Shown here piece by piece: positions 1 to 64,000 of a stretch of DNA of 64,000 bases. A model generated the notes under the pieces. That model saw only the letters and a program-made list of their open reading frames with translations, did no database searches and had not been told where the DNA came from. Within the stretch, counting starts at the first letter, position 1. The number at the start of each line of letters is the position of its first letter. This DNA is from Prochlorococcaceae cyanobacterium jk18x1bzbins.87 (GTDB lineage: Bacteria; Cyanobacteriota; Cyanobacteriia; PCC-6307; Cyanobiaceae): assembly GCA_022826535.1 (NCBI GenBank), contig JAJDUS010000129.1:1-64000 (forward strand), written 5' to 3'. The position numbers were made by a program, and so were the translations under genes.

Positions 1-380
1 AGAAACAGCTCCCGCCCCGTCTTCCCCTTCTTGGTCTCCTACTCAAGGTCAGCAAAGCTCTTCTCCATGCTCTTCATGCCAGGGAAGCTCCAACCATCCC
101 TTTATCTTACCACTTGTAGAAACTTGTTCAGAGATGCCTTAGTTATGGATTGGCATTTGTCCATCTTAAACATTTATTCAAATTACCCAGGTTATGGGCG
201 CCTGCTTCCCTGCCCAACATCGATCTTTTGATCACCCTTGTTGAGGCAGAGAAGTGGAAGCCTTCTGTAGTCCCGTTTCTGGATAGGGCCAAGGAGATTA
301 GAGATGGAGACTGGGCCCATGTTGACCTTGGGTTGGCCAGAGTGTAGGGGACCAGACAAGAGAGGATGAAGCCTTCACCA

Positions 381-1388
381 TTAACGAATCCACCCGTTCA
401 CCGTGTCTGGATTGGCCTCAATCCAAGCCTCGGCAACATCTTGGGGATCTTCGTCGTCCCGTCCAATTTTGAGAATCCATTCATTCACCACATCAGCATC
501 CAGTTTAATCTGTGATAAGAACTTTGCCACTACAGGATTACGCTGTTCAAGGGATTTTGAGTAGGCCACATAAGCCCTCGCATCATTGTACTTGCAGGTG
601 AAGGTGGATGCCTCCAGCCAATCCTCCTGATCCAGCTTAAGATCTTCGCAGCCCTCCGTACGATCAGGTTCCTCCAGGGAGACAAGGTCATAGGCTGCGT
701 GGATCCATTCCGGTGTCCAGTAGTAGAAAAGAATGGGCTCTTCGGCAGCAATCGCAGCCTTCAACTGCGCCTTGAAGGTTGCATCGGAATAAATCTCAGG
801 CTCCCAAAGCTCACTGAGACCATAGCTCTCGAATTTGATCTGCAGAAGCTTCGTAGAACCCCAGTTTGCGTCCCCTGGCCAATATTCGCCTTTACCGTCG
901 CCATCCTTATCAAACAGGGCGGCAATCTCAGGCTTGGCCAGATCCTCAAATGACTTGATCCGATCAGCCATATAGCGGGGAACATATGTTCCCTGGGTGG
1001 CTAGATAGGGCTCATTGTGGGCAATGGTTTTCGACTCTACAATGAACTTATCCCAGATGTTCTGGTGGTTGGGCAGCCAACTGTCCGTGAACACATCAAT
1101 GGAGCCGTCACCCTTGTCCATCCCTTCCGCAATCACCGCAAAATCGCTCAGCCCCGGGATGATTTCCGCCTCGGAATCCAGTGGGCCTTCAATCACCGCC
1201 TTAATGACATGGGCGATGGCCTTTGCCCCCGTCCAGTTCAAATCGGAGATGGTGACTTTCTCCTGGGCATGAGCTCCCGTGCCTATGATGGAGAGGGAAC
1301 CGGCAGCAGCCAGCCCTAGGCAAAAACGCTTCACTAGACTCTTCCTGAAACAGTACAGACCCATCCTAGCAGAGTAGACTTGATGCAA
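381..1388 (-). CDS. proX: Glycine betaine/proline ABC transporter substrate-binding protein (ProX/OpuAC-like); true start probably the internal Met near 1364
   Basis: 335 aa ORF with signal peptide (LGLAAAGSLSIIGTGAHAQ) and ProX-like sequence (VTISDLNWTGAKAIAHVIKAVIE...DVFTDSWLPNHQ); directly downstream of permease and ATPase genes. Confidence 0.85.
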   Translation of the reverse strand: MHQVYSARMGLYCFRKSLVKRFCLGLAAAGSLSIIGTGAHAQEKVTISDLNWTGAKAIAHVIKAVIEGPLDSEAEIIPGLSDFAVIAEGMDKGDGSIDVFTDSWLPNHQNIWDKFIVESKTIAHNEPYLATQGTYVPRYMADRIKSFEDLAKPEIAALFDKDGDGKGEYWPGDANWGSTKLLQIKFESYGLSELWEPEIYSDATFKAQLKAAIAAEEPILFYYWTPEWIHAAYDLVSLEEPDRTEGCEDLKLDQEDWLEASTFTCKYNDARAYVAYSKSLEQRNPVVAKFLSQIKLDADVVNEWILKIGRDDEDPQDVAEAWIEANPDTVNGWIR

Positions 1389-1398
1389 GACGCCAGGG

Positions 1399-2976
1399 TT
1401 ACATCCGGTTGACTTTCTGAACCACCCGGTCGATCATCATGGCAATGAGGGCAATGCCGATACCGGCAAGGATCCCACGGCCGACTTGTGTTCGGGCCAG
1501 GGCATCCACCACGATGAAGCCCATCCCGCCAGCGCCGATGATGGCGGCAATGACCACCATGGAGAGACTGAGCATCACCACTTGGTTCACGCCGGCCATG
1601 ATGGAAGGGAGGGCCAGGGGGAGTTCCACTTTCAGCAGAAGCTGCCTCGGGCTGGCGCCGAAGGCAAGGGCAGCTTCCTTGGTGCTGGCTGGCACATGTT
1701 GAATCCCCAGGGCGGTAAGGCGCACCATCGGTGGCATGGCAAAGATGACCGTTGCCAGAATGCCCGGTGGCTTGCCAACGGAGAAAAACGCCACCGCCGG
1801 CAGGAGGTAGACGAATGACGGAATCGTCTGCATGATGTCCAGCACGGGGGTGACAATGGCGGCGCCCACCTTGGACTTGGCCACCCAAATCCCGAGAGGC
1901 AGGCCAGCAACCACACAGATGACCGTTGCAGCCACTGTGAGGGAAACGGTGCTCATGGCCGTTTGCCAGAAGCCGAAGAGCGCCAGATAAAGCAGCACTG
2001 CGCCAGTGAAAACCCCCATCCGGGAGCCTGCAAGCTTCACTGCGGCCACAATGAACAGGAGAGATGTGACAATCCAGGGTGTGCCCACAAAGACCGCTTC
2101 CACCGCATTGAGCAGAATCCGAATCCAGCGGGTCACCCCGTCAAACAGCCAACCGTAGAAGGCCTTCATGTAGCCGATTCCCTGGTCAATGTGCTCGGAG
2201 AGCCAATGGTTCAGATTGACCGGTCGTGTGCTGGAGGGCTCCTTGACAACGATGCTCCGGGTTCCGTCATCGTTGCGGGGGAAGGTGTACTGGGGCGGAC
2301 GCTGAAGCCAGATGAGGGTGGGGAACTCGGAGATGGTCCAGCAGTCGAATCGGTCTTTCAGGGGAACCTGCTGGCCATCCTGAATCATGCGGGCCAGCTT
2401 GATGCAGCTTCGCTCATCAGGGGCGAACTGGGAGGCGCGGTAGATGGTCAAGGGTGCAATGAAGAGGACCACCAGCATCCCGATCCCCAGTCGCCTGATA
2501 GCTTGACCCGAGGGCAAGGAGCGGTTGACGCGCCATCGGGCATAGTGGTGATAGTACAAACGATCCGCCAACCATCCCAGCAGCAGCCGACCAGCAACAA
2601 ACAGAACCAGGGCGGCTTGCAGATGGGCATCACTCCAGCCGTCATAGCGTTGCACCAGAAAATCCTTGCCGTCAGCGGTGGCCTGGACCACAGCCAGGTC
2701 GTACTTGTGGACGAGCGCCAGATTGACTGCTGCAACCATGTCAACGGCAAAGCCAATCCAGAACAGGAGCCAATTTCCCCGTAGGGAAGCCCACAGAAAG
2801 CCCCCTGCCAGGGCGGACATGTTCAGGTGGAGTCCTGGTAGCTTGGCCTGTTGAATGCGAAGAAATGTTTGGCCATAGTAATCGCCTCTGTGGCCAGCAA
2901 ACTCCTTGAAGGAATCCAGGGAATCACTGTTTTTTGATGGCGCCATGTCTTCTCTGTCGGGTGGGTGGGCTGTCAC
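1399..2976 (-). CDS. proW: Glycine betaine ABC transporter permease (ProW-like) with about 230 aa N-terminal extension
   Basis: C-terminal half is a classic binding-protein-dependent permease (EAALAFGASPRQLLLKVELPLALPSIMAGVNQVVMLSLSMVVIAAIIGAGGMG); overlaps the ATPase ORF by 4 nt. Confidence 0.85.
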   Translation of the reverse strand: MTAHPPDREDMAPSKNSDSLDSFKEFAGHRGDYYGQTFLRIQQAKLPGLHLNMSALAGGFLWASLRGNWLLFWIGFAVDMVAAVNLALVHKYDLAVVQATADGKDFLVQRYDGWSDAHLQAALVLFVAGRLLLGWLADRLYYHHYARWRVNRSLPSGQAIRRLGIGMLVVLFIAPLTIYRASQFAPDERSCIKLARMIQDGQQVPLKDRFDCWTISEFPTLIWLQRPPQYTFPRNDDGTRSIVVKEPSSTRPVNLNHWLSEHIDQGIGYMKAFYGWLFDGVTRWIRILLNAVEAVFVGTPWIVTSLLFIVAAVKLAGSRMGVFTGAVLLYLALFGFWQTAMSTVSLTVAATVICVVAGLPLGIWVAKSKVGAAIVTPVLDIMQTIPSFVYLLPAVAFFSVGKPPGILATVIFAMPPMVRLTALGIQHVPASTKEAALAFGASPRQLLLKVELPLALPSIMAGVNQVVMLSLSMVVIAAIIGAGGMGFIVVDALARTQVGRGILAGIGIALIAMMIDRVVQKVNRM

Positions 2977-4025
2977 GATGATGGTCCCTGAATGCCCTTC
3001 AACAGAGCGTCTTTGGTGACAATGCCAGCCAGCTTGTCGTCGTCGCGGATGGCAATGGGGCAGTCTTGTCCAACAATCAGGCTCACAAGGGAGTTAAGGT
3101 CAGCTTGGGGATGAGCTTGCGGCCAGGTGTCCACCTCCGCAAGATTGCCGTGGGTCTTGTTATAGGTCTCTGGCTGCTCCATGATCCTGTGGGCAAAGAC
3201 CAACTTCAGGCGCGATAGACCTTGAACAAAGTCAGCCACGTAGCCATCCTTTGGATGGATAATGATGTCCTCCGGTGTGCCCACCTGCACCATTTCCCCA
3301 TCCCTCATAATGCCAATGCGGGATCCCATCCTCATGGCTTCATCCAGATCATGGGTGATAAAAACTGTGGTCTTGTTCATCGTCTGGGAGAGGGCCAGAA
3401 ACTCATCCTGTAGACCACGACGAATCAAGGGATCCAGGGCAGAGAATGGCTCGTCCATGAGCAGGATTGCCGGATCTGCAGCCAAGGCTCTGGCGAGTCC
3501 GACACGCTGCTGCATGCCCCCTGAAAGCTCGCTGGGCATGGCGTCGCCATAGCCTTGCAGGCTCACGGTCTCCAGCATCCTGTCTGCCAACTGATGGCGC
3601 GTAAAGGGGTCGGTGTTGCGTAGCTCCAAGGCAAATGCGATGTTATCCCGTACAGTGCGGTGCGGCAGCAGGGCCATGTTTTGGAACACCATGCCGATCT
3701 GATCGGCTCGCAAGGTGCGTAGCGCCTCTGTGGGCAGGGCGCCGATGTCTTGACCCTTGATCAGGATTTGCCCATCGGTGGGCTGAATCAGTCGGTTGAT
3801 GTGGCGAACCAGGGTAGACTTCCCTGATCCGGACAGACCCATAATGCAGAAAATCTCCCCCCTCTTGACGGCAAAGCTTACATCCCGCACCGCAACCACG
3901 GCGCCAAACCGCTCCAGCACTTTGGTCTTGTGCAGGTTGTCCCGCTGGATAGCCCGCAGCACCTCTTCAGCCCGCTCCCCAAAGATTTTCCATACGTTTC
4001 GCACTTCAATGACCATGGGTCTCAT
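2973..4025 (-). CDS. proV: Glycine betaine/L-proline ABC transporter ATP-binding protein
   Basis: Walker A GLSGSGKST, signature LSGGMQQRVGLARAL, Walker B ILLMDEPFSALDPLIR; CBS-like C-terminus. Confidence 0.9.
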   Translation of the reverse strand: MRPMVIEVRNVWKIFGERAEEVLRAIQRDNLHKTKVLERFGAVVAVRDVSFAVKRGEIFCIMGLSGSGKSTLVRHINRLIQPTDGQILIKGQDIGALPTEALRTLRADQIGMVFQNMALLPHRTVRDNIAFALELRNTDPFTRHQLADRMLETVSLQGYGDAMPSELSGGMQQRVGLARALAADPAILLMDEPFSALDPLIRRGLQDEFLALSQTMNKTTVFITHDLDEAMRMGSRIGIMRDGEMVQVGTPEDIIIHPKDGYVADFVQGLSRLKLVFAHRIMEQPETYNKTHGNLAEVDTWPQAHPQADLNSLVSLIVGQDCPIAIRDDDKLAGIVTKDALLKGIQGPSS

Positions 4026-4198
4026 GAATGATCATGGTGTTCACGGGTGAGCTCCTTGGTCAGGATATGGCTTCTCGGGTCGGGGATGGTGAATGGACCA
4101 CCGGCATGGAGCAAATCCCGTGCCGGCGGGAAGCACAAAACAGAAACAGGGGAATCGGCTTGGGGGAAGCCGACGCTCAATGGGGGCGCTGCTCCGAG

Positions 4199-4417
4199 TC
4201 AGTCTTCATAGATGCGACACTCCGGGGCCTCGGGATTGCTGTCGCAGTACACCTCAAGGGTTGAGGGATCGTGGGAATCCTCCGGATGATGCTGCTTGTA
4301 CTCCTTCAGATCACGGAGCTCCTCCTCCAAGTGCCTGACTTTGCCATCCTTGCCCTCAGCCTTGGCCTTGAGCACTTCGTCCTCATCCTTGCGGATATGG
4401 TCGTCGATGGTTTTCAT
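4199..4417 (-). CDS. CP12 family protein (picocyanobacterial type)
   Basis: 72 aa; C-terminal YCDSNPEAPECRIYED is the CP12 C-terminal Cys-pair motif. Confidence 0.85.
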   Translation of the reverse strand: MKTIDDHIRKDEDEVLKAKAEGKDGKVRHLEEELRDLKEYKQHHPEDSHDPSTLEVYCDSNPEAPECRIYED

Positions 4418-4534
4418 GGGTTGCTTACCAGCGAAGTCTTTTGAAGGTTAGTGATGAACACCCAAATCAGATCATGCCGTTCAGGAAGGAAATCCGAATT
4501 CTTTCCCCCACAGACTGGCGGGAAACCGCAATGG

Positions 4535-4834
4535 TCAGCCAGCGGCAGATTCACTGGTCTCCTGATTGAGCAGGGACTCGGCAATGGCGCGACAGACCAC
4601 CAGTCTGAACTCCCGCAGTGGAACCCTGGTTCCCAGTTCATAGGGGGCCTTGCTGCTGCGACCAGCTTCACCAAGCATGGTTTCAATGGCATCAGCCGCC
4701 TCGGCTCCCAAAGCCTTGACGGTCTGCTTGGGCTTGAAGCGAATCCAGGCCTCCCCCTCGCTGAGGTCCATCAGGATCTGGGTGAGCTGGTCAGGGGACA
4801 TGCTGTGAACTTGTGGCCAATCCATTGCGACCAT
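4535..4834 (-). CDS. Conserved cyanobacterial hypothetical protein
   Basis: 99 aa ORF, well-formed protein composition, coding strand consistent with neighbours. Confidence 0.55.
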   Translation of the reverse strand: MVAMDWPQVHSMSPDQLTQILMDLSEGEAWIRFKPKQTVKALGAEAADAIETMLGEAGRSSKAPYELGTRVPLREFRLVVCRAIAESLLNQETSESAAG

Positions 4835-4877
4835 GGGGCGTTGCTTCTGGCCACTCTAGGCTGGTCATAAGCTGGGT

Positions 4878-5549
4878 TCAACCGCCGCCGCTGCCGCGGC
4901 GCTCCAACTCCTGAAACACACTCTTATCGCCAATATCGGCCGCAGGATCCAGCCAGAACTTCCCCACAGCCGTCACCAGCAACAGCGTCGCCTCCAGAAG
5001 CCACAGCGGGCCTTGCTGCTCCAGCGGGATGATCCCCAACAGGGCCAGCAGCAGCAACAGGGGGACCAGCAAGGTCACGCCCACGGCCTCAAGATGGCGA
5101 AAACAGAAGAACTCTTTAAAGCTCAACCCGGTCAATGCAGCGAAGTAGGGACCAATGGCCATGATCCAGAGGGGTTGCGCCAGCAGGGTGCTCCCCATCT
5201 GGGCTGGCCCTGCGTGATAGGCCAGAGCAATCCCACCACCAACCCCCAAGAGCCAGAGCAACCGCAGGGCCTGATGGAGTGGGCGCAGGTAAATGTGGAT
5301 CCAGTGCAGCGCCAATCCCAAGGTAATGGCCATGGACACAAGCCATGGGGCAATCCAGGTGGATCCAACCCAAACCCATTGCACCAGGCAGCCCAGTTGC
5401 GCCACAGCCAACGTGAGCAGAGAGATGCGGTAGGCCATCACCTCCCGTCGATCAGCGGCAGTGATGCGATAGGGCCCGAACATCCCCTGGTGAAGCTGGT
5501 GGGCGCTGGGGTCTGCTGTGGTGGTGGCGGCCGGACTGGGGGTAGTCAT
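4878..5549 (-). CDS. DUF2301-type integral membrane protein
   Basis: 223 aa, multiple TM helices, GLSFKEFFCF motif. Confidence 0.65.
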   Translation of the reverse strand: MTTPSPAATTTADPSAHQLHQGMFGPYRITAADRREVMAYRISLLTLAVAQLGCLVQWVWVGSTWIAPWLVSMAITLGLALHWIHIYLRPLHQALRLLWLLGVGGGIALAYHAGPAQMGSTLLAQPLWIMAIGPYFAALTGLSFKEFFCFRHLEAVGVTLLVPLLLLLALLGIIPLEQQGPLWLLEATLLLVTAVGKFWLDPAADIGDKSVFQELERRGSGGG

Positions 5550-6517
5550 CAGGAATGTGGAGGGCTAAAATCTAGCAAACTGGCCAGGGATGGCGCCTTG
5601 GGAACAAGTCCTGAGGGGTTTAAGGGGAAGAGACTGCCGAAGTAGTCCTGCCGCCAGGTCTCGCTCGGGCAGGTTGCCGCCACGTTGGGCAGTTGGTAGA
5701 AGCGGCGCCGCCATGCCCACAGGAATGGAAAACTCCACAAGGGACGTAGCCCGCAACCGAAAAGATCCTGGTAGGCTGCCTCCCAGCGGGCCATGGTGGG
5801 GAAGAGGCGCACATCCACCATGGTCAACGATTCCCCACAGACCCAGGGACGCCCATCCGCCAGGGCTTGCTCCACAGCGTCCAGCCCGGCAAATAAATCA
5901 TCCAGCGCCCGCTGATAGGCCTCCTGTGTGCGGGCAAATCCACAACGATAGACCCCGTCATTCACGTCGTTCTGAAGCCATTCGGACCAGGTCTGGATGG
6001 ATGGAACCAGTTCGAACGGCTGGAGTGTTGTGGTGACCGCATGGGGTCCTGGGGGAAGGATATCAAGTTGTTCAATGATGTCAGCGCTTTCGTTGTTGAT
6101 GATCCGCTCCTCGTAGCGGTCCCATAGAACAGGGACCGTGGCGCGGGCACTGGGGCCGGCACCGGAATTCCTGTAGAGCTGCGACAACTGCTGGAACCCT
6201 TCGAAAGGTTCCTGAAACACCCAGCGGCCTGTCGCGGGATTGGGCCGAACCGCGGAGAGATCAAGGACAGTGCCCAGATCCTTGAGTTGGCGCACCAGCC
6301 AGGTGCGGTGTGCCCAGGGGCAGCTTTGTCCAATAATCAGCACATGGCGCGGAACACCCTGATCATGGCCACTGCCCAGCAACTTCTCCCGAAAATCACT
6401 GGGCCGGCGGCGAAAACCACCCTTCTCATCGGCTGGAGCAAGGCCGTTCATCAGCGCCAGCCACTGGCAGCGCCAAAGGTGGCGACTCACGGAGACCACC
6501 GCTGGGGGGATGGGCAT
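5549..6517 (-). CDS. Glutathione S-transferase (Xi class / glutathionyl-hydroquinone reductase-like)
   Basis: 322 aa; SCPWAHRTWLVRQLKDL thioredoxin-fold motif and C-terminal GST helical region (MVDVRLFPTMARWEAAY). Confidence 0.75.
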   Translation of the reverse strand: MPIPPAVVSVSRHLWRCQWLALMNGLAPADEKGGFRRRPSDFREKLLGSGHDQGVPRHVLIIGQSCPWAHRTWLVRQLKDLGTVLDLSAVRPNPATGRWVFQEPFEGFQQLSQLYRNSGAGPSARATVPVLWDRYEERIINNESADIIEQLDILPPGPHAVTTTLQPFELVPSIQTWSEWLQNDVNDGVYRCGFARTQEAYQRALDDLFAGLDAVEQALADGRPWVCGESLTMVDVRLFPTMARWEAAYQDLFGCGLRPLWSFPFLWAWRRRFYQLPNVAATCPSETWRQDYFGSLFPLNPSGLVPKAPSLASLLDFSPPHS

Positions 6518-6574
6518 GGGGGGTAAGGGGGGCCAGTGGTAGCCATCTGAGCACGGTCAGTCTATTTTGCTGTT

Positions 6575-7744
6575 TTGTGTATCGGTTTCGTGCCGCTTCA
6601 GTCAACGGGTCCTTCCTGCACGGTGCTGATTCCCCGTGAAGGACGACCAGATGAGCCCCGCGTGGCAGGCAGTCCAGAAACAGCACGCCGCCTCGTGGGC
6701 AAGGGCTGCGTCGTGCTGGTGGAGTCCGGGGCCGGTCAGGCCTCCGGATTCAGCGATCATGACTATCGTCAGGCCGGCGCAGAATTGGTGGAAGATGGTT
6801 GGGGCCACTGCCATGTGGCCCTCTGTGTCGGGGCGCCGGATCCCGGATGCCTGGACGCCATGGCCACCGGCAGCACCGTGATTGGTCTGCTGGCGCCCTA
6901 CGGCAATCAGACCCTGGTGCAGCAGTTGAATCGCCGCAAGTTGTCGTCCCTGAGCCTTGAGTTGCTGCCGCGCATCAGTCGGGCCCAGGCCATGGATGCC
7001 CTGTCCTCCCAAGCCAATATCGCTGGCTATAAGGCTGTTCTTCTGGCGGCTGCGGCGCTGGATCGCTACTTCCCCATGCTGATGACCGCTGCGGGAACAG
7101 TGCAGCCGGCCCGGGTTCTGGTCCTCGGAGCAGGGGTGGCAGGATTACAGGCTGTGGCCACAGCGCGGCGCCTGGGGGCTGTGGTCTACGTTTCAGACAT
7201 TCGACCTGATGTGAAGGAACAGGTGGAGTCTTTGGGGGGACGTTTCCTTGGCCCACCCCGGATGGCGGAGCAACCTGCCGAGGCCAATGGCTACGCCAAG
7301 CAGGCCTCGGCAGCCTTTCTCGCAGCTCAACGTCAGCAACTCTCCGATCAACTGGCCTTGGCAGATGTGGTCATCTGCACAGCCCAGGTGCCGGGTCGTC
7401 GTGCTCCCCTCCTTATCAGTGAAGCCATGCTGGATCGCATGCGACCTGGGGCTGTGGTGGTGGACCTGGCCGTCAATGAGGGGGGGAACTGCGCCGCAAC
7501 CACGCCTGGCCAAACCATCAACCGGAATGGGGTCAAACTCGTTGGCGCCAGTGACCTGCCCTGCACGGTCCCCTATCACGCCAGTTCCCTCTATGGACGC
7601 AATCTGGCAGCGCTGCTGGAGCAGTACCTACAGGATGGAGTGCTGCAGTTGGATCCCCAGGATCCCTTACTCAAGGATTGTCTGCTCACCCATAACGGTC
7701 ATTGCCACCGTGATGACGTCGTCAACGCTTCAAGGTCCACATGA
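6575..7744 (+). CDS. pntAA: NAD(P) transhydrogenase subunit alpha part 1 (start may be an internal GTG near 6622)
   Basis: VLVLGAGVAGLQAVATARRLGAVVYVSDIRPDVKEQVESLGG Rossmann fold; followed by pntAB and pntB. Confidence 0.9.
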   Translation: MCIGFVPLQSTGPSCTVLIPREGRPDEPRVAGSPETARRLVGKGCVVLVESGAGQASGFSDHDYRQAGAELVEDGWGHCHVALCVGAPDPGCLDAMATGSTVIGLLAPYGNQTLVQQLNRRKLSSLSLELLPRISRAQAMDALSSQANIAGYKAVLLAAAALDRYFPMLMTAAGTVQPARVLVLGAGVAGLQAVATARRLGAVVYVSDIRPDVKEQVESLGGRFLGPPRMAEQPAEANGYAKQASAAFLAAQRQQLSDQLALADVVICTAQVPGRRAPLLISEAMLDRMRPGAVVVDLAVNEGGNCAATTPGQTINRNGVKLVGASDLPCTVPYHASSLYGRNLAALLEQYLQDGVLQLDPQDPLLKDCLLTHNGHCHRDDVVNASRST

Positions 7745-8049
7745 TGGAAGGTTTTCAGGAACAGCTCTGGGTGTTGCTCTTGGGCAGCCTGTTGGGGCTT
7801 GAATTGATTGGCAAGGTGCCACCTACCCTGCATACACCCCTCATGTCCGGCGCCAATGCCATCAGCGGCATCACGATGCTGGCGGCCCTCACCCTGATCA
7901 CTAGGGCTGGGGAGAGCCCCCTCCTGTTGAGCCTGGGCTCCGTGTCCCTGGGGTTTGCCCTCTTCAATGTGGTGGGCGGCTTTCTGGTGACGGATCGAAT
8001 GCTGACCATGTTTCGCAGTGGCCGCAAACGCTCTGGAGGGGGGCAATGA
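7741..8049 (+). CDS. pntAB: NAD(P) transhydrogenase subunit alpha part 2
   Basis: 102 aa, PTLHTPLMSGANAISGI motif. Confidence 0.9.
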   Translation: MMEGFQEQLWVLLLGSLLGLELIGKVPPTLHTPLMSGANAISGITMLAALTLITRAGESPLLLSLGSVSLGFALFNVVGGFLVTDRMLTMFRSGRKRSGGGQ

Positions 8050-9458
8050 GTTCCGCTGAGCTGTTCCAGGGGGGCCTGGATCTGCTGGCCGTGGCCCTGC
8101 TGGCGTTGGGCATCAAGGGCCTGTCAAAAATCCGCTCTGCCCGGGCTGCCAACCAACTGGCAGCCACCGCCATGGCCATGGCGGTGGCGGGTCTCCTGAT
8201 CAGTGCTCAGCCCACTGGGGTGACCTGGGTCTGGATTGCGGGGGGCGCTGCAGTGGGAGGGGGGCTGGGGGCACTCACCGCCCGGCTGGTTCCCATGACC
8301 GCCATGCCGGAGACCGTGGCGCTCTTCAATGGTTGTGGAGGCCTCTCTTCCCTCCTGGTGGCCCTGGGGGTGATTTTGGCCGCCACCAGGCGGGATGGGG
8401 TCACCCCGAACCTGTTGGTGCTGATCTCCATTGGCTTTTCCATTGTTGTGGGCGCCGTGACCTGCACAGGCTCGGTGGTGGCCATGGGCAAATTGCAGGG
8501 ATGGTTGAGCACACCCGGCTGGATGATGAGCCGCTGGCGCCACGGCTTCAACATTGTCCTGGCCACTGTGGTGCTTCTGGCCGCCGTGCTGACGGTGGTT
8601 GGTTCCAGTGATTCACTATGGCCTTTGGTCCTCAGTGCCAGCCTTCTGGGCATTGGTCTGACGCTCCCCGTTGGTGGAGCGGATATGCCCGTGGTCATCT
8701 CACTCCTGAACTCCTATTCAGGTGTGGCGGCAGCAGCGGCTGGTTTTGTTGTGGGCCAACGGCTGTTGATTGTGGCTGGGGCCATGGTGGGCGCCGCGGG
8801 CCTGATCCTCACGCAAGTGATGTGCGCCGGCATGAACCGCAGCTTGACATCTGTGCTCTTCGGGGGTGCCCTGGGCCTACCATCCACTGACGGCAAAGGG
8901 AGTGGCGAATACACCAACATCACCTCCTGCTCCGCTGAGGAGTGTGCCTTGACCTTGGAGGGGGCGGAGCGGGTTGTGGTCGTTCCCGGCTATGGCCTCG
9001 CCGTGGCGCAGGCTCAACACACCCTGCGGGAGGTGGCCCGCCTTCTGGAAAACCATGGGGTGACGGTCACCTACGCCATTCACCCTGTTGCCGGGCGCAT
9101 GCCGGGGCACATGAATGTGCTCTTGGCGGAGGCCGATGTGCCTTACGAGCACCTGAAGGAGATGGACATCATCAACCCCGAATTCCCTGGGACGGATGTG
9201 GTGCTGGTGTTGGGGGCCAATGATGTGGTGAATCCCCAGGCCAAGACTGATCCCGACTCGCCCCTCTATGGGATGCCGGTGCTGAATGTGCAGGCGGCGC
9301 GGACCGTATTTGTGGTGAAACGGGGCATGAGTGCCGGTTATTCCGGCATCAAAAATGACCTCTTTGAGTGCGACAATACATCCATGCTCTTTGGGGATGC
9401 CAAGCAGGTGCTCAGCACCATTTTGGGCGAGCTGAAGGCTTTGGGCCTTGGACAGTGA
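8046..9458 (+). CDS. pntB: NAD(P) transhydrogenase subunit beta
   Basis: 470 aa; VVPGYGLAVAQAQH, IHPVAGRMPGHMNVLLAEADVPY, VKRGMSAGYSGIKNDLF. Confidence 0.95.
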   Translation: MSSAELFQGGLDLLAVALLALGIKGLSKIRSARAANQLAATAMAMAVAGLLISAQPTGVTWVWIAGGAAVGGGLGALTARLVPMTAMPETVALFNGCGGLSSLLVALGVILAATRRDGVTPNLLVLISIGFSIVVGAVTCTGSVVAMGKLQGWLSTPGWMMSRWRHGFNIVLATVVLLAAVLTVVGSSDSLWPLVLSASLLGIGLTLPVGGADMPVVISLLNSYSGVAAAAAGFVVGQRLLIVAGAMVGAAGLILTQVMCAGMNRSLTSVLFGGALGLPSTDGKGSGEYTNITSCSAEECALTLEGAERVVVVPGYGLAVAQAQHTLREVARLLENHGVTVTYAIHPVAGRMPGHMNVLLAEADVPYEHLKEMDIINPEFPGTDVVLVLGANDVVNPQAKTDPDSPLYGMPVLNVQAARTVFVVKRGMSAGYSGIKNDLFECDNTSMLFGDAKQVLSTILGELKALGLGQ

Positions 9459-9527
9459 GGCTGCCTGAATCACAGGCTGTCCAATTCAGACTGTTGAGTG
9501 GAACCGAGGCCCCTGAAACGGAAAACC

Positions 9528-10454
9528 ATGGACCATCAACACGGTCGCCTGTTGCTTGTGGGGGGCACCCACGGCAATGAGCGCACGGCACCTTGGATCT
9601 TGCGGCGCTGGGAGGCTCAGCCTGCGCTGCTGAATTCCCCCCTGCCCACCACCACCTGCATCGGCAACCCTGAAGCCTATGGGGCCAATCGCCGCTACAT
9701 GGAGCGAGACCTGAACCGCTGTTTCACAGAAGCACTGCTGGGGGACCAGAGCTGCGCCATCCGCGAGGTCATGCGGGCCCGGGAGTTGGTGGACACTTAC
9801 GGACCCCATGGCAAGGATCCCCACAGCCTGGTTCTGGATATGCACACCACCACAGCAGCCATGGGCCCATCAGTGGTGACTTGTGGAGAGCGTCCTGTGG
9901 ATCTTGCCTTGGCCGCCCTGATGCACCAGGCCGTTGGGATGCCGGTCTACCTCTTCCAGATCAACGAAGATCACCCTGAGGAGTGTGGTTTTCTGGTGCG
10001 GCGCTGGCCATGCGGCCTGGTGCTGGAGGTGGGTCCGGTGGCCCAGGGGATTGTGGACATGGGGACTGTCCGGAAAACAACGGCTTGCCTGGAAGGCTTG
10101 CTGGACGCACTGGGGAACTGTCTCACTGGCAAGGCTAGGCTGCCAGAGACCCTGGTGGTTCACCGTCATCTGAGCAGCCTGGACTGGCCACGGAACAGTG
10201 ATGGCCGTCGGATTGCATGTCTGCATCCGGATCGCCCCCAGTGGGATTGGACTGCACTGCATCCGGGAGACCCACTATTCCTCACGGAGACTGGCGAGAC
10301 CATCCCCTACCAGGGGGAAGAACCCGTCTGGCCGGTGTTTTGCAACGAAGCCTCCTATGAAGAAAAAGGCATTGCCCTGAGTCTGACCAGGCGAGACACC
10401 ATGACGCCGCCAGCCAATGGGCTGGAGGGTCTGTTGGGTTTACTCAGGTCCTAG
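9528..10454 (+). CDS. Aspartoacylase / succinylglutamate desuccinylase family
   Basis: LLLVGGTHGNERTAPWIL, DLNRCF, LVLDMHTTTAAMG motifs. Confidence 0.85.
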   Translation: MDHQHGRLLLVGGTHGNERTAPWILRRWEAQPALLNSPLPTTTCIGNPEAYGANRRYMERDLNRCFTEALLGDQSCAIREVMRARELVDTYGPHGKDPHSLVLDMHTTTAAMGPSVVTCGERPVDLALAALMHQAVGMPVYLFQINEDHPEECGFLVRRWPCGLVLEVGPVAQGIVDMGTVRKTTACLEGLLDALGNCLTGKARLPETLVVHRHLSSLDWPRNSDGRRIACLHPDRPQWDWTALHPGDPLFLTETGETIPYQGEEPVWPVFCNEASYEEKGIALSLTRRDTMTPPANGLEGLLGLLRS

Positions 10455-10691
10455 ACACGTTCTCAAGTGGCGGTGGGCCGTTCCTCAAGTGGTGGCCATG
10501 GCCATTAGCAGGGGTGAGGGTGGTGGACCCTTTCACTCCAGTAGACAACCGCACCCTGTGCCTCCAGCTCGCGGCGGCGGTGACGTGCTTCGTGGAAAGC
10601 CACGGTTTCGTGGTTTCGATCACCAGAGAGAGACCAACTGATCCGAACCATTGCGCCTCAGAGCGGAAACAACAGTATTCTCATCTTAAAA

Positions 10692-10722
10692 CAGTGACCA
10701 GGGACACAATTCCTGGTCACTG
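10692..10722 (-). terminator. Rho-independent terminator downstream of tRNA-Thr
   Basis: Perfect 11-bp inverted repeat CAGTGACCAGG/CCTGGTCACTG followed on the minus strand by TTTTAAG. Confidence 0.7.
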
Positions 10723-10730
10723 GGCCACCA

Positions 10731-10803
10731 AGCCGCTGACCGGACTTGAACCGACGACCCACGCTTTACGAAAGCGTTGCTCTACCAACTGAGCTACAGC
10801 GGC
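10731..10803 (-). tRNA. tRNA-Thr (anticodon CGT)
   Basis: Cloverleaf read by hand on the minus strand: GCCGCTG TA GCTC AGTTGGTA GAGC A ACGCT TTCGTAA AGCGT ... TTCAAGT ... CAGCGGC T; no encoded CCA. Confidence 0.93.
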
Positions 10804-10844
10804 TAACCAATGGAATCCTAATTTAGCGCCAGCCCGAATCACCC

Positions 10845-11147
10845 ATGGCTCCCCCATCCCCCCATCCTCTGGATCCCCAACGCAAAGCCAAGCTTCAACA
10901 AGAGTTAAGGACCCCCTGGCGGAGCCTGCGGCGGGCGTTGTGGATTGCATTGGAGGCCTCGGCAGCCCTGGGGCTGGTGATCATGGCATTGCGGCTTGTT
11001 GGCGGAGAGGCGGTGCGCCTGAATGATGCCCTCATCCAGGTGGGTGCAGTGGTGCTGTTTGGCTACCTGCTCTGGAAGGACCGTTCTGCAAAAACAGAGG
11101 CCAACCCTGGGCAGGCCAGAGACAGCACATCCCGGAAGATGTCCTGA
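10845..11147 (+). CDS. DUF3493-type small membrane protein
   Basis: 100 aa with two TM helices; LRTPWRSLRRALWIALEASAALG. Confidence 0.6.
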   Translation: MAPPSPHPLDPQRKAKLQQELRTPWRSLRRALWIALEASAALGLVIMALRLVGGEAVRLNDALIQVGAVVLFGYLLWKDRSAKTEANPGQARDSTSRKMS

Positions 11148-11166
11148 CCCTGGGAAACGTCCCATC

Positions 11167-14100
11167 TCACACACGCAATGTGCGCTTCACCATGACCATG
11201 GAGAAGGCTTCCAGTCGGTCCCCCTCCCGCCAATCCGTGAAGCGGCTCACCCCCACGCCACACTCGTAGCCGGCATTCACCTCCTTCACCCCATCCTTGA
11301 TGCGACGGAGAGAATCCAAGTCCCCCTCATAGACCACTTGACTGCCCCGATGCACCCGTAACCGACAGTTGCGCTGCAACTTGCCTTCCGTGACATAGCA
11401 GCCAGCCACGGCGCCATTGCCGATGGAGAAGACGGCACGCACCTCTGCCCAGCCCAGGGATTCTTCCACCAACTCCGGTTCCAGGAGGCCCTCCATGGCC
11501 CCCTGGATATCCTCCAGCAGCTTGTAGATGACGTCATAGTTGCGCACATCAACGGATGCGGCTTCCGCGGCCCGCCGTGCGCTGCTGGCCATGGAGGTGT
11601 TAAAGCCAATGACCACGGCGCCGGAGGCTGTGGCCAAATCAATGTCGGTTTCCGTGATCTCTCCGGGGGAGGACAACAGGACACGGATCTGCACCTCTTC
11701 TTGGGAGAGCTGTTCAAGAGATCCCAGAATGGCTTCCAAAGATCCCTGAACGTCGGTCTTAAGAATGAGATTGAGTTCCTTGAGGTCACCCTCGGCGGCC
11801 CGATCCGACATGGCCGTGAGGCTGACGCGACGACTGGCCATCTGTTGGGCCAACCGAGCCGCACGGGCATCGCTGACCCTGTCACTGACCACAGCCCGGG
11901 CAGCCTTCTCGTCTTCGAACACCTCGAAGGCATCCCCCGCCGTGGGGACTTCGCTGAAGCCAAGGGCTTCCACGGCAGTAGAGGGGAGAGCCTCCAGGAG
12001 CCGCTCACCCCGATCATTGACCATGGCCCGAATCTTGCCCAGAACCGGGCCAGCGGCGATCACATCACCGGGTCGTAGGGTGCCGTTCTGAACCAGCAAC
12101 GTGGCCACCGGGCCCTTGGCCTTGTCCAAGTGGGCCTCCACCACGGTTCCTCTGGCCAGACGCTGGGGATTGGCTTGCAGGTCCTCCACATCACTCACCA
12201 GAAGGATCATCTCCAGCAGCTTGTCAATGTTCTGGCCCTTGAGTGCGCTGACAGGGACCATGACCGTGTCGCCCCCCCACTCCTCACTCATCAAATCGAG
12301 GTCAGCCAATTCCTGGCGCACCCGGTCTGGATTGGCCCCCTCCTTATCCATCTTGTTGATGGCCACCACGATGGGCACCTCTGCGGCCCGTGCATGGCTG
12401 ATGGCCTCAATGGTTTGCGGGCGCACCCCATCATCAGCGGCAACCACCAGGACAGCAATATCAGTCACCTTGGTGCCACGGGCCCGCATTGCTGTGAAGG
12501 CCTTGTGACCAGGCGTGTCCAGGAAGGTGATGAGGGAAGCCTTCTCCTCATGGACCACCTCCACCTGGTAAGCGCCAATGTGCTGGGTGATGCCGCCAGC
12601 CTCTCCTGCCGCCACACGGGTGCTACGAATGGCGTCCAGAAGACTGGTCTTGCCATGGTCAACATGGCCCATCACCGTCACCACGGGTGGACGACGGCTG
12701 AGGTTCTTCAGGTCCTCGTCCTCGATCATGGCAACCGTCTTCTTGGCCGCGGCCTCAACGTCATCCTCCACAACGGGCACCCCAAACTCCTCGGCCACCT
12801 TCTCAATGGCAGGCAGGTCCAGGGATTGGGTCACTGTTGCCGAGATGCCTTTGAAGAACAAAGACTTGATGATGTCCGAACTGTCCACACCAAGGGCTTC
12901 CGCCAACTCCTGGACGGTCAAGTTGCCTTCCGGAACCACAAGCATTTCGGGGCGCTGCTGCTTGGCCTCCCGGGCTTGGCGCAGTTCCATGGCTCGCCGC
13001 CGTTGCCGCTGCCGGGCTGTTTCCTTGGGCTTCTTGCGGCGTTTTGCCTTGATTGCGGGTTGCTCCGTCGCACCCTGGGGCTTGCCGGAAGGACGGGCCA
13101 AGGATGCGGAAAGCACCGCAGCAGACCCTTCGCTAGCAAAGCCTTCGCCAGCATTCACATCTTCATCATGGATGCCAATGATGTGAACCTTGGTGCGTTG
13201 CTTACTGGCTGTGCCACCACGCCGTAACTGCTCCAGCCGTGCCGAATCATCCCAATCCTGGCGCCTGGACCGCCCACCGGCGCCCGCACGGGAACGGCCA
13301 TCAGGGGCGCCACTGCGGGGTGGACTCGGTCGTCGCGGTGGCGTTGGGGATTCCGCCGTGGTTTTGGTTTTGGGCTCGTGCTTGGGGCGCGACAGGAGCG
13401 GTGTGGTTCCAGACGCCGCCTCCTGGCCCAGGACTTCACTGGGCGCTGCGGGACGTCGCACCCCTGGGGGAAGCCCTCCCTGGAGACGCTCGGATCCGGA
13501 TCCTCCAGGGCGGCTAATGCCTGGAGGCCCGCCCGGACGGCGGGAAGGACGGCCCACCAGCAACGCTGATGAGCGGGGCTCAGTCGGCTTGGAACGACGC
13601 TCACCAGTGGTGGAGCTGGCACGGACCGCTGCGGCGCCACCGGTGGTGCCAGCGCGCTCAAGGCGTCCCACAAATTCCGGACGACTCTGCTGTGGTGGCG
13701 CATCGACCCCTCCGGCGCCGGAGCGCTGCGGTGCGTCAGGGTCCCCCACCCTGGGGCTGGGACGGCGGGCCACAATTTGGGGTTGCCGTACGGGCGGCTG
13801 TGCCTGGGGCGTGGATTGCGTTGACCGGGCGCCATCAGGATGCCCCCCCAACGCTGATGACCGGGAACGGGGCATCCCGGATGCCACCACGGAGCGGGGA
13901 AGTTTTGCGCTAGGACGACGGGGTGGTTGATTCACCACCTTGGCGGCGGGTTGGGAGGGGCGACTGGGACCAGTGGGACCCTCAGGGGCCACAGATAGGG
14001 GTGGTTTGGAGGGGGGAACTGCTGCTGACTTGCCCCCTGGACGGGAGCGCCGATCTTTTGCTGGCCTGAGAATCGGTTTGGAGGGTCTGGGAATGGAACT

Positions 14101-15390
14101 GGTGCGATCCCGTGACTTGCGAACCGGTTTCTCGACAACAGGAGACTTGGGAGCTGCCAGCTTTGGTGGCGCCATGAGCTGGGGCGGCTGCTTGTCCACA
14201 GTCGGACTTGCCCCCTTGTCCGGTGACTTGCCCCCCTTCTGACGACGACTGCTGGCCGAGGATGCCTGCGATGTCACCTTTGCCTGCTTTGTGGCCGCGG
14301 CAGAGGCTTTTAATGGCTTGTCCACAACAGATGGTGGTCTGGCCACCGCAGGGCTTGCCTTACCCTTAGGTGCTGCTTTGTCTCCGCCAGCGGCTGTGGC
14401 TTCAGGGGAGCTTGGTGTGGTGGGCAGTGCAGGCCGCACCGGCTTCTTGGCCTTTTGGGGGGGCTTTGCCTCGGCAGATGGCCGCTTCACCAGCGTAGGG
14501 CTTGCCTTGCCCTTGGGCGCTTTGCCCTCGCCAGTGGCTGCGGCTCCAGGGGAGCTTGGTGTGGTGGGCGGTACAGGCCGCACCGGCTTCTTGGCCTTTT
14601 GGGGGGGCTTTGCCTCGGCAGATGGCCGCTTCACCAGCGTAGGACCTGCCTTTGTCTTAAGTGCTTTGCCCTCGCCAGCGGCTGCGGCTCCAGGGGAGCC
14701 TGGTGCGGTGGACAGGGCAAGGGGCCGCACCGGCTTCTGGGGCTCCCGGGGCGGCTTTGCCTCAGCAGATGGCGGCTTCACCAACGTAGGAGCTGCCTTT
14801 GCCTTGGGCGTTGTCCCCTTACCAGCCGTCTTTCTTGTGGCGGGCTGATCCACTGTTCTGGCCTTGATCGCAGTGGGGCGCCGCAGATCCTTCTTGGCTG
14901 GTCGGGATGGTTGTCGATGGAGTTTCTGGTCAGCAGGAGACGGCTTGGGGGCCATCCGTGGCTTTGTGGTGGCTTTGCTCTGACCGGTGTCACCCAATGG
15001 AGCCGCGCCAGGGGTCGGTTTGCGGGCAGTAGCTTGCGCCGGTGTGGGTCGTGCGGTCAACACCGCCCTGGTCTTTAAACGGACTGTGAACGCCTTGCCG
15101 TTCGACTTGGCCTGTTTGGAAGCTGGTTGAGCGTGACCAAGTTTGTCCGATCCAACAACCTTCTCCTTGTGGGCGGCCTTGTTTTTGTAGGTCGCTGCCA
15201 AATCTTCAGCCAGATCACCTTCAGCCACAAGGTGGCCAATGATGGTTTCGGCCTGCCCCTCACTGATTGAACTGCTGTGACTCTTGACGGGGATGGAAAG
15301 CGTCTCCGCAGCGTCAAAAACAACCTGCCATGACGGAAGGCCAAGGTCGCGCGAAAGCTGATTGATACGGACTTTGCCGCTTTTGGTCAT
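11167..15390 (-). CDS. infB: Translation initiation factor IF-2 with very long repeat-rich N-terminus
   Basis: 1407 aa; [49 protein letters not shown]-domain motifs; low-complexity Pro/Ala/Lys N-terminal half. Confidence 0.95.
14340..14800 (-). repeat. In-frame tandem repeat of about 144-147 bp (48-49 aa) in the IF-2 N-terminal region, about 3 copies or more
   Basis: The gcttcaccagcgtagg-type landmark recurs at about 14484, 14628 and 14775; protein repeat [28 protein letters not shown]...[10 protein letters not shown]. Confidence 0.8.
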
Positions 15391-15954
15391 GCGTGCTCCA
15401 AACGAGCGATGAGGGTTGCCCCCATCGAGCCCTCCTTATGCAAGGGCTGTTGACATCCTGCCCCAGGGAAGGCGAGTCCTGCTGGAGAATCTCACCAAAA
15501 CCTTGGCTCTGCAAGGCCTTCGTTCAGAAAAGCTTGCAGACGAGAACCACTTGAGCCTACAGGACAGAAGCCCTGGGGCTTGTAGTATCGGCCTGGAGCG
15601 TGAGCATAAGACCAAACTGCGGCGGTAGTTGAGAGCGCTGTCATGCTACAGGAGAGCCTGGGCCTGAAAACGGGATACAAGCCCCCTCCTTCAGGAGGGC
15701 TCCATCCACCGGCTTGGACAGCCGAGTGCCCCAGTCTCGGGTGGGCAACCATCTGAGCAACGGGAACCAGCCCCACTGCCGGACCGGCGGCGAGGATAAT
15801 TATGGACGTGGAGCCCATGGAGGACCACGGGGGTGGCAACGGGCGGTGAAGCGTCAAACCACCTGAATCTTCAATGCTCCGGCATCCAGAGGGGAAGGAA
15901 TCCTCTCCCCAATGAATGGGGAGGAGCAGTTCAACACGCCGCCTGCTGCCCAGT

Positions 15955-16236
15955 TCAGCTTTGCTCCTTGTCCAATTCAGCCGCCAATGTGGCATCAATG
16001 GCGGGATGGTTGGGCATGCGCAGGCTCTTCTGGATGCGTTTTCGTCGCCGTGCGTCTTGCAAGCAACGCCTGGAACGGCATACATAGGCGGAGCGGCCAA
16101 ACCCCTGACCCAGGCCAAGCCCCCCGGATGCCAGCCGCACCAGGCGCAACATCCTGGTGCGGTCTTTCAGGCATGCACAGCTAACGCAACGTCTGACAAC
16201 AGGCTTGTGGGTAGTGCTCATGGCTGTCGCTGCCAA
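15955..16236 (-). CDS. YlxR family (DUF448) protein
   Basis: 93 aa; RRCVSCACLKDRTRMLRLVR...GRSAYVCRSRRCLQDA; sits between nusA and infB. Confidence 0.85.
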   Translation of the reverse strand: MAATAMSTTHKPVVRRCVSCACLKDRTRMLRLVRLASGGLGLGQGFGRSAYVCRSRRCLQDARRRKRIQKSLRMPNHPAIDATLAAELDKEQS

Positions 16237-17552
16237 AGCGTTTGACCATCCAGGTCATCATCATCCCGGTGTGGATACAGCTCCCGCAGGCGGGCATCCT
16301 CCTCGGCGCGCCTGGCCTGTTCCGCCTTGATGCGCGCCTCGGCTTCGACTTGCGCTTTTTCCTCCTTCTGCCGCTGGGCGATGAGCTTGGCCACAATGGC
16401 TTCCTCCTGCCGCTGGTCGTACTCGGCGGAATTTTTAATATCAATCTTCCAACCCGTGAGTCGTGCGGCCAGGCGTACATTTTGTCCCTGGCGGCCGATG
16501 GCCAGGCTGAGTTGATCTGGGGGAACCAGCACATGGGCATGGTGGGCTTCAGGGTCCACCAGCCGCACCAGCCCCACCTTGGCGGGGCTTAAGGAATGGG
16601 CAATATATTGGGCCGGATCCGCTGACCAGCGAATCACATCAATTTTCTCCCCCCGGAGCTCGTTGACCACCTGTTGGATCCGGGAGCCACGTGCTCCAAT
16701 ACAGGCGCCCACAGGGTCCACTTCCCGCTCCGTGCTGTCTACGGACACCTTGGTTCGTGTCCCGACAGAGCGGGAGGGTGGGTTGGCTTCCCGGGCTACA
16801 GCCACAATGCGCACAGATCCCTCCTGGATTTCAGGCACCTCGTTCTCGAACAGGTAGACCACCAGTCCCGCATTGGCACGGGAGACAAACAGCTGAGGTC
16901 CTCGCCGCGGCACCTCCGACACCTCCTTGAGAAACACCCGGAAGGTGGCATTGGCGCGATAGTTGTCATTGGGAAGCTGATCTCGCCGTGGAAGCTCCGC
17001 CTCCACCTCTGGTCGTCCAAGACCGGAGCTCACAGCCATGATCACACTCTGGCGCTCAAAGCGCAGGACACGGGCAGTGAGCACAGGGTCATCCAGGTCC
17101 GCAAACTCTTCCTGGATCATGTGACGCTGATGGTCCCGTAGCCGCTGGGCCAACGTCTGCTTTGTCTGTGTGGCGGCCATGCGGCCGAAGTCATCCCGAT
17201 CCGGTGTGACATCCAGCACCACCGTGTCGCCAATCTGGGCATCCTCCGCCACCTGCTGCACATCGGCCAGAGCAATCTGATGATCTTCACTATCCACCTG
17301 GTCGACGATGATCTTGCTGGCCAGAACCCGGAAGCCTTCCTCGTCAAGGCTGAGGGAGACGTCAAAATTCGCGAAATACTCCCCATCAAACGGATCTTCG
17401 CCACTGCCCAGCATCTGGGTGCGCCGGTACTTTTCATACCCCTTGAGAAGGGATTCCCGCAGAGCTTGCTCAACCGTACTGGAGGGTAGCTTCTTCTCTT
17501 CGCTGATGTTCTCGATTAGGGCCGCCAAGCCCGGAAGCATTACGAGCGCCAT
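16218..17552 (-). CDS. nusA: Transcription termination/antitermination factor NusA
   Basis: 444 aa; S1/KH features (DPVGACIGARGSRIQQVVNELRGEKIDVIRW; LSLAIGRQGQNVRLAARLTGWKIDI). Confidence 0.95.
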   Translation of the reverse strand: MALVMLPGLAALIENISEEKKLPSSTVEQALRESLLKGYEKYRRTQMLGSGEDPFDGEYFANFDVSLSLDEEGFRVLASKIIVDQVDSEDHQIALADVQQVAEDAQIGDTVVLDVTPDRDDFGRMAATQTKQTLAQRLRDHQRHMIQEEFADLDDPVLTARVLRFERQSVIMAVSSGLGRPEVEAELPRRDQLPNDNYRANATFRVFLKEVSEVPRRGPQLFVSRANAGLVVYLFENEVPEIQEGSVRIVAVAREANPPSRSVGTRTKVSVDSTEREVDPVGACIGARGSRIQQVVNELRGEKIDVIRWSADPAQYIAHSLSPAKVGLVRLVDPEAHHAHVLVPPDQLSLAIGRQGQNVRLAARLTGWKIDIKNSAEYDQRQEEAIVAKLIAQRQKEEKAQVEAEARIKAEQARRAEEDARLRELYPHRDDDDLDGQTLWQRQP

Positions 17553-17586
17553 GGATGGTTAGGTGTGGATAACGAAAGGGTGGTTG

Positions 17587-18054
17587 CTAGCCGAACTCGC
17601 CGGTGGTTAGTCGGACCTGAAGCACATCGCCACGAGGAACACGGATGATGCGGCCCTTGCAGTTCAGCCGGACCACGTTCTCATCCCGGCCCATCAAGGT
17701 GCCATGAATAACATCATGATGTCCCTGCCGCTGGCAGTGGAGTTCCACAGGGAACCCACGAAAGCTCTGGAAATCACGATCATTGGCCAGATTCTCGCTG
17801 AGGCCGGGGCTGGACACCTCCAGGACAAAGGCCGTCGTGAACAGTTCAGCGTCGTCAAGGAGGGCCCCCAGGCGATGGCTGAGGGTTTCACAGTCAACGA
17901 TGGACACATCACCTCCATCCAGGCGGCGGATTGCGACAATCACCACCAGGGGTTGACGGTGGGCCTGAATGGCCACATCAGACACAACCAGGGCAAGGGG
18001 TCCAGCGGCTGCCTCGGCATGACTGCGGATTGTGGGGATTAAGGCATGAGCCAA
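17587..18054 (-). CDS. rimP: Ribosome maturation factor RimP
   Basis: 155 aa; VLEVSSPGLSENLANDRDFQSFRGFPVEL; upstream of nusA. Confidence 0.9.
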   Translation of the reverse strand: MAHALIPTIRSHAEAAAGPLALVVSDVAIQAHRQPLVVIVAIRRLDGGDVSIVDCETLSHRLGALLDDAELFTTAFVLEVSSPGLSENLANDRDFQSFRGFPVELHCQRQGHHDVIHGTLMGRDENVVRLNCKGRIIRVPRGDVLQVRLTTGEFG

Positions 18055-18200
18055 GGCACTGGACCGGACAGATTCCCAGGACCAACTGAGGGGAACACTC
18101 CTTGCGCAGCCTTCGTGGCTTCAAAGTGCTCAAGACATGGGCACGGACACCATGACAATTGAACTGACCCAGTGGCAATGTTAGGCAAAACTAGCAACCT

Positions 18201-19034
18201 TTGGGACCATTGGCACATCCCACAGCATGGACAGTGGCTCAGTTGACGGACCCCCACCTGCTGGCTGACCCCAGGGGACACTACCGTGGCATCAACAGCT
18301 ATGCCCAGTTCCAGAGTTGTCTGCGCTCCGTGCAGAGCGTAGACTCTGACCTCATTCTGCTGACAGGTGACCTGAGCCAGGATGAAACCTGGGCAGCTTA
18401 TGGCTTGCTTCGGGATCAACTGGCCACCTGTGGTCGTCCTGCTCTGGTCATGGCGGGCAACCATGACCACCCCCATTTGCTGAGAAGTTGTCTGGGGCGA
18501 CACGCTTCGGTTGCACCCTGTGGGGTGGCCCTGGGCAACTGGCTGGTGATCGGTCTGGATTCCCATAGGGCCGGCTGCAAAGGCGGCTGTCTCTCCACAG
18601 GGCAACTGGACTGGCTGGCGAGCAACCTGCGGGCCCATCCAGGCCCCTGCCTGGTGGCCCTCCACCACCCACCCACGGTCATTGGTTGCCCGCGGATGGA
18701 TCCCATCGCCCTGGAGACCCCTGAGCATCTTCTGGGCCTCCTACAGGATTTCCCCCAGGTGAAGGGCGTCGTGTTTGGCCATGTGCATCAAGCCTGGCAG
18801 CGTCAGACCCCTCTACCGCTCATGGCATGCCCATCCACAGCAACGCAGATTCCACCAGTCCAGCCCAGTTTCCAGTCCGACGCACCGGGCTGGCGTCTTC
18901 TGCGGTTGGCAGCCGACGGCCAGTTTCACACCCAGGTGGTGCGGATCGTCAACGGGGAAGCCAGGCCAGAGGAACCCCTGTCCCATGGTTCACCTGGCTG
19001 GTTTGCGCCCCACCAAGACGTTGCAAGGTGTTGA
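18201..19034 (+). CDS. Metallophosphoesterase, CpdA/Icc-like
   Basis: 277 aa; QLTDPHLLADP, LLTGDLSQDETWAAY, VMAGNHDHP, GVVFGHVHQAW. Confidence 0.8.
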   Translation: MGPLAHPTAWTVAQLTDPHLLADPRGHYRGINSYAQFQSCLRSVQSVDSDLILLTGDLSQDETWAAYGLLRDQLATCGRPALVMAGNHDHPHLLRSCLGRHASVAPCGVALGNWLVIGLDSHRAGCKGGCLSTGQLDWLASNLRAHPGPCLVALHHPPTVIGCPRMDPIALETPEHLLGLLQDFPQVKGVVFGHVHQAWQRQTPLPLMACPSTATQIPPVQPSFQSDAPGWRLLRLAADGQFHTQVVRIVNGEARPEEPLSHGSPGWFAPHQDVARC

Positions 19035-19705
19035 GCGGCACTATCCCTATGACCCGGAGGGGTCTGCGCTGGGTGGATGCCCCTGCCCCCACAAAACCCT
19101 CTACAACCGCTTCCGCCGCTGGTCAGACAAGGGTGTTTCTGATCTGACCTTTTCTGAGTTGTCAGCATCCGATCCCACAGAGCCATCCGATCCCACAGAG
19201 CCAGAGGTCCTGATCATTGACGCCACTGATCTCAAAGCCCATCCCACGGCGTCCAGCCTCAACAGGGGGGTGCCCCCGCCTGACGGGTGGCACCAAGGGG
19301 GGCATGACCAGCAAGCTCCATGGGGTCTGCGACAGCAAAGGTGGTCCCCTGCGGCTCCACCTGCATGAGGGGCAATGCAGTGACTTCACTGGTGCTGATG
19401 GGGTGCTCAAGGACCTGCCGCCTGCTGCTGCGGTGGTGGGGGAAAGGGGTATGAGAGGGACAAAATCCGCAAGATGCTGGCCCAGCAGGGCATCCGGCTT
19501 TGCGTCCCGCCTCGTTGCTGCCGCAAGAAACCAGTCCATGACCACAAGAGGCTGGATCGCAGGCGTCACAAAATCGAGACGCTCTTTTCCCGGCTGAAGG
19601 ACTGGCGGCGTCTTGCAACCCGCTACCGGCCGCTGCACCCAGGTCTTCTGCTCTGCCATCCTCCTGGCCGCCACCGTCCTCTTCTGGTGATGAGTCCTGA
19701 CCCTA
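19035..19705 (+). pseudogene. Degenerate IS5-family transposase, spread over at least three frames
   Basis: Fragments in different frames: KTLYNRFRRWSDKGV; TKGGMTSKLHGVCDSKGGPLRLHLHEGQCSDFTGADGVL; DKIRKMLAQQGIRLCVPPRC...DRRRHKIETLFSRLKDWRRLATRY. Confidence 0.8.
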
Positions 19706-19730
19706 GGATTGAAAGTCAAAGTTCATCACC

Positions 19731-20909
19731 ATGGCTCAGTTGCTATTGCGAAGATGGGGCTCGGCCCTGGCGACTGCCGCAACCTTTGCCCTGGCCTTGG
19801 TGCTGACCTTGACCCAGCCCCTCCTGGCCCAGGCTGATGATGGCTTGACCACGACGGAGACGTCAGGGCCAGCCCCTTCCCAAGCCCATGGCCATAGTTT
19901 TGTTGCCATGGCTGTACGGCGTGTGGCGCCGGCCGTTGTTCGCATTGATACGGAGCGCCGTGTTCAAGGTTCCGATCTCAATCTGCTGCTGGACCCCCTG
20001 CTGCTGGACCCCCTGGGGGATCTGCCCAGCACCCATCAGCATGGTCAGGGCTCAGGCGTGGTGATTTCCACGAACCTGGAGAAGAACCGTGCCCTGGTCC
20101 TCACCAATGCCCATGTGGTGGACGGGGTTGACCGTGTGGAGGTGAGGTTGACGGATGGGCGTTCCTTCACCGGCACTGTCAGTGGCAGTGATTCCATCAC
20201 TGACCTGGCCTTGGTGACGCTGCCCAGTGGCGACCACCCCATCCAGGTGGCACAACTGGGGGATTCAGCAAGCCTTGAGGTGGGGGACTGGGCCATTGCC
20301 TTGGGCAATCCCTATGGACTGGATAGCACTGTCACCCTGGGCATCATCAGCAACTTGCACCGCAGCATTGCCAGCCTGGGATTCGCTGACAAACGCCTGG
20401 AACTCATCCAGACCGATGCCGCCATTAATCCCGGAAACTCTGGTGGCCCCCTAGTCAATGCCGCCGGCGAGGTCATCGGGATCAACACCCTGGTGCGCAG
20501 TGGACCTGGGGCTGGACTGGGGTTTGCCATTCCCATCAATCTGGCCCGGCACGTGGCCATGCTCCTGGAAAACCAGGGGGAGATCACCCATCCCTATCTG
20601 GGAATTCAGATGGTGCCCCTCACCCAGCGACGTGCTCGGCAGCACAATGCTGATCCCAACACGCTCCTGAAACTTCCTGAACGGGATGGGGCCTTGGTCC
20701 AGAAGGTGGTTGAGGCCAGTCCAGCGGAGCGGGCCGGATTGCGCCGGGGTGACCTGGTGGTGGGGGCAGATCACCGAACTGTTGATGAACCAGAGGAGTT
20801 GCTGGCCCTTGTGGAGGCATCCCGGGTGGGTCAGCCCCTGCAGCTCCACATTCAGAGGGGGGAGCAGGAATTTCAGTTGGAGGTGACGCCTGAGGCCATG
20901 CCCAGTTGA
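19731..20909 (+). CDS. HtrA/DegP-type serine protease with PDZ domain
   Basis: 392 aa; LTNAHVVDG, GNSGGPLVNAAGEVIGINT, PDZ VVEASPAERAGLRRGDLVVGAD. Confidence 0.93.
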   Translation: MAQLLLRRWGSALATAATFALALVLTLTQPLLAQADDGLTTTETSGPAPSQAHGHSFVAMAVRRVAPAVVRIDTERRVQGSDLNLLLDPLLLDPLGDLPSTHQHGQGSGVVISTNLEKNRALVLTNAHVVDGVDRVEVRLTDGRSFTGTVSGSDSITDLALVTLPSGDHPIQVAQLGDSASLEVGDWAIALGNPYGLDSTVTLGIISNLHRSIASLGFADKRLELIQTDAAINPGNSGGPLVNAAGEVIGINTLVRSGPGAGLGFAIPINLARHVAMLLENQGEITHPYLGIQMVPLTQRRARQHNADPNTLLKLPERDGALVQKVVEASPAERAGLRRGDLVVGADHRTVDEPEELLALVEASRVGQPLQLHIQRGEQEFQLEVTPEAMPS

Positions 20910-20940
20910 CCACGGGGCAACGGCAGTCCCCTGCTAGAGT

Positions 20941-21705
20941 GTGCCCCTCCGTATGTGGGGCATGGGCAACCTGCAGAGCCGCATCAAACAGGCCGTGGCT
21001 GAGGCGGCAGTGGAGCAAATCCGCAGCGGCATGGTGCTGGGCCTGGGATCAGGGTCAACAGCCGCTCTCATGATTCAAGCCTTGGGAGAGAAGCTGCGCG
21101 AAGGGCAACTGGAGAAGATCACGGCGGTGCCCACCTCCTTTCAGAGCCAGGTGCTGGCCAGCAAGCTGGCCATTCCCCTGGTGGATCTCAACCAGGTGGA
21201 GGCCATTGACCTGGCCATTGATGGCGCTGATGAGGTGGATCCCGGGTTTCAGCTGATCAAAGGCGGGGGCGCCTGCCATGTCCAGGAAAAACTGGTGGCT
21301 TCGGCAGCACGCCGCTTCGTGGTGGTGGTGGATGCCAGCAAGCTGGTGAACCGGCTGAACCTGGGCTTTCTCCTGCCAGTGGAGGTGCTTCCTGGTGCTT
21401 GGACCCTGGTGCATCGCCGTCTTCGGTCCATGGGGGCTGAATGTGAACTGCGGATTGCGGAACGGAAGGCCGGTCCAGTGGTCACGGATCAGGGCAATCT
21501 GGTTCTGGATGCCCGCTTCCCAGGGGGCATTGGTGATGGCGCAGAGCTGGAGCGTCAGCTCAATTCAATTCCTGGTGTGGTGGAAAACGGCCTGTTTATC
21601 CATTTGGTGGACCAGGTGCTGGTTGGAGAAGCTGGGGAGCAGGGCATTCAGGTGCGTACCCTGACATGCCCTGGTGGCCCGTCATTCACTTCTTCTTGCC
21701 GCTAA
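20941..21705 (+). CDS. rpiA: Ribose-5-phosphate isomerase A
   Basis: 254 aa; [47 protein letters not shown]. Confidence 0.95.
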
Positions 21706-23021
21706 CCCTTTTGCAGGCGCCGCCGCACGGATTCCCCATGGCTGTGGAGCCCCTCGCTGGCGGCCATGGCCATCACCTGTTGGCCTGTGGCCGCCAGCGC
21801 CTGATGAGTGTAGTGGATCAGGCTCATGTTGGTCATAAAAGTTTCTACGCCGAGGGCGCCAGCAAAGCGAGCCGTACCGCTTGTGGGGAGTGTGTGGTTG
21901 GGGCCAGCCAGGTAGTCCCCCACGGCCTCGGGTGTCTCGGAGCCCACAAAGACGGCTCCAGCATGGCGGATGCCGGGCAACAGTGCATCGGGCTGGGCCA
22001 CCAGGAGTTCCAGATGTTCCGGCGCAAAGTCATTGGCTAGCTCAACGGCCTCCGCCAAGGTGTCCACCTTGGCTGCCAGGCCCCAGTCCCGGAGTGATCG
22101 GGTGCTGGTGGCCGGGTTGGGGTGTTCTTCCAGTTGCTGGGCCAGACAGGAGGGGAGTTGAGACAACAGGTGATCGCTGGTGGTGAGAACAATGGCGGCA
22201 GCCAGGGGGTCATGCTCGGCCTGGGCCAGCAGATCGGCTGCCACCAATGCAGGGGAGGCCGTCTCATCGGCAATCACCAGCACCTCACTGGGACCAGCCA
22301 GGGCATCAATGGCCACGGCGCCATACACCGCTTTCTTGGCCATGGTTACGTAGACATTTCCCGGCCCCGTGATCACATCCACGGCAGGGATGGTCTCCGT
22401 GCCATAGGCCATGGCAGCAATGGCCTGGGCCCCTCCCACCCGGTAGATCCGGTCCACACCCGCCAGGGCTGCGGCTGCCAGCACCACCGGATTGACTGAA
22501 CCATCCTTGGAGGGTGGGGTCACCATGACCACCTGCTCCACCCCGGCCACCTTGGCAGGGACGGCATTCATCAGGACGGTGCTGGGATAGGCGGCTCGGC
22601 CACCGGGAATGTAAAGTCCCGCCCGTGCCATGGGTCGCCATCGGCGTTGCAATCGTTCTCCATAGGGGCCGGTCATGTCAATGTCCGAGGGACGTTGTTG
22701 GCGGTGGAACGCCTCAATACGGCCATGGGCGGTTTCCAAAGCCAGGCGCAGCTCCGATGGCAAGCTGACCAGGGCCTTGGCGATAGCCTCCGGGGGCACC
22801 ATCAACTCCTGGGCGGCAAAGCGTTGCCCATCAAAACGGGCTGTAAAGTCCAGCAGGGCAGCGTCCCCTTGATCCCGCACGGCAGCAAGGATTGTCTCCA
22901 CTTGCCGGGTGTGTTGCCGGTTGCTGTCGAGGCGTGCTGCAATCTGCCGCAGACGCAATCGGGCATCTTGCCCTGTCTGCAGAATTGTCAGGTCGGACAA
23001 TGCCGTTGTTGCGGCACCCAT
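21702..23021 (-). CDS. hisD: Histidinol dehydrogenase
   Basis: 439 aa; [53 protein letters not shown]. Confidence 0.95.
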
Positions 23022-23090
23022 TGCAGAGACGTGGCCAGGGGGATAAGCTTAGGATAAAATCAAACCCCTTACAAAACGGTTCAGCCACCT

Positions 23091-23408
23091 TTGGCCAACA
23101 TCAAATCGGCACAAAAACGTATTGCCATTGCTGAGCGCAACCGGCTGCGCAACCGCATGTACAAGGCCGGGGTGCGAACCCTGGTGAAGAAATGTCTTGG
23201 GGCCTGCACCACCTATGGCGCCCATCCCGATGAGACGGGCCGGGAACTGGTGACCACCAGTGTTCGCGTCGCCTTCAGTCGGATTGATCGGGCGGTGAAG
23301 CGGGGTGTGCTCCACAAAAACGCCGCAGCGCACCAGAAGTCCCGCCTTAGTCGCGCTGTTCGGCACGCCCTGGAGCCGGCAGCGCCGGTGCCCGCCGCCA
23401 ATGGGTAA
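23091..23408 (+). CDS. rpsT: 30S ribosomal protein S20 (TTG start)
   Basis: [36 protein letters not shown] at 23091. Confidence 0.93.
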
Positions 23409-24297
23409 GGTTGGCGCTCCGCAACCACCCGTCAGGGCCGCCCCCTTGGTGGATAGCCACTGCCATGTGGTCTTTGCGGATTTTCAAGAGGATCTGGACC
23501 TGGTGGCCCAGCGTTGGCGGGAGCAGGGGGTTTGCGCCCTGGTCCATGCCTGCGTGACCCCTGGGGAGATCCCCGCCATCCGCCAGTTGGCAGATCGGTT
23601 TCCGGAGTTGCGGTATGCCGTTGGCCTTCACCCGCTGGAGGCAGGGCGTTGGCATGAAACCATGCCGGACCTGTTCCTGAAAGCCTGCCGTCGTGATGAA
23701 CGGGTGGTGGCTGTGGGGGAGTTGGGCCTGGATCTTTATAAAGCCACCAATGTGGAGCAACAGGTCAATGTCCTTGAAGCCCAGTTGGATGTGGCCTGGG
23801 AGGTGGACCTGCCGGTGATTATCCACTGCAGGGATGCCGCCATGGTTCTGCGGGACATTCTTGTGGCGCGACGCCAGTCGGGACGACCTGTGCGGGGGGT
23901 CATGCACTGTTGGGCCGGCACGCCGCAAGAGATGGACTGGTTCCTGGAGCTGGGTTTAATCATCAGCTTCAGTGGAATTGTCACCTTCAAGAACGCCAAG
24001 GCTGTCCATGCCTGTGCCCAACAGGTGCCCGAGGACCGCTATATGGTGGAGACAGATTGCCCTTTTCTGGCCCCAACGCCCCATCGGGGCCAACGCAACG
24101 AGCCCGCATTTGTGGCCCATGTGGCCGAGAAAATGGCGGCTTTGCGCCACTGCTCTGTTGCGAGGGTCCGGCATGGAAGCAGCCAGGCAGCGGCCCGCCT
24201 CTTTGGCTTGCAGCCATTGGTGGGGGAGCCACCGACAGTGGCGGAGCAATTCCTTCCACCCCCCGCACCGGCCACAAGCACCCCCCACACGTTATAG
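23401..24297 (+). CDS. tatD: TatD family hydrolase
   Basis: [49 protein letters not shown] at 23401 overlaps the rpsT stop. Confidence 0.9.
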
Positions 24298-24541
24298 AGT
24301 AGAATTTTAGACTGGACTTGGGATGCCCTGTGGCAGACTGAGTCAGATTACCCCACAAGGCACTTGTCCAAGATTGAGGAATTTCACCATCAGGTCTTGA
24401 GCGACTGAGCAGATCAAGGCGCCATCCTCCTTGCGGGACCGCGCCCCTGCTGTTGTCTTCCATGGGACTGCCCCCTCTCCCCATCTCGATCACCTCCCAC
24501 CTCCAACGTCTTTGTCATTTCTTCAACAGGGACACCACCCT

Positions 24542-27500
24542 ATGAGCAGCGCCATTCAGGTCGCCAGAGCCGCCACCCATCTTCCTGACCTCGTGGAGGT
24601 TCAGCGGAGTAGCTTCAAGTGGTTTCTGGAGAAGGGGCTGATTGAGGAGTTGAACAGCTTCTCCCCCATCACTGATTACACAGGAAAGCTTGAGCTCCAC
24701 TTCATCGGTGATCAGTACCGACTGAAGCATCCTCGCCATGATGTGGAGGAGGCCAAACGCTGTGATGCCACCTACGCCTCACAGATGTACGTCACCTGTC
24801 GCCTGGTGAACCGGGAGAGCGGCGAGATCAAGGAGCAGGATGTGTTTATCGGAGAGCTGCCGCTGATGACCGAGCGGGGCACATTCATTATCAACGGAGC
24901 AGAGCGGGTCATTATCAACCAGATTGTACGTAGCCCTGGCGTCTACTTTAAGGATGATCAGGATAAGAATGGTCGTCGTACCTACAATGCCAGCATGATT
25001 CCCAATCGTGGGGCTTGGCTCAAGTTTGAAACGGATAAAAATGGCCTTCTCCATGTTCGGGTGGATAAGACCCGCAAGATCAACGGCCACGTGATGATGC
25101 GTGCCATTGGTCTATCCGATACGGATGTGCTGGACAAACTTCGCCACCCTGAGTACTACAGAAAAACCATTGAGGCCAGCGTGGAGGAGGGAATCTCCTC
25201 TGAAGACCAGGCCCTGGTGGCGCTCTACAAGAAGCTGCGGCCCGGTGAACCCCCCTCCGTCAGTGGTGGTCAGCAGTTGTTACAAAGCCGCTTCTTTGAT
25301 CCAAAGCGCTATGACCTGGGCCGTGTTGGACGCTACAAGGTCAATAAGAAGCTGCGACTCACAATTCCTGACTCAGTGCGCATCCTCACCCCAGAGGACG
25401 TTCTCTCCACCTTGGATTACCTCATCAATCTGGAGCTGGATGTGGGGGGGATCAGCCTGGATGATATTGATCACCTGGGGAACCGCCGCATCCGCTCAGT
25501 GGGTGAGTTGCTACAGAACCAGATGCGGGTTGGCCTCAGCCGATTGGAGCGCATCATCCGTGAGCGCATGACCGTCGGCGAAGCCGATACTCTGACCCCT
25601 GCCCAGTTGGTGAACCCCAAGCCGTTGGTGGCTGCTGTTAAAGAATTTTTTGGCTCCAGTCAACTGAGCCAGTTCATGGACCAGACCAACCCTTTGGCGG
25701 AACTCACCCACAAGCGGCGCATTTCAGCCCTGGGTCCTGGTGGCCTCACCCGGGAACGGGCCGGCTTTGCCGTGCGGGATATTCATCCTTCCCACTATGG
25801 GCGGATCTGCCCCATTGAAACTCCCGAAGGTCCAAACGCCGGTCTGATTGGCTCCCTGGCCACCCATGCCCGGGTGAATGAGTACGGCTTCATTGAGACC
25901 CCCTTTTGGAAATGCGAAAACGGCCGCGTGATCAAGGAGGGGGATCCCATCTATCTGGCCGCTGATGTGGAGGATGAATGTCGTGTGGCCCCCGGTGATG
26001 TGGCCACGGATAGCGAGGGCTACATCCGGACCGAACTGGTGCCGGTGCGCTACCGCCAGGACTTTGAGAAGGTGCCTCCCGATCAGGTGGATTACGTCCA
26101 ACTCTCGCCGGTGCAAATTATCTCCATTGCCACCTCCTTGATTCCCTTCCTGGAGCATGATGACGCCAACCGGGCCCTGATGGGCTCCAACATGCAGCGC
26201 CAGGCTGTACCACTGCTGCGCCCCACCCGGCCCCTTGTGGGAACAGGGCTGGAGCCCCAGTTGACCCGCGATTCCGGCATGGTACCCATTACGCGGGTGG
26301 ATGGCGTTGTCAGTTTTGTGGACTCCGCCACCATTGTGGTCACCACAGAGAACGGAGGGAAGCACGTTCACTACCTTCAGAAGTACCAACGTTCCAACCA
26401 GGACACCTGCCTCAACCATCGCCCCATTGTGCAGGTGGGGGACAATGTTATCCGTGGCCAGGTCTTGGCGGATGGTTCCGCTTGCCAGGGGGGAGAACTG
26501 GCCCTGGGGCAAAACCTCACTGTGGCCTACATGCCTTGGGAAGGCTACAATTACGAAGATGCCATTTTGATCAGCGAGCGGCTGGTCCTCGATGATCTCT
26601 ACACCTCAATCCACATTGAGAAGTATGAGATTGAGTCCCGCCAAACAAAACTGGGACCGGAGGAAATCACTCGGGAGATCCCCAACATTGCTGAAGAAGC
26701 CCTCGCCAATCTGGATGAAAACGGAATTGTTCGCATTGGAGCCTTTGTCACCGCTGGAGACGTGCTTGTGGGGAAGGTAACCCCCAAGGGTGAATCGGAC
26801 CAGCCCCCTGAAGAAAAGCTGCTGCGGGCCATTTTTGGGGAGAAGGCCAGGGATGTGCGGGACAATTCCTTGCGGGTACCCTTCAAGGAGAAAGGGCGAG
26901 TGGTGGATGTGCGTGTCTACACCCGGGAGCAGGGGGACGAGTTGCCCCCGGGCGCCAACATGGTGGTCCGGGTTTATGTGGGTGTACGACGCAAGATCCA
27001 AGTGGGGGACAAAATAGCGGGTCGCCATGGGAACAAAGGCATTATTAGCCGTATCCTGCCCCGACAGGACATGCCCTACTTACCGGACGGAACCCCTGTG
27101 GACATTGTTCTCAACCCCTTGGGGGTTCCCAGTCGCATGAACGTGGGCCAGGTCTTCGAGTGTCTGATGGGATGGGCCGCTGAGCACCTGGGGATCAGGG
27201 TCAAAATTATCCCCTTTGACGAGATGCATCAGCCGGAGATGTCCAAGAAAACCGTCACAAGTTTTCTGGAACAGGCCGCAGCCCAGGAGGGCAAGGAGTG
27301 GGTCTACAATCCCAAGCACCCCGGCAAAATCCAGCTGATGGATGGCCGCACAGGGGAACCTTTTGATCAGCCGGTCACCGTCGGCAAGGCCCACATCCTG
27401 AAGCTGGTTCATATGGCTGACGATAAGATCCACGCACGGTCCACAGGCCCCTACTCCTTGGTGACGCAACAACCTCTGGGCGGGAAGGCCCAGCAGGGGG

Positions 27501-27829
27501 GCCAGCGGCTTGGGGAGATGGAGGTGTGGGCCCTGGAGGCCTATGGTGCCGCCTACACACTCCAGGAACTGCTCACGGTCAAGTCTGATGATATGCAGGG
27601 TCGCAATGAGGCCTTGAACGCCATTGTCAAAGGCAAACCCATCCCGCGACCGGGAACACCGGAGTCATTCAAGGTGTTAATGCGGGAGCTGCAGTCCCTG
27701 GGTTTGGACATTGCCGCCTACAAAGAGAACGGCATGGAAGTGGACCTCATGCAGGACGTGAATCCCCGCCGCAGCACCCCCAGCCGCCCCACCTACGAAT
27801 CCTTGGGCATTCCTGACTACGACGATTAA
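24542..27829 (+). CDS. rpoB: RNA polymerase beta subunit, canonical size
   Basis: About 1095 aa from ATG at 24542; canonical motifs [52 protein letters not shown]. Confidence 0.97.
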
Positions 27830-27883
27830 CGTCACCCCATCATTCCTTTTCTCACCCACCACTGACTCTGATCCTCCAAGGCC

Positions 27884-30721
27884 ATGTCCACCAGCAACAT
27901 CCGCTCCGAGAACCACTTTGACTACGTCAGGATTACCCTGGCCTCTCCAGAACGGATCCGTTCCTGGGGACAGCGCACGCTGCCCAATGGTCATGTGGTG
28001 GGTGAAGTCACAAAACCGGAAACCATTAATTATCGCACATTGAAGCCGGAAATGGATGGCCTCTTTTGCGAAAAGATCTTCGGCCCGGCTAAAGACTGGG
28101 AGTGCCATTGTGGCAAATACAAGCGGGTGCGCCATCGGGGAATTGTTTGCGAGCGCTGTGGTGTGGAGGTGACCGAAAGCCGGGTCCGTCGCCATCGTAT
28201 GGGCTACATCAAGTTAGCGGCGCCTGTCTCCCACGTATGGTATTTGAAAGGGATTCCAAGTTATGTGGCGATCATCCTGGATATGTCCCTGCGGGATGTG
28301 GAGCAAATTGTCTATTTCAACTGTTATGTTGTACTGACGGAAAATGAGGAATATAATTCAATGGTGGACCAGTTCTTCAATGTTGCCACTTATTCAATAG
28401 CCTTAAGCAAATTGCCAAGTTCCGATGTAATTGTTAATCTTAGTGTTAGAGATAGTAATTCTGCCGCTGCAAAAATTAATCCAGATAAGCTGATTTTTAA
28501 TACAACTAATTGGAATGTTCCACAGAAAGTAAAAGTCATTGGCACTAACAATAAAAATAAGCAACGAAATCTCACTATAAGTTATTCAGTTTCCAGTCAA
28601 GACAGCAGATATAAAAACGAATATGTTTCAATCAATGAAGCTAGCATTAACGCAACTGATGAAGATGTCAAGAATGTTGTGATTACGCCTGGAGTGAATC
28701 CCACTGAGCCAGGAACTTACAACATCAGGCTGAGTACTGCCCCCAGTGCTGAGGTCCAAGTGACCGCCAGTCCCATTATCGATGGGGAGCCACGCTACCC
28801 GATTGGCAAGGAAGCTCTAACCCTGACAAGTGAAACCCTCAACACAAAAACAAACAAAGAACTAAAAGATCTTTGTAAGCTGTATGGTCTCAAAGGATCT
28901 GGGACAAAAGCCCAACTTTGTCAAAGACTTGAACAAGCCAGCATGGCACAGTCACCCACAGAGAATCAGTCACCCTCATCAAAAAGCTCTAATCTGGCAG
29001 TCAGTCCCCAGACGTTGATCTTTAACTCTGAAAACTGGGATGAGCCACAAAAAATCATCATTACAAGTACCGACAAAGATAATCCCCAGACTAATGTAGA
29101 TATTGGTTATCTTCTTTCCAGTGATGATATGAAATACAATGGCAGAGCAAAAATTGAGACCAATGAAGATAATGACATGGAATTAATAACAATTTCACCG
29201 GAAAGCAATGAAACTTCAGTAATACTTATGGATTCTGAGAAGTATAAGTTAAATTACAAGCAGCTTCTGACTGAAGATGAATGGCTTGAGATTGAAGATT
29301 TTATTTATACTGTAGATTTTGACATTAAGCAGGAGCCAGAGGTAAACATCGGAGCTGAGGCACTGAAACAGCTCTTGAAAGACTTGGATTTACAAACCAT
29401 CGCAGAAGAGATGCGGGAGGAAGTGGCCAAGAGTAGGGGGCAAAAGAGGGCCAGACTTATTAAACGGCTGCGGGTGATCGACAACTTTATTGCCACAAAG
29501 TCGCGGCCGGAGTGGATGGTACTGGACAATTTACCCGTCATTCCACCGGATCTGCGTCCTATGGTGCAACTGGATGGCGGTCGTTTTGCCACCAGTGATC
29601 TGAATGACCTCTATCGACGAGTGATTAACCGTAATAACCGTCTCGCCAGACTGCAAGAAATTCTTGCTCCAGAGATCATCATTCGCAACGAAAAGCGCAT
29701 GCTCCAGGAGGCTGTGGATGCCCTAATCGACAATGGACGACGGGGCCGCGTTGTTGTGGGTGCCAACAACCGCGCCTTTAAATCCCTCAGCGATATTATT
29801 GAGGGCAAGCAAGGGCGCTTCCGTCAGAACCTTCTGGGGAAGCGGGTGGACTACTCAGGACGTTCCGTGATTGTGGTGGGACCCAGCCTCAAAATCCATC
29901 AGTGCGGTTTGCCCAAAGAAATGGCCATTGAGCTGTTTCAGCCCTTTGTGATTCATCGTCTAATCCGCCAGAATATTGTCAATAACATTAAGTCCGCCAA
30001 GAAAATGATCCAGCGCAATAGTGATGAGGTGATGCTTGTTCTTCAGGAGGTCATTGATGGCCATCCCATTTTATTGAACCGCGCTCCCACATTGCACCGT
30101 TTAGGGATTCAGGCCTTTGAGCCCAAGTTGGTGGATGGCCGTGCAATTCAATTGCATCCTCTCGTCTGTCCAGCATACAACGCGGACTTCGATGGAGACC
30201 AGATGGCCGTCCATGTACCCCTGGCCCTGGAGGCCCAGGCTGAAGCTCGGCTATTAATGTTAGCCAGCAACAACGTGCTCTCCCCTGCCACAGGCACCCC
30301 CATCATCACCCCATCGCAAGACATGGTTCTGGGGGCATACTACCTGACCGCTGAGCCTCCCCGCTCCAGGAAGCCATCCTACGGCAGCCACCGCCACACC
30401 TATGCCTCCCTGGCGGATGTGAACAGCGCCTATCATCAAGGGCTACTCCGTCTGCACGATTGGGTGTGGGTCCGCTTCCATGGGGAGGTGGACAATCCTG
30501 ATGAGGGGGATCGCCCCCACCGCGTGGAGACCTTTAAGGATGGAACCCGACTTGAGCACTGGAAGTTTCGCTGCGACCGCTTCGACAGCGGTGGTCGTCT
30601 GTTCAGCCGCATGATCTTGACCACAGTGGGGCGCACTGTGATGAACCACACCATTAATACGGTGATCAGCACCCATGGGGTTAAACCTCAGCCACCCGAT
30701 TCCACCTTCACCGCCGCTTAA
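27884..30721 (+). CDS. rpoC1: RNA polymerase gamma (beta' N-terminal half) with about 300 aa insertion
   Basis: 945 aa; canonical N-terminus ([22 protein letters not shown]) and catalytic [16 protein letters not shown] intact; colinearity breaks between YFNCYVVL and [16 protein letters not shown]. Confidence 0.97.
28337..29251 (+). other. Non-canonical in-frame insertion in RpoC1: adhesin-like beta-sandwich repeats flanking a SAP-like motif
   Basis: [24 protein letters not shown] and [27 protein letters not shown] repeats; [36 protein letters not shown]-like helix-extended loop-helix; visibly AT-rich. Confidence 0.85.
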
Positions 30722-30774
30722 CTCACACTCCACACCCTTCTTCCAGCAGCCTGTTCCACGTCCTCCCACCACCC

Positions 30775-33700
30775 ATGACCCTTAGCAACGTCTCCGAGTC
30801 CACCACTTCCATGACCAGCTCAACCACTCCTGGCTCGAGTACAGAGACTCCTCTGATCCACAGGGGAGAGCAAAAGACAAATCGCCTTGTCTTTCGCAAT
30901 TGTATCATTGACAAGAAAGGTCTGCGCAACCTCATTGCTTGGGCCTACAAAGAGTTTGGCACTTCGGCCACAACAGCCATTGCTGATGAGCTAAAAGATC
31001 TGGGATTTCACTATGCGACCCAAGCCGCTGTTTCCATCTCTGTGGATGACTTAAGAATTCCTGAAGACAAGAAAGTTCTTCTCAACGAAGCTGAGGAGGA
31101 GATTATGCACACAGAGGAGCGCTACCGGCTGGGAGAGATTACAGAGGTGGAGCGACATACAAAGGTGATTGATACATGGACAGAGACCAATGAGCGTCTT
31201 GTTGAGGCTGTTAAGAGAACATTTACAGAACAGGATCCACTGAACTCTGTCTGGATGATGGCAAACTCTGGTGCCAGGGGAAACATGTCTCAAGTGCGGC
31301 AGCTCGTGGGAATGCGTGGATTGATGGCCAATCCCCAAGGGGAAATTATTGACCTGCCCATTCGGACAAACTTTCGCGAAGGCTTGACAGTTACAGAATA
31401 TGTGATCTCCTCCTACGGGGCCCGCAAGGGTCTGGTGGACACAGCTCTACGTACAGCAGATTCCGGTTATCTTACTCGTCGTCTGGTGGATGTTGCCCAG
31501 GATATGATTGTGCGTGATGAAGATTGTGGCACTCAGCGAGGCGTAATTATCAATGCTGATGAGAAAGGACGCTACCAAAGCAAGTTGGTGGGACGTCTGA
31601 CGGCTGAGGATATTACAGAAACAGTCAAAGTAACCCACGTCACAATTCTTGGTGGTGAGCTACACCCCTGTAATGATAAGACCATCTTGAAGCGTTTTGA
31701 CAAAGCCATTTTGATTCAGCCAGGAGACGAGCTACAAGAAGAACTGAAGAGCTCATCACTGGCTCTCGTGCAAGCCGTGAAAGTTGAACAACGTTCCGCA
31801 TTGCTGGTGAGCCAGCTTTCCCAGAAGACGTGGGAAGTCAGGCCTGGGGATTCCCTTAAGGTTGCTGATGGTAGCTGGGTTGAGGCGGCAACGATGTTAA
31901 GTGAAGAAATCGTCAGTGTCAACAGTGGGCTGATCATCGTGAATGAGAGCAACGGAATCCCATATGTTAGCCTCTTGAAAGGCTCGCTGCATCCCTGCAA
32001 AGACAAAAAAGCCTTAAAGCGATTTGAAAAAGGCTCATTAGCAAAGCCAGGAGATACTTTAACCAAAAACCTGACGGTCAGCCGATATATGTATGTACGA
32101 TCAGTCGTCTCTGATCAGGACAGCTCTTTATTCCTTAGCGAATTTCATTCTCAGGATGATTATATTATTAATACAAATACCTTACCCCTCCTTGTTAAGA
32201 AGAATCAGTGGGTTGAGTCCAATGCTGAGCTCTCCAATGGTGTGTTGAGTTCAATCGCGGGAGTTATTAATACTTATCCCACCAAGAAAAAACATCTTCT
32301 GCTGCCTCGCAATGCGGAGATTAGCGCTGAGGTCAGTGCTCAGCTTGAAGCCTATCATGTCAAGGCAGTGAAGGTCCGCTCGCCCCTCACCTGTGAGACA
32401 CCAAAATCCGTCTGTCGCCATTGCTATGGTTGGGCCTTGGCCCACAACAAGTTGGTCGATCTGGGAGAAGCTGTGGGCATTGTGGCGGCCCAGTCCATTG
32501 GTGAGCCCGGTACCCAATTGACCATGCGCACCTTCCATACCGGTGGTGTGAGCACCGCAGAAACAGGAACTGTACGCTCCACCCTGGCTGGTATTGTCAG
32601 CCTTGGTGATCAGGCACGGGTACGACCCTACCGCACACCCCATGGTGTTAACGCTTGTATTGCCGAGACAGATTTCCAGTTGACTGTCAAATCCACCTCT
32701 GACCAAGAGCAAAGCATCTCCATTACCCCAGGCTCTGTTCTGTTTGTCGAGAATGGCAGTGCTGTCAACCGTGACGATGTTCTGGGTCAGATTACAGGTG
32801 GTAATGTGAAGAAGAGTGTTGAGAAAGCCACCAAAGATGTCATCTGTGACTTAGCCGGTCAAGTAAATTATGATAGGGAAATTCAACCTCGAGAAGCCAC
32901 AGACCGTCAAGGTAACGTTACCGTTAAAGCGCAAAGGCTAGGCCAACTCTGGGTTCTCAGTGGCGACGTTTATAACCTGCCTCCAAATGCAGAACCAGTT
33001 GTTGAGGCTGGTTGCGCAGTCCAAACAGGTGATGTGCTTGCGGAAAGTCGTTTACGGAGCGAGTATGGTGGTGATGTGCGTCTACGGGATGCTACAGGCG
33101 ACTCCCGTGAGGTGCAGATTGTTACAGCTAGAATCACCATCAAAGATTTGAAGCTAGTTCAAGAAAGCAGCCATGCTGGCGAGCTATGGAATTTGGAAAG
33201 TGACGATGGTTTAATCTATCGTCTGAATACCAATCCAGGTAGCAAAATTGGTCATGGTGAAGTCATTGCTGAACTTAGTGATGAGCGCTTCAAGACCCAA
33301 AGTGGTGGTCTGGTAAAGTTTAGCCCAGGCTTGAGGATTAAAAAGGCGCGTTCAGCAAAGCATGGCTTTGAATTGTCCCACGGAGGAACCTTATTGTGGA
33401 TTCCTCAAGAAACCCATGAAATCAATAAAGATATTTCCTTGTTAATGATCAAAAATCATCAGAAAATTGAAGCTGGAACTGAAGTTGTCAAGGATATCTT
33501 CAGCCAAACATCAGGTATTGTAACAGTGATCCAGAAAAATGACATCTTAAGAGAGATCACTGTACGCGGCGGTAAAGTATACTATTGTGACATAAATCAG
33601 CCAAGTCATAAAGAAGCTCTTGAACGTTTTTCTGAAGAAGGCCTGCTTGTTAATCCTGGAGATGTGCTGATTGAAGGTGAGCTAACTGCTGAAAATATTC

Positions 33701-36700
33701 ACTATGTGGAGTCCGTTTTAGATCCATCTGAGGGCAGCCCCTTCCTCCTATTGCGCCCTGTTGAAGAGTTTGCGATTCCGGATGATGCTTATGTTCCTGC
33801 GACCACATCAGTCAAGCAAGCCAAGGGGCCATCTATGGCCTTGAAAGCCCAACAGCGTTTGATGTTTAAAGATGGTGAACTGGTGAAATCTGTGGAGCCG
33901 GTAGAGCTTCTGCGCACCCAGATCATTCTGGAAACCTCTGACACAACACCACAGATGACCGTCGATGTGGAAGTGATCCCTGGTCGCACCAAGAAGAGCC
34001 AGCGCCTCAGCATGGTGATCTTGGAAAGTCTCCTGGTGCGCCGCGACACCCTGTCTGACGCAACCCATGGCTCTACCCACACGGAATTAAAAATAGAAGA
34101 TGGCAAACGTGTTAAGCCGGGCCATGTGATTGCCACAACCCAGATTCTCTGCAAAGAAGATGGTGTGGTGCAAATCCCCCCCCTTGAGGCACGCATTAAA
34201 AAGCCTGGGGATACTGCTCTTGAGAAAGATGCTGTCATTGAGCTTTCCGCGGTGGAAAAGATGAATCAAGAAGCAAAAAGTGCCAACAGAAAGCCAGCAG
34301 AGTTTGAGGCTGAGCCTGTGCGAAGGTTAATCGTAGAGCGGGAATCCGATACCTGCAATATTGCAATTCCAGGTGAAACTTCTGTGAATGTAAAACCTGG
34401 AGAATACCTTGTCCAAGGAGATAGCTTGGTGAAGCATCAGGAGGGCTTGTCTGACTGCCAAGTAAAAATCCGTAGCGGCAATGTACACTTTTGCCAGGAC
34501 AAGCATGCTCACGAGCCTTTCCGCAAAGGTCAACTGGCCTACCCATGGCAACTCATTACTGAAGACCTTCGGACAGATGCCTTGGCATGCGTCGAGGCCG
34601 TCGAGACCCCGAAAGGTCCTGCCTTGTTGATCAGTCCCTTTGATAAACAACAGACCTGTTCCATTCACGTGAGCACCCAACAGGTTCACCGTCATGGCCA
34701 GTGGGTGGACAAGGGTACGGAACTGGTGGCTACAAGCAGTCGAGTCCGTGGCCTTGCCAAAGTCACTAAGAACCCCCACAGTCAGACTGTGAGCATTCGT
34801 AGCGGCCAGTTAATACCTTGCACGAATGAGAACACCTTGGAATGTTTCCAGCAAGGCCAATTGGTTACAGAAGGCCGTGCTTTAGATGAAGATATCATAT
34901 TGGATACGCTGACATTCGTGGAGTCTGTGGACGGACCAGAGGGGGCAATGTTGCTGTTGAGTCCTGTTCAGGAGTTTACCATCCCACAGGAATTCTATTC
35001 ACTCAACCAGGATACTCCTCTTCTCGTTGTCAACGGCCAGTGGGTTGAGGCTGGTGCTGAAATCATGCCAGATGTCTACAGTAAGCTATCTGGCGTTGTA
35101 ATGATTGACTATAATGAGCAAGAGCTAATAATTTGCCATGGCACATTGCAAATGTGTCAAGAACAATCAATTCTAGATCGCTTTAGAGAAGGCTTACTGT
35201 CTGATATGAATGATAAAATGATTTCTGAAAATCCATCTAAAAATTCAGAAAGATCTCAAAACTTCTCTGCAATGTATGTTCAATCTGTTGATACCCCAGA
35301 AGGCTCTGCCCTTTTATTGAGCCCAGTATATGCTAAAACATTTAAGATTCCAGAAGACATTTATGTGTTTAACCTAGATGTGAACTTGTTGATTACTGAT
35401 GGGCAATGGGTAAAACCTGGAGCACGCCTGACCGAGTCTCCCATCACAAGCCAAAGGGAAGGTGTGGCAGTTCTTACAGATAAGAGCATTACCATTCTTT
35501 CTGGAGAACAGCATCTCTGCGATAATCAAAGTATCCTGAAGCGTTTTCGTAAAGGTATTTTAGTGAATCCAGGTATCGCTTTAGTGGATGACTTCATTAC
35601 AGATGCATTGACCTATGTTCAGTCCGTAGACACTCCCCAAGGCTCTGCTCTTTTGATCAGTCCCCTCTCGCAAGATATTTACCAGATTAACCGTGCCCAA
35701 ACCCCGCTTCAGGTGCAACAGGGGCAATATGTCAAGCGTGGCGATATAGTGGTCCCAGGTTTGAAGACGAAACGATCCGGCATTGTGGTGATTGGCGAGG
35801 TTCATGCCACCTCCCCCACCAGTGGCGTGGTGGAAGCTATTCGTCCCGGTTGGTTGCGCCTCCGTGTTGGCCGCCCCTATATGGTTTCCCCGGAATCCAT
35901 CCTTCATGTTCGGGACGGTGGTTTGGTGCAGCGCGGTGATGCCCTTGCCCTATTGGTGTTTGAGCGCGCCAAAACAGGTGATATTGTTCAAGGCCTGCCC
36001 CGTATTGAAGAATTGCTGGAAGCCCGTCGGCCTCGCGATGCTTCTGTGCTGTGTCAGAGTTCGGGGCACGTGAAACTGGAGATTGGTGAGGATGAAGAAG
36101 TGTTGGTCAAAGTTATTGAAGATCAACAAGGAGATGGTTCCTATGACATCCCTGCAGACCACAGCATTGGGGGGGTGACCAAGGCAAGCAAGCCGGCCCC
36201 ATGGGATGAAGATCAATACAAGACAGCACTCCTGGGTGTGGGTGAGTTGGGTACAATGATGGTGAAGGCCCTGCAGGATCTCTGCCGTTGCCATGGTCTG
36301 AAGGGCTACACCCAATGGAAGAAGCCGGAGCTCTGCCGCAGGCTGGAGCGGGCTGGCGTCACGGCACCACCCCCAGCGCTGCAGGACCTCAAGGCTGAGC
36401 AATTGATTGAGCTTGTGGAGAAGCTGGATCCTTCCGGGGTGCAGCGTGCCAAGCTGCTTAAGGGCAACTTCAACAAAAAAACACTGGCTGAACTAGAAGA
36501 ACTGAGCAAAAAACATAATGTTCATACCATCACCCCGAAGCAGAAGGGGAAAAAGACGGTACTTATTCGGTGCTTGGAAGATGCGGGTGTCTTGATGCCA
36601 GCCGCCTCGATTAACGCACAAAACGAAAAAGCCCTCATCGCTTTTATTAATAAAATCGACCCTTCTCAGGAGAAGCGAGCCGCTTTCCTGGAAGGTCGCT

Positions 36701-38187
36701 TTGCCGATCAATCATCTCGTCAACTCAAGCAGTATTGCAAGAAGCATGGACTGAAAGCTTATTCCAAGCTCAACAAGTCAGCGCTTTGCGCAGCCCTGAA
36801 GAACGCTGGTGTGCAAGCCCCACCACGTCCCTTGGAGAATTTGGATCGGCCGCAGCTTGTACAACTTGCAGACAAGCTTGATCCCATAGGAGAGCAAGCT
36901 TCAATCCTGCTGCGGCAAAGTCTTGAGCAGCAATCCATCAAGACACTGGAAAAACTCTGCAAGGAGCATGATTTGAAGCCATTTTCAAAGCAGAGTCAGC
37001 TCGCTAAAAAGGCTGAACTCTGCCAAAAGCTTAGCCAGGCGGGGATTCTTCCTCCACCTCCACCCCTGGCTCAGCTCAAGAAAGGTGAGCTTATTGCGCT
37101 GATCCGGGAGATGGAGCCCCCTGCCTCGACCGAGGTGCCTGCTGTGGTTGAGCCGCCCGTGATGACGGAAGAGGACCGTGTCCACGTTTATGACATCCCC
37201 TTGGGGCGCAATGTCATGGTTTCCGATGGTCATCAGGTCCAGGCGGGAAGCGCACTAACCGATGGACCCATCAATCCCCACGAGCTCCTGGAGACTCACT
37301 TCAAGGACTTGCTGCGCCGTCGTCACTCCACAATGGAGGCCGCCCAAGGTGCCATTGCTACTGTGCAGCAGCGCCTGGTTGATGAGGTGCAGTCGGTGTA
37401 TCGGTCTCAGGGGGTCACCATTGATAACAAGCACATTGAGGTGATCGTGCGCCAAATGACCAGCAAGGTGCGTATTGAAGATGCTGGGGACACCACTCTT
37501 CTCCCTGGGGAGCTGGTGGAGCTTCCCGAAGTAGCCAAAGTCAATGCAGCCATCGCTGTGACCGGTGGCATGGAAGCCCAGTTCTCCCCCATGCTTCTGG
37601 GCATCACCAAGGCTTCTCTCAATACCGATAGCTTTATCTCCGCTGCCAGTTTCCAGGAAACCACTCGGGTCCTGACGGAGGCGGCCATTGAGGGCAAAAG
37701 CGATTTGCTCCGTGGCCTGAAGGAGAATGTGATCATTGGCCGTCTGATTCCTGCGGGTACAGGTTTTGATGGCTTTGATGATCAGTTGCGGGATGAGGCT
37801 GGCCCCCATCCCGACATTCTTGACGATGATCAAACTGGTTATCGTCGCATGTCCAGTTTGCGGCCGGACTATACGGTGGAGATTCCTGTTCCCAGCCATT
37901 CTGCTCCCGTTCTGGATGACCCATCCGATGAGCAGCTGCGCAAAGCCCGCCATCGGATTGATGATGTCAGCGCCAGCGCTGCTGCCTTGACCCTCCCGGG
38001 TGAGCACCAGGACCAGGTGGACACAGGTTTTCCGTCCGCAATCCTTCCTGAGGAACAGGCTGACACAGTAGAAGAGGCTGAAGAACGCCTGAAGAACTCG
38101 GAGGAGGACATCACCCATGACAGCCCACAGGCAGAAGCCCTGGAAACAGACCAGCCTCAGCCCATGGATGAGAGGGGTGAATCTTAG
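30775..38187 (+). CDS. rpoC2: RNA polymerase beta' C-terminal half (RpoC2), hugely expanded
   Basis: 2470 aa; bridge-helix (YVISSYGARKGLVDTALRTADSGYLTRRLVDVAQD), trigger loop (GEPGTQLTMRTFHTGG) and C-terminal (LRGLKENVIIGRLIPAGTG) motifs canonical, interrupted by extra modules. Confidence 0.97.
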   Translation: MTLSNVSESTTSMTSSTTPGSSTETPLIHRGEQKTNRLVFRNCIIDKKGLRNLIAWAYKEFGTSATTAIADELKDLGFHYATQAAVSISVDDLRIPEDKKVLLNEAEEEIMHTEERYRLGEITEVERHTKVIDTWTETNERLVEAVKRTFTEQDPLNSVWMMANSGARGNMSQVRQLVGMRGLMANPQGEIIDLPIRTNFREGLTVTEYVISSYGARKGLVDTALRTADSGYLTRRLVDVAQDMIVRDEDCGTQRGVIINADEKGRYQSKLVGRLTAEDITETVKVTHVTILGGELHPCNDKTILKRFDKAILIQPGDELQEELKSSSLALVQAVKVEQRSALLVSQLSQKTWEVRPGDSLKVADGSWVEAATMLSEEIVSVNSGLIIVNESNGIPYVSLLKGSLHPCKDKKALKRFEKGSLAKPGDTLTKNLTVSRYMYVRSVVSDQDSSLFLSEFHSQDDYIINTNTLPLLVKKNQWVESNAELSNGVLSSIAGVINTYPTKKKHLLLPRNAEISAEVSAQLEAYHVKAVKVRSPLTCETPKSVCRHCYGWALAHNKLVDLGEAVGIVAAQSIGEPGTQLTMRTFHTGGVSTAETGTVRSTLAGIVSLGDQARVRPYRTPHGVNACIAETDFQLTVKSTSDQEQSISITPGSVLFVENGSAVNRDDVLGQITGGNVKKSVEKATKDVICDLAGQVNYDREIQPREATDRQGNVTVKAQRLGQLWVLSGDVYNLPPNAEPVVEAGCAVQTGDVLAESRLRSEYGGDVRLRDATGDSREVQIVTARITIKDLKLVQESSHAGELWNLESDDGLIYRLNTNPGSKIGHGEVIAELSDERFKTQSGGLVKFSPGLRIKKARSAKHGFELSHGGTLLWIPQETHEINKDISLLMIKNHQKIEAGTEVVKDIFSQTSGIVTVIQKNDILREITVRGGKVYYCDINQPSHKEALERFSEEGLLVNPGDVLIEGELTAENIHYVESVLDPSEGSPFLLLRPVEEFAIPDDAYVPATTSVKQAKGPSMALKAQQRLMFKDGELVKSVEPVELLRTQIILETSDTTPQMTVDVEVIPGRTKKSQRLSMVILESLLVRRDTLSDATHGSTHTELKIEDGKRVKPGHVIATTQILCKEDGVVQIPPLEARIKKPGDTALEKDAVIELSAVEKMNQEAKSANRKPAEFEAEPVRRLIVERESDTCNIAIPGETSVNVKPGEYLVQGDSLVKHQEGLSDCQVKIRSGNVHFCQDKHAHEPFRKGQLAYPWQLITEDLRTDALACVEAVETPKGPALLISPFDKQQTCSIHVSTQQVHRHGQWVDKGTELVATSSRVRGLAKVTKNPHSQTVSIRSGQLIPCTNENTLECFQQGQLVTEGRALDEDIILDTLTFVESVDGPEGAMLLLSPVQEFTIPQEFYSLNQDTPLLVVNGQWVEAGAEIMPDVYSKLSGVVMIDYNEQELIICHGTLQMCQEQSILDRFREGLLSDMNDKMISENPSKNSERSQNFSAMYVQSVDTPEGSALLLSPVYAKTFKIPEDIYVFNLDVNLLITDGQWVKPGARLTESPITSQREGVAVLTDKSITILSGEQHLCDNQSILKRFRKGILVNPGIALVDDFITDALTYVQSVDTPQGSALLISPLSQDIYQINRAQTPLQVQQGQYVKRGDIVVPGLKTKRSGIVVIGEVHATSPTSGVVEAIRPGWLRLRVGRPYMVSPESILHVRDGGLVQRGDALALLVFERAKTGDIVQGLPRIEELLEARRPRDASVLCQSSGHVKLEIGEDEEVLVKVIEDQQGDGSYDIPADHSIGGVTKASKPAPWDEDQYKTALLGVGELGTMMVKALQDLCRCHGLKGYTQWKKPELCRRLERAGVTAPPPALQDLKAEQLIELVEKLDPSGVQRAKLLKGNFNKKTLAELEELSKKHNVHTITPKQKGKKTVLIRCLEDAGVLMPAASINAQNEKALIAFINKIDPSQEKRAAFLEGRFADQSSRQLKQYCKKHGLKAYSKLNKSALCAALKNAGVQAPPRPLENLDRPQLVQLADKLDPIGEQASILLRQSLEQQSIKTLEKLCKEHDLKPFSKQSQLAKKAELCQKLSQAGILPPPPPLAQLKKGELIALIREMEPPASTEVPAVVEPPVMTEEDRVHVYDIPLGRNVMVSDGHQVQAGSALTDGPINPHELLETHFKDLLRRRHSTMEAAQGAIATVQQRLVDEVQSVYRSQGVTIDNKHIEVIVRQMTSKVRIEDAGDTTLLPGELVELPEVAKVNAAIAVTGGMEAQFSPMLLGITKASLNTDSFISAASFQETTRVLTEAAIEGKSDLLRGLKENVIIGRLIPAGTGFDGFDDQLRDEAGPHPDILDDDQTGYRRMSSLRPDYTVEIPVPSHSAPVLDDPSDEQLRKARHRIDDVSASAAALTLPGEHQDQVDTGFPSAILPEEQADTVEEAEERLKNSEEDITHDSPQAEALETDQPQPMDERGES
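31620..32365 (+). other. RpoC2 insertion A: two SI3/SBHM-like modules between bridge helix and the RSPLTCE zinc segment
   Basis: VTILGGELHPCNDKTILKRFDKAILIQPGDEL... and SLLKGSLHPCKDKKALKRFEKGSLAKPGDTL... resemble the native ITVRGGKVYYCD...KEALERFSEEGLLVNPGDVL unit. Confidence 0.75.
34441..35800 (+). repeat. RpoC2 insertion B: about four tandem SI3/SBHM-like modules (about 110-120 aa each)
   Basis: Recurring core: [VI]xxxSGxxxxCxxxxxLxxFxxGxLVxPGxxLxxDxxxDxLxxVxSVDTPxGSALLLSPVxxxxxIP...L.V..GQWVxxGxEL. Confidence 0.8.
36150..37185 (+). repeat. RpoC2 insertion C: tandem array of about four SAP-like repeats (about 75-90 aa each)
   Basis: LQDLCRCHGLKGYTQWKKPELCRRLERAGVTAPPP / LEELSKKHNVHTITPKQKGKKTVLIRCLEDAGVLMP / LKQYCKKHGLKAYSKLNKSALCAALKNAGVQAPPRP / LEKLCKEHDLKPFSKQSQLAKKAELCQKLSQAGILPPPPP. 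Confidence 0.85.
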
Positions 38188-38193
38188 CCTTGA

Positions 38194-39476
<1,283 letters not shown>

Positions 39477-39514
39477 TCCATGGACCGCTCCCGTCATGAT
39501 TGCCCCCTGCAGCC

Positions 39515-41368
<1,854 letters not shown>

Positions 41369-41474
41369 ACCGCACCACTGCTGAGATTGATCTCAGTTTG
41401 ACAGGGGTGACGGAGGGGCGCCAGTGGCCATGGTCCTGAAGGTGGTGAAACCGAAACCTTGCACTGCAAGGGGC

Positions 41475-41759
<285 letters not shown>

Positions 41760-41942
41760 TCATTTTCCACTCATCCGCAAGATGCAACGATCACGTCACG
41801 GTTGTTTACGCGCCATGCCCATGGCGCCTGGAGGGCAAGCCAAGAGGTCCATGGCGTTCGGAATCCCATGGGCAAACCCAGCACCGATGGGGAAGGCCAC
41901 CATCCTCTAAAGTGCTTGGCTGCACTTGCAGTCCCAAGCCCC

Positions 41943-42209
41943 ATGAGCGACCCCCTCGCCACCCTTGAACAGGATGTCATTGACATTGTCTCTGAAGTGC
42001 TCAGTGTCAGTGACAGGCCGGTCACCCAGGAGAGTCACTTCCAAAACGACCTGGGGGCCGATTCTCTTGACACGGTTGAGTTGGTGATGGCCCTTGAGGA
42101 AAAGTTCGAGATTGACATTCCTGACGAGGCTGCCGAAGGGATCACCACCGTAGGTGAAGCGGTGGCGTACATCCGTGAGCAGCGCTCCTCCGCATCAGGG
42201 GAGGGTTGA
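41943..42209 (+). CDS. acpP: Acyl carrier protein
   Basis: [27 protein letters not shown] phosphopantetheine-site motif. Confidence 0.97.
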
Positions 42210-42248
42210 TGGCAGCCTCCCAACGCAACGTCCCCACCCTCTAACATC

Positions 42249-43505
42249 ATGCCCACTTCCGCAGGACCATGCCGTGTTGTGGTCACCGGCCTTGGCGCCG
42301 TGACCCCCATTGGCAACGATGTTGAGTGCTATCGGCAAGCCTTGTGCGCCGGCGTCAACGGGGTTGGACCCATCACCCATTTTGACGCCAGTCACCATGG
42401 CTGCCGTTTTGCGGCGGAGGTGAAGGACTTTGATCCCAGTGGTCATCTGGACCGGAAAGAGGCGAAGCGTTGGGAGCGATTTTGCCAATTTGGCGTGGTG
42501 ACCGCGAAACAGGCCCTGGCCCAGTCCGGGCTCAAGATCACCGAGGACAATGCCGACCGTGTTGGTGTGCTGATCGGGTCGGGCATCGGCGGCGTGCTGC
42601 TGATGGAGACCCAGGCGCTGGTGATGGACAAGAGGGGTCCGGATCGGGTCAGTCCCTTCACTGTGCCCATGATGATCCCCAATATGGCCACCGGCCTCAC
42701 CGCCATTGCCCTGGGGGCCCAAGGCCCAAGCAATGCGGTTTGCACCGCCTGCGCGGCAGGATCCAATGCCATCGGAGATGCCTTCCGCACCATTCAGTAC
42801 GGTGATGCGGATGCCATGATCTGCGGCGGCACCGAGTCCCCCATCTCCCCCCTGAGTGTGGCGGGCTTCGCCAGTGCCCGGGCTTTATCGTCCCGGAACG
42901 ATGATCCAGCCCATGCCAGCCGGCCCTTTGATGCCCACCGGGATGGCTTTGTGATGGGGGAGGGATCTGGAATGCTTCTCCTGGAAGAGTTGGGCCACGC
43001 CCAGGCCAGGGGTGCCCGGATCCTGGCGGAAATCATTGGCTACGGCAGCACCTGTGATGCCCACCACATCACTGCTCCCCCCGCTGGCGGTGGCCCTGCC
43101 GCCAAAGCCATGGCCCGCTGCCTGGCGGATGGGCGCCTGGAGCCCAGCCAAGTGGACTATATCAATGCCCATGGCACCAGCACGGGGGCCAATGACAGGA
43201 CGGAAACGGCCGCCATTAAAATGGCCCTGGGAGACGATGTGGCCCACTCCATCCCGGTAAGCTCCACAAAATCCATGACAGGCCACCTGCTGGGTGGATC
43301 CGGAGGGATTGAAGCCGTGGCCACAGTGCTGGCCCTCACCCATGGCTTTGTCCCCCCCACCATCAACCATGCAGTCCCTGACCCGGACTGTGACCTGGAT
43401 TACGTTCCCAACGAAGCCCGGGAGCTGGCGGTCAACGTTGCCTTGTCCAATTCCTTCGGCTTTGGCGGGCACAACGTTTGCCTGGCGTTTCGGCGCTGGA
43501 GTTAA
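42249..43505 (+). CDS. fabF: Beta-ketoacyl-ACP synthase II
   Basis: 418 aa; VCTACAAGSNAIGDAF, INAHGTSTGANDRTE, GHLLGGSGGIEA. Confidence 0.97.
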   Translation: MPTSAGPCRVVVTGLGAVTPIGNDVECYRQALCAGVNGVGPITHFDASHHGCRFAAEVKDFDPSGHLDRKEAKRWERFCQFGVVTAKQALAQSGLKITEDNADRVGVLIGSGIGGVLLMETQALVMDKRGPDRVSPFTVPMMIPNMATGLTAIALGAQGPSNAVCTACAAGSNAIGDAFRTIQYGDADAMICGGTESPISPLSVAGFASARALSSRNDDPAHASRPFDAHRDGFVMGEGSGMLLLEELGHAQARGARILAEIIGYGSTCDAHHITAPPAGGGPAAKAMARCLADGRLEPSQVDYINAHGTSTGANDRTETAAIKMALGDDVAHSIPVSSTKSMTGHLLGGSGGIEAVATVLALTHGFVPPTINHAVPDPDCDLDYVPNEARELAVNVALSNSFGFGGHNVCLAFRRWS

Positions 43506-43559
43506 TTCTTGCTTCCCCTCCTCATCACCCCTCCCCCACCATTCATCCCTTCTTGCCCC

Positions 43560-45572
43560 ATGGTTGCCGCACCTGTTTCCATTGATACCCTCTGCGTCAA
43601 CAGCATCCGTTTTCTGGCCATTGATGCGGTCAACCAAGCCAAAAGCGGCCACCCCGGCCTGCCCATGGGCGCGGCGCCCATGGGCTATGCCCTTTGGGAC
43701 AAGGCGATGCGCCACAATCCCAAGAATCCCAAGTGGTTCAACCGGGATCGCTTTGTCCTGTCTGCTGGCCATGGCTGCATGTTGCTCTATGCCCTGTTGC
43801 ACCTGACGGGCTATGACAGCGTGTCCCTGGAGGACATCAGGCAGTTCCGCCAGTGGGGCTCCAAAACGCCAGGGCATCCGGAAACCTTTGAAACCGCCGG
43901 CGTTGAGGTGACCACAGGTCCCCTGGGGTCCGGCCTGGCCAATGCCGTTGGTCTGGCCATTGCAGAGGCCCATCTGGCCGCCCGGTTTAACCGGCCGGAC
44001 TGCACCATCGTGGATCACTACACCTACGTGATCATGGGGGACGGCTGCAATCAGGAGGGGGTGGCCTCGGAAGCCTGTTCCCTGGCGGGTCACCTGAAGC
44101 TGGGGAAGCTGATCGCCCTCTACGACGACAATCACATCACTATTGATGGGGACACCGGCGTGTCCTTCACCGAGGACGTGCTGAAGCGCTATGAGGCCTA
44201 CGGCTGGCATGTGCAGCATGTCCCCGACGGCAATACCAATGTGGACGGCATCACCAGCGCCATTGAGGCGGCAAAGGCCGTCAAGGATCGGCCCAGCATC
44301 ATCAAGGTAACCACCATCATTGGCTATGGCTCCCCCAACAAGAGCAACACCGGTGGCGCCCACGGCACTCCCCTGGGTTTGGAAGAGGCCCAGTTCACCC
44401 GCGAGAATCTGGGATGGGACTATGGCCTGTTTGAAGTGCCCCAGGAGGCCTATGACCAGTTTCGCCAGGCGGTGGAGCGGGGTGCCGCCGCGGAAGCCCA
44501 GTGGAACCACACCCTGAGTGACTACCGCAAGAGCTATCCCGAGGCTGCAGCTGAGCTGGAGCGGATGCTGCGGGGCGAACTGCCCCAAGGCTGGGATCAG
44601 GACCTGCCCATGTATACACCGGAAGACAAAGGTCTGGCCACGCGGAAACACTCGCAGCTTTGCCTGGCTGCCCTGGGTCCGCGCCTGCCTGAACTCATTG
44701 GGGGCTCCGCTGATCTGACCCACTCCAACTACACGGACATCAAAGGGGAAAAGGGGTCATTCCAGGCTGAAACACCGGAGAAGCGCTATCTCCATTTCGG
44801 GGTGCGGGAACATGCCATGGCGGCCGTGATCAACGGCATTGCCTATCACGACAGCGGCTTGATTCCCTATGGGGGCACCTTCCTGGTGTTTGCGGACTAT
44901 ATGCGGGGTTCCATGCGGCTTTCAGCCCTCTCAGGACTGGGGGTTCTCTATGTGCTCACCCATGATTCCATCGGGGTGGGAGAAGACGGCCCCACCCACC
45001 AGCCTGTGGAAACCATGGCCTCCCTGCGGGCCATGCCCAACATGGTGGTCATCCGTCCGGGTGACGGCAATGAAACCAGCGGCGCCTACAAGGTGGCCAT
45101 CCGTAACCGGAAACGCCCCACTGCCCTGGCCCTCAGCCGCCAGGGAATGCCCAACCAGGCCAACTCTTCCGCGGAAAAGGTGGCCCAGGGGGCCTACATC
45201 CTGGAGGACTGCTCCGGTGTACCTGAACTGATTCTCATCGGCACTGGCAGTGAGTTGGACCTCTGCGTCCAGGCCGCCAAGCAGCTCACCGCCATGGGCC
45301 ACCGGATCCGGGTTGTGTCCATGCCCTCCATGGAATTGTTTGAGGAGCAAAGCCCCGCCTACCGGGGCTCCGTTCTTCCCCCAACGGTGCGGAAACGCCT
45401 TGTGGTGGAAGCTGCAGCGGCGTTCGGGTGGCATAAGTACATCGGTCTGGATGGGGACAGCGTGACCATGGGCCGTTTTGGGGCCTCTGCCCCCGGTGGC
45501 ACGTGCATGGAAAAATTCGGCTTCACCACCGCCAACGTGGTGGCCAAGGCCCAGGCACTTCTGGCGGCTTAA
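43560..45572 (+). CDS. tkt: Transketolase
   Basis: [68 protein letters not shown]. Confidence 0.97.
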
Positions 45573-46429
45573 GCACCCAGCGCCTGCAGAACCTCTGTTG
45601 GACGCAACTGGCTCAGGGGAGGCAGGGGTTTGATGGCATCCCGCTGGGGCAACCGGCGGGGATCCTCCATCCCTGCCGCCACCAGGGCAGTTCCCGTGAG
45701 CACCGCCAACTGGGCCAGACGGGGTTCATCGGTGAGCACCACATCCACACTGGCCACGGTGGCGGCCTCGGCCATCACCGTGGCTGCTGCACAGCGCTGA
45801 ATGCCGCCAGGCGCTTCCCCCTCCGGCGCCAGCCACAGCAGACGCACCGAGGGAACAGCCCGACCCACCGCCTCCACCAACTCCCGCCAGTCATCTGTCG
45901 ACCAGCCCGACCCTGCGCCGGGCGCCAACAGCAAAGCGGGACCATTTCCCTGGGGCAGGCACCCCCTGGCTTCTGCCAGAGCACCCTGGGGGAGAGGAAG
46001 GCGATAGGCGTTGGCGTCACAATGCACCCCCAGGGGCTGTAGCCAGGCCTGCAACGCCTCACCACGCCATCCTGGCGACTCTTTCACCCGCTCCGTCGCG
46101 GAAAACCCGCCACTGGCCACCCGCATGGGGATGTGGGTCAGGCTCAGCAACAGGTCAATGGACCAGTCCGTGGACCCATTGAGGCTGACCTGAAAATCCG
46201 GCTCCCGCACCCGCCCCAGCAGATTGGTCCAATCCGCAAGGGACCACCGCTGACCAAAGGCAAAGGAGATACAGTGCTCCACCGCTGGGAGCAGGGTCCA
46301 GATGGGCGCCACCTCAGCCGGACAGACCACATGCAATTGGGCCGACCGTTGTTCTGCCAGCGCGGCCAGGGTGGGTAGGGCCTGCAACTGGTCCTCTTCT
46401 CCTCCAGGCAGGAGAGCCAGCACCTGCAT
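45569..46429 (-). CDS. Glycosyltransferase family 9 / heptosyltransferase-like protein
   Basis: 286 aa; overall ADP-heptose transferase-like fold signature ([24 protein letters not shown]). Confidence 0.65.
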
Positions 46430-46492
46430 CGTGATCCTGCGTACCCAGCAAGTTTATGAATGGCAGGCTGAGATGACCATCAAGGAGGAGAA

Positions 46493-47173
46493 ATGCACGT
46501 ATTGGTTGCCGCCGCGGGCAGCGGCCGCCGTGTAGGCGCTGATCGGAACAAGTTGCTGCTGCCGGTGGCCGGACGGCCTGTTCTGGCCTGGACCGTAGCC
46601 GCCGCCCTGCAGAGCCGCCGGATCCGGTGGATCGGCATCATCGGCCACCCCCACGACCAGGAGGCCATCCTGGCCATCCTCCATTCCCTGAAACCCCATC
46701 GCCCAATCCACTGGATTGATGGGGGCCAGAGCCGTCAGGATTCCGTGCAGCGGGGTCTGGCTGGCCTCCCTGCCGATGCCCGCCACGTGCTGATCCATGA
46801 TGGGGCCAGGTGTCTCGTTGCGCCCCGGCTTTTTGATCGCTGCGCTGACGCGGTTGAACACCGTGGCGCCGTGATTGCTGCCGTTCCCGTGACAGACACC
46901 ATCAAGCGGGTGTCCCCGGATCAGCAGGTGGAGGCCACCATCGACCGCTCCCAACTCTGGGCGGCCCAGACACCCCAGGGCTTCCCTGTGGGGCAACTGC
47001 GCCAGGCCCACCACCTGGCCCGTGAACGCCAACTGGCGGTGACGGATGATGCGGCCCTGTTTGAAGTCCTGGGTTGGCCCGTGGCGGTGGAACCAGGTAG
47101 CCCCCGGAATTTCAAAATCACCACCCCCTTTGACCTGGAGCTGGCAGCATTGCTTCTGCGGTCCAAACCATGA
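46493..47173 (+). CDS. ispD: 2-C-methyl-D-erythritol 4-phosphate cytidylyltransferase
   Basis: [51 protein letters not shown]. Confidence 0.93.
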
Positions 47174-47889
47174 CTGAAATGAAACGGCGGCAGCACGGCC
47201 TCCTGGCGGAGGCGACCCCAGGGACCACCCCACCTGGCAGAAACTCCGTAGTGGTGGTGGGGGACATCCACGGCGTGGCCGAACCCCTTCGGCAAATCAT
47301 TGACCAGACCCAAGACACTGGCTGCACCCTGGTGTTTGTGGGGGATCTGATTGATCGGGGGCCGGAAGGTTGCCAGGTGATGGAGATGATCAGGGGGCTG
47401 ATGGCTGATCCTTCGGGTCACGGCTACAGGACGGTGGTGACGTTGCGGGGCAACCACGAGGACATGCTGATGAAGTCCCGCCATGACCACACCTGGAGGG
47501 AGTGCTGGCTAGTGAACGGGGGTCAGCCGGAGGATCAGGCGTGGCTGGATCGGAATCAGGGGTGGGGATGGCTGGAAAGCTTCCCGCTGGTCTATGAACA
47601 CCCCCGCCCCGTCCTCTTCGATGACAGGCCATGCAGGCTTCTTGTTTCCCATGCATCTCTGAATCCCAAGCGGGATCTGAAAGATCAGGATGAGGAGGAC
47701 CTGCTGTGGAACCGGAAGGTGGCGGGGTTTGGTCAAGACACCGTCTGTGTCCATGGTCACACCCCCCAGCGCAATGGCAAACCCACCCTGAAAGAGACCC
47801 GCACCGGCCCCGTCCTCATGGTTGATACAGGGGCCGTCTTCACAGGATGCCTGACAGGGATGTGCTTCACGGAAGTGGGGGAAGGGTAG
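47170..47889 (+). CDS. Metallophosphoesterase / bacterial Ser/Thr protein phosphatase-like
   Basis: [47 protein letters not shown]. Confidence 0.88.
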
Positions 47890-48017
47890 CGACTGTCGCC
47901 CCTGTCCAGGAGAAGCCAGTATGCATCGGTTGCCTTCAGGGCATCGTTCTGCTGTATGAGATCCGCTGGGGTGGAAGTGGGGGAAGTGCGGAATGTTAGG
48001 GGGCTTTTTCAACGCTC

Positions 48018-48281
48018 TTAAGGCTGCTTGGCCGCCAAGAGACTTTCCACCAAGCGGTCCAGCGTCTCTCCCAAGACTCTGTTATCTGCCCGATGCTCTG
48101 CCCGTAACTCCTTCATATCGGCTCGGAGTTCGTCAATGCGTTTCTCTCGGTTTTTCACCGCATACCAGAGCACCCCCAGCCATCCCAGCACGCCCGCTTG
48201 CAGTCCTAGTGGCAACCACTCGCCAAGAACTGGCGGAAGGGGAGGCATGGACTGACCTATGGCGTAGGGACACCATAACAT
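48018..48281 (-). CDS. Small hypothetical protein: TM helix plus coiled coil
   Basis: 87 aa; LGLQAGVLGWLGVLWYAVKNREKRIDELRADMKELRAEHRADNRVLGETLDRLVESLLA. Confidence 0.55.
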   Translation of the reverse strand: MLWCPYAIGQSMPPLPPVLGEWLPLGLQAGVLGWLGVLWYAVKNREKRIDELRADMKELRAEHRADNRVLGETLDRLVESLLAAKQP

Positions 48282-48429
48282 TCAACGTCGAAGGCCGGGG
48301 TCAAAAAACCGGCTACACCCCTTTGGGAGGGACAGAACGTATTCAACCCGAGTTCTGGATAAGGGGATCCGAGAGAAAGGGGGAAGCGCTCTCGTCTGAG
48401 CCCCTGAATGAGTGGTAAGCCTCTGTTGG

Positions 48430-48510
48430 AACCAAGCTGGCGGTCTGTCACAACGCACGCATCAGCCGCAACAAGGTGTTCCGAGGGCTGGCCCAATGGG
48501 GCCGACAAGT
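48430..48510 (+). pseudogene. IS982-type transposase fragment
   Basis: Hand translation of the frame from 48431: TKLAVCHNARISRNKVFRGLAQWGRQVEVGHG, like the conserved VCHNxRIxxxKVFKGLAxxGK segment of IS982 transposases. Confidence 0.55.
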
Positions 48511-48571
48511 TGAAGTCGGGCATGGGGTTGGAGCACACCCGACACCGATCTCCCATCAATGCCTTCGTCCA

Positions 48572-48670
48572 TGAAAGAGACCCGCACCGGCCCCGTCCTC
48601 ATGGTTGATACAGGGACCGTCTTCACAGGATGCCTGACAGGGATGTGCTTTACGGAAGTGGGGGAAGGGT
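48572..48670 (+). repeat. 99-bp duplicate of the 3' end of the phosphatase gene (source 47789-47887)
   Basis: Direct comparison: 97/99 identical by eye; copy ends 6 bp before the convergent YgjP-like gene stop. Confidence 0.93.
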
Positions 48671-48675
48671 GTTAC

Positions 48676-49392
48676 TCAGACATGTCCTAAAAGAGATGCA
48701 GCTTGTTGCTTCAGCCACTGTTTGTGCTCTTCATAGGCGCCATCATGGCGACCGACTAACCGCCAGAAGCCTTTGGAGTGGTTGGGGTGGACGAGATGGC
48801 ATAGCTCATGGATCACCACGTAGTTCGCGATGGCATGGGGCGCCTTGATGATGTTCCAGTTGAACACCAGATGCCCTTTTTTGTTGCAGGATCCCCAGCG
48901 TGATTTGAAATTGCGAACACTCATGCCCGTTGGCGTCACCCCGATCTGCTGGGCGTAGCGGTTGGTCTTTTCGCGCAGGTGTTCCAATGCCCTGGAGCAA
49001 TACCAGTTTTGCAGGTACTGCTGGATTCTTTGCTGCCGCTGCGCCCCTTTCTCCTTGGGGCGCACCGTTGCCCTGAGGTATCCCCCGACAAGGCGCACGC
49101 CCACCTGATGCCCCTCCTGCACTTTGAGGCGGTAGTTGCGCCCCAGATAGGGGAATGCCTCCCCACTGACCAGTTCCCTGGGGCGGTGGGGTGGGACCCG
49201 CTGCAATTCAGCCACCTTGGACCTGATCCAGGAGCGCTTTTGCCTGAGGATCGCTGCCACCCGCCCATCCTCCAGGTGTTCAGGTACCCGCACCTGAAGA
49301 TCACTACCGACGATGTGAAGGGCAGCGGTTCGTCTCATGGAGCGGACCACTTCCACCTGCAGACCCAGCACCTCTTCCGGGATGGCAGTCAT
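48676..49392 (-). CDS. YgjP-like (M48/DUF45-type) zinc metallopeptidase
   Basis: 238 aa; NYVVIHELCHLVHPNHSKGFW HExxH motif, FKSRWGSCNKKGHLVFNW. Confidence 0.88.
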   Translation of the reverse strand: MTAIPEEVLGLQVEVVRSMRRTAALHIVGSDLQVRVPEHLEDGRVAAILRQKRSWIRSKVAELQRVPPHRPRELVSGEAFPYLGRNYRLKVQEGHQVGVRLVGGYLRATVRPKEKGAQRQQRIQQYLQNWYCSRALEHLREKTNRYAQQIGVTPTGMSVRNFKSRWGSCNKKGHLVFNWNIIKAPHAIANYVVIHELCHLVHPNHSKGFWRLVGRHDGAYEEHKQWLKQQAASLLGHV

Positions 49393-52361
49393 TGAAACCT
49401 GACCTTGGCGAGATCCATGAACCGCTCCGTGACGGCCTTCACCAAGGCTTTGTCGCCAAAGGGTTGGCCAAGGATGGATCGCTTGATCTGAAGCTCGATG
49501 CGGAGGACCTCATCCCACTTGTCGAAGAACCCGACGATCCGGGTTGCTTCCTGGAGATCGGCAACCAGTTTCTGGTTCAGATCCAGCACCCTCTGGTGGG
49601 TCTCCTCATCCATTGCATCATCACCTGTTGCCGTTGTGACCTCTGCCATCAAGACCCTGTAGAAAGCCCCTTCTTCTTCGCTGAGTCCCAGGTCAGCATC
49701 CTGCCGGGCCTTCTCTTGCTCCATCCCGTCACGGAATAGCAGCAGTTGCTGGAGCAGTTCCCCCCAGCGGTTCTCGTACTTCTGGATGATTTCCTCCAGT
49801 CGTTTGGAAAGGGTTTGGTAGTACTCAGGATCCTCATCCAGCTTGACCTTGATGTGCGCCCTGATGGCGTGTTCCACCTCAGACGCCTTGGCCCGGTCGT
49901 TGGTGTGGGCGGCAAGTACCTGCTCAAACTCCACGTCAAAGAGTTTGGTGGGCGGGATGCGGGGATCAACGCCGGTGGCACGCACATGGTCTTCAATGAG
50001 GGCGCGCACCTTTTTCCCACACCCGACGATGTCCAACTGCTCGTCCCGATAGCGGTTGCGGCACCCGATGACCACCTTGCCCAATGCCTTGAGATCAGCA
50101 AGGAACGGGGTGGCGGCGGGATCTGGGAGGACAATCTCCATCTGCCTGGCAAAAGTTCTGAAATCCGCCTCAAATTGCTGGCGTTTCAGTTCATCCGCCA
50201 GCCTGGTGATGCAAGCATCGGTGTCCTGGAGGTTTACGCCCCTCAGGTGCTGCTTGGCCCTGGTGTGGGCTGCCTGAAGTTTGGGGATTTCGTCCTTGAG
50301 ATCTTTGAGGGCGCCCTGGACATCGGTGGATGAGAAAACCTGCAACGCCTCTGCCAGGTAGTCGGTGAGGCCGAAGTAATCAACGATGTACCCGCTGAAC
50401 TTGTTTGCCCTGGTGCGGTTCACCCGGGCGATGGCTTGCAGCAGGCTGTGGTCCGTCAGTTTGCGGTCCAGGTACATGACCTGACAGACGGGGGCATCAA
50501 ATCCGGTCAGCAGCATGTCCTTGACGATCAAGATGGAGAGGGGGTGTTCCCCCATGGGCTTCTTGAAGTGTTCCACCGTCGCCTTATGGTCAGCAGGGTT
50601 GGCCCATCGCGCAAGGTGGGGCGGGTCGTTGTGCTTGCCCGAGATCACCACTGCCGAGGCAGGAGCATCGGGAATGGCATCCAGTTTCTGCTTGTAGGTG
50701 ACCGCTGCTGCCCTGCTGGCAGTGACCACCATGGCCTTGAACCCATTGGGGAGGATATGGGTTCGGTAGTGCTCCACCAGATCCTGAGCCACCCATGCAA
50801 TCCGTTGGGGCGCCTCCAGCACGGCCCGTTCTGTCCCGTATTTCCTCTTGATGGCCTCCTTCTCCTCTGGCGTCTTGTCCTGAAAGTAGCGATCAAAGAG
50901 GGCATCCAGGGAGTCCCCCGTCACTTTGGTGTGGGCCTCCCGTCCTTCATAGAGGATTTGGACTGTGGCGCCGTCAGCAACGGCCTGCTCAATGGTGTAG
51001 GTGTCGATATAGGCGCCGAACTCGCCGGTGGTCTTCCGGGATGTAATCAGGGGTGTGCCGGTGAACGCGATCTTGGGGGCATTGGGCAGGGCGGCATTGA
51101 TGGCGGCCCCCAAAGTGCCGTATTGGGTGCGGTGGGCCTCATCCGCCAGAACGATGATCCGCTCGGAAGCATTGAGACAGGCAAATCCCAGGTTGTCTCC
51201 TTCCTGGAGTTTCTGGATGGTGGCGGTCACCAGATCCGAGGCATCCCTGGCCAGCAATTCCTTGAGATGGCTGACCGACGAGGCATGAAGGACGCTTTCT
51301 CCTTGCGCCCGTCTGAACGTGGCCGTCAGTTGCTGATCCAGTTGGGTGCGGTCCGTGAGGAAGACAAGTTTGCAGTCCCGCAACGCAGGATCCCGCCTGA
51401 TCTTCCGGGTGAGGAACACCATGGTGAGGGACTTCCCTGATCCCTGGGTATGCCAGATGACGCCCCCCTTGCTCCTGCGATCCCCCGGCGCCTTGAGGCG
51501 GGCCACGGTCTTCTGAACCGCCCTGAACTGCTGATACCGGGCCACCTTCTTGACGGTGCGGCCGCCTTCGGTTTCAAAGACGGTGAAATTCCGGATCAGG
51601 TCCAGAAACGTCTTCGGGGCGAGCAACCCTTGAATCAAAACCTGCTGGCCAGTTGGGGCATCCCCCAACTCCTTCCGATCCAGTGGATAGGGATCTTTCC
51701 ATTCCAGGTAGTGCTCAACGGATGAGGAAATGGTGCCAAACCGTGCTCCATCCCGATGGGTGGAGATCATTACCTGGTTGTAGTGGAAGAGTTTTTCGCA
51801 GCCTTCCATGTCGCCTGGATTGCGCAGGTTGGCGTAGCGGCGCAGTTGGCTGATGCCCTCCGCCATGGGATTGGTGACGAAGGGAGACTTGCACTCCATC
51901 ACTGCCAACGGCAACCCATTCACAAAAAGGGTGATGTCGGGAATGATGGTCTGGGCCGGGCCTTGAACCTTGAGCTGGTCAACGCAAAGGAACTCGTTGT
52001 TCTCTGGGGTGTCAAAGTCAATGAGTTTGACCGTCTGCCCACGGCGACCACTGCCCAGATCCTGATCAACACTGAAGTATTGGGTGAGACGTTCCCAGAG
52101 CTGTTGATTTGCCTCCATTAACGTGGGGGTTTGGATCAAAGTGACTTCACGGACCACCTTGCGGAGGTTTTCCTCACTGATCCAGGGATTGATGCATTGG
52201 ATGGCCTGCTCCAGATTGGGGATCAGCACCACGTCTCTGAGGGTTGAGCGGTGGTTGCTCTGCTCTGGCACAAGCGTGGCGCCATCCAGATGAATCCATC
52301 CCAGGCCCTTGAGTTGCTCAAGGGCAGGCGCTTCTACAAATTGGCGCTCGTCGCTTGTCAT
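49389..52361 (-). CDS. hsdR: Type I restriction endonuclease subunit R
   Basis: 990 aa; VMECKSP nuclease motif, WHTQGSGKSLTMVFLTRKI, DEAHRTQYG, IAFTGTPL. Confidence 0.95.
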   Translation of the reverse strand: MTSDERQFVEAPALEQLKGLGWIHLDGATLVPEQSNHRSTLRDVVLIPNLEQAIQCINPWISEENLRKVVREVTLIQTPTLMEANQQLWERLTQYFSVDQDLGSGRRGQTVKLIDFDTPENNEFLCVDQLKVQGPAQTIIPDITLFVNGLPLAVMECKSPFVTNPMAEGISQLRRYANLRNPGDMEGCEKLFHYNQVMISTHRDGARFGTISSSVEHYLEWKDPYPLDRKELGDAPTGQQVLIQGLLAPKTFLDLIRNFTVFETEGGRTVKKVARYQQFRAVQKTVARLKAPGDRRSKGGVIWHTQGSGKSLTMVFLTRKIRRDPALRDCKLVFLTDRTQLDQQLTATFRRAQGESVLHASSVSHLKELLARDASDLVTATIQKLQEGDNLGFACLNASERIIVLADEAHRTQYGTLGAAINAALPNAPKIAFTGTPLITSRKTTGEFGAYIDTYTIEQAVADGATVQILYEGREAHTKVTGDSLDALFDRYFQDKTPEEKEAIKRKYGTERAVLEAPQRIAWVAQDLVEHYRTHILPNGFKAMVVTASRAAAVTYKQKLDAIPDAPASAVVISGKHNDPPHLARWANPADHKATVEHFKKPMGEHPLSILIVKDMLLTGFDAPVCQVMYLDRKLTDHSLLQAIARVNRTRANKFSGYIVDYFGLTDYLAEALQVFSSTDVQGALKDLKDEIPKLQAAHTRAKQHLRGVNLQDTDACITRLADELKRQQFEADFRTFARQMEIVLPDPAATPFLADLKALGKVVIGCRNRYRDEQLDIVGCGKKVRALIEDHVRATGVDPRIPPTKLFDVEFEQVLAAHTNDRAKASEVEHAIRAHIKVKLDEDPEYYQTLSKRLEEIIQKYENRWGELLQQLLLFRDGMEQEKARQDADLGLSEEEGAFYRVLMAEVTTATGDDAMDEETHQRVLDLNQKLVADLQEATRIVGFFDKWDEVLRIELQIKRSILGQPFGDKALVKAVTERFMDLAKVRFQ

Positions 52362-52364
52362 GGT

Positions 52365-53510
52365 TTAGATGGCGACCCGCTTGCGGCCGGAGAGGAGGTC
52401 AGATGAAAGTCCAGATCTGAGAATTTTAAGGGACTCTATTTCAGAGACCTCTGCATCAATTGCCCTTGCGACGCTTTCGGAAAGTGTAGATATTTTTCTT
52501 TGTGTCTCTATTGCTACAAATGGTACCTTGTAATTCTGTAATTGTATTGTGTCTATACTCTCAACTGTTGTACCACTTTTCATGCATGATGAAAGAATAT
52601 CAGAGGATCGCCCCTTGAGAAAGTAAAGCAGAAAACTCGGATCCCATTCACTGTTTGGAGTCAATGCCTTGAGATCTTGATTGATGGCAACATCTTTTGT
52701 TGTGATTGAGATAGGTAGTGTGTGGCGTAAGATGCCACTTCTCGTAACGAAGAGAATTGAATTGGCTGGAATTAGTGAGGTTGGTGAATTTTGAAGCGCT
52801 GACTCGCTTATTTGGTCTTGAGAACTGACAATCTTGTCGCTTTTCATATCTTTTGGTGAGATCCATGGAATTGTTCCATTCCAAAATTCGGACCTCATCT
52901 TAGATGGTGTTCCTCCTCCTTTCCATTTTCCAATTAGTCTTAATGGCACTGTTTCTACAGATAATTGTTGTCTGATTGCATCTTCTATAAGAAATCTTAG
53001 TGTCATCTGCTTTTTTTCAATCCTTCGCGTCTTGACCGCAAGCAGATTATCAGTCCCCGAAAGTATCTCGGCGATCTTTTTTTGCTCGGGGAGCGGGGGA
53101 AGTGGGATTTTTAAGTCCTCAAGAAATTCTCTGGATAAGTGGGGAACACCAGTCCCTTCAGCAGAATTCCTCAAATCTTTTTGCTTACTGGAGATAAAGT
53201 GATAAAGATATTTGGCATCTACATCTTCGTCTGCGCTGCTTAAAGATGCGAGTGTTGAGCCTAAATACCCCTGATGACCAGTGCTTGAGAGGCCGCACCT
53301 TTCACCGTCCCAAACTAGTAGGATGTCTTCTTCATTTACATATTTACATGATTGATCGTCAGTGAAAAATCTATATTGTCTATTAAAGGATTCAATGAGA
53401 AGATAAGGTTTATCCTTCTCACTCTGCTGATGATCTCTTATTATCGCTGGTTTTTTACCCTTGGCGATACAAATCAATTCTCTAAGAGGTACTCGCTTTA
53501 TTTCACTCAT
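52365..53510 (-). CDS. hsdS: Type I specificity subunit S
   Basis: 381 aa; two TRD-like regions and central [32 protein letters not shown]. Confidence 0.93.
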
Positions 53511-55494
53511 ACCCCAACTCCCTCAAAAACCCGTGCATCACGGCTTCCGCCTCTTTGGCCTCAGCATCAATCCGAGCCAATGAAACCCCGTATTTGTCCC
53601 ACCACCGTTCCACTTGCTGAATCACGGCGTCAGATGCATTCCCCAGGTGTTGGCGAATCTGGGATTTTTCTTTGATGTGGTCCCTGAATTTGAGATATTC
53701 GGCATCTTTGGGAGCCAGCACAGCACCCACGTCAAAGCCATCAAGAATCTCCTGGATGTAGTCATCCTCAATTTCTGTGATGGGCACCCCGCTGTGGAGA
53801 ATGCCCCGTACGTCAAAGGGTTCTGGCGGGGGCGAGGTGTCGGCATAGCGACGGATGCTGAGATTGTGGTCATTTTCTCGAATCTCCTCCAAGGGCACCA
53901 CCTGTGAGAACCGCTTGATTGCATTATTGGCATTAAAGCACCCAATGACTTTCTCAACGTCTTGACCCCTCAGAGTATTCCGCTTCTTCCCGCGACCTTT
54001 CTGGTAGCCCAATTCAGCGTTGATAAAGAGCACCTTGCCCCGCCGCTGCGAGGCCTTGGTCTTGTTAATGATTAGCAATACTGCGGCAATGTCGGTTCCA
54101 TAGAACAACTTAGGTGGCAAACCGATCACCGCTTCAATCAAATCGTCCTCAAGGATGCCTTTGCGGATTTCCCCCTCTGCGTCACCACGGAAGAGCACCC
54201 CATGGGGCACCACAACACCCATGACGCCCTTCTGGTTCATGGAGGCGATCATATGTTGAACAAATGCCATCTCTCCATAGTTTTGGGGCGGGATGCCAAA
54301 GCGATACCGTCCAAAGCCATCGTGCTTGGCAAGGTCATGGCCCCAGTTTTCCGGGGAGAAGGGGGGATTGGCGATTACCCGATCAAATCGCATCAATTCT
54401 CCCCCCTTCTGATGTTGCGGTTCCCCCAGGGTGTCGCCTTTTTTGATGTCTGCACTGAGCACCCCGTGGAGGAACATGTTGAGTTTGCAGATTGCCCAGG
54501 TGCCCAGGTTCCTTTCCTGGCCGAACAACTGCAAATTGGCCGGGTCCTCCCCATGGGTTGCCAGGTGGTTCCTGGTTTGGATCAGCATTCCCCCGGAGCC
54601 GCAGGTGGGGTCATACACCGTCATCCCGGCATGGGGTTTCAACAGGGCCACCAGAAGTTTCACCACTTCGCTGGGAGTGTAAAACTCACCCCCTTTCTTC
54701 CCCGCCGAGTCGGCAAACATCTTGATGAGATACTCGTAGGCGGCCCCCAAAAGATCAGGACGTTCAAAGTCTTCATTGTGCAGCCGGAAGGTGGAGTAGT
54801 GGGAGAGCAGGTCCCTGAGTTTGCGGTCATCGAGTTTGTTCTTGATGTTGAAGTCAATGGAGACCAGCACCCCCTCCAAGGTGGGGTTGTGCTCCTCAAT
54901 GGCTTCGGTGGCCTTGTTCAGTTCTGCGCCGATGTCGTGCTTGAGGCCCTTGAGGTTGCCCCACCGCGCCCGCTCCGGAACGTAGAACGTCCTGTGGTAC
55001 TCGTCTTCATCGTTTGCCAGGTTCTCTGCTTCGGAGCGGGTTTTACCACTGTCCTGGTAGTGCTTGACCACCCCTTCCCTCGCCTCCTCAAAGGCATCGG
55101 AAAGGCGTTTCAGGAACAGCATTCCGAAGATGTAGTCCTTGAATTCCGAAGCATCCATGCTCCCCCGCAGGATGTCCGCGCTTTTCCAGAGGAACGACTC
55201 CAGTTGGGAGAGGGTCAATTTCTGCCCAATCCGGAAGGCGGGTTCTGGAGTCGCAGCGACAATCCTACGCTGCCCCACTGAAGGCCTGCGCCCATTCCTG
55301 GCAGGAGCAGCGGGCGCCTCGTAGCGGCTGCCCCCCTCAGTGCCCTCCGCCAGGGCGATGGAACCACCACGCCCCCTGCCCTTCTTCACGGTGCCATGCC
55401 GCAGCACCATGTCCCTGATGTATTCGTATTCCGCTTCGCTGATCTGCCGCTCTGCTGCCCTGCTGAGGGCCTCCCGTGCTGAGCGGTTCCCCAT
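53503..55494 (-). CDS. hsdM: Type I modification subunit M
   Basis: 663 aa; [47 protein letters not shown]. Confidence 0.95.
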
Positions 55495-55714
55495 GGTGCT
55501 GCGGTCGGGTGGCAGGACATCAATCAGCAGGTCCCCCAGTTCTGTGGCGTTCGTTGTGGCTGCTGAGTCGATGATGGGGACCGGGTGCCAATCTTGGCCT
55601 CTACTTTACCAGCCCCAGCGTGATCGTCCACCCTGCATAGATGACTGACATGGCAAAGTGCCATGCACTTCTTCATTATTCCCACTTCCATCTCCCCAGC
55701 CTGATGCCCCCAGA

Positions 55715-55870
55715 ACCCGGCTTGAGCCGCCATTGAAGAGGCGGCGGCACCCCACCGATCTGGCCGGGGCGTTGGCGTTGGCATTTGGGCTTGCCCCTGG
55801 TGGCGGTGAGGGCATCCGCCGGCAAAACCACGACGGGAGACTGGGAACCAGCCTGCTGTGATGACGGACC
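55715..55870 (+). pseudogene. Decayed murF fragment (partial duplication of the downstream murF)
   Basis: 55785 frame reads GLPLVAVRASAGKTTTGD versus Mur[22 protein letters not shown] ggcttgcccctggtggcRgtga similarity to about 57215-57400 with an internal deletion. Confidence 0.75.
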
Positions 55871-56025
55871 CAAAAGGGCTGGAGCACCCGGACCGCAGTT
55901 GTGCATTGGTGTAACGGTTCCATCAGCGACCTGGATCCGTGACCTAGACCTATGGCGGGTACCTTGCGAGAAGCGCCGGACTACCACCTCACCCCCGCTT
56001 CGTCCCAAGCTCCCGGACCCAGGCC

Positions 56026-56054
56026 TTGACTTCTCTGGGTCAATCGGGTACAAT
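56026..56054 (+). promoter_or_regulatory. Sigma70-type promoter
   Basis: TTGACT (56026-56031) - 17 bp - TACAAT (56049-56054). Confidence 0.6.
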
Positions 56055-56060
56055 AATTAT

Positions 56061-56125
56061 GAGACGCAGGCCTTTCAGGGCTTGCCCTCTTTCCGAGGCC
56101 CGCGTTCTGGCGCGGGCTTTCGTGT
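56061..56125 (+). ncRNA. Candidate structured leader RNA upstream of a DUF3800 gene
   Basis: Two hairpins AGGG-CTTG-CCCT (56077-56088) and GCCCGCG-TTCTGG-CGCGGGC (56098-56117) followed by TTTCG, between a promoter and the DUF3800 start. Confidence 0.5.
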
Positions 56126-56142
56126 TCTCTGCAGGCCCACCT

Positions 56143-56929
56143 GTGACCTACTTCGCCTACCTGGACGAATTTGGCCACATTGGTCCCTACATCAGCCGGC
56201 AAGACAGCAAACACAATGACAGTCCGGTGTTTGGCCTGGCGGGTTTCATCTTGCCCTCCGAACGGGTACGCGGGTTTGGTACCTGGTTCTTTCAACGTAA
56301 ATGTGAGCTTCTCTCATACGAGATTAAAAGCTCTAAGAAGCATCCGGCCCAGTGGGAAAAGAAGGGGTCCAGCCTTTACACAGTCGGGAATGTCCGCAAG
56401 TACCCAGAACTCAGGCACTTCACAGATCGCCTGCTCAACAAAATCAGAGATCTCGGCGGCTTGGTCTTCTATGTTGGAATTCGAAAGACCAAGCCGCCAG
56501 ATGCCCATAACCCAAATAACCTCCAGCAAGCGATCCTTCGCGAAGCAATGAAGCGGATTGACCAATTCTGCAAAGATGATTGCCTGCCATCCGACAATTT
56601 CGTTCTGATTCTCGATGACCATGATCAACGCCCAGAACTGATCACCAGGGCCTCGCAAAACATGTATGGGGGTGAGGAACCAAAGGCTCGTCTTATCGAG
56701 CCGCCGTTCCATCTGGAAAGCCACCGCTATCAAGACACTGCAAGCAGCGGATTGGATTGCCGGATTGGTAGGGCGCCTGGGGGCTTATTGGGCTGATCCG
56801 ACGACTTACTCCGACAACCAGGTGTTCCATCAGTACTTCGAGAATCGCCTCAAGCAGGTCAGCATCCGCAGTAGCGTGCGGATGCAGGATGCTGCCAGGG
56901 GTGCCGAAAAATTCCTTCCCCTCACCTGA
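56143..56929 (+). pseudogene. DUF3800 domain protein interrupted by a frameshift near 56730-56745 (GTG start at 56143)
   Basis: MTYFAYLDEFGHIG N-terminus and VLILDDHDQRPELI in one frame; TLQAADWIAGLVGRLGAYW continues in the 56666-56929 frame. Confidence 0.75.
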
Positions 56930-57019
56930 AAACGCTTGGCAGAACGCTTGGCAGTAGGCAACGTAGCGCCTGGCCACCCGTGCCCCGGCTCGTTACCGTG
57001 GGGAAGGTATTGATGGATC

Positions 57020-58396
57020 GTGCCCTGTTCCTTCTCCCCAGCAGACTGCGGCCGGATTCTGGGCTGCTCCATCTCCTCTGCCCCCTTGTCCCAGCGTCCC
57101 AGCCGCGGCATCAACACCGATAGCCGCCAGTTGCTGGTGGGGGAAATCTTCCTGGCCCTCCGTGGCGAAAGCTTTGATGGACACCATTACCTACCCGAGG
57201 CGGCAGCACGAGGGGCTTGCGCCGCCATTGTGGAAGCCACGGCGGCGCCCCGCCAGCCGCCCCTGCCCTTGCTGCCGGTGGCCAACACCCATCGGGCCTA
57301 TCAGGATCTGGCCCGAGCCTGGCGGCGGCAGTTGGGCTTGCCCCTGGTGGCAGTGACGGGATCCGCGGGCAAAACCACGACACGAGAACTGATTAAAGCC
57401 CTGCTGGCCCCCTTGGGCGCCATTCATGCCAGCCAGGGGAATGAAAACAATGCCGTTGGCGTCCCCCGCACCATCCTGGGGGCGGATAAAGCCGTGGTGG
57501 CCATGGTGGTGGAGATGGCCATGCGGGGGCCGGGAGAAATCGCTGAGTTGAGCCGTTGCGCAGAACCGGATCTGGTGGTGATCACCAACATCGGTTCAGC
57601 CCACATCGGTCGCCTGGGCAGCCGCGAGGCCATTGCCGCAGCCAAATGTGAAATCACCACAGCCCTGGCCAGCACAGGGGTGGTGGTGATCCCAGCCGGG
57701 GATCGCCTGTTGGAAGCCAGCCTGGCGGCCCGTTGGCATGGTGCGGTCCATCGTGTGGCCCTGGAGGATGACCCCTTACCTTCCCACCTCCCCCTAGCAG
57801 ACCGGTGTGGCCAACTGAAAGGCAATGCATTGCACTTTGGGGGGCGCCGCTGGCATTTGCCCCTGCCGGGGACCCACCAGGCCCGTAACCTGATGCTGGC
57901 CCTGGCTTGTGCCCAGCATCTGGGCGTAACACCCGAGAACCATCACCTGGCCCAGGTGCGACTCCCGGGAGGACGGGCCCGTCAACTGATGGTGGGCTCC
58001 ATCACCATCTGGGACGAGACCTACAACGCTTCCCCTGAAGCTGTGATGGCCACCACAGATATGGTGGCTGAACAACAGGGGCGCCACTTTGCCGTGTTGG
58101 GTCCCATGTTGGAACTGGGCTCCTTCGCCATGGCCTGGCATCAGCGCATTGGGGAACATGTGGGCCGGCGGGGCTTTGATGGGCTGGTGGTGGTGGACGA
58201 CGGTCCCCTTGGAAATGCTCTGGCGGCTGGTGCGGGCCAGGGGTTGCCGGTGGTGCAGGTGGATGAACCTCAGGCAGCCCTCAGTCATTTGCTGGCATGG
58301 CTGAAGCCCGGTGATCATTTGCTGCTGAAGGCCAGTCGCGGTGTCGTTTTGGAACGCCTCATTCCCCTCCTGCAAGCCTGGCTGAACAGGATTTAG
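57020..58396 (+). CDS. murF: UDP-N-acetylmuramoyl-tripeptide--D-alanyl-D-alanine ligase
   Basis: 458 aa; [42 protein letters not shown]. Confidence 0.94.
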
Positions 58397-59808
58397 GAGG
58401 GTTCTGCTGCCGGCCCCGGTGTGGAACTGGCGACGGTATTGGAACCATGGGGATCTGCTGTCTTATGCCAGCCCTTCTTCTCCACCTGCCGGCAGCGGGC
58501 AACGGCCAGGGCGTGATCCGTCACGTCTTTGGTGATGGTGGAGCCAGCCGCCACGGTGACATCCCGCCCCACCGTCACCGGCGCCACAAGCACGGTATTG
58601 GCCCCAATACTGCTGCCCTCCCCAATGGCGGTGGGATGTTTGCTCGTCCCATCAAAATTGGCCGTGATGGTGCCGGCACCCACATTGACGCCACGTCCCA
58701 ACTGGGCATCCCCCAGATAGCTCAGATGACTGGCCTTGACGTCAGCGCCCAGATGGCTGTTTTTCACTTCCACGAAGTTACCCACCTTGCAGTGCTCCCC
58801 CAGCACCGTCCCTGGCCGCAGATGGGCAAACGGCCCAACGGTGCAGCCCCTGGCCAGCCGTGCCTGGCGCACCACGGAAAACATCACCTCAACACCCTCG
58901 TCCAACTGGCTGTCCTCGATCAAGGCGCTGGGACCAATGCGGCAGCCGTCCCCAATGCTGTTGTTGCCCCGAAAATGGGTTTGGGGGGCCACCACCACAT
59001 CCCGGCCCAAGCGGGTTCCAAGGCTGAGGCTGCAACTGGCAGGATCCAGGAAGCTTACGCCTGCCGCCAACCACTGCTGCCGTAATCGCTGCTGCAACAC
59101 CTGCTCACAGGCCGCCAGTTGGCCGCGATCATTGACGCCACTGATCTCTGTGGCGTCCTCCACCGTGAACGGGGTGGCTGGCTCCAGAAGACCCACGGCA
59201 TCGGTTAGATAAATTTCCCGTTGCTGGTTCTCCGCCTTGAGATGGGGGAGCACTGCGGCCACCGAAGGCCAGTGGAAGCAGTACACGCCTCCGTTGATGA
59301 GCCTGTTGCGGCGCTGCTCAGCGGTGCAGTCCCGATCTTCCACAATGGCGGTCACCTGCTGCTGGTCATTGCAAAAGACCCGTCCGTAGCCCCTGGGGTC
59401 CTCCAGACGGGCGGTCAGGAGAGTCACGGCGCTGCCGCTCTGGCGATGGTGCCGTACCAACTGGCCCAGGGTGGCGCTGCGCAGCAGGGGGACATCCCCA
59501 TTGAGCACCAATAAGGTCCCGGTAAAATTCCCCAAGGGTTGCAGGAGCTGTTGGACACCGTGCCCCGTGCCCTTCTGGGGCTGCTGCAGGACAAACTCCA
59601 CATGCTGGTGATGGCGCTGCATGTGCTGTCGCACCCGCTCTGCCTGGTGACCCACCACCACCAGACGCCGTTGCGGATTGAGGAGTTCACAAGCCTGGAG
59701 GACCCAGTCCACCAACGTGGCGCCTCCCAGGGGCTGAAGCACTTTGGGGTGGGCACTGCGCATGCGCGTTCCCTTCCCCGCCGCCAAAATGGCAACCGCC
59801 AACATCTG
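58393..59808 (-). CDS. glmU: Bifunctional GlmU (longest ORF extends to 59829)
   Basis: [26 protein letters not shown]; left-handed beta-helix hexapeptides; [29 protein letters not shown]. Confidence 0.96.
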
Positions 59809-59856
59809 TCGCATGTCCACTGGCGCCATCCATGATAGGTGGACAGGCCAGCCTCA

Positions 59857-60792
59857 TCAAGACTGACCGGTGACGGCGGCGTGGATATTGCGGCGCCACA
59901 TCCAGGGCTTGATGCGCCGCAGGGCGGAGCCCCGCAGCTTCTCATCCCAAGTGGCATCGTCCCAGCGGAGCAATTGCTCGGCGTTGGCCGTGAGCATCCA
60001 GTCCGCCGGCTGACGTTCGGGATCCACCGTGGGCGTAACCATCCGGTTCCAGGGGCAAACCTGTTGGCAAAGATCGCAACCGGCGATCCAGCCCTGCAAG
60101 CTCTTGGCCACATGGGGCGGTAGGGTAGGGTTGCGATTTTCAATGGTGTGAAAGGCGATACAGGCGCGGCTGTCTACCACGAAGGGTTCGGGAATGGCGC
60201 CGGTGGGGCACACCTCCAGGCAGCGGCGGCAACGGCCACAGAGGGGGGGCTGGAGGGGGTCCGCTAGCAGCGCCACGGTAGTGAGCAGGTGGCCCAACAA
60301 GAGCCAGGAGCCATGGTGGGGATGGATCAGGTTGCTATGCTTGCCAATCCAGCCGATCCCGGCCGCCTCCGCCCAGGCTTTATCCATCAGTGGGGCGCTG
60401 TCCACACAGACGCGCCAGTGGCAGTCCGGGTGATGCTGGCTAAGCCAGCGCCCTATGGTTCGCAGGCGCCGGTAAATGGTGCGGTGATAGTCGCGCCCCC
60501 ATCCATAGCGGGCAATTGAAAGTACACCGGGGCGTTGCTGCTGGTCTGTCCAATAGTTCAGGCCCACCGCCAACAGACTGCGTACCCCCGGCAGCAGACT
60601 CTCAACACGGCGACGCCGTGGATCCTCCATCCAGCCCAGAGAGGCCTGGTACCCCGCCTGTAACCAACGTTCCAGGGCAGCAGTGCGGGCAGGTAGCGCT
60701 GCCGGCTGATCCACCCGGGCGATGCCCGCCACTGCAAATCCCATGGACAAGGCCTTCTCCTTAAGCTGAGTGGCGAGGAGGGAGGGATTCAT
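59857..60792 (-). CDS. queG: Epoxyqueuosine reductase
   Basis: 311 aa; CGRCRRCLEVCPTGAI and CDLCQQVCPWNR 4Fe-4S motifs. Confidence 0.94.
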   Translation of the reverse strand: MNPSLLATQLKEKALSMGFAVAGIARVDQPAALPARTAALERWLQAGYQASLGWMEDPRRRRVESLLPGVRSLLAVGLNYWTDQQQRPGVLSIARYGWGRDYHRTIYRRLRTIGRWLSQHHPDCHWRVCVDSAPLMDKAWAEAAGIGWIGKHSNLIHPHHGSWLLLGHLLTTVALLADPLQPPLCGRCRRCLEVCPTGAIPEPFVVDSRACIAFHTIENRNPTLPPHVAKSLQGWIAGCDLCQQVCPWNRMVTPTVDPERQPADWMLTANAEQLLRWDDATWDEKLRGSALRRIKPWMWRRNIHAAVTGQS

Positions 60793-60822
60793 GGTGCTGT
60801 GGGGCTATGTTGGGACGGCTCC

Positions 60823-62118
60823 TCACAAGCCCAGACGCTGCCAAATCCGGTCCAGGTTCACCTGGTGCTGTTGAGGAGAAAAACATGCCGCCAAGGCCTC
60901 CCCATGGAGATGGGTCGTCACCCGTGGATCATGGGCCAGACTGGCTTGGAAGTCACCACCTGGCTGATTCCAGGCCTGGTGGGCATGGTGTTGCACCAGA
61001 GCATAGGCTTCCTCTCGGCTCAAGCCAGCAGCCACCAGCGCCAGCATCACCTGCTGACTAAAGATCACCCCACCGTAGATGGTCATGTTGCGGAGCATGG
61101 TCTCCGGGTAGACCACCAGCCCAGCCACCACAGCGGTCATCTCCCGCAGCATGAAGTGGAGCGTGATGGAGCAATCGGGCAGGAGCACCCGCTCAGCGGA
61201 GCTGTGGCTGATGTCCCGTTCATGCCACAGGGGCATATTTTCCAAAGCCGCCATGGCATAGCCCCGCAGCAGCCGCGCCAAGCCGCTGATGCGTTCACTG
61301 CGGATGGGGTTGCGCTTGTGAGGCATGGCGGAACTGCCCTTCTGCCCCTTGGCAAAGTGCTCTTCCACCTCCAGCACATCGGTCCGTTGCAGGTTACGAA
61401 TCTCTGTCGCAAAACGATCCAGCGTTGACCCCACCAAGGCCATGGTCTGTACATACTCGGCATGGCGATCACGGCTGATCACCTGGGTGCTGACGGTGTC
61501 CGGGGTGAGGCCAAGCCGTCTACAGGCCATGGCCTCCACACGGGGGTCAATATTGGCGTAAGTGCCCATGGCGCCACTGATCTGGCCTATGGCCACCACC
61601 TGCTCCAGCCGGGCCAGGCGCTCCTGGTGGCGCTGCACCTCCGCCAGCCAGCCAGCCAACTTGAAACCCAGGGTAATGGGTTCCCCGTGGATGCCGTGGG
61701 AACGGCCAATCATGGCGGTGTGCTTATGGAGTTGAGCCTGTTGGCTGATGGCGGTCTCCAATTGGCTGAGTTCTTGCCGCAGCAGGGCCACCGCCGCCTT
61801 CATCTGCAGAGCCAGGGCCGTGTCCAGCACGTCGCTGCTGGTCATGCCCATGTGGATGTAGCGCCCCGCATTACCCACCTGCTCATTCACGTTGGTGAGA
61901 AATGCAATGACATCGTGGCGCACCTGGGCTTCAATGTGAAGGATCCGCTCCACTTGGAAGCCGGCCCTGGCCCGGATGTCCTCCATGGCCTCGGGGGGAA
62001 TCCGCCCCAGTTGACAGTTGGCCTCACAAGCGGCTAATTCCACCTCTAGCCAGCGCTGATAGCGGGCTTCATCACTCCAGATGGCCGCCATGTCCGGGAG
62101 GGCGTAGCGTTCAATCAC
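60823..62118 (-). CDS. purB: Adenylosuccinate lyase
   Basis: 431 aa; GSSAMPHKRNPIRSERISGLARLLRG signature. Confidence 0.96.
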   Translation of the reverse strand: MIERYALPDMAAIWSDEARYQRWLEVELAACEANCQLGRIPPEAMEDIRARAGFQVERILHIEAQVRHDVIAFLTNVNEQVGNAGRYIHMGMTSSDVLDTALALQMKAAVALLRQELSQLETAISQQAQLHKHTAMIGRSHGIHGEPITLGFKLAGWLAEVQRHQERLARLEQVVAIGQISGAMGTYANIDPRVEAMACRRLGLTPDTVSTQVISRDRHAEYVQTMALVGSTLDRFATEIRNLQRTDVLEVEEHFAKGQKGSSAMPHKRNPIRSERISGLARLLRGYAMAALENMPLWHERDISHSSAERVLLPDCSITLHFMLREMTAVVAGLVVYPETMLRNMTIYGGVIFSQQVMLALVAAGLSREEAYALVQHHAHQAWNQPGGDFQASLAHDPRVTTHLHGEALAACFSPQQHQVNLDRIWQRLGL

Positions 62119-62218
62119 AATCCGGCCACAACAGAAGGAATAACTTACCGGCTCACCGAGGGCAGACTGCCAGGCAAGGCAGGCAAGAATTCAGGATTGG
62201 GATGACAAAAGACTGACC

Positions 62219-63046
62219 ATGGGACAAGGACAGATGCGACTGGATCAGCTTTTGGTGGAGCGGGGCCTGGCCCCCAGCCGCCAACAGGCCCAGCGCTGGA
62301 TCCGGGCAGGCTGGGTGCGTAGTGGAACCCGAATCCTGGACAAGCCTGGCCTGGCCACCAGTTGTCACCTTGCCTTGCAGGTGCGGCAACAGGCCCGGTT
62401 TGTCTCCCGCGGGGGGGAGAAATTGCTGGGCGCCATCCGCGCCTTTGGATTGCAGGTGGCTGGACGCACAGCCGTGGATGCCGGCATCTCCACCGGTGGC
62501 TTCACGGATTGCTTGCTACAACAAGGCTGCCGGCGCATCTATGGGGTGGATGTCGGCTATGGGCAGGTGGCGTGGCGTCTACGTCAGGATCCGCGGCTGG
62601 TGCTCAAAGAACGCTGCAACCTGCGTCACCTCACCCCTGCAGTACTGTATGGACCTGATGAGGTCTGGGCCGATCTGGCAGTGGCCGATCTTTCCTTCAT
62701 TTCTCTGCAACTGGTTTTGCCGGCGCTGAAGGCCCTGCTGAAACCACCCCAGGAGGCGGCTGTGTTGATTAAGCCCCAATTTGAAGTGGGGCGGGCGCTG
62801 GTGGGCCGCGGCGGGGTGGTGCGGGATGCCCAGGCACAGGTCAGCGCCATCAAGGCTGCTCAGGCCAAAGCAGACCGCCTCAACTGGTGTGCCGTGGGGT
62901 TGGCACCATCACCCATCAAAGGTGTTTCCGGCAACCAGGAGTACTGGCTCCACCTGGTACAGCCCGACAAGCGTGAGGGACGATGCACTGTGGAACCAAA
63001 ACAGGTGGAGGCCACAGTTCAGGCAGCCCTTGGCCAAGGCAAGTAA
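62219..63046 (+). CDS. tlyA: TlyA family rRNA (cytidine-2'-O)-methyltransferase
   Basis: 275 aa; MRLDQLLVERGLAPSRQQAQRWI S4 domain, DAGISTGGFTDCLLQQGCRRIYGVDVGYGQ, LIKPQFEVGR. Confidence 0.92.
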   Translation: MGQGQMRLDQLLVERGLAPSRQQAQRWIRAGWVRSGTRILDKPGLATSCHLALQVRQQARFVSRGGEKLLGAIRAFGLQVAGRTAVDAGISTGGFTDCLLQQGCRRIYGVDVGYGQVAWRLRQDPRLVLKERCNLRHLTPAVLYGPDEVWADLAVADLSFISLQLVLPALKALLKPPQEAAVLIKPQFEVGRALVGRGGVVRDAQAQVSAIKAAQAKADRLNWCAVGLAPSPIKGVSGNQEYWLHLVQPDKREGRCTVEPKQVEATVQAALGQGK

Positions 63047-63081
63047 TCTGCTGCTGGTGCTTAAAGCCAGACTGTGTCCCC

Positions 63082-63438
<357 letters not shown>

Positions 63439-63477
63439 TTAAGAATCCAGCGGGGAGAGTGGAGCTAATGGGGTGGG

Positions 63478-63747
63478 TCAGGCTGGTGGCAATGGACTAC
63501 AGCAGACCACGCCAGCGGCGGAGCAATCGGCAAGAAATTCCGACAAGGTGTCAGGCTCAAGCTCAACGCGCCCAGCCGCTAAAGAGTCCCAGTGGCAATT
63601 TTCAAAGTGCAACTGGAGCCACAACATTCCCACAGCACTATGGACGGAAATTCGCTGGGCAGGGGGAGAAGAAATCCCAGCAGAGGCTAAAGGGGCTGAA
63701 GACACGGAAGAAGCCACACCGGCCACCGGACTAAGGAACAAATCCAT
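63478..63747 (-). CDS. Possible hypothetical protein (overlaps competing + strand ORFs)
   Basis: 89 aa; LWLQLHFENCHWDSLAAGRVELEPDTLSEFLADCSAAGVV looks more protein-like than the + strand alternatives. Confidence 0.35.
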   Translation of the reverse strand: MDLFLSPVAGVASSVSSAPLASAGISSPPAQRISVHSAVGMLWLQLHFENCHWDSLAAGRVELEPDTLSEFLADCSAAGVVCCSPLPPA

Positions 63748-63798
63748 AGGGGAAAGTTGATTCCTTTGCCATTAGTGGGGTGTGGCCCCTGTTTTTCA

Positions 63799-63812
63799 GT
63801 AGCTATGGCTAC
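63799..63812. promoter_or_regulatory. NtcA-like palindrome GTA-N8-TAC
   Basis: GTAGCTATGGCTAC fits GTAN8TAC; lies between the DUF4278 gene and the glnB direction; no convincing spaced -10. Confidence 0.3.
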
Positions 63813-63816
63813 AGAA

Positions 63817-64000
63817 TTAACGCTTCCGTGCTTCGGCGATGCGGGTTTCATAGACCGCCCCCCGATAGCTCACGCGCACAGGCCGATCCGACAGGGCAGC
63901 GGCCTCATGACGAGGAGCCTGACTGAAATGGATCCCCCGGTAAACGTGTTCAACGGGTTGATCACTGAGATCGGAGTGCTTGTGGGTGGTGTCATAATCA
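63817..64000 (-). CDS. DUF4278-type protein, 5' part runs off the window
   Basis: Hand translation ...DYDTTHKHSDLSDQPVEHVYRGIHFSQAPRHEAAALSDRPVRVSYRGAVYETRIAEARKR*; paired YRG motifs. Confidence 0.7.
   Translation of the reverse strand, partial: DYDTTHKHSDLSDQPVEHVYRGIHFSQAPRHEAAALSDRPVRVSYRGAVYETRIAEARKR

Follow-up and report, generated by a model that had tools for sequence, protein, structure and literature searches.

A conserved, covarying two-hairpin leader RNA associated with DUF3800 genes

The DUF3800 gene in the window, i.e., the whole stretch of 64,000 nucleotides analysed here, is preceded by a leader (56061-56131, just 3' of a sigma-70-like promoter) that represents, in our opinion almost certainly, a real, conserved and covarying RNA class strongly associated with a branch of DUF3800 proteins modelled as RNase-HII-like. 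The conserved unit is formed by the promoter, a two-hairpin RNA of about 70 nt, a ribosome-binding site and the DUF3800 gene. The candidate structured RNA proposed in an initial annotation, which was to be given up if its hairpins were neither conserved nor covarying upstream of homologues, turned out to be conserved there and to carry compensatory changes. It can therefore be counted among the DUF3800-associated structured RNAs in the general sense, being conserved, covarying and found with DUF3800 genes. DUF3800 proteins are encoded on plasmids, within prophages and next to certain CRISPR effectors, and they have for years been associated with orphan RNAs while a function has been lacking. 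Since the class is compact (about 70 nt), shares a transcript with its gene and has an RNase-HII-like partner by prediction, the question can be put to a direct test; cultivable carriers are Pseudomonas, Sulfitobacter, the Aeromonas phage phiO18P and Rhodococcus.

Structure and conservation of the leader

The features of the unit in the window are collected in Table 1. The promoter, the second hairpin (GCCCGCG-TTCTGG-CGCGGGC-TTTCG) and the GTG start had been placed correctly in the initial annotation, which also recognized that the leader has two hairpins; its first hairpin, however, is not the 4-bp AGGG/CCCT stem described there but a longer stem in another register, closed by GAG/CUC and with GCAGGCCU/AGGGCUUGC as its upper part. 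One promoter-like site was found within 55500-57100, where shuffling predicts 0.6, and the position of this promoter makes the 5' G of SL1 the likely transcription start. SL2 has a conserved G.U pair and a bulged pyrimidine. The 65-nt RNA of the window folds with -35 kcal/mol (z = -3.7, with none of 200 shuffles equally stable), and the leaders of five divergent relatives give z-values from -3.5 to -4.4, the same two hairpins being the best fold in four of the five; in the relative L082, SL2 is kept in the best fold and SL1 is folded differently. It is the comparative evidence, and not the fold in the window alone, that places the leader beyond chance.

Table 1. Features of the DUF3800 unit, in positions of the window
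Feature	Positions	Strand	Basis
Sigma-70-like promoter, TTGACT-17-TACAAT	56026..56054	+	sole promoter-like match in region
-35 box TTGACT; 17-nt spacer; -10 box TACAAT	56026-56031; 56049-56054	+	
Hairpin SL1, GAG-(AC)-GCAGGCCU....AGGGCUUGC-(C)-CUC	56061..56089	+	fold and tree-aware compensatory events
Linker UUUC, opening the near-invariant UUCCGRGRCC motif	56090..56093	+	alignments
Hairpin SL2, CGAGGCCCGCG-UUCU-GGCGCGGGCUUUCG	56094..56122	+	fold and compensatory events
Conserved tail, consensus YGUWUC	within 56123..56142	+	alignment
Weak ribosome-binding site GCAGG (consensus UGGAGG)	within 56123..56142	+	alignment
DUF3800 gene, GTG start at 56143, frame break near 56731-56737	56143..56796	+	Pfam PF12686, E 1.1e-9
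Rest of the DUF3800 C-terminus in another frame (KTLQAADWIAGLVGRLGAYW...)	56733..56929	+	three-frame translation

A protein search with one genome per species gave 36 homologues, mostly from metagenome-assembled genomes, in Cyanobacteria, several classes of Proteobacteria, Acidobacteria, Gemmatimonadetes, Nitrospinota, Binatia and Rhodothermales. Every complete homologue from this search has the leader immediately upstream, and so do plasmid and phage homologues. The consensus runs TTGAC-17-TATNNT, about 5 nt, GAGRCGCAA...TTGCCCTCTTTCCGAGGCCCGCG...CGCGGGCTTTCGYGTWTCTGGAGG and then the start codon, with UUCCGRG and UUUCG as near-invariant elements. A covariance model (R1) built solely from 32 leaders of close relatives found the leader in nearly all other loci with E from about 1e-15 to 0.05, even where the proteins are only 31-47% identical; its match was not significant at two loci with very distant homologues (L068 and L069). 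Altogether, the leader-bearing homologues, actinobacterial ones among them, have protein identities of 31-73% and come from about ten phyla, plasmids and phages. Among the 76 leaders having enough upstream DNA, 60 show an exact TTGAC, the most frequent distance from the end of the -10 box to the RNA model is 5 nt, and the promoter match averages 8.9 of 12 positions versus 6.6 for shuffled sequences. At intact loci, the RNA always ends at the ribosome-binding site and has the same orientation as the gene.

The covariation of both hairpins was evaluated in several ways with scripts of our own, which are R-scape-like and not R-scape itself. In a MAFFT alignment, the two-hairpin score was 0.240 versus 0.130 after shuffling, and none of 500 shuffles was as high. 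In 58 model-aligned sequences, an alignment that leans to its model, the first structure (the same upper hairpins plus a long-range helix) had 96% of its cells paired and scored 0.426 versus 0.204, with slid controls at or below 0.117. Since shuffles ignore kinship, a tree-aware test was built on a FastTree tree of 77 leaders, aligned without the covariance model. Compensatory events numbered 4 in the basal stem of SL1 (null mean 0.3), 11 in its upper stem (null mean 1.7) and 18 in SL2 (null mean 0.9), none of the 300 null runs reaching the observed number in any of the three; SL2 is paired in 98.9% of the cells of the 77 sequences. When all column pairs were scanned, the six top pairs all belonged to the two hairpins, and two of the six had E < 0.01. 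The covariation check on homologues' upstream regions that the initial annotation had suggested thus came out in favour of SL1 and SL2 alike. Two other pairings were discarded: the long-range helix that would pair the 5' end with the tail (proposed by RNAalifold; structures S and X), which scored well by shuffling alone and has 1 compensatory event on the tree versus 0.6 expected, and an alternative CCUC/GAGG hairpin, which is without covariation.

The association was also approached by searching with the RNA rather than the protein, which avoids circularity. Three pattern scans covered 2.9 million viral contigs and yielded 15 different matches, of which 14 are directly upstream of DUF3800, some of the contigs being near-copies. 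The remaining match (L148:7111-7144) is a leader-like sequence with a plausible SL1 (GGACGC..GTGCTCC) in a contig that lacks DUF3800 over 1 kb around it. When 289 alphaproteobacterial genomes were searched with the covariance model, seven further places emerged. Three of them have DUF3800; three others, in near-identical genomes, keep an intact leader and the opening codons of the gene, the rest of which is gone; and one (L130) is a false positive, a terminator next to a tRNA. The search of 292 genomes from the phylum of the window gave matches in the window's own genome alone; therefore, the unit is sporadic in this phylum and was probably acquired horizontally.

The DUF3800 protein and the fate of its gene

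The open reading frame after the leader was rightly assigned to DUF3800: it scores 39.5 bits against PF12686, over the Pfam cut-off of 21 bits, and its homologues reach 56-63 bits. The earlier reading missed a 1-base frameshift near 56731-56737, evident by comparison with uninterrupted homologues, which carry ESHRYQTLQAADWIAGLVGRLGA unbroken, whereas the window continues the same sequence in another frame. The genome (2.49 Mb in 145 contigs), whose nearest relatives, judged by locus titles, are sponge-associated Synechococcus-like bacteria, has a second, decayed leader at C100:13607 (L074), with a promoter-like sequence and without DUF3800. As the gene is frameshifted and the second RNA copy has no gene, the module is probably dead in this genome. 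Around the unit, an 84-bp stretch 5' of the leader (55757-55840) is 84.5% identical to 57305-57387 within a murF-like gene that is intact at 57020-58396, so that the unit lies between a murF fragment and murF; the fragment is perhaps a trace of the insertion of the unit. A complete-looking type I restriction system (HsdM, HsdS, HsdR; 49389-55494, minus strand) is divergent from the unit.

An RNase H fold for DUF3800 has been reported earlier, and other DUF3800 proteins accompany Cas12 and Cas13 loci (PMC10910872, PMC12669027). In our AlphaFold2 model (34-sequence alignment, pLDDT 90.5, pTM 0.90), the predicted fold is closest to that of RNase HII, at a distance: the best 15 PDB matches of Foldseek are all RNase HII, HIII or H2, the first being 1eke (RNase HII; E 5.5e-4, probability 1.00), with TM-scores of 0.33-0.46, which mean distant likeness. 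Invariance is seen in YLDEFGH close to the N-terminus, in WE-KG, at Asp 157 and in QxADW (198-202), and the acidic order D-E...D...D of these residues would resemble the active site of RNase HII. The sequence search with this protein found no solved structure, and NCBIfam has no model for it.

The loci share no flanking DNA beyond close pairs, which disposes of a mobile element with conserved ends, and no neighbour gene is constant among them, most neighbours being metabolic. From its distribution, the unit appears to move alone between phyla, without shared flanks, and to settle at cargo sites of plasmids and prophages. It accompanies one other open reading frame on a 4.7-kb plasmid, lies between parB and kfrB on a Pseudomonas plasmid, is flanked by tail genes in a prophage carried by a Providencia plasmid, and adjoins the portal gene in phage phiO18P. 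Neighbours of defence type are TIR and caspase-family genes, McrBC and, in the window, the type I restriction system; none of the PADLOC models of known anti-phage defence systems matches the DUF3800 protein.

At 84 leader places, the gene is intact in about 55, has a frameshift, stop or deletion in about 20 and is absent in about 8, these counts being approximate, corrected by eye and taken in many cases from metagenome assemblies. The RNA fold is mostly kept where the gene is broken or absent. Deletions often begin a few codons past the leader (L115, L117b, L119, L120, L036 and L040). At L036 (around 3001) and L040 (around 1501), the leader is intact and DUF3800 residues from about 5 to 107 are gone; the ends of the L036 deletion share the short repeat GTGATCTACGT, which suggests recombination between repeats inside the gene. 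One locus (L027:2275-2988) carries three leaders spaced by 320 nt; a promoter-like sequence accompanies each of them, and only the last precedes DUF3800. In its first two copies, the RNA is no more conserved than the spacer, and we therefore make no claim of selection on gene-less copies. In L126-L128 (around 1501-1660), the leader is followed by a few DUF3800 codons and then by a strong inverted repeat, CCGGGAGTGCTGC...GCAGCACTCCCGG, and it looks like a stand-alone small RNA gene remaining after gene loss; since these genomes are 96% identical at the leader locus, they do not demonstrate selection without the gene. The orphan RNAs may be mere relics. The whole pattern of gene loss looks like that of a costly or toxic gene, and equally like that of any mobile cargo gene.

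Possible functions of the leader

We think, with about even confidence, that the leader is a partner RNA of an RNase-HII-like nuclease in a toxin-antitoxin- or defence-like system, a pairing that the initial annotation had offered as a possibility, and we prefer this reading over a pure cis-regulator mainly because the RNAs found with DUF3800 proteins vary in kind and in position. Transcription would start at the first base of SL1, and the transcript would present the two hairpins, directly followed by the ribosome-binding site and the nuclease gene. The DUF3800 protein would then recognise the leader RNA, for which the invariant UUCCGRG and UUUCG elements and the bulged, G.U-containing base of SL2 would be the obvious contacts, and the RNA, released or bound, might restrain the nuclease or give it specificity, as in an RNA-antitoxin/toxin or defence module.

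A purely cis-acting autoregulatory leader, in which DUF3800 or another protein binds SL1/SL2 and blocks the ribosome with no role in trans, is a plausible competitor that we hold at somewhat less than even strength. It would readily account for an RNA that spans from the predicted transcription start to the ribosome-binding site, in the same orientation, at all intact loci. It accommodates less well the RNA-only units (the L027 copies, L074, L121 and L126) and a constraint on the sequence exceeding what simple translational repression would seem to need. Moreover, in the known DUF3800-VIII and -IX examples the RNA is encoded on the strand opposite the gene, and therefore DUF3800 proteins accompany RNAs that cannot be their leaders.

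The partner-RNA reading may be extended to the proposal that this branch of DUF3800 comprises RNase-HII-like nucleases that depend on an RNA, take it as cofactor or antitoxin from the 5' end of the mRNA encoding them and form a mobile maintenance or defence RNP. This would be a widespread module serving plasmid or prophage maintenance or phage defence; for the moment we regard the extension as tentative and rather unlikely to hold in full.

An attenuator, with SL2 as a partial intrinsic terminator that sets the level of DUF3800 mRNA, is compatible with a partner RNA. SL2 is listed by a terminator scan, and in type III toxin-antitoxin loci a terminator of this sort separates the RNA from the toxin; most homologues, however, are without a proper U-tract after the stem (UUUCGYGUWUC), and SL1 and the linker are as conserved as SL2, which makes this explanation improbable. 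We give still less credit to an RNA-guided nuclease with the leader as a scaffold bearing a guide, an idea that an RNase-H-fold protein beside a structured RNA and the other DUF3800 proteins at Cas12/Cas13 loci (PMC10910872, PMC12669027) might invite, since variation is limited to hairpin loops and paired positions and none of the 77 leaders has an unpaired hypervariable segment. That there is no RNA element, and only inherited similarity of recently transferred DNA, is hardly credible: horizontal transfer is evident from sponge-symbiont genomes of several phyla, but the compensatory events on the tree lie far over the null and the conservation extends between proteins 31% identical, which largely refutes it.

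Comparison with known RNA classes and systems

Rfam 15 contains several DUF3800-n families, of which DUF3800-I and -IX are named in PMC11701678. The initial annotation took the leader for a member or relative of these motifs, and this was not borne out as regards membership: in the window and at 37 related loci, all Rfam DUF3800 families stay below their gathering scores, no other Rfam family matches the leader at gathering score, and the one DUF3800 family to appear at all is DUF3800-VIII, a weak match of one leader with 15.1 bits versus a threshold of 40.2. The 2017 paper that reportedly named the DUF3800-n motifs may possibly include the leader class among motifs never entered in Rfam.

Neither did the known motifs lie upstream of DUF3800 genes, as had been assumed, at the loci inspected. 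DUF3800-VIII (RF03075) is, like the leader, a short structured RNA by a PF12686 gene with a small GC-rich hairpin, but it is 3' of the gene and on the opposite strand in both genomes inspected (L132 and L133), where the leader model finds nothing. The neighbouring gene in L133 is a PF12686 match, and that in L132 has an internal deletion and falls below the Pfam cut-off. DUF3800-IX (RF02968) resembles the leader in size and in being structured, and its neighbour is a DUF3800-like gene with an LDESGDPG motif; it differs in being 3' and on the opposite strand (L134), with its own promoter-like sequence and a U-run terminator, and it does not match the leader. In all three loci, the RNAs are convergent to the genes. 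A second DUF3800-IX match (L135) has no obvious adjacent DUF3800 open reading frame, the RF03075 search also matched a Bacillus subtilis control genome, and DUF3800-I had no match in the 249 genomes searched. The known classes thus look like separate small RNA genes and the new one like the first part of the DUF3800 transcript. As its position and strand depart from the arrangement in the few DUF3800-VIII and -IX examples compared, the leader is a new class of different arrangement, absent from Rfam 15.

On the protein side, RNase HII and RNase H2 are alike in the predicted fold and, apparently, in the N-terminal DE motif and the order of the acidic residues. They differ at the sequence level, where hhalign gives P 0.36 and Pfam assigns DUF3800 and not RNase_HII, so that the protein is not a member of the RNase HII sequence family PF01351.

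Type III toxin-antitoxin systems of the ToxIN kind differ from the unit by their ToxN fold, against an RNase-HII-like one here, by a canonical terminator, and by short tandem antitoxin repeats, against normally one leader copy here (L027 with its 320-nt period being the exception). The likeness lies in a structured RNA upstream of a nuclease gene under one promoter, predicted in our case, and in carriage by plasmids and phages.
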